Shown piece after piece: positions 1 to 47,247 of a stretch of DNA of 47,247 bases (positions within the stretch are counted from its first letter, which is position 1; every line of letters starts with the position of its first letter). Source of the stretch: Fragilaria crotonensis (taxonomy: Eukaryota; Bacillariophyta; Fragilariophyceae; Fragilariales; Fragilariaceae); the NCBI GenBank assembly GCA_022925895.1, contig JAKSYS010000502.1:1-47247 (forward strand). Direction: 5' to 3'. The notes under the pieces were generated by a model, which was not told where the DNA came from, searched no databases, and was given only the letters and a program-made list of their open reading frames with translations. The translations under genes and the position numbers were made by a program.

Positions 1-446
1 CGGTCACAGGCGAATCGAGCCTCATAATCAAAAGTCGTTATTCTGCGATAGGCGAGTTGTAATTTGGGTGCTGGACAAGCTGCACGATCGTGCGCGCTTG
101 AGCGCCGTCAATGGCACGACCCGTTTGGTGAGCACTCACGATCACGCCAGTAGGTCGTTGCTTCCGTTGCAGTGGGCGGCGGACAGGATGATGTCGGAAT
201 GGATGAGACTAGCTCCACAACCCTGCCCCACTGGACGAAGTAAGGGTATTCTCCCTTGGTAGCCTGGTTTCCGCCGACGATGCGATTGGTTTGGACCCTG
301 CGAGAGTTGAGGTCATGTTCGTTTTCGGCACGAGCTTCCTCTTTGTTATGGAGGTCTTCGTTGCTGGCTCGAAGTGTTGCCGTGGCAGAAACAGATTGAA
401 CGAGTATGGCGACAATGGCCCAGTTGCGGAGTAGCAATGATTTCAT
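1..446 (-). pseudogene. trypsin-like serine protease (S1), frameshifted and partial
   Basis: Secreted trypsin-family protease fragment that runs off the left edge. The chosen start at 446 gives a signal peptide (MKSLLLRNWAIVAILVQSVS). An in-frame upstream Met at 503 is less likely because it would bury that signal. The activation site is clear: basic residues, then RIVGGNQATKGEYPYFVQWG. After that the homology changes frame. One base is missing in a G run near 230, after which the expected GCGAS...LSAAHC block with the catalytic His is readable. At least two further frame changes follow before the left edge, and the last blocks resemble the segment around the catalytic Asp (NNDF). Ser is outside the window. 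It is either a decayed gene copy or a gene damaged by sequencing indels. The family assignment is secure; the pseudogene status is less so. Confidence 0.75.
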
Positions 447-1084
447 GGTTAGATGATTTGTTGTGAATACTTCGATTTTATGAGACTTATAACTAACTTT
501 CAAGAATGACTACAAATACTGCTTCGATCGGCGCAGTCGCTTGTATGTATGTCATACGACTTGAGACAACGATTTCAATAGCGACCAAAGGCTGAATGAC
601 CCAAAGCGCGCGTACCGTAACGGTCGCGAACACCTCTAAGTAAACCATAATATGTTAAAAGTAATAATTTCAACATGTCCTAGTAGTAGTTTTGCACGCA
701 GGTGAGTTGTGCGTTAGCCCGTGTAATTGGAGCTTCCTACTTCCTATGCACTATGGGAAGCTCCCATTACAAGGGCATACGCTTATCTTGCATGGGTGCA
801 AAAGTAGGTTATGACATGAAGCCTCGCAGTCATTATTAATTTTTTGATATATCCGGGTTATCTCAAGATTTCCTCGTACATTCTACGTGCCGGTCATTAC
901 GTACGTATAAGGATTTCATGCTCCAACATATGCGGTACTCGGAGTATGTCGAAACAATACGGAGACTCCACTAGAATTACCAAAACATTGCTTGTCGTAC
1001 TGTAGTTATACTACGGTAGAGACATTGCAGCCACATTCGAAATTCCTAAGTTGCGAAACCCATCGCATGTATCATTTGAATTAT
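447..1084. other. intergenic stretch, nothing recognised
   Basis: No supported coding region or RNA. AT-rich sequence with short inverted motifs around 730-770. It would hold the promoter of the leftward protease gene. Confidence 0.5.
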
Positions 1085-3321
1085 CTAATCACCTAAATTT
1101 GAAGATTGGGATTGAGAGTCCCATTGTTTTGTCTTTCGGAGTCTATTTATAATCTCCGTCACACTTGTTTGAGGGCCATAGACATTGTAGATCATGTCTA
1201 TGGCCCGTTGCGAACTGTGTCCCAAGCTCACAAGGTTGCGAATCACATCCCAGATCACCTTCCGCCTCGAGTACTTATACTTCACCTGCCCTCGCTCAGT
1301 TTTGGAGAAAAGCCTTGCAGGCTTTCCCCGACCGATGTAGATACTCATTCCACAAGTCGTAAAGACTTCGTGGATTCGGCATGAGGGTTGCGGATTCGTC
1401 ATCGCGAGGGCAGGCCGAGCAAGCACGTTCGAGCCTCGGCACCCTGATCGTCAGCACCAGCAGCTGCAGCAGCAATTGCAGCTGCAGTAGCTGCCGTTGC
1501 TGCTGCAGTTGCTGCTGCCCCGGTGGTCTTGGCACACGGCGCGCTGGCTGCAGTGCAGCCCTCCTGACATTTCCATTCTTGATTATGTGGAATCGTTCCA
1601 TCGCTTGCAGTATTCCAGCAATATCGTTTCGAATTTCAACGTTCTCGCGTCGAAGACTCAAAAACCGCTTTGCAACTGAAGCATCCAGTTTTGAAGTTGG
1701 TCGCCACTCGCTTGATTGTTCTGTAGAAGTCTCTGGTTCAGTCTTCGCATGCTCGGCCCTTGTAGAAAATTGATTGTCTTGCCTGCAGGTTCTCCATTTC
1801 ATTCTCCGCTCCCACAGCATCACCTTCGATACTTGTTGTTGGAATCTCATCAATGAAGACTGTACCTTGATTGCCGCTCACTAAAACTGGCACCTTCGAA
1901 ATCGGATTCTGACCTTCGGCAATAACAATTCCCGTTTCCGACAATTCCCTCTTCACTCGATCTCGGTCTCCTGTTGAAATGAAATCAGAAGCAACACTCG
2001 AAAACACAAGCCAAAGCACAGCCTTACCCAGCACAATTGCTGTCAAATCCGGAAGTCGTCGCCGAATGTTAAGAACGACTTTGTTAGAATAAATGTTGTC
2101 ATGACATTCGAGTTGCAAATTGAATTATTGATCAAGTAGCAAGCTCCGCCCATACACAGTTTCTCCGCCACCTTGCAATCTGGATAGGGCAGTTCAACAT
2201 CGTCGTATCGATCGGAAACCGTCCCTCCCTTTCCAACGGCCTCTCGTGTCCTTGTAGTCCTTGGAGATTCCGCATCGACGAACATGAGTGGAAGCGAACT
2301 TGCGAATAGAGTGACTTCCAAGAAGACCTCCGGACCGGAACTCCTCCATTCGCAATACTTTCTGACCGAATATATTCTGTGCAGTTTCCTTGGCTTTGAG
2401 CCCGCCACCAGGTACTGTGACATCATCAGAGAATGCAAAAACGTAAGGCGAGGCCATCGCCGTCGCATTCGATCTCAAGTTGAATTCAAGCCACAAACCC
2501 AAACTGATGAATACGCAGAAAATTGGGTTCATACTCCCAAGCACAATCTGCCACGGTGCATCCCTTTCATCCTGTACATTCTTACTCCAGTTTAACCTTG
2601 TTTTCAATGCATTCTCAAAATTGTCGTGAACACGAATGTGGTCCATCACGACCTGTGTAGTATCATCAATTCTGGCAATCATGTGAAACTGAAAGTTGAT
2701 AAGCGCGGGCATTCCAAGCTTCCAAATCCCTGAACTATGAGAACCACCAAATGTCTTGAAAACTTCATGCAAACGTCGAAACTCCCTTTCCTCCATTGGA
2801 CGCCGCGTCTTCGATTCTGCTCATTGTTTCCTCGCTTCCAGCTTCCTAAGATACTTAACAAAATCGTTCACTTCGGCACACTTCGTAGGATTTCCATCAT
2901 TTGAACCTGTTCTCCAACCATGCAAACGATCTGGCATATAGAATGAAATAGCTTTTTTCCAAAAGGCAACAGTGTTAGCACGTACCAAGGGTCAAATCGC
3001 CAACTGTGGCCCGGGGTCAGGAACTCCAAACGTTCTTATGTTCAACCATCGCATCAGTTCTTCTGGGGTCACCTGCCTCTTCTCGTTGTCAGTATACACT
3101 CGCCCATAGTCATATTGCTCCCCTGGACCCAACCGATGGACGCTCGACATCAAACTGTCCAAGATTCGCTTGTAAACCTTCTGACCTCTCATGGTGATCC
3201 GTGTCTTGAATGGTGTCAAAAAATAACAAGAAATCATGCATTCGATATCAACAATCATGTTGTTCTTTTCTGGTACACATTCTACGATTCTACGTGAGAT
3301 GCCAGGTTGCATCCGAAGCAA
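1085..3321 (-). mobile_element. degenerate Crypton-like tyrosine recombinase element
   Basis: Minus-strand remains of one long recombinase gene, now spread over several frames. From the 5' side: a segment at 3321-2992 with TPEELMRWLNI; the recombinase core at 2796-2194 with FQFHMIARIDDT (likely first catalytic Arg); then LLGSHSIRKFASTH, the HxxR box; then after a frame change VSDRYDDVELPYPD (2240-2170), containing the likely nucleophilic Tyr; then a hydrophobic-basic block and SGNQGTVFIDEIPTT (2118-1738). The next frame (1853-1296) has a Gln-rich linker. The last block (1426-1085) has W/RR/LV/YGPQTSV spacing like the GCR1_C DNA-binding domain found at the C-terminus of Cryptons. At least four frame changes and one stop (near 2816) interrupt it. 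Cryptons lack terminal inverted repeats, so the element borders cannot be fixed by eye. Family call fairly sure; GCR1_C call moderate. Confidence 0.75.
1455..1530 (-). repeat. CAG/CTG-rich microsatellite in the Crypton linker
   Basis: Trinucleotide-like run of CAG/CTG/TTG units. On the minus strand it encodes a Gln/Leu-rich linker between the recombinase core and the GCR1_C-like domain. Such repeats are prone to length change and may contribute to the frame loss here. Confidence 0.7.
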
Positions 3322-3679
3322 ATTTGGATACGAAATTATGACCCTACATGCGTCATGGTTGCATACAAGTATTATCCCAAGTCTAATACAAGCTACACAA
3401 ATCTACGTTCCAGATACTATACAGTACTACAGTATTAATTTTCTCGCCTCCGAAACCCACACAACAATACCACTTGGGTTGCATTTCCCAGACAATACGA
3501 AGATACGCGTAAATATGTAGATGTAATATGCATTCTTACTACGCGTGCAATCAATAGTGGAAGTGTGGTAAACTCCGAGTACAATTTGCAATCTCAGAAT
3601 CACAACAAGATCAAGAGCGAAGCAAAGAAACACCAGACTCCACCATTGTTGTATACTCCCTATCCCTCTGCTACTGCTC
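3322..3679. other. spacer between the Crypton-like element and the next repeated gene
   Basis: About 360 bases without a supported gene. It contains scattered TACTACAGTA-type words and no terminal repeat that I could pair with the far side of the next elements. Confidence 0.4.
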
Positions 3680-6600
3680 TTGTCACGTCTTCGGTTCTGG
3701 CTAGTAGTGGTATGGTCCAAACAAGATCAGGACATGATGTTTTCTACTCAGAAGCGTCATATGGGCGTGCAGCAAGGAAGGAAACAACACGGCAACGGAG
3801 GAAGAGCGAAGTTAACCGAGCATACGTTGGTACAAGGATGTGGTGGTGACGACAGCAACACGAGCACATCGCAAACGACACCAAGAAAAACACGAGCTCA
3901 AATTCGACAAGACAAAGAATTGTCCACTCCACCCAGTACTCTAAATCGAATAGGCAGGACTCCTCCAAGTAAAACAGAGCGACTACTTCGAGGAGGAGAA
4001 AGCCAACGTGCTCTGACTAAATACCCGCCATTTTTGTTTCAAGGAAATGGCTTTTTCTTCTGTCATCCTTGCGATTTGTGGGACTCGCTCCCACCGGATC
4101 AGGTTACAAAGTCCTCTCGATCATCAGCAAGACTAGCTTGCACAGCAAACCATGATTCATTTTCACATCCGACAACCCTTTGCAATGACTATTGCAGGAA
4201 GAGTGTGGTAGCGAGAGCAGCAGTGAATTTTTCTATGAAAAACAAGGATTCATATGAGAGCGAAGATGGCAGTGCTACTAGTAGTACTGCAAGTATAATG
4301 GACGAGCATAATGAAGAACAAGTACTTGAAGCAGACAACCATCATGACGAGGAACTTGAGGAAGACGTCGTACAACCTGAGCATACGACAACGCAGGGTG
4401 GCCATGCCGATGCTACAAATTTAGACATTGATTGTGGTAATGCTGGCGACAGCAGTGTTGCTAGTGGATAACAGTAGCAGTGCTTCAGTCAACAATCAAC
4501 CTGCACAAGAACATTCGACTGTTTTATCTCGTGAAGAACGAGACCAGGAGCTGATTCTGAACTTCAGTGGAAGGTATGAATGCTTCGGAAGTGGAATCTT
4601 AAACTCACGAGAGATCAAGAAAATGCGACAGGATGCAAGTGCTGAAGAGGCAAAGTCAACCGGTCACAAGAACCCGAATGCCTATCAGGCTGCCGTTTTG
4701 GGAGCCATCAGTGTTGCAACTCAAGATGCAACCGACGCATGAATTCCAGTCGCACTGGAGCTCTCGTCGCAAAAGCAGTGTGGAATCATGGATCATTCCA
4801 ACCACATTTGTTGGCCTGCAAGCACTTTCGAGAAAATCTTCACCACAACATCTTACGAGAAATGGATTTGGCGGGAGGAACTCTGTCGTATGAAGGAATT
4901 GATGTTTTGCGTCGAGTTGAGACCTGTGGTATAAAAGGGTGCCGAGGCACCATCATTCCGTCGAAGTCTGAGATCAAGAGAATGGCCGGCATTGTCGAAT
5001 GGTATGCTAACAAATGTTGTCCTTTCACTTTGAAACCAACAGCAAAGGGTGAGTCTATTGAATTTGACTTTGCAAAATCAATGCTATGTAGAACAAAGGC
5101 ATTTTATCTGGATGAAATCGGGAAGGCAAGGAGTTTGTCTGTTGCTTCTTCTATCGATGGAGCATCACTCTCCAAAAATCTGTCGATTGTTGCCAGTGGA
5201 GTGGAGTCAAGATCATCGACCTTGCTGCCCGATGTCCTTCAACAAAGCGACCCCTACTTGATGATCCAGTCACGATGAGTGCACAGTCTCGGAACTTGTG
5301 CATCCCTTTAAAAATAATGATGGGCCGGGAAACAAAGGAGACTTTTACAGAGTTTGCCACGATGTTTAAATTTCTGGATGACCTTTCTGATGAGACGACA
5401 ATGCCAAAGGAGATGGAGGATTTTAAGCCATTTTGTTGCGTGACAAACTGTGATTTATTGGCACAGTGGAAGGGCTTATGCAAGGGTGGCGCCGCAAAGG
5501 TTCATATGCTCCCTTGCACTTGTTGTGCAACAGAGTCCGACAAGTTGGCGACCCCCAATGATACAACATGTGTCCGATGGTGCAACACGCACTCGTCTGA
5601 TCCGGAATGGATGTGTTTCCACAAAACCAACCGCGACACCTGAACGAGTTGTCGCTATGCAGAAGAGGTGAAAGAGCTTCTATCTGTGCTGGGAGGCACG
5701 TGGAGATACAAGCCGAATCACGGATGACTTTAACTGATGTTGAAGTCATCGTTCCATTGCAGAGCTCAACTTGCGACCCTCTATCGATTCACTTTTGCCC
5801 CACAAATCCAACACAACGGCAATTGTACTCTCAGCTTACCGGAGGGCTCGATATCAATGGAACTTTGGAGATACGCCGAGAAAAGTTACGGCATGCTTTG
5901 AAAGGCGAATCGACAATTAATAGACTCTGCAAAGAAATATCCCATGGCGAGGTAAGGGAAGGTGCATACTTCTTGTTAATGCAAACTCTACCATGTGTAC
6001 TTCATATGGAGAACCGCAATGGTATAAAACTCCTGACAATGCTGGCCTTCATTGAAGGGTTATCGAATGCAAAAAGAGGTGTTTGTACACTGATGTGAAT
6101 GCTGAAGGCTCGCGAGTGTTGCGATTCATTTCCTGACATTGAAAGGCTTATCAATCGAGCAATTCTTGGAACAGAGGATGACCCCAAATGGATGTGTCCG
6201 TACGATGCAAAGAAAAGGAGCTTGGTCAATTACCATGGACAACGTCCGTACTCGTCGTGTCGTACATTCTCTTGATATCATTATCGATCTCTGTGTTGTC
6301 GATGAAGGTCGGAAGACCTTGTGGTCCACTGCTCTTAACAACTACAGGATTGCTATGGTACTTCTAAGGAAACGAGATGACTTTACAAATCCGATGATCT
6401 CTTTGTACCAGCACCACGCCGATAAGTTCTACCAGGCATGGATTCTATTGTGGCAGAAGGAAGGGGTAACAAACTACCTTCACATGATGGGTTCGGGACA
6501 CATATCTGACTACCTCTATAAATGGAAGAACCTTTACCGGTTCTTGCAACAAGGTTGGGAAGCTATGAATTCCTTAATCAAGACATTCTTCTTTCGACGC

Positions 6601-6708
6601 ACGAGCCATGGTGGTGGTGTGCGGGGAGCAAGTAAGAAATCAAGACTCATTCCAATTGCGCGATGGCTTCAGCGAAGGCTGATATTCCTTTGCAGGATTG
6701 AGCGATGA
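3680..6708 (+). pseudogene. multicopy transposon-type protein, broken (probable transposase family)
   Basis: One long gene split over about six overlapping frames: 3680-4471, 4428-4742, 4739-5278, 5275-5643, 5607-6098 and 6139-6708. The pieces join co-linearly and all look coding. Landmarks in order: an acidic, Ser/Thr-rich N-terminal region; IIPSKSEIKRMAGIVEWYAN; SSIDGASLSKNLS; CIPLKIMMGRETKE; a Cys-rich patch with CCVTNCDLLAQ and LPCTCCATESDKL; and a C-terminal block with HMMGSGHISDYLYKWKNLYR, QQGWEAMN and ARWLQRRL. From memory these blocks occur in a large repeated family in diatom genomes; I take it for a transposase-like protein but see no proven DDE triad. Every junction is a one-base frame change without splice signals. 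It converges with the gene at 6856-8182, which may belong to the same element. Confidence 0.5.
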
Positions 6709-6855
6709 AGACAGAATTCGCCAACACGTCATAGACAACCCGATGCCCCAGAACTATTGTACTCAAGCAGCATCTGAAGTCGATGTTTACGATTAGATAG
6801 TGTATAAGATCAAAATTGTTCTATCCATTCAGTCGCTGTTGAATTAACTCTTTCG
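6709..6855. other. short gap between two convergent repeated genes
   Basis: About 150 bases between the two 3' ends. No gene seen. It would contain both transcript ends. Confidence 0.4.
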
Positions 6856-8182
6856 TTAAAGAATGTCGAACAATTTCTCGTTTCCAAATAGATCATTGTT
6901 CTGACGTGGGTAAACACACTTGCCATGAACATGCATTGAGTCAATCTTGATCACTCGATAAAGGCAACCATCATCATCCACAAACTCACTTCCGGTCATA
7001 TCCATATCTTGGTTCTCGTCTCAATGTCATCGTCCTCGTTGAATAGGGGCGTGGCATAGACACTGTGCCGACAAATTAAAGAAGCAAGCAGCGGATCACA
7101 ACCATCAAGACTAGCAGAGTATGCATATCGTCTGTACCGAATCGTGATAAAAGCTCGCACGTTCCATCCGAACTCTAAGTCGATACCATCGCGTACTGTC
7201 ATGGAGTTGAACGTGGGCTCACAATCATCGGATCCGCATACCACATTGATTATGTCATTCTTCCACAGTGTTTTAGGCACAGACACTTTTGGAAGACGAC
7301 ATCTGTCCTGCGGTAACAGACTCTCCGAAGATTTTGGACAGGTCGCGAAGATGATTCTTCGTTTCAAATCGCATTACACTGCAGCTCTTTCTAATACGAG
7401 CAGCTTTTACCACCAGTCCGCTCTCTGTCACTCTGTAGATGCGAACTCTGGATGATGAACCACAACCAGAATTGCCAAACAAGCTACCAAATTACCGATT
7501 CAGAAAGCCCCATGTCTCAGATGTCACATTTGAAAGTCGACCTCGTTCCCTCCCGAAGAGACCTTGTTGTTGCGAATAACGCCCCAATAGCCTCATTATC
7601 TCCATTTTGATCGATATCAAATTATTCCAAATCCGATGAGCAAAACAATCATGGTAGCGTGAATTTTTGTAATGCGATGGGAATGGAAGACAATACCCAG
7701 TCGGCACCTCCATTAGCACTGGTTGGGCGGAATCAGATAGCTAGATCTAGTAATCTAAATCGCAAGAGAAATGCCAGGATCATTCCTTGGCAAGCAGAAA
7801 AAAGATATGATGGATCCTGCAATGATGCCATTGTGAACACAAACGACAAGTTCACAATGTCATTCATCGGGACCACACTAAGCTCGGTTGTCTGCACAAT
7901 CTCAGTCAAGTGCCTTAAATGATTTTCATTCATCACGTTAGGAGGCAGGAAGCCCTCTGTCACCTGGGCCTCTTTTAAGAACCTGAAGATATTGACACTG
8001 ACGGTTGATGGATGGGTGCTCATTACAGCAACGATTCGTGCAACGACATCCTCCTTTGCCTTGATTGTACTTGAAGTAGTAGTGCTGCCGCCAGTATTGC
8101 TCAGAAGCACAAATGTACCGGGGAGAAGATCGGCCCTGAGCACCGCCGAATAGAACGGCGCTCCTTCACACCGCGGCTCCAC
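6856..8182 (-). pseudogene. second multicopy protein of unknown function, broken
   Basis: Minus-strand frames at 8182-7733, 7719-7492, 7482-7273, 7367-6996 and a last frame ending in TAA at 6856-6858 (MDMTGSEFVDDDGCLYRVIK onward) together form one protein of roughly 430 residues. Visible blocks: LPPNVMNENHLRHLTEIVQT, VNLSFVFTMASLQDP, CGSDDCEPTFNSMTVRDGID, WNVRAFITIRYRRYAYSAS. It resembles another repeated gene family I associate with diatoms; the function is unknown. The 5' end near 8182 has no ATG, so the true start is missing or upstream across another frame change. It faces the gene at 3680-6708 tail to tail, as in a two-gene transposon, but I could not find paired terminal repeats. Confidence 0.45.
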
Positions 8183-9350
8183 GAGATCCCAGCGGGGCCA
8201 GGAGCACCTTCTGTCATTCTCTTACATTCAAGGACAACTATTGATGCTGTCGGTTTAGTTTGTGTCTGTCGTTGTGTGCTCAGAGTAACAACAAATCAAA
8301 AACCGTTAAATCTGCATCCAAATTTACATACGAACAAGGGTTTGACAACGTTATAGTTCAAGGGAAAGTATTTAGCAAACCCGTTAGAAGCTGGAAAAAT
8401 TGACGCCTTGATGCTTTCAGTTACTGATATCTACATTAAAGGTCATTTGCAAAATGGTCTAGACATCGATGGGGTCATTTCACTCCTTGGTCGCTATTGT
8501 AATGAAGTTAATTTCGTACCAGGTAGCGCGACTTCCGTCTTGCCCAAGGGAATCCAGAATCCAGCGAAAGAAGGATGCGACATATCATACATGGTGTCAC
8601 AGTATGTGCACCAGGAACGCGACATGTCGTTTTAAATACGTCATACGGTATGACATATACCATATACTCGGGTAGCATCTAGCACATATGTCATAGGTTG
8701 AGGTCGGACTTGGGTGTACTGGATACTGGAGCATTCAGTACAGTACCGGGTCCTCGTCCCGCCGTACTCGGAGTACGATGTACCTGGTACGATGTACTTT
8801 GCATATGTGAGTGCATATGTGATATGTGATATGTGCAATGTGCAATGTGCACCCACTGGACCAATGTCAAGTGTCAACACAAGTACTGGGAGTACAATAG
8901 TATTAGATCATAAACGTTACTAAAGTAACGTTACGCTAGTAGATGTTGCCTGACCGATACTAAGTTTTACGAGACGCTCCACGCAAATCTAAAATACCCC
9001 TTTAAGGACAGCAGTATTCTCACACGCAATTCCTACTGAATCCAATGGTAATTTAGATGATTCGGTAACGCTGTGGGTACTCAAAAATGGTGCAGAAATG
9101 TTACTTCTGCCTTAAGTAGAACGTTACTCGCAGGACATGTCTTCAGTGGTATTTTGAAAACCTCCGGGTTGGGAGCACAAACCAACAACAACATTCGACA
9201 ACGACGATCACGTATTCTGAATGTATGGAGACACAAGTTCCTTGTCGGTTTTGAAGCTTGGTGGCTCTGTTTGATCCTGGTGTTGCTTGCCGCCACATCT
9301 AGGACACTACCACCAGGTTCCATGGTGTCCTTAGTTTCTGGGCATTTTGA
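8183..9350. repeat. gene-free spacer with GTAC-rich palindromic words
   Basis: No supported gene. From about 8640 to 8930 it is dense in GTAC palindromes (GTACTGGAT, CAGTACAGTACC, CTCGGAGTAC) and in ATATGTGATATGTGCAATGTG-type short tandem words. A compact palindrome, AACGTTACTAAAGTAACGTT, lies near 8912-8931. Confidence 0.5.
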
Positions 9351-9399
9351 GTGCGTCTGACACCAAGGATCTCGATACGGGCATTCAAAAACCTTGCTT

Positions 9400-10075
9400 T
9401 GAGGAAGATGAAGTTTTACGCAGTAACGAGCAAACAATCTGAGTCGACAGAAAGTGAAGGGATGTTCGTTCGCCGAGATACAACTAGAAATTCTCAAATC
9501 AGACGAGAATTGATTGAGTTGTGGTCAAATATCTGGCAAGAGGTAGAGTCCGGATGCCGCATTGTGAGGGTGCGAGGAAGATGGAATTTTTACGCAGCCA
9601 ACGAGCAAACAATCTGAGTCGACAGAAAGTGAAGAGGTGTTTGACCGGCCGTGACACAACTCGAAATTCTCAAATCAGACAAGAATTGATTAAGTTCTGG
9701 TCCAATATGCAGCAAGAGATGGAGTCCGGATGCCGCGTTGTGATGATGTGACAAGAAAATGGAATTTTTAGGCAAACAACTTGCAAACAATCTGAATCGA
9801 CAGACATTGGAAGGATTTTCAATCGGTTGCAACACAATTCGAAATTCTAGAATCAGACAATAATTGATTGAGTTGTGGGCCAATATATGGCGACCAAGCA
9901 GAGTCCCGATGCCGCATTGTGATGGTGCAAGATGTACATTTAATTTTGAAGCAAAAGACGAGCGAACAATCTGAGTATACAGAAAGTTGCGACACTTTTT
10001 GTTGAACTTGGATCATTTTGAAATTCTTAAATTGAACGAGAATTGATTGAGTTGTGGTCTTATATGTAATGATGT
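9400..10075. repeat. tandem repeat of about 177 bp, four diverged copies
   Basis: The word GAGCAAACAATCTGAGTCGA, with small changes, starts at about 9428, 9603, 9781 and 9960, giving spacings of about 175, 178 and 179 bases. Companion words recur with the same period: GAAATTCTCAAATCAGAC, then ATTGATTGAGTTGTGG, then GAGTCCGGATGCCGC. Identity falls toward the right end. No open frame spans the copies consistently, so it looks like a non-coding satellite. Confidence 0.8.
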
Positions 10076-10952
10076 AGTTGCCATGTTGGGAAGCGACATG
10101 CGCAATACAACGAAATAGTGATGACTTGTCTCATGTCTTGCAGTAGATTGTCGCGTGCGTACATTCTCTACTGAACCCTACGGTAACATCCTGCGTTATT
10201 ATATTTCCTAGTTACTCTCGTAGTAGTACTCAGTACAAGTACAGTGGATTGTGGATGTGGACGCTAAACGAAGAAGTACTGTATGCATACAACAAACATG
10301 AGTACTGTAGTAAGGAGCAGTAGTACATAGTACATAGACTCCAGAAATCGTACTACTGTACGTATTAGAAGTGCTCCGAGTACTTGTACCTGGCGTACTT
10401 GTATGCATGCTTGTCGTAGTAGTACACTGTAAACCTTCGGTTCGGGATGGATGACGTGCGCGCGGGACTTGTTTCGGGCGTACGTGGTTGGACACTTGCG
10501 TGTGCTGTGCCGTCGTGGTGGGAAAGGACCAATTGAATACGAGGAAAGGCCAGCAGACCAGCAGACCGCAATAATACATGGTTGCAGAATGCAAATCAAC
10601 AGCTTGCTGGGTGAATTCAATGAGTCAGATCGGCATTCGTAGGATTGGCCTAATGATTTGTTTTGAATTTATGTCCTTCTGTCTGAAAAGGATTGTAAAC
10701 AGATGCCTAGCCCCAGAAAATATGGTTTGTGTTCGCTGCTAATGAGTCACAACAACGCGGAAGGGCAGTACGCCATGTGATCCGTGGATGTGCAATTCCG
10801 GGCACATTTATAAAAGTGAAAATGTCATTCCGTCACACTGTAAGTGCGTTCATGCGAACCTCACCCAGTCAGTCCGACGGAAAGAAAATGCAAGATCCAC
10901 ACATCGTTCATTGGATGAGGAGCGAGAGCATTGAGGTGAACATAACGCCACG
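10076..10952. other. upstream spacer of the TPR gene, GTAC-rich on its left
   Basis: About 880 bases without a supported gene. 10200-10440 is rich in GTAC, AGTACT and TACTGTA words. The right part should contain the promoter of the TPR gene that starts at 10953. Confidence 0.4.
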
Positions 10953-13034
10953 ATGAAGCGCTCTTTGTCAGTTGTACAGCCTGATGGCGATAGCAATGAA
11001 TCCACTTCTACCGGCAAGACGGGCGACTCAATGCAAATACGAATCCCCGACTCCGCTCTTATGATGATGCACCTTGATCGAAGCCATCGGAGGGAAGAAC
11101 CGTTAGGCAATGAAAAGAAGATTGAGCCATCGATACGGACGAAGACCTATTGTGGATTTCACCCCAGGTCCGTCAGCCCGCATCACGCTCCTGACGTGTT
11201 CTTCGAAGGCGAATGCGATGTAGGCCCTCGACCGATTCTTTCACCCCTTCACATAGACAGCAGTTGTCGACCCCCTCCCGACTCGTTGATAATGGAAGCT
11301 GTTCTATGGTTTAACAAAGGAATTGGTGATCACTCAGGAGGTGATCACGAAAGCGCTACAGAAGCGTATGGATTAGCGTTGGGTGCCCTCAGTAAGCGGC
11401 AGTGGACCCTATTGAGCGACTCCGAGTCAGTTCTGAGTTGTCTTGCTCACATAAGGACCCTTGTTCACAACAATATGGGTCAGATTAGTTATCTCGACTG
11501 TGACGAATGCGATGCTCTCTCCCACTTCACTTCAGCACTGGCATCGTCTAAACAAGTAGACTTCTTCGATGATGAAGTGGAGTGGATGCTGACTACAGCG
11601 ACGCTGACATCAAACTTGGCACGCACGTTATGGATGACTGGCGACGTGTTCAACGCAGATTTGGATACGAACTTGCAGGAAGTGCTTCGGTTGCGATCGC
11701 TTTGGCTACTTCCTGAGCACCCCGATGTCGCTTGTGCACACCTCAACCTTGGCTTCCTTCGATTCAGACGCGATGACAAAGCGAATGCTAAGGTGCATTT
11801 GCTGGAATATCTCAAGTATGCAAAGCACGACGATTCCATCTTGGATCCGATTCCTGCGATGGCGCATATTTTGTTGATGGACTACGATGGCAAGAAGGAC
11901 CGCACGTCGAAAGAGCTGGTACGGACGTCACAAGAGCTATTGGAAACTAGACGTTTGATCGGAGACGTGAACGTGAAGGTCTCGTCGTTGCTCAACTATC
12001 TGGGCACTATGCTTTTTAATCTTCGACGATTCGAAGAGTCCATGCTCTTCTATACGCGGGAGCTTGAGCTCGAGGGCGTGCTGTCGGAGAATATCGATGG
12101 CATAAGAGTGAGCGTGACGCTGAACAACATTGGTCGCACTCTGCAGGAACTTGGAAAACTCTCTGACGCAATCAGCTATTACGAAAAGGCCCTCCAGCGA
12201 GTACCTACCGATTATTTTCGCAACCAAGCGCTCGACGCACACGTGCTTTCTAACGAATCCACGCGATTCTCGAACGAAACTGTTCCGCAATCTACGTTGC
12301 ATCTCTTTTCCACCATCTGGTACAACCTCGGTCTGATCCACGACCGCAGGGGATGCCGTGGTGAAGCTATTTCAGCATTCAAGATGTCTCTCAAGCTACG
12401 CCGACGTATGTTCGGAGCCGAACACCAAGACGTTGCATGTCTCTGGTACAACATAGGCACACTCCAAATGGAAAACAACCAAGTTGCAGACGCTTCCGCG
12501 TCCCTGCAAGAAGCCATGCGAATCAAACGCAAGGGGTTTTCAAGAGGATTCAGCAAGCTTGTTCGGACATTATCCAAACTCGCGTGTCTTCAAGAAGATA
12601 GAGGACGTATCGTGGACGCATTTGCTATTCGGGAAGAAATTCTCCACATCCAAACCGCCGCTGAAGATGCTTCCGCTGTCGCCCTTACTCTTCTAAAGAT
12701 GAGCGAACTCAGATTCGCTCAGGGTCTAACCCAAAAGGCTCTGGAACTCGCGCAAAAATCTCTTCGTACGATATTTCAATCTGACGAGCATAAATCGGAG
12801 CACTTCTACTCGCACATACAACGTGTTGAGACTGTGGCCAAGACTTTGATCATGATAGGAAGCCTACATCATGAGCTGATGGACATGGATTTGGCCCGTG
12901 ACAATTTTTTGAAGGCACAGGAGGTTCTGGAGGAGGCAACTCGCCTGCGTCGTGATGAGGCAGTGCCGCAGCTTGTATCTTTGTTAGCAGGACTGCGACT
13001 CCTAGGTCATCCATCCTGTGCGCCGCAGGCATAG
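10953..13034 (+). CDS. tetratricopeptide-repeat protein, kinesin-light-chain-like
   Basis: Intact 693-residue protein, cytosolic by appearance (no signal peptide or membrane segment). The first ~100 residues are low in conservation. From about residue 110 on there are repeated TPR helix pairs: HLNLGFLRFRRDD, SVTLNNIGRTLQELGK, AISYYEKALQR, IWYNLGLIHDRRG, AISAFKMSLKLRRRMFG and VACLWYNIGTLQMENNQ. The 'LRRRMFGAEHQDVA' type linker is typical of kinesin-light-chain-like TPRs, which bind partner proteins. No catalytic domain is seen, so the role is a scaffold or adaptor; the partner cannot be named. The start is the first ATG after an upstream stop in this frame. Unlike many neighbours it has no frame break. 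Confidence 0.85.
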   Translation: MKRSLSVVQPDGDSNESTSTGKTGDSMQIRIPDSALMMMHLDRSHRREEPLGNEKKIEPSIRTKTYCGFHPRSVSPHHAPDVFFEGECDVGPRPILSPLHIDSSCRPPPDSLIMEAVLWFNKGIGDHSGGDHESATEAYGLALGALSKRQWTLLSDSESVLSCLAHIRTLVHNNMGQISYLDCDECDALSHFTSALASSKQVDFFDDEVEWMLTTATLTSNLARTLWMTGDVFNADLDTNLQEVLRLRSLWLLPEHPDVACAHLNLGFLRFRRDDKANAKVHLLEYLKYAKHDDSILDPIPAMAHILLMDYDGKKDRTSKELVRTSQELLETRRLIGDVNVKVSSLLNYLGTMLFNLRRFEESMLFYTRELELEGVLSENIDGIRVSVTLNNIGRTLQELGKLSDAISYYEKALQRVPTDYFRNQALDAHVLSNESTRFSNETVPQSTLHLFSTIWYNLGLIHDRRGCRGEAISAFKMSLKLRRRMFGAEHQDVACLWYNIGTLQMENNQVADASASLQEAMRIKRKGFSRGFSKLVRTLSKLACLQEDRGRIVDAFAIREEILHIQTAAEDASAVALTLLKMSELRFAQGLTQKALELAQKSLRTIFQSDEHKSEHFYSHIQRVETVAKTLIMIGSLHHELMDMDLARDNFLKAQEVLEEATRLRRDEAVPQLVSLLAGLRLLGHPSCAPQA

Positions 13035-13128
13035 ATTACAAATTTGAAGGCAACTCATCCACCATGAAAATGTTCGATAGACTTCACCTTATAGCATATA
13101 AAAATACATGTAGAACAATGTAGCAACG

Positions 13129-13362
13129 TCAGTCAGCTTTAATCTGGTCTGGCGAGAACTCCTCGACATCCATAAGTGCTGAAAGCATACTATCAGCTTC
13201 GGCATCAGACATTTCCTCTGATTTCTCCCGTCTACGCTTAATGATAGCAAGAAGGTGGTTCACAAAGGCATAGCTTGCCGATTCGGTCTTGCGCAGCAAG
13301 TTGCAAGCGTATCCCCAAACGCGAAAGCATTCGTCAAGGCCGTACTGGTACAATTTGTACAT
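13129..13362 (-). CDS. small open frame next to the xylulokinase 3' end, doubtful
   Basis: 77 codons with a plausible amphipathic and acidic composition (YGLDECFRVWGYACNLL, then EADSMLSALMDVEEFSPDQ). It overlaps the last codons of the kinase in another frame, so it may be a misread extension or terminal exon, or chance. I recognise no family. Confidence 0.2.
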   Translation of the reverse strand: MYKLYQYGLDECFRVWGYACNLLRKTESASYAFVNHLLAIIKRRREKSEEMSDAEADSMLSALMDVEEFSPDQIKAD

Positions 13363-14895
13363 CGACGAAGGTTCTTGAAGAGAGCCGTGCTCCGTTTCTT
13401 AAGAGCGCGAATGCACGTCGATACGAGTCCGAGTGCTCAGAAATAGGATATATCGAATGCGGACTTACAGCGATCGTCTGCTGCAAAACATACTCATCGA
13501 CTTTCATTCCAGACGCTGCCGCACCAGCTTGGAAGGCAGCTCCAAGCGCTGCGCTTTCAGGTTCGATCGGGAAGACCAGCTCACATCCAACAATGTCGGC
13601 AATCATTTGACACCATACTTTATTTTGTGCCCCGCCGCCAACCATGTACATTCGCTCAACTGCACCGAAATGTTGCAACGCATCTGCCAACACGAAGGAT
13701 ATTCCCTCCAAACAGGCTCGATACAACACAGCGGGATCCTTGAAATTTTCAGCCGTCAATCCTAGAACAGCACCAGAAGCGCAAGGCCAATTCGGAGTCC
13801 TTTCACCCCCAAGGTATGGAAGAAAGGTGATACCAAGAGATCCAATTGGAATGGATGCCGCTCTCGCCGACGCAGCCTCGTGCGTTAGTCCATTGCACCA
13901 ATGTTTCAAGAAGTGTTGAAGAACACCAGTGCAACTCATTATACAGGCCAGCGGCAAGTGGCGATCTGCAGCGTCACAAAACGGCGCAACCGGTGTATTC
14001 GATGGAGCTGCTTGGTTCGAAACGCCAAAGGTAGTTCCAGATGTTCCAAGGCTCATGACGACTTGACCTGGTTTCACACAACCGACTCCTAGTGCAGAAC
14101 ACATGTTGTCGCCCGAGCCAACCGAAACCGGAATCAATGTCGATAAGGGGCGTCCTAGAATCTTGAGATATCGCTGGGATAAGTAACCAACAATGGCGTT
14201 GGAAGGAAGCACGGTGGGCAACTTCTGAAGGAGGTCTTTGTCAATAATGCCGGCTAGATTTGCGTCATGCTGTCGTCTGCACGGGTCAAAAATCCCATTA
14301 CCACTTGCATCTCCAGCGTCTGTAACAGGAATTTCTAGGCCAGCTAATTTCATGGTAACAAAATCGTGTGGCATAACAATCCATCTCGTCAGCTCAAAGA
14401 GCTCCGGTTCATTCTCCTTCATCCACAGAATCTTCGGCGATGTGAAACCCGCAGTCAGAAAACTTTGCGGTTTGATGTGCTTCGACATCTCACGCAGTCG
14501 TTTCGCCTGGTCACTTGCCTCCACATCACACCACAGCTTTGCAAGTCTCACAGGATTGCATTCCTCATTCAAAGCCACGAGTCCATGCTGCTGCCCTGAC
14601 ACACCGACACCGCCAACAGAATATTTAGCACGAATTTGAATGGAAATCTTCTTCAAACACACATCAACAGCGTCCAACCAGACTTTTGGATCTTGTTCTG
14701 CTCGACCAGGAACTCCATCAGGATTAGGCGCAAGCCATGAGCAAGAGGATCGCGCTACCACCCTTGCTCACTTGGGGAGTAAGCGACACATTTCGTGCCC
14801 TGGGTTCCGACATCCAAACCAAGGTAGCATTCCAGTCTCGCAGCGCTCGTGAGGTCGACTAGAAGGAGGAGCGGCAATAGCAGCTTTGGCAACAT
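13334..14895 (-). CDS. xylulokinase-like FGGY carbohydrate kinase with N-terminal signal peptide, one frameshift
   Basis: FGGY-family sugar kinase that would phosphorylate D-xylulose or a related ketose with ATP. The ATG at 14895 gives a hydrophobic leader (MLPKLLLPLLLLVDLTSAA), then the phosphate-binding start ECYLGLDVGTQGTKCVAYS. Near 14765 the frame changes by one base in a GGG run; the rest continues to 13334. Motifs: GVGVSGQQHGLVAL, TSPKILWMKENEPELF, TDAGDASGNGIFD with the catalytic-type Asp, SVGSGDNMCSALGVG, SLGTSGTTFGV, LPYLGGERTPNWP and YMVGGGAQNKVWCQMIADIV. Length about 515 fits the family. A leader peptide is unusual, since this enzyme is usually cytosolic; it lacks the Phe after the cleavage site expected for diatom plastid import. 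The frame at the extreme C-terminus (after YRRAFALL) is uncertain. The frameshift may be a sequencing error. Confidence 0.8.
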
Positions 14896-15275
14896 TTAGA
14901 ATGTGAAATAATCGGTGTGCTGTGTATTGTAAGGATTGCTGTGACGTTGAATAGAAGTGGTACCACTACAATAGAGGTATTCACACGAAAATGGGATGCA
15001 GGCTACTAAAGTTCAATCCTTGAACATTTTGGATATCGGACTTCACTTCACTCAGCCATCGGAGATTTTAGACATTGGATTTTGGATATATGATACGCAT
15101 GTCCGCATGCCAGATCATACGGTGCCACTGTTGGTAAAATCGACGGTAATACCGTACGATGCGACAACGGTGTGTGCTGCCGAGCAACTTTTTTCCTGTT
15201 CATCAGCGTCAACTCTAGCGTCAAAGTTGTGGCCACAATAGTTGACAGGATCCTAAAAGCATCAGAGCTTTATGG
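14896..15275. other. divergent promoter region between kinase and glycosylase genes
   Basis: About 380 bases between two genes pointing away from each other. A short internal near-repeat (TTTGGATATCGGACTT / TTTTAGACATTGGATTT) is seen around 15030-15085. No gene seen. Confidence 0.4.
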
Positions 15276-16238
15276 ATGTACATAAGAAAGCCAGGAGTTA
15301 TATCTTTGCTGACGAGGAAACAGACACGAATTGTTGCAATGTCGAACACCGCAAGTCGAAAGCGCTCTCTCGTGGCGACACCTATGGAATCAGAACTTGT
15401 CACCAACCTCCTCAAGGATGCAGGCATTAAGGTCACGACCACAAAAGGAAGTTGGTGTTTACATGAGGGATTATCCCATGTCATTTCTGTAAACGATCAA
15501 AGTTTACGGCCAATTGTACTAAGCAGTGGACCGCCGAGAGTCTACGAATCCATCGAATGCCGGCACCAGGATGCTGTACAGAGCATGACGAATCCAAAGT
15601 CATGTTTTGAATCGCTGTGTCGCATCGTGGCCGGCCAGCAGTTGGCAGGAGCTGCAGCTCACGCGGTTTGGCAAAGACTCTTGGAAGCATCTCATCAGTC
15701 CCTCACGCCCAAGAAAGTACTAGAACTTGCCCAACAAGGTTTGGCCGAAAAGCTGCAAAAGCCTGCTGGATTGTCGGGGGCCAAAGCGAGGTCGATTCTG
15801 GACCTTGCCGAAAAGTTTGAGGCTGGTATCCTTTCTGACGCCTTTTTGGAAACTGCAGCGGAACACGAAGTCCGCGAAGCGCTGCTGAAGGTTCGAGGCA
15901 TTGGACCTTGGTCCTGTGACATGTTTCTCTTGTTCTACTTGGAACGACCCGATATTATGCCTTTAGGAGACTTGGGAGTGCGAAAGGGTATTGCCAAGCA
16001 CTTTGGTCTGCGTGGAACAGGCAAACATGGCACGCTGTGTCAGAAAAACGACGTTGACAGGATGAACGATGCCGCCAAGCCGTATGCACCATACCGCTCT
16101 CTCTTGTCCTTCTACATGTGGAAAGTAGCAGACACAAAAGACGTGTATGACCACTCGAACCCATCTGCCGCAACTGTGGCACCAACAATAGTGACCCCGG
16201 AAAAGAATGCGCAACCTAGGAAAAGAACAAGAAAATAA
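15276..16238 (+). CDS. DNA-3-methyladenine glycosylase II (AlkA-type, HhH-GPD)
   Basis: Base-excision repair glycosylase that would remove alkylated purines. The HhH-GPD fold is clear: FESLCRIVAGQQLAGAAAH, then LSGAKARSILDLAEKF, then the helix-hairpin-helix VRGIGPWSCDMFLLFYL, and PLGDLGVRKG carrying the catalytic Asp. The C-terminal block APYRSLLSFYMWKV is also typical. Two starts are possible. 15276 adds a basic stretch (MYIRKPGVISLLTRKQTRIV) that could target mitochondria; 15339 (MSNTASRKRSL) gives a nuclear-type basic N-terminus. The Lys/Arg-rich tail PRKRTRK could be a nuclear signal. Intact frame of 320 codons, as usual for this family. Confidence 0.9.
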   Translation: MYIRKPGVISLLTRKQTRIVAMSNTASRKRSLVATPMESELVTNLLKDAGIKVTTTKGSWCLHEGLSHVISVNDQSLRPIVLSSGPPRVYESIECRHQDAVQSMTNPKSCFESLCRIVAGQQLAGAAAHAVWQRLLEASHQSLTPKKVLELAQQGLAEKLQKPAGLSGAKARSILDLAEKFEAGILSDAFLETAAEHEVREALLKVRGIGPWSCDMFLLFYLERPDIMPLGDLGVRKGIAKHFGLRGTGKHGTLCQKNDVDRMNDAAKPYAPYRSLLSFYMWKVADTKDVYDHSNPSAATVAPTIVTPEKNAQPRKRTRK

Positions 16239-16270
16239 ATGCTTTACTCAATGCTGCAAGTACTTGTCTA

Positions 16271-17695
16271 TTATGGTACAAGTTGCAGGATTTCCTTGAA
16301 GAGTGTTGGTCCCAGCCCGCTCATTTCCATAATCATCAAGATGCACTCGAATAGAATCAACACAATGATCGTCCACTCGAGCGAGTTACTCTTCTTGTCG
16401 TTGAGCATTTCCAAGAAGAATTTGGCGTTTTGCTGAATCAGATTTAGCTTGAATTCGATGTGTTCAAAGCGACTTTCGATCTCAAATTCGCTTCTCATGC
16501 CCTACCAATTTTGTAAGTGGTATGTCTCATGTTGAGATGTAGGCCGCTAGCAAGAACTTACCTCGTGAACTTTTTCGAATTGACTCATGTTCCAAGCCGT
16601 GTCACTTCGGTCCTTTATCCCAAGTTTGCTAATCATGTCAATAAAGACACTGTTGTTCTGCGATACTACCTGGAACAGACTGGATCGCTCCATCTCCGTA
16701 AAGCTCCTGTCCGAGTGACGGTCGAATTGATGCTGGCGAAATTAGCCAGCAACTGATCGACAATGTCCGAATAGGAATCCAGAGCGACAGTCTGAGCCAT
16801 GATACTAGATATTACAGCAGTGGCATTCATATCCAGGTCTTGTACCACACAAAGTCACCATTCACAACATGTGGTAAATCTTGCAGACTGGGTTGCACCA
16901 ACACTTCAAAGTGCTCTTTGCGTTCGAACCCAGACGAGATTGCTCCAGAACTACAAGTATGTGGACAATAATGAGTGAACTTGAACACGGCCATCATGAG
17001 CTAAGATGAAATAAAGCGGCGAGTACTTACCCGTGCATCTTAATCTCTTCCAACAGCTTCCCTGTATCTCGGGCGACATGTTGAAGAAGACAACCGACCC
17101 AAATCGATAAACTGCTACGAATCAGGGTTGAGCCTCCTCATCCGAAGGAGGAGGACTCAATTGCACAATCACACTTGTCTTTCCAAACATATGCCGCACG
17201 GGTGGCATTGACGAAGTCACTCAAATACCTTGGCCAATACTTTTACGACATCCAGTGTTTGTGCTGCATGAACCGACTTGACTCGAATTGTGTTGGAGGC
17301 ATTCATCAAAGCTTCGACCGAACTATTGCCTCTGGATCGTCGACGGTGGCGGAGGAGTGGCATTTGCGGAATTCTCTCAGTCATAATCCCAAGCTCTCAG
17401 GCATCTTGCTTCGGCTCTGTCCCCTTCCCTCAGGGAGGAAGGAGGAGGAACTGTGCTCCCGAGTTGTCACGTTATGAGTCAACCTGACATGGATGCAGCA
17501 ACTCGAGGTGTGTGATGGTTGCCCAAGCTCATAAATCGTCCAGCGGATGATACGAATCTCGTTTGCACCATTCGGGTAGCCATTCTCACGTAGCACTTGC
17601 TTGACTTGACTCTTGCGGTTTCGACAAGGCGCTTTCGCTGCGGTTGTCACTTTGAATGGGATCACAACAGACGATGGATGGTGAAAATGATGCAA
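16271..17695 (-). CDS. RMD1/RMND1-family (DUF155) membrane protein, with introns and several frame breaks
   Basis: DUF155 protein, a family linked to mitochondrial translation (RMND1) or to membrane/cytoskeleton functions in yeast (RMD1). Blocks on the minus strand: IRVKSVHAAQTLDVVKVLAK (~17290), YRFGSVVFFNMSPEIQG (~17080), RKEHFEVLVQPSLQDLPHVV (~16920), MNATAVISSIMAQTVALDSY (~16830), FIDMISKLGIKDRSDTAWN (~16640), FEHIEFKLNLIQQNAKFFLE and the C-terminal membrane helix LEWTIIVLILFECILMIMEM. A GT-AG intron at 16502-16561 is well supported (VHE|GMRS). Others are likely near 16970-17035 and 17100-17230. One-base losses break the frame near 16700, 16835 and 17060. Exon borders at the 5' end and the start codon (17695 or downstream) are uncertain. 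Confidence 0.7.
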
Positions 17696-18177
17696 ACGCC
17701 GAAGGAAGATTGGATGATGGCGGAGTGGCGGAGTATTATGACACTAATGTAGAGGTGCCCTTTCTACTCCAGTACAATACTGTGCTTGGCTGGAACCCGG
17801 TCTGCTTACGGCCTGGCCTGTCTTCAGGTGTGGTGTGTGGTAAATGGTAAACAGAGACCCGACCTGAGCATGCTGTACAGTACGTGGAGTGCGCAATACT
17901 ACAGTACTAATGGCAACTACGGTAGTATGTTGGACGTTAGACTAGACTGTTGTGAATACTACCAGTATCGAGCCTCTACGTCGGAGAACTAAGGATGCTC
18001 ATTTGTCATTTGGTAGCTCTGCGATGGGCGACTGGTGGAGTTGGGATGCAGCCTTCGACTGGGCGACGGCGGATACCCGTTGGAGCTTCGATAATGTTAA
18101 CACACCTAAGTGAAAAAGGCGACAAGGTGGGGTGCTTTGAATGTAAGTCCCCTCACGGCGACGCCTTGTGAGGACCT
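17696..18177. other. spacer, no gene seen
   Basis: About 480 bases between the 5' side of the DUF155 gene and the 3' end of the Claspin-like gene. 17860-17960 has GTAC/AGTAC words. No coding or RNA feature that I can support. Confidence 0.4.
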
Positions 18178-20340
18178 TTAGTGTCTTTTCTTCTGGCGAA
18201 AGCTGTTGGAAGCCACCTTATCCCAAAGACTGGAACTGGTCTGAAGGGCTCGCTTTCGCTTGCCGGTGGCCGCCACTGGAGCAACAGAACTCCTCGATTG
18301 GCTGTTTTCACTGTGGAAAACCACGTGACTGAGAGCCACACTCTTGTGGATGGCCGAGACCTTGTCTTTATTGGCAGCGCTGCCACCTAAGAAACTGGTC
18401 TTGTTCTTTCTTTGGTGACAAGCCTTTAATGCGAGAACTAAGCTCCCAGATGTTTGTATCGCAAAGAGGCTTTGCGAGTTGGAAGAACTTCCATGATGGC
18501 TGTCTCCTCCAGAATTTGAGAAAGCAGACTGCGAATTGGAAGATGCAGAATACTGTCGCCTGCTCAACCCTGCGACGTCCTTCATTGACATCAATTCTTC
18601 TTTCATCCGTTGGTCTTCGTCAATTAATCGAAGCTGCGAAAACTCTTCATCTTCCCCGTGAGCTTCCAGCAGACGCTGCATACGAGCGCGCTTTGCGAAG
18701 CGCTTGGCAAGACGTTCTTGTTCCCGTTCTTCAGCGTCCTCATCGTTCCCCAGGCGTTCCTGTTCTGGGTCCACGTCGTTATCATCCTCGTCGTCGTCGG
18801 AGAAGTGCTCCTCAATATCACCAGAGCTCCTGTGAAGAAATCTATCCTTTAACATCTTGTCGAGTGCGACTTCGTCGTCAGCATCATCATTGTCCTTAAC
18901 TGAACCACTCTGTTCGCCATCTTCGTCCTCGCTATCCAGTTCATCATCGTTCAGAAGGCCCAACCTCTTCGCATCTTCTCGATTGTCTGCGGCCACAAGT
19001 TGATCGAAGCGATGCAATCCTCTGGCACCTGATCCTCCCCCAGCAATGCCCCCTCGCCGACCGTCGTAACCTTCTCGCATGCGCCTCATCATTTCCTTGT
19101 GTTTCTCTTTTTCTTCACGCTTCATCAATTCCTTGCGGGCTCGTTCTCCCGCTTCTTCGTCTCCTTCATCGTCAGACAACTCATCCACAACATGTTTCAA
19201 GTCCTCGTCGTCCAACTCATCATCAACTTCTTCCTCCTCGTCGTCTTCTTTCTTCTTCTTTCCCATGGAGAAACCAAAATCTTCCAAACCTGCGACTACG
19301 TCTTCCTCCTCTTCCTCGTCGGCCTCAGCCTCAACAAGACCACTGCCCTTTCGCCCCTTGAGTTTTTTTCAATTGTTCGGCTTCCTTCCGGAGCATTTCC
19401 TGCCACCCAGAATTCTTCGCCTTTTTTACTTTTTCGGCAGGCTCCTCTGGCTCTGGGGACGAATCCTTCGTACCTCGCGTTACACCCCTTGGGGCGCGTG
19501 GCGACTCCTGTGGGACCTGCGACACAACCGTTTCAGCTTGGGACTGCTCTTCCTCACCTGTGTCGACGTTGACCATGGAGGCATCCTTGTCGACATTATT
19601 CATGTTCTCAGATTCTCGCCTCGGCGGAGCACCAACGAGGAGGAGTGCCTCCGCTGACGATTCTGAATGCCCTGTGCCCATCTCCTTCATCTCTGGAGCC
19701 ACATCCGATGATTCTTGTTCCAGTCGTTGTTCCATGACAACATGTTGGTCAAATTTTGTACCGTCGGCAGCCTCATTTTCAACAGCCAAAGAAAGTTCTT
19801 CGTCATCATCGTCACCGTTGGCGTCAACATCTGACTCTTGGTCGTGGTCACTCGGGAGATCTGTCTCCTCGGATGCTTGATTAGCATCGTCGTCGTCAAC
19901 GTCATCCTCTTCCTCAATTGCCTTTGCAAGCGCAAGCTCTTCGTCTTCATCGTCATTATCCTGCGATGAGGCTTCACTCGGCTTCCACTCCTCCTCCCCT
20001 TCGTCGTCGAAGGTTCCAACAGCCTCCTCACTAGCAATGAGCATTCGCTCCCGAAGTTGTTTGCGCCCATTCGCCTTGAGACGCGCTTCCTCAAGCTTGA
20101 TGACCTGATTACGTTTCATCTCCTCCGCTTGACGGCAATCACGCAGGTGATCTTGTTCCGAGTTGTACCCCAGCTCTCGAGCAAGCCACAAATTTCCCAT
20201 CTTTCTCTGTTTGGATAGCAGCGTTCGTCTAAGCGAAGCACGGGCCGACAAGCTCTTGCCTGGAGATGATTGCACACTGAGCGCAACTTCTGACCAAGAG
20301 ATTTGCTTCTTCTCAACAACGCTCGCGTGTGCGCTGCTTA
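18178..20340 (-). CDS. Claspin/Mrc1-like DNA replication checkpoint protein, C-terminal part (frameshifted)
   Basis: Highly acidic and basic charged protein in two frames: 20275-19331 (plus upstream codons after ~20340) and 19287-18178. It matches the MRC1-like domain of Claspin/Mrc1, the mediator that travels with the replisome and activates the checkpoint kinase. Blocks: ELALAKAIEEEDD, KVKKAKNSGWQEMLRKEAEQ, EDVVAGLEDFGFSMGKKKK, EEVDDELDDEDLKHVVDELS, ARGLHRFDQLVAADNREDAK, EREQERLAKRFAKRARMQRL and a basic C-terminus KRKRALQTSSSLWDKVAS. The break near 19370 is one extra A in a run of seven; without it the two frames read through. No ATG is near the 5' end of this part, supporting the idea that it continues from the gene part at 20313-21791. 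Family call moderate, as the protein is largely low-complexity. Confidence 0.6.
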
Positions 20341-21791
20341 TACAGTAAGAATAGACAAAGCCTTCGATTGAGCATCGCTTCCTGTAGTACCATTCGATTT
20401 CTCGGTTGCAGTGGATTCCACAGCTTCCTGATGCATTCTGTCCACGATCTCAGCTCCATGTCTGAATCAGAGTCTGAATCAGATGTGCTAGCAGCAGGAG
20501 GGACGCCTTTCTCCACTTCGGCTCCTTTAGGGATAGAATTCTCACCCGTTACGACTTGAATTCGCTTCTGATCTAGCTTTTGAAGCAGATCAAGCCGGCC
20601 CTCTAGTCTCTTCAACTTCAATTCCTCCGTGTTGGTATTAAATCGAGCCGCAATCTGCTCTGCGCGCTCCTGATCTTCCTTATTTTGCTGCATTTGCAAT
20701 TCTTCCTGACGTACACGCAGCTCGTCCATGCGTTTCTTGCGAAGCATCTCGGCGTGAATTCGAATCGCCGAAGGTTTCTTGGCTTTCGTCGAACGTCGGT
20801 TTGATTTTCGCTTCTGTTCAGATTCCTTCTTGATGCCAGATATCTTCTTGGACTTTCTTTTAGGCTTCTTGTCTTCTTGCTCATAGTCCGAGCTATCTTC
20901 TTGGTTGTCAGTTTCAAAGTCAGGTTCTGAGGCTTCGTCATCTTCTTCAACTTCCTCGTCGGACTTTTCTTCTCCGTCACTTCCAACAGCAACGGTGGGC
21001 TCGACAGTCCCTTGAACAAGATTTTTCAAATGATTGCGGACAAAGATCTTGGTCGTTTTAGCGAGGGTGATCCCGTATTCAGCTTCGAGAGCGACTACAA
21101 TATCCTTCACGGTCACAGTCTCCTTGTCGGCATGCACAAAGAGACCATCGATCGAAGCAATGAGGTCGTCTTCATCGGGATGATCCTCCAAAGTGTTTAG
21201 CAAGGGCTCCGATTGTTTCTTGGTGGAGGACGGCGCAGGTTCATCGAGAGCTGAATTGGTCGGCTTGTGGGTTCGCTTGCTTCGCCGAGGGGTGACATCA
21301 TCGGCCGGTTGGTCTGAAGTGTTCTCAATCGTTTCCGCATCATCCGAAGCATTGGTGGTACTGAAGAAGGTCTCATCATTCTCAGACTCCTGAAGGGACA
21401 ATTCTTTGTGGCTCGTGGCGTTTTCAAGCTCTACCGTTGACACGAGGGCTTTGGTTGGGCTCACATTGACGCGCTTCTCGTCGAGCCCGCCTTGTAAATC
21501 GTTCACCTTATCGTCTTCCAACGTTTCAGGTAATTTAGTTTCGTCAGTGGGATTGACGTTGAGGACATCCTCATCAGTACAATCATGCTCCTCTGTATCC
21601 TCAAATTCTTCGTCGTCACCCAAAAGACAGGCATTCTTCGTTTCTTGTCCAATACCGTCCGCAGGCAACAAATCCGAAGCCGTCAGAAGTGCCTCCGACT
21701 CAACCTCATCCCCAACAGCGCCGTACACCTTGCGACGAGGCTTGCTCACACGAGAAAACGCTGTGGAGATGTTGCTCGATACATCAACCAT
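20313..21791 (-). CDS. acidic nuclear protein with DEK_C-like domain, probable N-terminal part of the Claspin/Mrc1-like gene
   Basis: 492 codons starting at an ATG at 21791. The N-terminal 200 residues are acidic and Ser/Thr-rich. A DEK_C-like helical domain (ASIDGLFVHADKETVTVKDI, VALEAEYGITLAKTTKIF) lies at about 225-275; such domains bind DNA or chromatin. A Lys/Arg-rich stretch (KPKRKSKKISGIKKE) and a coiled-coil follow. Near the 3' end SDSDSDMEL changes frame by one base: the alternative frame reads EIVDRMHQEAVESTATEKSN and ends in TAA at 20338-20340. Claspin-type proteins often have a 'SDSDxELEIV' patch before their basic region, so this and the next gene (18178-20340) may be one protein of about 1,200 residues split by indels. 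Alternatively it is a separate chromatin protein. Confidence 0.6.
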   Translation of the reverse strand: MVDVSSNISTAFSRVSKPRRKVYGAVGDEVESEALLTASDLLPADGIGQETKNACLLGDDEEFEDTEEHDCTDEDVLNVNPTDETKLPETLEDDKVNDLQGGLDEKRVNVSPTKALVSTVELENATSHKELSLQESENDETFFSTTNASDDAETIENTSDQPADDVTPRRSKRTHKPTNSALDEPAPSSTKKQSEPLLNTLEDHPDEDDLIASIDGLFVHADKETVTVKDIVVALEAEYGITLAKTTKIFVRNHLKNLVQGTVEPTVAVGSDGEEKSDEEVEEDDEASEPDFETDNQEDSSDYEQEDKKPKRKSKKISGIKKESEQKRKSNRRSTKAKKPSAIRIHAEMLRKKRMDELRVRQEELQMQQNKEDQERAEQIAARFNTNTEELKLKRLEGRLDLLQKLDQKRIQVVTGENSIPKGAEVEKGVPPAASTSDSDSDSDMELRSWTECIRKLWNPLQPRNRMVLQEAMLNRRLCLFLLYKQRTRERC

Positions 21792-22725
21792 GGTGCAGAA
21801 AACAATGTCGACCTGCTCATCACGAGGACTACAGTACTACTGATTTTCGTAGAACCAACCTCAAGCAAAGATGAAATCCTGGCGCGGGGAGCCCCACTAC
21901 CAGGTACAATAAGGACTTACTGGAGTACCAGGTACTACTATACTGGAACTATCATTCGTTGTTGGAGTTTGCTTATTTTTTGCGTTATTCGTTAATATAT
22001 GTTAAGATATGCTGATGATGTTTTTGATGTGCTGATTTTATATTTTTTAGCCAAACAATGTGTGTATGATAGAAGATCCGGGTACTGTATACAGAATACT
22101 GATACTCAAGTTATACGTAGCATACTGTACTCCTAGTAGTAATCCGAGCTTTATTAAATTCAAATTCAACCTGCCATGCCAACTCGTTCTTTTCTGCGAC
22201 GGTATCTTATTTCATGGTGTACTAGCTTCGGTAGTACGGTACCAGTACACCACGAGTCCTCCGCTCTTTTAGAATATATTTTTATAGATACTGTACACTG
22301 TACGCTAGTACACACAAGATGCAAGTGAGAACTGAGTCTTCCGAGCCGACGACAACCACTGTCAGTAGACTATGCATACTCCGTACTGTCCTTCTGGTGC
22401 GCAGGTGTGGGGATTGGGGATGGACGTATTTCTAACTTGCAAATGCCTGGTTTAACCTCTATTTCAGACTCAACTCACTATGATGAGTAGTAGTACTCAG
22501 TATCATTGCTGCTAGGACCGAGGAGCGAGTACAACACATTAAGTTGTCTACTACAGGTGGATATTCTGGAGACAGACCATGCATTGCATACATCTCTCTC
22601 CATGGCGATTTGGAGGCTCTCACAGACCGAAGGTTCGCAATTGTCGAGACTACAGTTCTATTGTGTCCCTTAACGACTCTGCCAGCTACGCCCTGATCAT
22701 GCTGCGCCATGGTAAACAACACAAG
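21792..22725. other. gene-free spacer rich in GTAC palindromes
   Basis: About 930 bases. Dense in GTACT, AGTAC and TACTGTA words (21900-21960, 22080-22140, 22225-22320). An AT-rich tract at 21965-22060 (TATTCGTTAATATATGTTAA). The left edge should hold the promoter of the gene that starts at 21791. No gene recognised. Confidence 0.45.
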
Positions 22726-24192
22726 CTACACAGTTTTCTTAGCTACCGTTCGAAATAGATGCGGGAAGTCTTGCTTCCCGAATCGCGCCACGAAACTCAT
22801 GCTGACTGCATGCAGACGATGACACACATGGGATTCAGCGGTGCATAGGGCCTGGCCTTCATTCTTGCAATTCCCTTCCGGCTTGCTATATTGGTAGCCT
22901 AATGATTGTTCAATCCTCGTAAACTCATTGGATTTGTAAAAGGATGAACTTTGTTCCGAGATGCCATAGTAGTTGATGAAGTAACCGAGTGCCCAGTCGC
23001 CGTGTATGCAATAACCAGGATTCTTCCATCGCTTGTAATCGGCAAAGGGAAACATAGCCGCATGAGCCGCCATGAGGTCAGTTATGCTCATACCGTTCTT
23101 CCACGCAAAACCTTCACCAATTAAGTTTTCTTTGAGTTGCATACACACCTTGGTTTCCCAGACATCATCCTTTCTTGGATGATCGCAGTCGACCGGTCGG
23201 ATCCACTTCTCAAGTGACGCCTTGCTCAGAATCAATCCGAACCCACCGTAGGGATAATCAAAGGCAATCTCGGCAATTGGCATGCGCACTAAACACCCGG
23301 CATCCGCAGTCGCCCGCAACGGATCCTTCTGTTCCAAATAGGGATACATCTTAATCATGTTGTAGTACGTATCGTCGTCTTGCACAAGCAAAAAGTCCGG
23401 AAGCGTAAAAGTCGATCCCTGTTGAGCCAGTTCCTGTCGATAGAAGCGCCCCACTTTGCCTACGGCGTGCGCGAATCTTGTCAGGGCACACATCCACCCT
23501 GGAGTCTTCCGAAAGCGGACCATGAAATCACCTCGCACGAAGCGATTGCGCAAGAACTTGACTCGCCGGTCCGCTCGTCGCCAGGCCTTACCCGAACAGT
23601 ATTCACTGATTCTCTGCATGTCATCGATTGTAATATTGGTTGAACATGTCGGATCAGCATCATCCAGTTCGGTGGCGCCAAAGAAGTAACGGATCGAATG
23701 GTGACTGCCCCACGTTTTCACCTGACCTTCAAGCGTGACGAGTGAAGATTCGGTGGCGACAGAAATTGTGTCGATGGCGAGTGGCAAGGTGGTATTAAGA
23801 AATTGCGGTCTCGTCTTTCCATCGATTTTTTGACCTCGATACCAAATGTGTTGCATCAGGCTATTGGAGTCGTGGAGGTTGGGGTTCATGGGTCCGTCAC
23901 CTGGTAGCAGATACTGCAGCGTAGCATGGTCGACTGGTTTCGCCTTTTCAGCGACAATTCGATCCACTTCCAGCTGCGCTTGCTCCTTTGGAACTTGAAT
24001 GAGCTCCTCCTTGTGTTTTCTCTGGATGTCTGGCAATGCGACGTCCGGTTGTTCGGATTCCGTCGAAAGCAATAGTATGAATGTGAATGCTAACACGATG
24101 ATCAGAGGAGTCAAGACACCCCCCTGCCGTTTCAACTCCTTATTCAGAACCCTCGACTCCTGAGGTTTTGCTGGGTTTATTCGTCGCCTCAT
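22726..24192 (-). CDS. type II membrane glycosyltransferase, fringe/GT31-like
   Basis: Intact 488-residue Golgi-type enzyme: short basic cytosolic tail (MRRRINPAKPQ...), one signal anchor at about residues 25-44 (LTPLIIVLAFTFILLLS), a stem, and a luminal catalytic domain. The donor-binding acidic motif is LLVQDDDTYYNMIKMYPYLE, followed by the Gly-rich block FDYPYGGFGLILSKASLEKW and HPRKDDVWETKVCMQLKENL, in the order seen in fringe-like/GT31 enzymes. Cys-containing segments CSGKAWRRADRR and CIHGDWALGYFINYYG suggest disulfides. Sugar and acceptor cannot be told. The start is the first ATG upstream of the anchor. Confidence 0.7.
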   Translation of the reverse strand: MRRRINPAKPQESRVLNKELKRQGGVLTPLIIVLAFTFILLLSTESEQPDVALPDIQRKHKEELIQVPKEQAQLEVDRIVAEKAKPVDHATLQYLLPGDGPMNPNLHDSNSLMQHIWYRGQKIDGKTRPQFLNTTLPLAIDTISVATESSLVTLEGQVKTWGSHHSIRYFFGATELDDADPTCSTNITIDDMQRISEYCSGKAWRRADRRVKFLRNRFVRGDFMVRFRKTPGWMCALTRFAHAVGKVGRFYRQELAQQGSTFTLPDFLLVQDDDTYYNMIKMYPYLEQKDPLRATADAGCLVRMPIAEIAFDYPYGGFGLILSKASLEKWIRPVDCDHPRKDDVWETKVCMQLKENLIGEGFAWKNGMSITDLMAAHAAMFPFADYKRWKNPGYCIHGDWALGYFINYYGISEQSSSFYKSNEFTRIEQSLGYQYSKPEGNCKNEGQALCTAESHVCHRLHAVSMSFVARFGKQDFPHLFRTVAKKTV

Positions 24193-24574
24193 GATAATTA
24201 TGTGAGGATGTATTCGATGAGCCGCTCAATTGACCTTCCTTTAGGACGATTGCACCTTCATGCTGGACATGTACATTTGATTGTATGTGTGATTTGTGAT
24301 ATGTGATATGGGATATGGGATAGTGGATACATGAGTACAACTAGCATGTACCGGGACCTGCATGCGCCTACGAGGCTACGAGTCCTTCATTATCATAGTT
24401 GGGTACAGTACGCGGTCATCCTGTTCCCGCTCGTGACTAAACTGTGCCTCCGCGTCTTTAATGCGTTTTTGGTTTAAGAACTTTAAACTTTAAACCCAGA
24501 CCCACCGTCCACCGTACATCATACATGCATACGAGTACAGTACATTTAATAATATATATACTCCTACTAGGATC
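24193..24574. other. spacer left of the large mobile element
   Basis: About 380 bases. It has ATATGTGATATGGGATATGG short tandem words near 24290-24325, GTAC words and an AT run just left of the element (TTTAATAATATATATACTCC). No gene seen. The last bases before the element do not repeat at its right edge. Confidence 0.5.
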
Positions 24575-24649
24575 CGATTAGAATGCAAGGAAATGACGTC
24601 AAGCCGTACCAATCGGGTCCGATTAGGTTTCACCAATTTGACGTCAGCA
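24575..24649 (+). repeat. left terminal inverted repeat (outer 28 nt and inner 32 nt)
   Basis: Outer block begins CGATTAGAATGCAAGG and inner block TCCGATTAGGTTTCACC; both begin with (C)CGATTAG and end with a TGACGTCA palindrome (24594-24601 and 24639-24646). The two blocks are 15 bases apart here but 84 apart at the right end. Each is a perfect inverted match to the right end. Confidence 0.9.
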
Positions 24650-25113
24650 TTTTTTAGCACTTTAGTTGTGGAATTTAACTTGCACGGAATCTTTCTCTTT
24701 GACTTTATCACCGCCCTCTTTTCAAACCAACTCTTGTGCAAAACTACGTTCTAGATAAGGAACATAAATCTGCTCCACATTTGTTTGAATAGAAATAAAA
24801 ATGATCGTGTCTAGATGTGTATAAAACATGGTACCAGTAGTGGATTTGAGTTTACTCGCACAAAACTCATCATTTTGATATTTTACGACCACGATGGTAT
24901 GGCACTTTGTCTCCCTGTCATTATTGTTTCTCTTGTTGTTCTTGCTCTCCTTGCTGCTTTTGTTTCTCTTGTTGCCCTTGTTCTGTTTTCGCTCTTGTTT
25001 GCTCTCTATCTGTTGTCATTTTGCTTGCATTACTATAGCAACCACCTACCGATTAATTTGTTGCCAACCCCATGTTTCGGTCTCTTTAGGATCATCCACA
25101 ACAAGAAGTACCA
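24650..25113 (+). promoter_or_regulatory. 5' leader of the transposase gene
   Basis: About 460 bases between the left terminal repeat and the first transposase codons. It must contain the promoter. A TC/TTG-rich tract at 24905-25020 reads as a Leu-rich open frame, but I take it as low-complexity leader sequence. No clear TATA box position can be fixed. Confidence 0.35.
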
Positions 25114-28100
25114 TTGATGCAGGATCCCCATGCTGTGGACCAGACTCTATCTGCTCTCAAGGCTATGTCATGGACTGCTTCTTTGCCTTTCAAAGGTCAT
25201 TTTTGTCATGCAACCGATGATTTCAATGCATCATTGGAAACGGAGTACGACCTCTTTCAGTACACTACCTCCATGTACAAGGGTTCCAAGCATATTATTC
25301 GGTTCAGTCCATCTCTTTATCCCATCAATGGTGGATTTGAAAGGATTCAGGAGGCCATAGTCTTATCACTGACTTACTCCAAGCTGCCAAATCTGTTGGG
25401 AATTGTGCCCTTGTTTCCAATGGTTATGGTTTGTTCCCAACCAATGTCACAGATGTACTACTGACTGACCAACGCGTATTGAAATGCAGTAATTTCCGCC
25501 AGTATTCATCAGAAGAAGGAGGAATGTCCTGCACACGAACCAAAGTACTGGAACCGATTCTTATCGTGTTACCACCTACACTGGTGATAAGAAGAATGCC
25601 CGTGGGTGCAAGAGTTCTGGCATCGGATTGAAACGTCGCAATTCAACTCTACGTGGTAACTCCTGCACTTGTCGTGTCAAATTCACACTCGAATTGACCA
25701 TAATAGCTTTTCCTTGTTTGCGGAATTGGAAACAATCAGCACACTGGCCATCCTCCTCTTCTTTCCAATGAAATAAGGAATCGTAAACGCTTTCTTGACA
25801 TTACAACCCTGGAAACTGTTGCTGCAATGAGTGTTGCCAACATCCAGCCTGCCCAAGCGGCTCTGTTTACTAAAACCCGTACGGGTCAGATTTTTACTCG
25901 TGGTCAGATGGCATATGTGCAAGGATTTACAAAAATGGCAAAAGACTTCATGGCTTCCCCAAATGTTCATGCTACCACAACAGCATCAGTCTTCACCCTG
26001 TGAGAATATGTTGAGTTACTTACAAAAAGTGGTGCCTCGTATGTCTGTCTGTATCATCATGGCAAATCAAAAGAACTACGTGGTAACAGTGTAAAGGCTG
26101 CACGTACTGAAGCCATTCCTCATGATTTATCAGGTGAACTAACCAGCCTTTCTGTTATCCCAACTGATGATGACACTGATGACACTTCACCTATTCACGA
26201 GAAGCCAGTACCTCTGGAGGTGGCAGAGACATCCACTTTTAAGAAATATGCTTTGGAAAGCAGACTTGCGGTTGGTGCAAGGGAAGACCAGGATATACTC
26301 ATTGCCTGTTGTTGGGTTTTACCAGAAGGCAGGCGCCTGTTCCACGCTTTTCCTGAAGTTGTATGCGTTGACGGCACTCATGAGACGAACAATGAAAGCA
26401 GACCATTGCTGACACTCTCTGTGAAAGATTCAAATGGAAAGGTGACTGTGGTTGTTAGGTGCATTGCCCCGAATGAACGATCTTGGTTCTTCCGTTGGCT
26501 ATTCCAAGAAGCCATTCCTGTTCTTCTTGGTGCACAATCACTACATGCTGTGAAACTTATCATGACTGACGGTGATTCCCAAGAAATGACACAAGTTGAC
26601 TATGCCATCTCCACACATTTTGCAATGCGTACTCGATGTGGGTGGCACCTTGTTGATCAAGGCTGGCGACGAAATTGTAAAGGCTTGGGTTATCGGAGAG
26701 GCAAGGATGATGCCGCCAAGAGGCAGGTAAGAGTAATAAAAACCTGGATCTACAGCTGGATGCGCCGAGGATACTTTTCCAAGACGAGTACGAAATGTGA
26801 GTACACCTACATGTTTATTCTGTGTGTTATCTGTGATACCATTTTTCTAAAAGAATCGTCAACATCAAAGAAGTTACGCCCTTTTACATATGTACTTGAA
26901 ATCAGACACTATTAAGGCAATTTTTGGGGAGGACGGTGGAGAAAAGATATTGCACTTTATCCGCAATTACATAATTCCACAAGAGCAGAGTTATTGCTTT
27001 TATCTGAGGAAGGGGGTGAGACACTTCGAGACCAACACAAATTCTGGGCACGAAGGTACAAATAATGCTATCAAAGCTGGTCCTTCCTGTGTGCTTCCAC
27101 AGCATGGTGTTGACAAATCTGTCAAAATTCAAGTTGACACCGATTCCAACAAATTTGACCTATACCAACGATATATGGCTAGTGCCCTGTTTGGAAGAGC
27201 AACCTGGAGTAACTCTCCCACCGTCAATGATGTCACCCTTCCTGCAGAGTTCATGTTGAAATTCGCTCTTGATCAATGCGAGAGCTATGCTTCTTGGAGA
27301 GCAAGCCCTTTCAAATGGCTTGTTGTTCGGTCAGTTGACCGTGATGTCCATTCTTTGATTCCATGCTTCCACAGAGTGTACACTGTCACCTCACAAGACT
27401 TTGACAACAGGGTTTGTCTGATGTGTGACTGCAACTACTACGAATGCAATGGTGTCATCTGCCCACACATGATGCATGTGAAGAAGTATTATGCAAGCAA
27501 TCCAAACATCAGTCACCACGACATTTCAGTACGTTGGTGGAAATCATATATTTATTTCTCAATGAAGAAGGAGAGTGATTGCTCACTAACTGAGAAAGAG
27601 ATAAAGCAGAAGCTGGAATCAATACGTGAGAATGATTGCAAAGGCCCAAACTTTATTCCAAAGAATGACGATCATACTTTCTCTCCATTCCATCGTGTCT
27701 ACAAGTGTGGGAAGAATTCAAATGAGCAATTCAGAAATGCCACTGAAAGTACCATTGACTCCCTTTTCAAAAACCCTCAAAACTGGACAGTGTCGTAAAC
27801 TACACCAGGGATGAGGTTGAGATTGCCCTGAAGAATGCCAAAAATACTGTTCCCGTATCAATGTCGCAAGAGATCCACTTGCCTGAGGAACCACTCATCG
27901 ACGCTGGTCATGAAACTGAGCACACGAATACTCATCTTGACGACAATGACGACATCCTCATGGAATCTACGAGTTTAGAAACTGACTGCATTGATTTTGG
28001 ATCACGTGCTCTTCACCATGAAGACGTATCCGAATTGGAACGTTACAATGCGTACGACAGCATTATGCCAAGAGCAAAGGAACTAGTTAGTCTTGTTGAT

Positions 28101-28271
28101 GCCTCAAAAGCCCACAAGAGAGGTCTTCTTGTTGAGGAGGCACTCGACAAGATTATCTTCACCGAGAAAGCCAACATGGCTTCTGAGAAACCACCACCCA
28201 AAGGGTCCCTAGTTTCGGGGTGTCCTGTTGGCAAGGTGTGCAAAACATATGTCTCATCATGGAGTTTTTAA
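25114..28271 (+). pseudogene. Mutator-like (MULE) transposase with SWIM zinc finger, interrupted
   Basis: Cut-and-paste transposase spread over several frames. The N-terminal region (25114-25464 and on) leads to a Cys/His DNA-binding stretch (GCKSSGIGLKRRNSTLRGNS, CTCRVKF, then QHTGHP). The frame from ~25815 to 26915 has one TGA at 26001-26003. DDE-type catalytic motifs: VVCVDGTHETN (first Asp), LIMTDGDSQEMTQ (second Asp) and TNSGHEGTNNAIK at 27035-27075 (Glu). A SWIM finger follows: LMCDCNYYECNGVICPHMMH (27420-27480), CxC...CxH as in MULEs. A GT-AG intron is likely at 26797-26853. A one-base break near 27790 leads into the C-terminal frame 27861-28271. 'Pseudogene' is provisional: all key residues are present and the breaks are single bases plus one stop. 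Confidence 0.8.
26797..26853 (+). other. probable short intron in the transposase gene
   Basis: 57 bases starting GTGAGTACACC and ending in a T-rich tract with TTTTTCTAAAAG, flanked by transposase sequence on both sides (YFSKDEYE-type block before, RQHQRSYALLHMYLKSD after). The exact reading phase across it is disturbed by one base. Confidence 0.55.
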
Positions 28272-28345
28272 AAGTAGTACATTTAGAATTAATAACAATG
28301 TTGACTTAGACTTTCGTTCTTGTTCGACATCATGACTAGGATGGG

Positions 28346-29364
28346 GACTATTTGGTGATCGAAATTCGATCTTCAAATAGTCATCACAGTACGAGTATCA
28401 CAAGTACAGTACGAAGGTGACTATTTGGTGATCGAAATTCGATCTTCAAATAGTCATCACAGTACGAGTATCACCAGTACAGTACAATGGCGACTATTTG
28501 GTGATCGAAATTCGATCTTCAAATAGTCGTCACAGTACGAGTATCACCAGTACAGTACAATGGCGACTATTTGGTGATCGAAATTCGATCTTCAAATAGT
28601 CATCACAGTACAAGTACCACCAGTACAGTACGCGGTGACTATTTGGTGATCGAAATTCGATCTTCAAATAGTCGTCACAGTCTGATATCACCAGTACAGT
28701 ACAATGGCGACTATTTGGTGATCGAAATTCGATCTTCAAATAGTCGTCACATCGAGTATCACCAGTACAGTACAATGGCGACTATTTGGTGATCGTAATT
28801 CGATCTTCAAATAGTCGTCACAGTCGATATCACCAGTACAGTACAATGGCGACTATTTGGTGATCGAAATTCGATCTTCAAATAGTCATCACAGTACGAG
28901 TACCACCAGTACAGTAACGGTGACTATTTGGTGATCGAAATTCGATCTTCAAATAGTCGTCACAGTCGAGTATCACCAGTACAGTACAATGGCGACTATT
29001 TGGTGATCGAAATTCGATCTTCAAATAGTCGTCACAGTCTGATATCACCAGTACAGTACAATGGCGACTATTTGGTGATCGAAATTCGATCTTCAAATAG
29101 TCGTCACAGTACAGTATCACCAGTACAGTACAATGGCGACTATTTGGTGATCGAAATTCGATCTTCAAATAGTCGTCACAGTCGAGTATCACCAGTACAG
29201 TACGAAGGTGACTATTTGGTGATCAAATTCGATCTTCAAATAGTCATCACAGTACAGTACCACCAGTACAGTACAATGGCGACTATTTGGTGATCGAAAT
29301 TCGATCTTCAAATAGTCGTCACAGTACGAGTATCACCAGTACAGTACGACGGCGACTATTTGGT
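28346..29364 (+). repeat. array A: 14 full units of ~72-74 bp with a 37-bp palindrome
   Basis: Unit starts GACTATTTGGTGATCGAAAT and continues TCGATCTTCAAATAGTC; arms GACTATTTG/CAAATAGTC and GATCGAA/TTCGATC pair around a central A. Between palindromes are 35-37 bases such as ...CACCAGTACAGTACAATGGC. The last unit (29354-29364) is cut inside the palindrome, exactly where the next gene ends. Both strands stay open in several units because many are 72 nt, but this is not evidence of coding. Confidence 0.95.
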
Positions 29365-30693
29365 ATTATTGTTTCCTCCAACAACTGCTGTCTTCAGGTA
29401 TAACGACACACAAAACACATCTTTCTCTTGATATTGCAATGTGCGGGATGTCAAACAGTGCTGATACAATGGATTGAAAAGTAACATATCTCCCGGCCTC
29501 AGTGCCACGGCAACCTTGTTCTGCAAATGCAAAGTAGTTCGTTACGTCGGCATCCAATCGGTATTTATCAAACCGACCCGGTTGCAATCCATGTTGCGAA
29601 ATAATGGTTGTCAAGGAATAGAAAAAATCCTCATCGGTATGCGAATTCAAACAATAGTTTTGCCACAGGCAAGACTACCTAAATTGGTTCAGATGGCATA
29701 CCTACCATACTTGGCCAATCGGCAAACCATTGGGCACTACGGAGTCCTCGAAGATCATTCCCTGGAATGAATCCTTTTGCAACTTCATGACACCTCTTCA
29801 TTAAGTCACGGATTTGTGTCTTGCTCCAGTCACTTAATGTTTTCGGCCAAGACTCGATAATACCAGTTGAACCACGGTTTGGCTTTAACCCAACAGTGGT
29901 GTATTTGCCATTATCTTCCGCAACAGGTACTCGTTTAATTCCACGCACTTCTGCTTTGGATTCTGCATCCTCAAGTGCATGAAGTGCCTCGATGGTTTGG
30001 TTAACCCTTGTAAGTTTTTCAACAACATACGGACGTGGGATCAAAGTGAATACGTTATCCCCACTCGGTAAAATCAAACGGGCACCAGACATAGTGTCAA
30101 TGACTTTAAGATCATTGATTGCAAACAGCATGTGCGCATCACCTATGCATTTGCGAAGTCTCGTTGAGTTTTCCATATCGGCTCCACTATAGAATAATGG
30201 TTTACAACTGTTCTGCAACAGTGTTTTGCCCAGTGAATGCTCATGGGACGACGAAACTTGCATCAAACTATCTAGCCTTTTCTTCTTCAAATAATTGCGC
30301 TTCATAAACACTCTTTGGCTTGCCATTTTCTATTGCCTTCTTGTATGCTTCCTGCGTCGTGATGCTTGACTTTTTCCTTGATTTATATACATGTTGAAAA
30401 CCTCGTTTTCCAGTCTTGCCAATGTTCTCACTTGTGGTATCATTCTGTACAACCGTACTCCTCATCATGCTTTTTGTGACGTCAAGGTTGGAACTGCTGT
30501 TACTGTGCCCCGAGTCACAGATAACAGTGACCTGTTTTGACGTCCTCATGATGGTTTCCTCGTTGCTACATTTGCATTCCACAACCGTACTCCTCATCAT
30601 GCTTTTTGTGACGTCAAGGTTGGAACTGCTGTTACTGTGCCCCGAGTCACAGATAACAGTGACCTGTTTTGACGTCCTCATGATGGTTTCCAA
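29356..30693 (-). CDS. 2-oxoglutarate/Fe(II)-dependent dioxygenase-like protein, with several 1-2 base gaps
   Basis: Frames 30693-30268, 30326-29679, 29650-29366 and a last one ending at TAG 29356-29358 form one protein of about 440 residues. The C-terminal half looks like a double-stranded beta-helix dioxygenase: NSHTDEDFFYSLTT has the HxD iron motif; LRPGDMLLFNPLYQHC has the distal His; an Arg follows (SR), then DVFCVSLYLKTAVVGGNN. Upstream: WADWPSMVGMPSEP, TVGLKPNRGSTGIIESWP. Such enzymes oxidise protein, nucleic-acid or small-molecule substrates; the fold is close in style to TET/JBP-like or prolyl-hydroxylase proteins, but the substrate is unknown. Frame breaks at ~30285, ~29690, ~29665 and ~29525 each disappear if one or two A/T bases are added to a short run. 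No ATG is found before residue 5 of the 30693 frame, so the 5' end is incomplete. Confidence 0.6.
30449..30690 (-). repeat. near-perfect tandem duplication, period 132 bp, inside the dioxygenase gene
   Basis: The segment beginning ACAACCGTACTCCTCATCAT recurs 132 bases later with about 110 bases identical. 132 is a multiple of three, so the reading frame is kept and the protein has two identical copies of a Ser/Thr-rich segment (ICDSGHSNSSSNLDVTKSMM). Each copy contains a TGACGTCA palindrome (30477-30484, 30609-30616). The identity points to a recent event. Confidence 0.9.
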
Positions 30694-30840
30694 GTTGCTT
30701 CTGCCGTTTGATAACCATTCGCAACAGCGTTGGGCAAGGGAATCGAAGGAGGAAAAATGTGATCAGAGTTTATACTTTCTGTCACGTCGCATGTGTCAGA
30801 AGTACGTCAGTGCTCAAGGGCGACATCACTCAGAACACTC

Positions 30841-32074
30841 GTCAAAGAACAAAATTCGTACACCAAATAGTCGTCATCGTACTGTCATACTGTTACTTGT
30901 TCATTCGTGACTATTTGAAGAACAAAATTCGTACACCAAATAGTCGTCATCGTACTGTCATAGTGTTACTTGTTCATTCGTGACTATTTGAAGATCGAAA
31001 TTCGTACACCAAATAGTCGTCATCGTACTGACATACTGTTACTTGTCCATTCGTGACTATTTGAAGATCGAAATTCGTACACCAAATAGTCGTCATCGTA
31101 CTGACATACTGTTACTTGTCCATTTGAGACTATTTGAAGATCGAAATCGTACACCAAATAGTCGTCTTCGTACCGTCATACTGTTACTTGTCCATTCGTG
31201 ACTATTTGAAGATCAAAATTGTACACCAAATAGTCGTCATCGTACTGTCATACTGTTACTTGTCCATTCGACTATTTGAAGATCGAAATTCGTACACCAA
31301 ATAGTCGTCATCGTACTGACATACTGTTACTTGTCCATTCGTGACTATTTGAAGATCAAAATTCGTACACCAAATAGTCGTCTTCGTACTGACATACTGT
31401 TACTTGTCCATTCGCGACTATTTGAAGATCGAAATTCGTACACCAAATAGTCGTCTTCGTACCGTCATACTGTTACTTGTCCATTCGTGACTATTTGAAG
31501 ATCAAAATTCGTACACCAAATAGTCGTCATCGTACCGTCATACTGTTACTTGTCCATTCGCGACTATTTGAAGATCGAAATTCGTACACCAAATAGTCGT
31601 CATCGTACTGACATACTGTTACTTGTCCATTCGTGACTATTTGAAGATCAAAATTCGTACACCAAATAGTCGTCTTCGTACTGACATACTGTTACTTGTC
31701 CATTCGCGACTATTTGAAGATCGAAATTCGTACACCAAATAGTCGTCATCGTACTGACATACTGTTACTTGTCCATTCGTGACTATTTGAAGATCGAAAT
31801 TACACCAAATAGTCGTCATCGTACTGACATACTGTTACTTGTCCATTCGTGACTATTTGAAGATCAAAATTCGTACACCAAATAGTCGTCTTCGTACCGT
31901 CATACTGTTACTTGTCCATTCGCGACTATTTGAAGATCGAAATTCGTACACCAAATAGTCGTCTTCGTACCGTCATACTGTTACTTGTCCATTCGTGACT
32001 ATTTGAAGATCGAAATTACGGGTTACTTCGTCTAAGAAGACTATTTGAAGATCAGAATCTGTACACAATTAGTG
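30841..32074 (-). repeat. array B: ~16 units of ~73 bp, palindromic, inverted relative to array A
   Basis: Unit reads GACTATTTGAAGATCGAAAT, TCGTACACCAAATAGTC, then GTCATCGTACTGACATACTG, TTACTTGTCCATTCGT on the plus strand. The 37-bp core is the reverse complement of the array A core with few changes; the intervening 36 bases are different. The first unit (from AAGAACAAAATTCG) and the last two (TCGAAATTACGGG; GATCAGAATCTGTACAC) are incomplete or decayed. It fills the space between the two divergent genes. Confidence 0.95.
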
Positions 32075-32153
32075 CAATCGACACTGTGAGCATCTGCACC
32101 TGATTTGTATATGTTGAAGGTCGTCAAGTCTTAAACAACTCATCTCCCTCAGT

Positions 32154-32954
32154 ATGCCCCCGAAGACAAAGAGCGCGCCGAAGGCAACCAGTACGCATGA
32201 CGATGATCCATTTGACGGATGTGAACCCCCAGTAATGAAGACGATGATTGAGATGATGAAATGGCACCACCGCATTCCACGTGATCAATTACCAACGTTC
32301 CTACAGGAATATCGTATTCTTCACTTTGTTGGAAGAGAAGATGAATACAATGCGAGTGATACTGTTTATGAATTGTATCATGTTATATTCGACGACCATT
32401 CAGATCGGAAGTCACTGTCATCTTGCCTTGGTAAGGGCGAGACACTTAGTATATGGGAAAAGGAGAAACCCACTGCTATATGCGCTATAACGTTTGTACA
32501 ACGAGAGAACGCTGTTTTGGTTCTTTTTTTGGCAACAAAGGTTGACTATCAGGCCAACGGAATGGCAACTTTTTTGCTTTCGATTATGCATCAAGTTGTA
32601 AGGTGTAGGGTGGGTGTTGATGAAGTAAATGTTTATTTGAAAGCAAATCCGACCGCGAACAAAGTGGCATGGGGTTATTATTCAAGACGCAACTTTGCCG
32701 AAATGGCTGAAGGGACTGAAGCATTTCCTAAAGTTTTGAGAGACTGTTTTGTCAATGAGGTTGATGATAGTCCACTCAAGGACTATCTCGGATTCAGCAA
32801 CGATTTGAAGTGGTTGACGATTTGCCTTACACGTGAATATTTTGCCTTCCCACAAGAATCCAGAAACCAGATAGTATTGAAAAGGTTGTTCAACAATCCC
32901 AATGACAACACCATTGATTGTCCATCCGTGTATGCCTTCTTCCCGGAAACTTAA
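32154..32954 (+). CDS. GNAT N-acetyltransferase-like protein (probable N-terminal part of a larger protein)
   Basis: 266 codons from an ATG at 32154, preceded by array B. After a basic N-terminus (MPPKTKSAPKATS) there is a GNAT-like core: ICAITFVQRENAVLVLFLAT, then KVDYQANGMATFLLSIMHQV resembling the acetyl-CoA-binding motif A (Q/R-x-x-G-x-A/G), then KANPTANKVAWGYYSRRNFA as motif B. It would acetylate a protein or small molecule. The frame ends at 32954, while the next frame begins 36 bases earlier with no ATG; one missing base near 32950 would join the two into a ~1,230-residue protein. Confidence is fair for the fold, low for activity. Confidence 0.6.
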   Translation: MPPKTKSAPKATSTHDDDPFDGCEPPVMKTMIEMMKWHHRIPRDQLPTFLQEYRILHFVGREDEYNASDTVYELYHVIFDDHSDRKSLSSCLGKGETLSIWEKEKPTAICAITFVQRENAVLVLFLATKVDYQANGMATFLLSIMHQVVRCRVGVDEVNVYLKANPTANKVAWGYYSRRNFAEMAEGTEAFPKVLRDCFVNEVDDSPLKDYLGFSNDLKWLTICLTREYFAFPQESRNQIVLKRLFNNPNDNTIDCPSVYAFFPET

Positions 32955-35803
32955 CATACGAAGAGGCAACATTTTGTACACCAACTTATGATTGTTACTC
33001 GGGTGAATTTTGGGATGACAAGGCCTTCCATCCGAAGAACTCGATAATGGAAAAATACCTATTCCAAGGTCCAAGTGCTCGTCTGACTTGGATAGATCGT
33101 TGCCTTACGCGCAAAGGTGACGCTCTTTCTCCAGACTTTGTGGACATTGCTCTGGGATGGCTGCAGCGGTATTGTAAAGCTGAAATTTGGTCGACCCTGA
33201 CCATCATTCCTTGTAAGATCATGACTGAGGTGTCAACAATGGAGAGCCTTTTTACATCCTTCATTGAAGGACGGAACGTTGCATCTTCGGTTCGCGACCT
33301 AAAAACCGATACAGAGAGAAGACAGTTTGTAAACCACATCTTTCATTACGAGATTGACCAAAAGAGGTTTATGGAGGCAACAATTCTGGTGGTGGAGTTC
33401 ATTATACAACACAAGGATCTCCTCACGAAGCCGTTTATTGTCATTCCTGCACAAGAGGATGAAGATTGTTCATGGACTGTTTTCGTAGCGGTGAATTGTG
33501 GAAAAACTGGGAACAATGATAACGATACAAAATGTGGATATTTTTTGTTTGATCCAACTGGAAAACGTCGCCGTTCTGACCCACCGCCAATTTGCCGGTT
33601 CTTCCTCAAATTGGTGCACTTCATACTCAGTCCTGAGAATGATCCAAATGCAAAAGCACGAAAACCAAAGAAGAAAAGAAAAGAAAGCTCACCATGGAAA
33701 GACAAGGTTGTTGCACCATGGTTTTTCAACATGCATTCGTTTTACGTCGGTTTCACACGGCAAAGCGTTAATTTTGGTTGTGTCGTCACTGACAAGAACA
33801 ATGAGACATGTGACATCGAGAAGGGGCGCTTCCGACCGTTGAGTTTACCGCCAGATTACATTCTAATTCAGGAAACGTCAAAGGATGTGGCGCAAAGTGG
33901 TTTAAAATCATTGATTTTCATCCGCGATTTTTGTGTCATGGTGCACGACGTCACATTCGACACGAGTGGGAATGTGAAAGGTGACATCACTTTTGACAGG
34001 AATGACAATGTCAAGGGCATGGGCAGGAACATTCCCACATCAACACGAAAATTTGCTCACTATTTGCATGACGTGTACGTGAGCTTGTTTCAACTGATTG
34101 ACAGAATAGCAAGCAGCAACTTTGGGTCGGTTCGAGAAGAAGCTCATGAGTACAAAAAATATCTTCGTCCCAGCAAGGGGATAGAACGGTCGCTTTCGTT
34201 GGGGGGGAAACTAACGATGCCCGGACCACGACATGCGTTTCCTGATTTAGCCAAGATATTGCAGTGGCAACCTTTGTCGAAAGAAAGAGTGTTGCTTGGC
34301 AGGGAAACAGATTTGTGCCAGATGAATAATGATGATGTAGCGAAGCGGTTGCGAAAGACTTCGCGAAAGCCTCGACAAACAAAGAAAAAAGGGAAGACGG
34401 ATAGTGGTGAAGAGCAGTCGGGTGGTCTAGGCCAGCGAAAGCAGGATGATCCATCGTTGACGAAGTCGCCAGCACGAAAGGGTGAAGCAGAGGCAGTACA
34501 GGAACAAGATCATACATCACCAGAAAAGATTCAAGACACCGAAAAGATGCCTGATGGAGCACATACGACCACGGCGCTCTCGCAGGGAAGTGAATTTGTG
34601 CCATTGTCTATACAGCATATTGCTACATTTATTTCAAGTTTAAAGAAGGACTTCGAATATGCTGCATCAGAAGATGAGAAGAAGAATCTGTGTTGGCAAA
34701 TCCTTGCTCTTTCACACGAGAAGTCTCCATTGCCATTTGTCGAAAATGCGTTGAAGTTTATACGCGATAATTTTGAAAAGGAAAATGAAAGTGTTTCGAT
34801 AATCGCCAAACCTGGGAAAAAGGATGTACTGTGTGGGAAGGGGCACCGCAAATGCATTCCGTACCTTGATCGCACATTGGACTTCAAGAAAATGCACTTG
34901 TCAGCAGCTAATCAGGCAGAAAAATATGAGGTGCAGCGTACCATTTACACAACTCTAAAAAAGGAGGGATTTCGTTTCCTCGAGATGACAGAAAAAAAAG
35001 GGTGGAAGGAAAAAACATACGATGGTGGAATGGCGTATATTAGATCGCGAATGAAACGTGTGTGTGAAAAAGAAGAGGGCATGACGCCGTCAATAAATGA
35101 ATTGGAGGCCGGACCAGGTCCATTTGAAAGTACATCTCTACCGCCAAATGGTATTGTAGTACGTAAACGCGATGAACCAAAGGGACATCCACCAAACATG
35201 GCTTTCCGTCGGATAATCCGAAGAGCTGCAGATGCCACGTTTGAAAGTCGAACAGAAAGCGCTAAGGACAATATTGCAGGTGAAGTGCTAGAGGAGATGC
35301 GGAAAAAAGGTTACATCTTTGTCAATAAAGAGGAAAACGTTTGGAAAGGTGTCAACACAGAAAAAGTAAGGAAAGAGGTTCGGGATCGTCTAAGGAAATC
35401 AGTGTACTTTGGGAAACAAAGTACGGTGACGGAAAGAAAAGCTGGTGACGACAATGATGCTGGCATTGAATGCAAGCAACCTTCAAAACAGCGGATGACA
35501 GGAAGTTTGAAAGCTGGTGAGAAGGATGATGCTTGTATTGAATGCAATAAGCCTTCAAAAGAGCGGATGACAGGAAGTAAGAAAGCTGGTGACGAGGATG
35601 ATGCTTGTATTGAATGCAATAAGCCTTCAAAGCACTCGTGTCGGAAATGTAAGAAGCATGTATGTTCCATGTGTTGCAATGAAAAGAGAAAGCTCGAAAA
35701 CACTTGGTGGTGCAACGTGTGTTTCAATAGACAAAGTGTTTGGAAGCAAACATTAATTCGGGACGGCAATTACAGTACTTCGGATGAAGAATGCAAGAAA
35801 TGA
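32918..35803 (+). CDS. Ulp1-like (degenerate) – two DUF6824 – Cys-rich zinc-binding protein
   Basis: Long frame (first ATG at 33047; likely continues from the GNAT frame). Domains: (1) residues ~60-330, a C48/Ulp1-like protease fold with FIVIPAQEDEDCSWTVFVAV and GYFLFDPTG; the expected catalytic His before Trp is Ser and the expected Cys after the Gln (VAQSGLKSLIF) is Ser, so it looks inactive. (2) a basic, low-complexity linker at ~480-560. (3) two DUF6824 domains, common in diatoms, at about 640-720 (KKDVLCGKGHRKC ... GFRFLE) and 750-840 (GHPPNMAFRRIIRRA ... GYIFVN). (4) three 25-27-residue repeats of type DDACIECNKPSK at about 845-905, the last running into CRKCKKHVCSMCC...WWCNVCF, a zinc-ribbon-like end. 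It may bind nucleic acid or proteins. No homologue with this full order is known to me. Confidence 0.6.
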   Translation: MSIRVCLLPGNLTYEEATFCTPTYDCYSGEFWDDKAFHPKNSIMEKYLFQGPSARLTWIDRCLTRKGDALSPDFVDIALGWLQRYCKAEIWSTLTIIPCKIMTEVSTMESLFTSFIEGRNVASSVRDLKTDTERRQFVNHIFHYEIDQKRFMEATILVVEFIIQHKDLLTKPFIVIPAQEDEDCSWTVFVAVNCGKTGNNDNDTKCGYFLFDPTGKRRRSDPPPICRFFLKLVHFILSPENDPNAKARKPKKKRKESSPWKDKVVAPWFFNMHSFYVGFTRQSVNFGCVVTDKNNETCDIEKGRFRPLSLPPDYILIQETSKDVAQSGLKSLIFIRDFCVMVHDVTFDTSGNVKGDITFDRNDNVKGMGRNIPTSTRKFAHYLHDVYVSLFQLIDRIASSNFGSVREEAHEYKKYLRPSKGIERSLSLGGKLTMPGPRHAFPDLAKILQWQPLSKERVLLGRETDLCQMNNDDVAKRLRKTSRKPRQTKKKGKTDSGEEQSGGLGQRKQDDPSLTKSPARKGEAEAVQEQDHTSPEKIQDTEKMPDGAHTTTALSQGSEFVPLSIQHIATFISSLKKDFEYAASEDEKKNLCWQILALSHEKSPLPFVENALKFIRDNFEKENESVSIIAKPGKKDVLCGKGHRKCIPYLDRTLDFKKMHLSAANQAEKYEVQRTIYTTLKKEGFRFLEMTEKKGWKEKTYDGGMAYIRSRMKRVCEKEEGMTPSINELEAGPGPFESTSLPPNGIVVRKRDEPKGHPPNMAFRRIIRRAADATFESRTESAKDNIAGEVLEEMRKKGYIFVNKEENVWKGVNTEKVRKEVRDRLRKSVYFGKQSTVTERKAGDDNDAGIECKQPSKQRMTGSLKAGEKDDACIECNKPSKERMTGSKKAGDEDDACIECNKPSKHSCRKCKKHVCSMCCNEKRKLENTWWCNVCFNRQSVWKQTLIRDGNYSTSDEECKK

Positions 35804-35836
35804 GTTCATCGTAGTCGTACATGCTGTATGTAGTAG

Positions 35837-36517
35837 CCTATTTGAAGGTCAAAATTTGTACACCAAATAGTCGTCTTCTTACTGTCATAGTGTTACTTGT
35901 TCATTCGTGACTATTTGAAGAACAAAATTCGTACACCAAATAGTCGTCATCGTACTGTCATAGTGTTACTTGTTCATTCGTGACTATTTGAAGATCGAAA
36001 TTCGTACACCATATAGTCGTCATCGTACTGTCATACTGTTACTTGTTCATTCGTGACTATTTGAAGATCGAAATTCGTACACCAAATAGTCGTCTTCTTA
36101 CTGTCATACTGTTACTTGTCCATTCGCGACTATTTGAAGATCGAAATTTGTACACCAAATAGTCGCATCGTACTGACATACTGTTACTTGTTCATTCGTG
36201 ACTATTTGAAGATCGAAATTCGTACACCAAATAGTCGTCTTCTTACTGGCATACTGTTACTTGTCCATTCGCGACTATTTGAAGATCGAAATTTGTACAC
36301 CAAATAGTCGCATCGTACTGACATACTGTTACTTGTTCATTCGTGACTATTTGAAGATCGAAATCGTACACCAAATAGTCGTCTTCTTACTGGCATACTG
36401 TTACTTGTTCATTCGTGACTATTTGAAGATCGAAATTCGTACACAAAATAGTCGTCATCATACTGACACACTGTTACTTGTCCATTCGAGACTATTTGAA
36501 GATCGAAATTCGTACAG
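35837..36517 (-). repeat. array C: ~9 units of ~73 bp, same orientation as array B
   Basis: Units as in array B (GACTATTTGAAGATCGAAAT ... CACCAAATAGTC), with spacer ...TTACTTGTTCATTCGT. It begins 33 bases after the stop codon of the last gene with a changed unit (CCTATTTGAAGGTCAAAATT) and ends inside the core at CGTACAG. Confidence 0.95.
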
Positions 36518-36836
36518 AAAGAAAGTTCTGTTGGTGTTGATTAAGAAGAAAAGTGTACTTGTATTCAAGGAGATTTGCAACCCTACTAGGTTGTAATCGA
36601 ATACAAAGTAATGTAAGTTCGAGTGATTCAAAACAAGGGAAACACATGAATCACTGATAGAAGGAGATATGTAGCAGTTATCTTTCTGGCATGACAAAGG
36701 GTTGACATGCGCGTTAGGAAAAGCGCCGACAGAAGTCAACAACAAAGATTCCGTGTTTTGTCAGCCATTCAAATTTCCGATGTCTTCAAAAATCTTCTAC
36801 AGGAGGACTCACTGTAGTTTATTACTGTGACGTGGG
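36518..36836. other. gene-free right shoulder of the mobile element
   Basis: About 320 bases between array C and the inner right terminal repeat. Nothing coding. CCCTACTAGGTTGTAATCG near 36582 vaguely recalls the CTACTAGGATCCGATTAG of the left edge. Confidence 0.4.
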
Positions 36837-36980
36837 TGCTGACGTCAAATTGGTGAAACCTAATCGGATCTCTCTCAATATGTTACTGTCTTACTGGAGT
36901 ACTGTATCACCGTAGGCAGCACGTGAAAGGGTCAGTACTGTGACGTCATGCTTTGACGTCATTTCCTTGCATTCTAATCG
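36837..36980 (-). repeat. right terminal inverted repeat (inner 32 nt, 84-nt insert, outer 28 nt)
   Basis: 36837-36868 and 36953-36980 are perfect inverted copies of the left inner and outer blocks. The 84 bases between them have no left counterpart except an extra TGACGTCA at 36941-36948. TGACGTCA also occurs at 36840-36847 and 36954-36961. Confidence 0.9.
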
Positions 36981-36985
36981 AAACC

Positions 36986-37893
36986 AGGAGGTTCCGGAAG
37001 TCTGGCTTTTCTACCGTATCGTACATTTGTCTACACAAATTCTGTACGTGCGATTCCTTCAAAACAAAAGCTAAATAAATCCACGTCTGATATAAATCGG
37101 AACGGTGAGCTCATGATCCTTTTTAATTAACAACAAGCACTTGTATGTGTGAACTTAAGTAATGGTAGCGGAAATGACTTCTTTGACGACGGTTAAAATA
37201 AGGTGGTTAAATTACTTAGTAAGGATATGTCCAAAAGCCTTTGGCTCCAGAAGCCATTGGCTTAAGCCAGTGGCTTCTGAAAGTCATTGGCTTAAGCCAA
37301 TGGCTTCTGGAAGTCAATGGCTTAAGCCAATGGCTTCGCCGAGCTAATCAAGGAACGTGTTTTATTCCTATGGGAACTCGTTATAAAGGAAACGAGACAT
37401 AATGAGGGGTCATCGTCAAATGCGTACCATATATTCAAGTCTATAAGTTCGTCATGACACTGTCTATTTGAAGATGAAAAGCCTGAAGTAAGACCTTTGA
37501 TGACGAGCTTCCAATAATATTAAAACGTGTGTTTTTCAGTTTGGCTTCGCCGACTATAGCGTGGAAGCCATTGGCTTCCAGAAGCCTTTGGCTTAAGCCA
37601 ATGACTTCCAGAAGCCTTTGTCTTAAGCCATTGGCTTCTGGAAGCCAATGGCTTTTATCCCTAAGTAGTTCCAAGAACAATGCGTTGATTTCACGTTCGC
37701 AGTTCGCACACGTCGTTTCGATGCAATTTACTTAAGACTCTCGACATCACGTTTGGTAATTTAGAAATAATCCCGACATTCGAAATCGGTGCAAGGGGGG
37801 ATAATTTATCCGGATCCGTTCGAAATGGAATACGATAGTATGCGTAGCCGCCAGTATTGCGTACGGCAAACAAGCCAAACTTCCGGAACCTCC
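36986..37893. repeat. 0.9-kb inverted-repeat (foldback-like) segment abutting the large element
   Basis: The arm at 36986-37018 (AGGAGGTTCCGGAAGTCTGG...) is matched in reverse complement at 37862-37893 (…CCAAACTTCCGGAACCTCC) with about 27 of 32 bases identical. No open gene lies between. The interior holds two clusters of CCATTGGCTTAAGCCAATGG-type words. Confidence 0.6.
37233..37654. repeat. two clusters of GGCTTAAGCC / GAAGCCATTGGCTTCC palindromic words
   Basis: 37233-37340 and 37561-37654 consist of ~10-nt words GGCTTAAGCC, CCATTGGCTT and AATGGCTTCTGGAAGCC repeated about every 28-32 bases. Both clusters lie next to GGCTTCGCCGA and an AACGTGT...TTTT word in opposite order, so they look like inverted partners. 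They read as a repeated SQWLKPMAS-type peptide on the plus strand; I do not call a gene. Confidence 0.7.
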
Positions 37894-38825
37894 AGTAAAT
37901 CATAAGATACTCTGGTACTCGAGTAGTACTGTACCGGTAGCCGGTAGTAGTACTTCGTATTATGCTGCTGCTTGATAGCTTGATGTCATCACAGAACGAG
38001 GGAGCATTTCGTATTACCACGTAAACCAGTACTGCTACCAGAACTCCTTGTGTACTGTCTACTGCCAAGAGCAATTGATCGACCGACACACGAGATCACA
38101 TTCGTTCCAATTTCTCCTGTACTGGTATCATATCCTACTATATTATAAATTAATTGTGTGCGTGCGTGTGTCCGTCCGTCCGTCTGTTACGGAGTATGAC
38201 CACTCTGGGGTACTGTTGCACTGTTACGTGGATTACATGTAATACAGGTCTACAGTACATAAACGACCAGTACGACCCGGTTGAGGGTACTGTACGTCCA
38301 GTTTCCTGTAGTAGACACTCCGATCAAATGTGAGGTACCCACTAGTTAATAATATATGCATAATGTGCAGAAATTCAAGGACTTGTCTCCTTTTGCGTCC
38401 GTGTCTTGTATGGAAGCTGACGTCACCTCTGCACTTATGTAGCCGGGAGCCGGGACTAACGTGCTGCTGGTACCAGGTACGACGAATCACGTATCACGTA
38501 TCAATATGACACAATCGTTGTACTCCGAGTACATTGTACGGTACTAGCTAGTAGTGCGTATGTAGTACTTCGAGTACTCCGAGTAAACAAAAAGCAATAT
38601 ATATATGTCTAGTATGCAAGTACCTGTACCAGGTATGATATGACATACTCGGAGTAGCTCTCGGAGTACATATCATACGACTAGATGCTGGTACTCCCAT
38701 AGCATGCACTCCAGTACCAGTACCGATCATGTTCGTAGACCGGAGACCGTCGGCGACCTCATTTCTTTCGAGTTCCATTTTTTAGCATATTTGTCAATTC
38801 GTCCGCCTCCTTCACGATAGTAGTC
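37894..38825. other. gene-free spacer with dense GTAC words and a CGTC/GTCC microsatellite
   Basis: About 930 bases. 38160-38185 has GTGTGCGTGCGTGTGTCCGT followed by CCGTCCGTC. 38520-38720 is packed with GAGTAC, CTCGGAGTA and GGTACCAG words. No gene seen. The right end must carry the promoter of the gene at 38826. Confidence 0.45.
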
Positions 38826-39147
38826 ATGCGATCGCAAGCAGTTCGTTCATTCCTCCAGACTTCAACCAAACGAAGGATTCTAGCGATCCGATGCTTCTCT
38901 GAGGATGGCGGCAGTCTGCATTCCAAAGAGTAAGTAGTGGCGTGCTTCCAACGACGGTTTGAAACATCGAGTTTCTAACAACGAATATGCGCAAATTCAC
39001 AGTATTGCGTTCAAACCTGCAGAGTCGGGATGGGGTGCAGGAAAGAAATATGAGCAAAACTATGACAACATATTTGGGAAGAAGAAGAAAGAAGAATTGC
39101 CAAAAGGAGAAGCAAGGCCGACCGGCACTGATGTGACGGATAATTGA
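38826..39147 (+). CDS. small two-exon protein with mitochondrial-type N-terminus
   Basis: Exon 1 38826-38929, GT-AG intron 38930-39002 (GTAAGTAGTGG ... AAATTCACAG), exon 2 39003-39147. The spliced frame encodes about 82 residues. The first 23 (MRSQAVRSFLQTSTKRRILA...) have Arg/Lys/Ser/Thr and no acidic residue, as in mitochondrial presequences. The mature part has FKPAESGWGAGKKYEQNYDN and a Lys-rich FGKKKKEELPKGEA. I do not recognise a family with certainty; it is about the size of small respiratory assembly or regulatory proteins. The intron is supported by the join restoring a continuous frame; exon 1 is too short to be found as an open frame on its own. Confidence 0.55.
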
Positions 39148-39863
39148 GGCGAACATCGAGATGCCAGGGAAGATGCGAGTACAGTACGGAGTACTATGGC
39201 GTTAGAGACATACTAGCCTATCCTCGATCAGGTGAGAGGTTCCACACTCCAAGCGAACAGTGACCGTATCCTCTTGCTCATTGCCAATGTTCAATGTTTT
39301 GGAATAAGACATAAAAATGTTTTATGGTTGTGTACAAGAGAATCCTGAGTAGATTGCACCAAGGCTAACGAACATATTATCGAGGATAGGCGGAAAGGAG
39401 TCCTTGCTCTCATGATGTGTATCAATCTATCGATTGAAATGTTACACGATGACACGGCAGATTCGTGTTGTTCTATTTTCCGCGCTCCGTCGTCGACTGT
39501 GTTCGTCATGCGACCGATCGACAAGTGTTTGGTGTTTCATGGTTTTAATAAAAGTCATCCAGTCATCCAGAATGACCCAGAGACAAAAAGTACGGCGAAG
39601 GTCGGAAGTCAAAAGTTGCATGCCTGCTGGAGTACTTGAACTTGTACTCCGCGCCAACGAGAAGTGGACTTATGTAGCCGTAACACGTGAATCGCAAATG
39701 TAAAACAGAATCGTTGAGACGAAGCATATCATACACACACACCCTTGTTTGAACGCCTAACAATCAGGCCGAGAGCAACAGACATCAGCTTAATCGCAAC
39801 AAACCCTGAAAGCGGCACTAAGCATTTGTACCTGTTCTGTTCACACTCGCCATAATCTGGAAG
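39148..39863. other. spacer, no supported gene
   Basis: About 715 bases between the small gene and the MORN gene. It contains CCTATCCTCGATCAGG near 39218 and an inverted partner (TATCGAGGATAGG) at 39377-39389, a possible foldback of about 160 bases. Otherwise nothing. Confidence 0.4.
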
Positions 39864-42489
39864 ATGGAGGCCTTGGCTAACGATTCCAACTTTGAGCTCC
39901 ATGCGTTGTCGCTTAAGCCAGATTACGATCCATCGACAAACAGCTTCATCGCCAGAAGCACTGATGGTGTGCCCGTCCGACAAGTATTTGAGAAGAAGCT
40001 TCCAGCTCGCGATGCTCAAGGCAATATGACCAATCGATTCGACCTTTTCACGGGTCTTATTGATGCCATTACAGGCGAGCTCCTTCATGGCATTCGACGC
40101 TATTCCGTGACGGGTGAGTTGTACGAAGGCAAATTTCGAAGCAACGGGGTGCGGCATGGCACCGGTGCGATTGTCAAGAACATTTCTCTACCACCACCCC
40201 GGGAGGCCATCCCGGAATTGTTAGGAGAATTGGCAGGTGCCGATTCTCCCCATTCGAACCTCAGCTTCAAGCAAGCCAACTTTTTTGGAACCTTTTGGAA
40301 TGACGAACCCAGTTTTGGGACGTTGGTCACGGATTCGTATACGTACCGTGGACACTTTCGGGGAGGTCGATTTCATGGCATCGATGGAGAATTAATTCAC
40401 TCCGATGGATATGTGTACAAGGGTGAGTTTCAAGAAGGACTATATCATGGAATGGGCCGAGAAGTGGACCCTGCAACCGGTGAATACCAAGGAGAGTATC
40501 GAAACGGAATGAAGCATGGTATGGGGACTTTCAAGGAAGGACCACCAGATGAACAAGAAGAAATTGATGACAAAGGAGAGCTACTGCCGGATTTCACCAT
40601 CGTTTTGGAAGATGACGGTGCGCCGGAGCAGGAGGGTGCAGAGACAAACGAGTGCAGGGACTTTTGTCAAGACGACTGGATTCCGGCTGTGGAACAGAAA
40701 GCGAAGTCTGATTTAGGTGAAGTGAAACGAGAAACCATCACAAAAAGATATGTCTACTCCGGTATATATCACTGCAATTCAAAACAAGGCGAAGGTACGG
40801 AATGGACTCCAACTGGAGAAGTGTATTCTGGACAGTTTCTGGCAAATCGAAGGCATGGGCATGGATCTCTGAGGATAGTCGAGACTGGAATTGTGTTCGA
40901 AGGTAAATGGCGCGCAGGAGAGCCCGTGAGTGGCAACGGCTGGAGAATATTGTATCCATCTGGAGATATCTATTGTGGACATGTTGCGAATTACGAACCT
41001 CATGGTTACGGAATCTACCAACACGCGTCTGGGGAAGTTTATGCTGGTGATTGGATGAATGGAAGTCGTCATGGCAACGGAATCCGTTCCGATCCAAATG
41101 GAACCGAATTTTCTGGTAAATGGAAGGACGACAAGATTGTAACCATAAAGCGCCTTGAACAGACTGATGGGACTCTCAGCGAAATCGCTGAGACCTTACG
41201 CATCGCTGATAAAGACACAAACCAGCAAGCTGGAGATGTAACCGAGGAAGACAAGGGCTCGGCTGACGGTAGTAAACACGAAAAGCAGCTGGCGTTTTTA
41301 AAGCAGGCCATGGCAAAATCCATTGAGACCTCACTGCAGATCATCGCCGCAAAGACAGATGATGTTGTTGAAGATTTTGAATCCTTTACTGAATCCGCCC
41401 CACAAACGCGACGACGGACAAGAAAGAAGGACGAAGGAGCAAGCAAAGCAGGGCAAAGCAGAATTGCACACATACGCCAACGGAGACACATATCTCGGCG
41501 CTCTCGATCCAGAAACCTTCCAACGAACTGGCTACGGGGTGTATGTTTCAAAATCAACTGGCTGCTCGTACACTGGTGTATTCAAGAACAACAAGCGACA
41601 CGGCTTTGGAATTCTCATTCATTCGCAGTTCGGAAAGTTTGCTGGCGATTTCTACGAAGACAAGAAGCATGGTGAAGGCACTTTGATCCTCAGCGATGCA
41701 TCATCATATCACGGTGGGTTCTCGAACGGAGCATTTGATGGAAAAGGTACACTTTGTGAACGCGATGGAACGGTATACGTTGGCGAATGGAGAGCTGGGC
41801 TTCGGCATGGAGAGGGAATGGAAACAATGAGCGATGGTCGAGTTTACAAAGGAACTTTCAAGAATGGGAAGCGTGAAGGTAATGGAACTCTCCTAGAAAA
41901 GTCAGCCGGCAAAATCATATATCGTGGAAAATGGCGAGATGGAAAATACCATGGAGAGGGGACCCTGATCGAGAGGAGGGATGTCCCTTCTTCGCGTCAA
42001 GTTCATATCGTCCGCTGGGAAGGCGAATTCGCCGCGGGCAAGAAGCATGGGTATGGTGTCTTGACGAATGAGACGGACAACTCCGAATGGAAGGGCGTAT
42101 GGAGTCATGACATCCCAGCTAGCGGGAAGTGGAGAGTCAAATATGCCAATGGCGGAGTCTACGTCGGCCACTGTCACGTTATAGACGACCGCCAACCTTC
42201 CGGTGATAAAATTGTGGCTGTGCCAGAGGGATTCGGCACCTTTCAGTACCCCAACGGTGATGTGTATGTGGGGACCTTCGAATATGGCATTCGTAACGGG
42301 GTTGGAACATGTAAATTCGCCTCGGGAGAGCAATGGGAGGGGGCGTGGACGAACGACCGCATGGATAAACGCGGCTCAGGTGTGTTGACATTAGCTGATG
42401 GCACTGTCCATGAGTTCAAGGGCACCAAATTATCAGTTGTTGACCCTTTCTTTGCAGGAGAAGTTGAAGTTCCCAACTCCATGATGTAG
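39864..42489 (+). CDS. MORN-repeat protein, one frame break
   Basis: Two overlapping frames (39864-41675 and 41323-42489) make one protein of about 870 residues. It contains about 20 MORN motifs of the form YxGxxxxGxxHGxG: examples YEGKFRSNGVRHGTG, YKGEFQEGLYHGMGR, YAGDWMNGSRHGNG, YTGVFKNNKRHGFG, YVGEWRAGLRHGEG. MORN repeats form elongated sheets that scaffold membranes or cytoskeleton; no kinase or other catalytic domain is attached. The break lies near 41450, between a low-complexity Arg/Lys stretch and AELHTYANGDTYLGAL, and needs one extra or two missing bases. Because repeats continue perfectly on both sides, I suspect a sequencing indel. Start: the ATG at 39864, followed by an uninterrupted frame. 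Confidence 0.85.
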
Positions 42490-42943
42490 CAAAACATTCT
42501 GGCCGTCGAGCGCAGATGACAAACACAGATCAGCGATGGCATCGACTACCTTATTGTTGTATACTCCCGAAGAATGTTTTGAAGCTTTACAATACCCCAC
42601 CGATGGCATACCAACATGACTACCAGTAGTAAACCCACAAATCTGTGCCAATCTGCAAGCCGCGATCAACAGTAGGACTGAAAAGGGACCGTCTACCTTA
42701 GCTCGTCCCTGACTGCGATCGAGGCTAGGTCATAACCGCCTTCATCAAGTGTGCAGATGTCTACCGAGGACGCACTTTCATTTCCAATTAATACAGATCC
42801 ACATTAAAATCGACGTCTGATTTGATACCTTTGACAGTCCTTAGAACCCTACGGTGCTTCCCTACTAAATGATTCCTACGGTACACACAGGCCCTCTCAA
42901 TAATGCTAGTTTACACTCGATCCACGCACAACGAGAAAGCTGC
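42490..42943. other. convergent 3' spacer between MORN and aldo/keto reductase genes
   Basis: About 450 bases between two convergent genes. No gene seen. Contains the transcript ends of both. Confidence 0.45.
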
Positions 42944-44097
42944 CTAGTCAAATATTGCGCCAGCAGGTCCCCACCAGTCTTCATGACAACAATTCCGTGA
43001 GCCAAGAGCGAAGCAAAGCTGTCAGAACTCATCCAAGAAATGCACTTACCTTCTGGTCGAAAGAATCGATAGTTGCGATTCAGTTTATCAATCTTCTTGA
43101 TATCAGACGGTTTAAGTTTGATATACTCTGCATTCAGGTTTTCTTTCAAGTGCTCTTCTGACGTGCCCTTGACAACGACAGTCGTTCCTCGTTGCAATGC
43201 CCACGCGATGGCAACCTGAGCCGGCGTTCCAGCATTAGAAACTTCCTGCACCGCGTCCAACACCGACGGTTCGCCGCTTTCTTTGAAACCAGGCGACCCC
43301 AGCGGCGCATATGCCTGTACTTGGATGCCGCTTTGCAAGCAGTGATTGACAAGGTTGTTCTGTTGCAAGAAGGGATGCATTTCTACCTGGTTAATTGCTG
43401 GTCGTACTCGCAAATCATTCGCCAGTAGCTCGTTGAGGAGCGCAATGGGAACATTTGACAGACCAATATGTTTGACTAACCCCTTCTTGACCAAAGCTTC
43501 CATTCCTCGCCAGGTTTCCAAGAGACTAACCGTTGGGTCAATGTTTCTGCCACCGTCCGAATTGTCGATGTCTTCATTAGCAAAGCCACGATGATTAGGA
43601 TAAATTGGAACGTACTTGAAGGCGACCGGCCAGTGCACAAGATAGAGATCAAGGTAATCAAGGCGAAGGTCTGTCAGTGTCTTTAACAAGGCCAGCTCTA
43701 CGTGTTGTTGCTTGTGAAAAGGTGAGGGCAGCTTGCTGACGATGAATAACTCCTCCCGGGCCACAATCTTTTGTTCATTCAAGACATCCCCGATGACATC
43801 TTCATTGAAGTAAACGGGTGCGCAGTCTATGCGACGGTATCCAAGTTCAAGGGCCGTAAGAATTGTTGACCTTACGTCCTTCCTGCTCAGCATATAGGTC
43901 CCTAGTCCGATTTTGGGCATCGACACGTTGATTGGAGGTCCACTTTTTACGTACGACGCGATTTCAGCGAACCATCCAAATGCTGAAGACATGAATAGAG
44001 AAAGGAAGACGCCAGATACCATAAACAGGCACACAATCACTAGGTTGGCAGGTAAAATCGGGCGCTCCACTTCCTTGGGTTTGCGAACCTGCACCAT
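42944..44097 (-). CDS. membrane-anchored aldo/keto reductase, one intron near the 3' end
   Basis: NADPH-dependent reductase of the AKR superfamily. Signal anchor at about residues 18-40 (LVIVCLFMVSGVFLSLFMSS), then the barrel: KIGLGTYMLS, GYRRIDCAPVYFNEDVIGDV (catalytic Asp and Tyr), LFIVSKLPSPFHKQQHVELA (Lys), DYLDLYLVHWP (His), KGLVKHIGLSNV, INQVEMHPFL, QAYAPLGSPGF, VVVKGTSEEHLKEN. Reading straight on gives an odd 55-residue tail. A GT-AG intron at 42979-43049 (GTAAGTGC ... GTCATGAAG) joins RNYRFFRPE to DWWGPAGAIFD and a TAG at 42944, a typical AKR C-terminus. So the coding parts are 44097-43050 and 42978-42944. The catalytic domain probably faces the ER lumen or cytosol side of an endomembrane; orientation is not clear. 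Confidence 0.9.
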
Positions 44098-44957
44098 CGC
44101 ACAATTCCGGTTGGTACCTGTTGTATCCAGAAGATTTCTTAGGTCAAGTCCTTGTTGTTGTTTGTCCTCGTATCATATGTGTGTATGTATGACACAGCCA
44201 CTGCTGACTTGGTACCAGGTATGCCAGATGCCTGGTATGTATCATACTCGGGGTACGACGTACAGTACCACCTGTACGCAATGGCACGAGTACTCGGATA
44301 ATTCTTTCCCCCTATGTCATACTTGTACGCGGATACTGTACTCCCATGCATGTAAATTGTAAATTGCAGTACTGCGGTACCATGGTACAATTTGTGCATG
44401 CTACGACGTACGCAGTATGTTGAACCACGTTGCATGAGCAATGAGCACGTCTCGTCGCTCTTTTCATAGCTACCAGTACATAGTAGGTATCAGATATCAG
44501 TACCAGTAAATAGCGGAGCTACAGTACAGTACCAGGTTCATTGCAGTATGTCATATGCATGCAAAGAAGCCCAAAATCTGAAATCTGAATCTTGGATTCG
44601 CGGGGAGACTGGGCAAGATTGGAGTATTTCAGTGGGATATGGGATTAGACCTGGCCTGTGATTACGATGTAACTTTAGTGCGGTAGTAGCAGTAGTGTTG
44701 AGGCATGTTCTGACGTTCTAACTATGCATACATACTGGAGTATGCACATTTGGAATTTGGAATGCAACACCTCCCCTGGTAGTTTGGTTTGCCAACAGGG
44801 CTGCAGAAGTACTTGCACCGGTGGAGCTCGAATACAAAACATAGACACCCTTGCAGATCACTGCCGGTGTGATTGCACCAAGATGCATCCCTCCCAGTCC
44901 CAAACTATCTTAGACTTGTCAATTCAAGAACCATAAAATCATCGCAATTACCTAGGA
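44098..44957. other. gene-free spacer with GTAC words
   Basis: About 860 bases. 44200-44560 is rich in GTACC, AGTAC and GGTAC words, plus ATCAGATATCAGTACCAGTA. No gene recognised. Confidence 0.45.
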
Positions 44958-45444
44958 ATGATGGATCACTCAAGCTGCACTGAAGATGTATCTCTATCAA
45001 TGAAGTTGACGGCGGCATCAGGAGCTTCAACAGGAGTCAAGATAAAGGTGCCCATAGCAACGCGTCAGGTGGAGACAACAAAAAACCAATATGAGTTCAC
45101 AGATGAAGACGATTGCGAAACACGCAGTCGGATCAGTGGCTTAGCACATGGATTACAAGTTTTCAAAATTCAAAAGCACTGCATGCATTGATACCACACT
45201 GGAGACCAGCGAAGTTAGCACAGAGCGTGCTAAGTACAAAGGGGACTTGTCAATCCCTCGGAGGCACGGTCGCACTTTTTTGGTTTGTCTCGTCGCGCTT
45301 GTGTCGAAACCACGGTCTGCTCGAGGACCCTCTAAGATGATGATCGGGACCAACACCAGTGCCTACGCAGTGGTGTACTCTCCTATCCCCAACAATCCTT
45401 CCATCCTTAATCAGATACCGTACAGAGTACCTCAATGGCACTAA
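44958..45444 (+). CDS. possible small or decayed gene, unknown
   Basis: Overlapping frames 44958-45191 and 45148-45444 could be one interrupted gene: an N-terminal acidic part (YEFTDEDDCETRSR), then a short hydrophobic stretch (RTFLVCLVALVSKP). No family recognised and no splice pair found. It may be chance. Confidence 0.25.
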
Positions 45445-45593
45445 CTTTACAAATACAAGCGTGGTTTTCGCCGTCTTTTGAAACAACTCTACCCGGTGTC
45501 CATCATCTGGACTTAAGCACCAGCAACACGTTCTCCGTGTCGGGTGGGTTCGTCTTTCATCTACTGGTAGTCGGACCCAACGCTTTTGTTTTG

Positions 45594-46322
45594 TTACGCC
45601 AGGTAATCTTGTATGTATTTCAAAGACTTGGACGACGCCACGAATTGAAATGCTGGCGTTTCCGGCACAGTAGCGAGAAGCTGAATAGCCTTTTGCAGGG
45701 ACAATGTCACCACCTCAAAGTCGTTCACATCTCCCCCATCCATCTCTACGGCAGAAACCACTGCCGCGTTGGCTTCCTCAAAATCCATAAAGAGCGGCAG
45801 CACTGCACCCGAACCATCCTCATTCGACTGCATTATCTCCATACACGCGAACAGGGGTACCTGCTGTCCAATTGGGTTTGAACCCGGTGGTGCTCCCGCT
45901 TGCATTATAGCGCGCGCACTTGGAACAATAACCGCCTCATCCTGTGCCCACATCTGAAACGCCTTGCCGAGGGGAAATGGAATCAGGCCGATCCCGTCGA
46001 TGCCAGTCCCTGCCGTCGCCTTTTCTAATTCAATCTGAGCGTCGTCCACGTCACAAAAGAAAAATGGCACCGTGTACGTCTGATCCTTCATTTCCACAGT
46101 GTAGGCAAGTGGCTTCCCCTCCTTGTTGGCGCAGGTAAAGATTGGAACTTCATCCAAATCATCCTGAATGGGTCGCCACCCATCTGATGCGAAAAGATCG
46201 TTGGCGTTCGCGGTTAACCGACGTGCTGGTGACACCGATCTATTGACTACTATGAAGGCATTGATCGAGGCAGATCCGCAAAGGATAGCGACGGAGAGTG
46301 AAAAAACAGTCGACACTTTCAT
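45594..46322 (-). CDS. Tic22-like plastid protein import component
   Basis: 242 residues, intact. Tic22 family proteins act in the space between plastid envelope membranes during protein import. Conserved parts: VPIFTCANKEGKPLAYTVEM, VPFFFCDVDDAQIELEKA, IDGIGLIPFPLGKAFQMW, VPLFACMEIMQSNEDG and VLPLFMDFEEANAAVVSA, i.e. the two repeated halves with 'VPxFxC' starts and 'PLF/PFF' Asp strands. The N-terminus MKVSTVFSLSVAILCGSASI is a signal peptide; cleavage before the Phe of NA-FIVVNRS matches the Phe rule of diatom bipartite plastid targeting, followed by a basic Ser/Arg-rich transit part. Divergent from the gene at 46774. Confidence 0.85.
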   Translation of the reverse strand: MKVSTVFSLSVAILCGSASINAFIVVNRSVSPARRLTANANDLFASDGWRPIQDDLDEVPIFTCANKEGKPLAYTVEMKDQTYTVPFFFCDVDDAQIELEKATAGTGIDGIGLIPFPLGKAFQMWAQDEAVIVPSARAIMQAGAPPGSNPIGQQVPLFACMEIMQSNEDGSGAVLPLFMDFEEANAAVVSAVEMDGGDVNDFEVVTLSLQKAIQLLATVPETPAFQFVASSKSLKYIQDYLA

Positions 46323-46773
46323 CGCTGATCAGATGTTCACATATATCTTATTTGTTCATCAACTGTGCACCTCGTGCCTCGTGTCCTGTCATTCGTTTCT
46401 TGTCGTCCTTTCCGCTCTCCTCTGTGAAGATGCTGAACGTCAGGACCGGATTAGAAGCTACTGTACAAGCACTGTACAGAATACTTTACTAGTCAGGCAG
46501 TACAGATTACAGATTACAGGAGTATTGTACCGTTGCGGCTACTGAAACTTGCCAGTCCCCGAACTCCAAATACGAGTACTGTACGACAAACAACAATACT
46601 CCAGTGACACGAACCAAGATCTCGCCACACAAGATCCAAGGTTCGTGTTGTCGTGAAAGTGAGGTTTCTGGTGTGATCATATTTATGATCTACTACCGCA
46701 GAGGCGTCAGGCGCACCTTCTCTTTCATCTCGCCTCTCCACCCGAGGAAAAGATCCAACGAACCATCTGGTCA
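46323..46773. promoter_or_regulatory. divergent promoter region of Tic22-like and secreted-protein genes
   Basis: About 450 bases between two genes that point away from each other. A few GTAC words (CTGTACAAGCACTGTACAGAA near 46460) and ACAGATTACAGATTACAGG as a short tandem word near 46501-46518. No core promoter motif can be fixed. Confidence 0.4.
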
Positions 46774-47232
46774 ATGTACAAGATGATGCGATCGACGAAA
46801 GTTCTATGCTTGTTCGCATTTGTCCTTTTTGGCGTCACATTTGGCATGGCAGCGAATTGTCGTGCCGTCGAAGCAATCGACAGGGTGCAAACCAGCATTT
46901 GGGATGATCCCATCCCACGAGGTGGCGGATTGCTCCCGGGAGGTTGGAACCCGTTTGGTTACAAAATCACTGAACTGGGGGAGCAGTACCTAGGATTCCA
47001 TGGGTCCTTGGATAGCGATGTTGGTAGATTTTTGGCTTCACTGAAAACCCGCAAATCTGCTGCAACGTTAAAGGCCCAATGGGTTGAAATTATCAAGGTT
47101 AGCAAGCAAGGTCAAAGCATGCGCATTTATCGAATGTTTCAAGAGTTATTGCAATTTTGTCTAGCAGCGGATTTATCGACTAGAATAATGATAATCTATT
47201 GGTATCCAAAATCTTCTGGAGTCGATTTTTAG
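46774..47232 (+). CDS. secreted protein, conserved helical domain, unknown function
   Basis: 152 codons. Signal peptide MMRSTKVLCLFAFVLFGVTF...AA (starts at 46774 or the Met three or four codons later are equally good). The mature part has a Gly/Pro-rich bit (IPRGGGLLPGGWNPFGYKIT) and a helical block (FHGSLDSDVGRFLASLKTRK, WVEIIKVSKQGQSMRIYRMF). I do not know a function; similar small secreted or plastid-directed proteins occur in diatoms, as I recall. The last ~15 residues may be mis-framed or intron sequence because they lose the pattern. Confidence 0.55.
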   Translation: MYKMMRSTKVLCLFAFVLFGVTFGMAANCRAVEAIDRVQTSIWDDPIPRGGGLLPGGWNPFGYKITELGEQYLGFHGSLDSDVGRFLASLKTRKSAATLKAQWVEIIKVSKQGQSMRIYRMFQELLQFCLAADLSTRIMIIYWYPKSSGVDF

Positions 47233-47247
47233 CTCGTTCCGCCGAAT

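Follow-up and report, generated by a model that had tools for sequence, protein, structure and literature searches.

The window, by which we mean the whole stretch of 47,247 nucleotides that was analysed, contains a 12,257-bp Mutator-like element (MULE; positions 24615 to 36871, unstranded), here assigned to family B. Its left terminal inverted repeat (TIR; 24615 to 24649, + strand) consists of GGG followed by a 32-nt block, and its right TIR (36837 to 36871, – strand), read inward from the right end, of AGA followed by the 32 nt; these 35-bp ends are identical in 10 other full-length copies (0 mismatches in 11/11). Two inverted blocks pair across the region exactly as the first-pass annotation had described: an outer block of 28 nt (24575 to 24602 on the + strand and 36953 to 36980 on the – strand) and an inner block of 32 nt (24618 to 24649 and 36837 to 36868), each with 0 mismatches and separated from each other by 15 nt on the left and 84 nt on the right. 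These blocks had been read as one split terminal repeat, but they belong to two nested elements, the family B element lying inside a miniature element (MITE) of family A. The left half of the host MITE (24570 to 24614, + strand) starts with the family A end GGATC followed by CGATTAGAATGCAAGGAAATGACGTCA and matches the uninterrupted 154-bp MITEs L097 and L057, and its right half (36872 to 36985, + strand) terminates in CTAATCGAAACC. The split-repeat reading was abandoned because the outer element also occurs in uninterrupted form, compared with which the window copy is missing exactly 6 bp, namely the AGCATG that L097 and L057 carry at the insertion point.

In the 62.1-Mb genome of the organism itself, the outer block occurred 147 + 141 times (≤3 mismatches; none for a reversed-pattern control), and the skeleton CGATTAG-N12-TGACGTCA, which is common to the outer and inner blocks, occurred 180 + 188 times (control, 0). 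The concern that the end blocks might be mainly isolated short repeats holds for the outer block among the ends sampled, of which 6/8 and 12/18 belonged to copies of ~154 bp, but not for the inner block, which was present at both ends of 10/10 other large copies fetched; short copies of family B also appeared among the matches listed. The outer block was rejected as an end of the 12-kb element, since it is accounted for by the MITE and, with ≤5 mismatches allowed, was found in none of the stretches retrieved for the ten other large copies.

The transposase gene (26004 to 28271, + strand) is broken over several frames by introns and/or read errors. Its frame 26004–26912 contains PF10551 (E = 4e-11; 43.6 bits against a Pfam cut-off of 27.6), which was also found in the C860 copy, together with a ZSWIM1-3 RNase-H-like domain; PF21056 likewise exceeded its Pfam cut-off (E = 7e-14), which confirms a MULE-type transposase inside the paired repeats. 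Read by eye, the frame 26851–27798 shows a SWIM-like CxC...CxH pattern. No Pfam model for another transposase superfamily (KDZ, hAT, PHIS, CMCT, IS3EU or Helitron) scored above its cut-off. The element thus has the transposase domain and, at both ends of 11/11 full-length copies, the perfect 32-nt TIRs of a MULE, but not the 8–11-bp target-site duplication (TSD) of that class.

A dioxygenase-like gene (29386 to 30762, – strand) occupies several frames in the window copy. Its HxD motif lies at 29641–29612, its second His within 29493–29455 and an invariant-Lys motif at 29406–29386, and the N-terminal part of the frame contains a 132-bp tandem repeat (1.9 copies, 30449 to 30699), all on the – strand; the corresponding repeat is 135 bp long in C388 and C860 and 138 bp in C592. 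Sequence searches were of little help with this gene: Pfam, NCBIfam and PHROGs profiles gave no usable match, PF20515 was matched by 1/55 family members at E = 0.13, and none of the 7 chains matched in PDB at E ≤ 10 was a TET, the PDB matches by sequence being short WelO5-like or unrelated weak ones. The structural models predict for the protein the double-stranded beta-helix fold in its TET/JBP variant, the fold of the TET enzymes that remove DNA methylation. In an alignment that takes in 54 of 82 homologues, the HxD...H iron ligands were invariant in 55/55 sequences, and the window copy retains HTD and His in two different frames. TET and JBP enzymes bind 2-oxoglutarate through an Arg that follows the last His. 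At the place where this Arg was expected (332, located by eye), 50/55 sequences have Cys or Ser, whereas Lys 338 is invariant in 55/55 and Arg 321 is present in 48/55. The invariant Lys, six residues beyond the Arg place, may stand in for the Arg, so that dioxygenase activity is not assured. There is also a minor but appreciable chance that, instead of taking away 5-methylcytosine, the enzyme hypermodifies bases, as do JBP or the algal CMD1, or has RNA or protein as its substrate.

The second cargo gene (32154 to 35800, + strand) encodes a putative GCN5-like acetyltransferase (GNAT), resembling enzymes that acetylate histones, a SENP/Ulp1-fold domain, as in enzymes that cleave SUMO, DUF6824 and a C-terminal Cys-rich stretch, and is present in the window as two overlapping frames (32154–32951 and 32918–35800). 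The GNAT, Ulp1-like and DUF6824 parts had been described as a gene set, but they form one gene, because GNAT and the Ulp1-like part share a single open frame in C183, C860, C388 and the metagenome protein P0083, and the Ulp1-like part shares a single 961-aa frame with DUF6824 in the window. DUF6824 exceeded its Pfam cut-off in the window copy (E = 1e-11), and the Cys-rich stretch matched PF02318 below the cut-off. The labels dioxygenase, GNAT and Ulp1 are backed by the predicted folds of relatives and not by the window copy, in which Pfam finds none of them. The Ulp1-like domain is predicted to have the C48 fold, the GNAT–SENP model being poor (pLDDT 55.7). Proteases of the C48 family (Ulp1/SENP) use a catalytic His-Asp-Cys triad. 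In alignments registered by eye this triad was not found: the residue before the conserved Trp is S, T, A or I, the Asp place has D, V, N or E, and NFG or NIG replaces DCG. The domain has apparently been stripped of its catalytic residues and would therefore probably bind SUMO/ubiquitin-like proteins instead of cleaving them. We found no publication on DUF6824.

No exact TSD of 8–11 bp, as the first-pass annotation had predicted, was found in any of the 11 full-length copies, with 4 or more mismatches whichever length from 8 to 11 was compared and a 3-bp match in C31, and 31 sister-family MITEs had no TSD of 4–11 bp (44 loci were fetched, and these are the distinct MITEs left after exclusion of loci without a pair at ≤5 mismatches or with repeated flanks). 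An ordinary 8–11-bp TSD is thus ruled out by these insertions. Unoccupied sites were sought for 10 large copies, for the window and 22 MITE entries (L008 repeats L045), and for two further sets of 6 and 4 MITEs; the last set comprised 4/6 of its half and omitted L095, whose right flank is identical and left flank nearly identical to those of L087, and L097, which adjoins TIR-like sequence. Among the 10 large copies queried, only C304 had an unoccupied site. For the window locus, two candidate unoccupied alleles were rejected: C94 stops at the element start, and in C18 the sequence past the junction differs. Nine sites allowed a comparison of both flanks (the window, C304, L050, L056, L088, L089, L092, L094 and L058). 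At the first five of these, 6 bp of target were lost and both element ends were kept. At L089 the net change was 0, the terminal 5-mer of the element at one end being replaced by the target's own letters; L092 was compatible with a net change of 0 but had an additional 7-bp repeat at its left side; L094 had lost 8 bp; and L058 was 2 bp shorter than its diverged relatives. A single flank was obtained for L006 and L048, and no unoccupied relative was found for the remaining MITE entries. The element thus seems to insert by replacing 6 letters of its target rather than by duplicating it. A coupling sequence of the Tn916 type was rejected: in each of the five clean cases, the letters at either end are still those of the element. 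It is somewhat unlikely that the target loss reflects the repair of blunt or resected breaks with no exchange of overhangs, 6 bp being merely a preferred length: the 8-bp loss at L094 would fit such repair, but the loss was exactly 6 bp in five clean cases with both ends intact, and trimming would not put target letters in the place of the element's terminal 5-mer, as at L089. A literature search on target-site deletion returned no publication on such a 6-bp replacement.

Three arrays (all unstranded) separate or follow the genes: array 1 (28341 to 29364; ~14 units of 71–73 bp, all of them containing a GACTATTTG...CAAATAGTC hairpin), array 2 (30845 to 32017; ~16 units of 73 bp), which is inverted relative to array 1 and lies where the TET-like and GNAT genes diverge, and array 3 (35838 to 36516; ~9 units of 73 bp), in the orientation of array 2. 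Linkage was counted over 49/73 TET-like, 22/36 GNAT and 89/101 MULE rows, secondary pieces of already listed loci being omitted; 22/48 TET-like loci had no MULE detected within 7 kb, and 4/22 GNAT loci had no TET-like gene within 4 kb. In the TET-like gene and the GNAT gene, CpG was closer to normal (0.79–0.95), the 11 copies being non-independent in this respect. No relatives were confirmed in IMG/VR and GTDB contigs, from which records of this genome, or of one very close to it, may be absent. The TET-like homologues P0006, P0009 and P0019 (8–17 kb) come from metagenome contigs.

The Pack-MULEs of plants are known to have acquired fragments of host genes. By analogy, the extra genes might be passengers captured from the host by transduplication, with no role in the life of the element, and MULEs are prone to such acquisition (PMC6446971); a frame with a DVLCGRG stretch, similar by eye to DUF6824, lies just outside the C388 element, so that DUF6824 possibly derives from the host. 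We nevertheless consider mere capture improbable, because the metal ligands are invariant and because genes, order, orientation and array positions are common to two families whose proteins are 36–73% identical, with dN/dS of 0.13–0.35. As judged from this comparison, the two cargo proteins are kept by purifying selection. That the window is a composite of two unrelated repeats, symmetric by chance, has a negligible probability: the outer block alone is indeed a common short repeat, but ten further full-length copies have identical ends in different flanks and one site has an unoccupied relative.

We therefore favor, with reasonable confidence, an autonomous family B MULE that landed inside a small non-autonomous family A MITE and that carries a putative anti-silencing cargo and exchanges 6 bp of its target. 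Its multicopy nature is borne out by the ten further copies with the same ends, and a cargo plausibly acting on DNA and chromatin is supported. The family B transposase would move the entire unit of 12.3 kb, and ends of this kind would also mobilize the 154-bp MITEs. The predicted TET/JBP-fold enzyme may oxidize 5-methylcytosine on the element and, jointly with the fused putative acetyltransferase, SENP-fold probable binder and DUF6824 protein, may protect it from silencing. At insertion, 6 bp of target would be swapped for the element's own terminal letters: we infer that the excised element has 6-nt 5΄ overhangs, which would be ligated opposite 6-nt target overhangs, and that the mismatched junctions would be resolved mostly to element letters. 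Resolution of both ends to element letters would give a 6-bp loss, and resolution of one end to target letters no net change. More tentatively, and with somewhat less than an even chance, the element may represent a DDE lineage that combines the exchange of exactly 6 bp through a mismatched-overhang (heteroduplex) junction, an epigenetic kit (a TET-fold base oxidase and an acetyltransferase fused to a dead SUMO-protease fold) and hairpin arrays between genes, in a layout that is conserved while the sequence is not.

If this is true, transposon-borne TET enzymes would extend from fungi to a MULE of an alga, and transposons would seem to have been armed against DNA methylation more than once, independently. 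Replacement of 6 bp may account for an entry of 'no TSD' for diatom MULEs in the literature (PMC6446971), and it makes a non-standard outcome of DDE integration testable with long-read data. In addition, the two families have a common TIR skeleton in which the 12-nt core is exchanged, and this matched pair could serve to test how a transposase recognizes the ends that are its own.

Among known systems, piggyBac is similar in that 5΄ overhangs of the element, as would be the case here, fill the target gap without fill-in; it is scar-free because TTAA lies on both sides, whereas the window element brings in letters that differ from the target. Kaonashi/KI-MULEs of plants carry ULP1-like genes and, compared by description, resemble the window element in joining a MULE to a Ulp1-fold gene; in the window element, however, the Ulp1 fold is fused to GNAT, is seemingly catalytically dead and is accompanied by a TET-like enzyme. 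Literature searches combining MULE, transposon, Ulp1 and dioxygenase, or JBP, Mutator-like and transposon, returned no publication. The diatom group 37 (MULE-Diatoms) of Dupeyron et al. (2019, PMC6446971) is entered with 'No TSD and not indicated', TIRs of 123–124 bp and SWIM; as a stramenopile MULE without TSD and with SWIM it resembles the window element, in which the SWIM-like pattern was read by eye, but one ORF and no extra gene is listed, and its TIRs compare with perfect TIRs of 32–35 bp here. In the portion of that article available to us, no account of the missing TSD was found. TET/JBP genes are carried by fungal DNA transposons of the Kyakuja, Dileera, Zisupton, Plavaka, hAT, Harbinger, EnSpm, IS3EU, ESTA and Helitron groups (Kojima 2025, PMC12730594). 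The main text of that study contains no 'MULE', 'Mutator', 'diatom', 'Ulp1' or 'acetyltransferase', and 'MuDR' twice, in the introduction and for other genes. The fungal elements are, like the window element, multicopy DNA transposons with a TET/JBP-fold enzyme, which is thought to relieve methylation silencing; unlike it, they belong to fungal lineages and are not MULEs.

Both inverted block pairs described as perfect in the first-pass annotation are exact, and the 'split' that it noted in the terminal repeat is an accident of nesting, since the outer 28-nt block belongs to a MITE interrupted by a 12,257-bp MULE element (family B; 24615–36871) whose terminal inverted repeat (TIR) is the inner 32-nt block. 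In the host genome (62.1 Mb, 881 contigs), the outer block appeared in 147 + 141 copies at up to three mismatches, compared with 0 for the reversed-pattern control, and in the two samples read, 6 of 8 and 12 of 18 outer-block ends belonged to a MITE of ~154 bp (GGATC-CGATTAGAATGC...GCATTCTAATCG-AAACC). Its halves are the 45 nt to the left and 114 nt to the right of the inner block. When aligned with two uninterrupted copies (loci L097 and L057), the window MITE lacked exactly AGCATG, and the remainder displayed only single-letter and 1-bp differences, except at L057's own left end. Because the window copy consists of two MITE halves minus exactly these nucleotides, we concluded that the MITE is the landing site of the 12.3-kb element. 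The right flank directly outside the MITE (36986–37185) is a dispersed repeat with at least 14 further copies that start at nearly the same base; because the listed copies begin in this way, the MITE adjoins another repeat or lies close to its border.

The 8–11-bp target site duplications predicted for this element were not found as exact repeats at any of 11 large copies (that on contig C31 had a 3-bp match), and none of 4–11 bp flanked any of 31 distinct MITEs. Empty sites, also proposed as a check, could be compared for nine insertions in the form of unoccupied relatives, and a duplication flanking the insert was seen at none of these nine sites. Five displayed an exact 6-bp loss: the window, contig C304 compared with C46 (TACATG, with a further 2-bp difference 4 bp away), and loci L050 (AGTAAG, two relatives), L056 (AATGCT) and L088 (TGCAGC). 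At L089, the net change was 0, the element's left GGATC being replaced by the target's CGCAC (three of four relatives contained CGCACG, and the fourth was shorter by one base); L092 was compatible with that outcome except for an additional 7-bp repeat, L094 had lost 8 bp compared with three relatives, and L058 was 2 bp shorter than diverged relatives. Among the 31 MITEs, both usual end 5-mers were present in 21, one in 8 and neither in 2. These outcomes are most simply accounted for, we infer, if element and target overlap by 6 nt at insertion: the letters of the two would face each other, and the junction would then be settled mostly in favor of the element's letters.

Ten further full-length copies, taken from ten contigs, all have the 32-nt TIR at their ends, with GGG before it on the left side and AGA on the right side; full-length copies span 11,904–12,962 bp. 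When four of them (C105, C93, C77 and C183) were compared with the window copy across the initial 3.6 kb, they differed from it by only 1–6 substitutions but by 11–18 small gaps, 5–7 of which were single bases in homopolymers. Judging from the substitutions, family B copies are very young, and given such gaps, read errors probably account for much of the broken framing of individual copies. Because their flanks are common to both members, the pairs C35/C175, C305/C93, C495/C105 and C166/C77 likely each represent one insertion seen as two haplotype contigs. On C8 (11590–27279) and C87 (35856–51928), family A and B end pairs lie ~16 kb apart, possibly as still larger elements.

The sister family A, to which the outer block belongs, shares the TIR skeleton CGATTAG-N12-TGACGTCA with family B (180 + 188 occurrences compared with 0 for the control), and the two differ in the 12-nt core. 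Family B also has pairs ~127 nt apart among the 100 places listed, which are short like the family A MITEs. A 10.5-kb element on C388 carries the family A core CGATTAGAATGCAAGGAAATGACGTCA at its ends, and one on C860, cut by the contig end, encodes nearly the same proteins. Identity to the window copy was 69–73% for the MULE protein, 53% for the TET/JBP-fold dioxygenase-like (TET-like) protein (C388), and 44% for GNAT and 36% for the part following it in the fused GNAT–SENP/Ulp1–DUF6824 gene (both C860). DUF6824 is mainly a diatom domain, which fits a diatom host. For these comparisons, in which dS is near saturation, dN/dS was 0.13–0.17 (MULE), 0.17 (TET-like), 0.22 (GNAT) and 0.35 (following part); further TET-like values were 0.10 for the window copy paired with C592, 0.20 for its pairing with C305, a near copy, and 0.26 for C388 paired with C592.

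In a six-frame search, whose counts are lower bounds and in which some contigs (C305, C860) end nearby, a MULE match lay within 7 kb of 26 of 48 TET-like loci, in opposite orientation in 24, and a TET-like gene within 4 kb of 18 of 22 GNAT loci, divergent in 16; none was found at the other 22 and 4 loci, respectively. The three genes belong together, although these partnerless loci and the differing orientations on C93, C305 and C130 speak against a strict unit. On C592 and C783 (L083, L084), a related TET-like/GNAT/SENP set adjoins a helicase-like open frame with a DEAH-like motif recognized by eye and has no MULE match within 7 kb; this is perhaps another element class sharing the cargo.

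Three arrays of 73-bp units lie between the convergent genes (28341–29364, inverted relative to the others), between the divergent genes (30845–32017) and after the fused gene (35838–36516). The first array's unit forms a long hairpin equalled by none of 200 shuffles (z = –5.8); a single unit of the second, as cut by the repeat finder, has no outstanding fold (z = –1.4, matched by 14 of 200 shuffles). The same three places in C388 (L079 1367–1674, 5496–5763 and 7410–7980, the counterpart of window 28341–36516) are occupied by a 52-bp unit that is unrelated in sequence, forms a GGCGGCATT...AATGCCGCC hairpin and shows the same inversion, orientation being judged by eye; two arrays of this kind precede the contig end in C860, and in the C592 stretch, the repeat finder reported only a coding repeat. 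Array layout is thus kept between families A and B, and array sequence is not. The arrays may serve to insulate the genes, to terminate transcription or to bind the transposase. Elsewhere in the window are two clusters of palindromic 30-bp tandem repeats of the AAGCCATTGGCTT type (37234–37337 and 37564–37654) and 3.3 copies of a 178-bp tandem unit (9401–9987).

The MULE gene is CpG-poor (0.53–0.57 in 11 near-identical family B copies; 0.72–0.74 in C388 and C860), whereas nine frames from the window flanks gave 1.00 ± 0.08 and values for the TET-like and GNAT genes came closer to normal (0.79–0.95). Such a pattern is compatible with earlier methylation of the transposase gene, although it is no proof. 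A C5-cytosine methyltransferase family matched 13 stretches of the host genome, possibly from a contaminant.

In the open-licence literature, we found neither a MULE carrying a TET-like gene nor a 6-bp target replacement. A 'MULE-Diatoms' group is listed without a TSD in PMC6446971. TET+ DNA transposons of fungi, in superfamilies other than MULE, are described by Kojima (PMC12730594), where they are proposed to escape silencing, by that paper's account without experimental validation. Because of the analogy with these fungal transposons, the cargo of the present element may likewise have an anti-silencing role.
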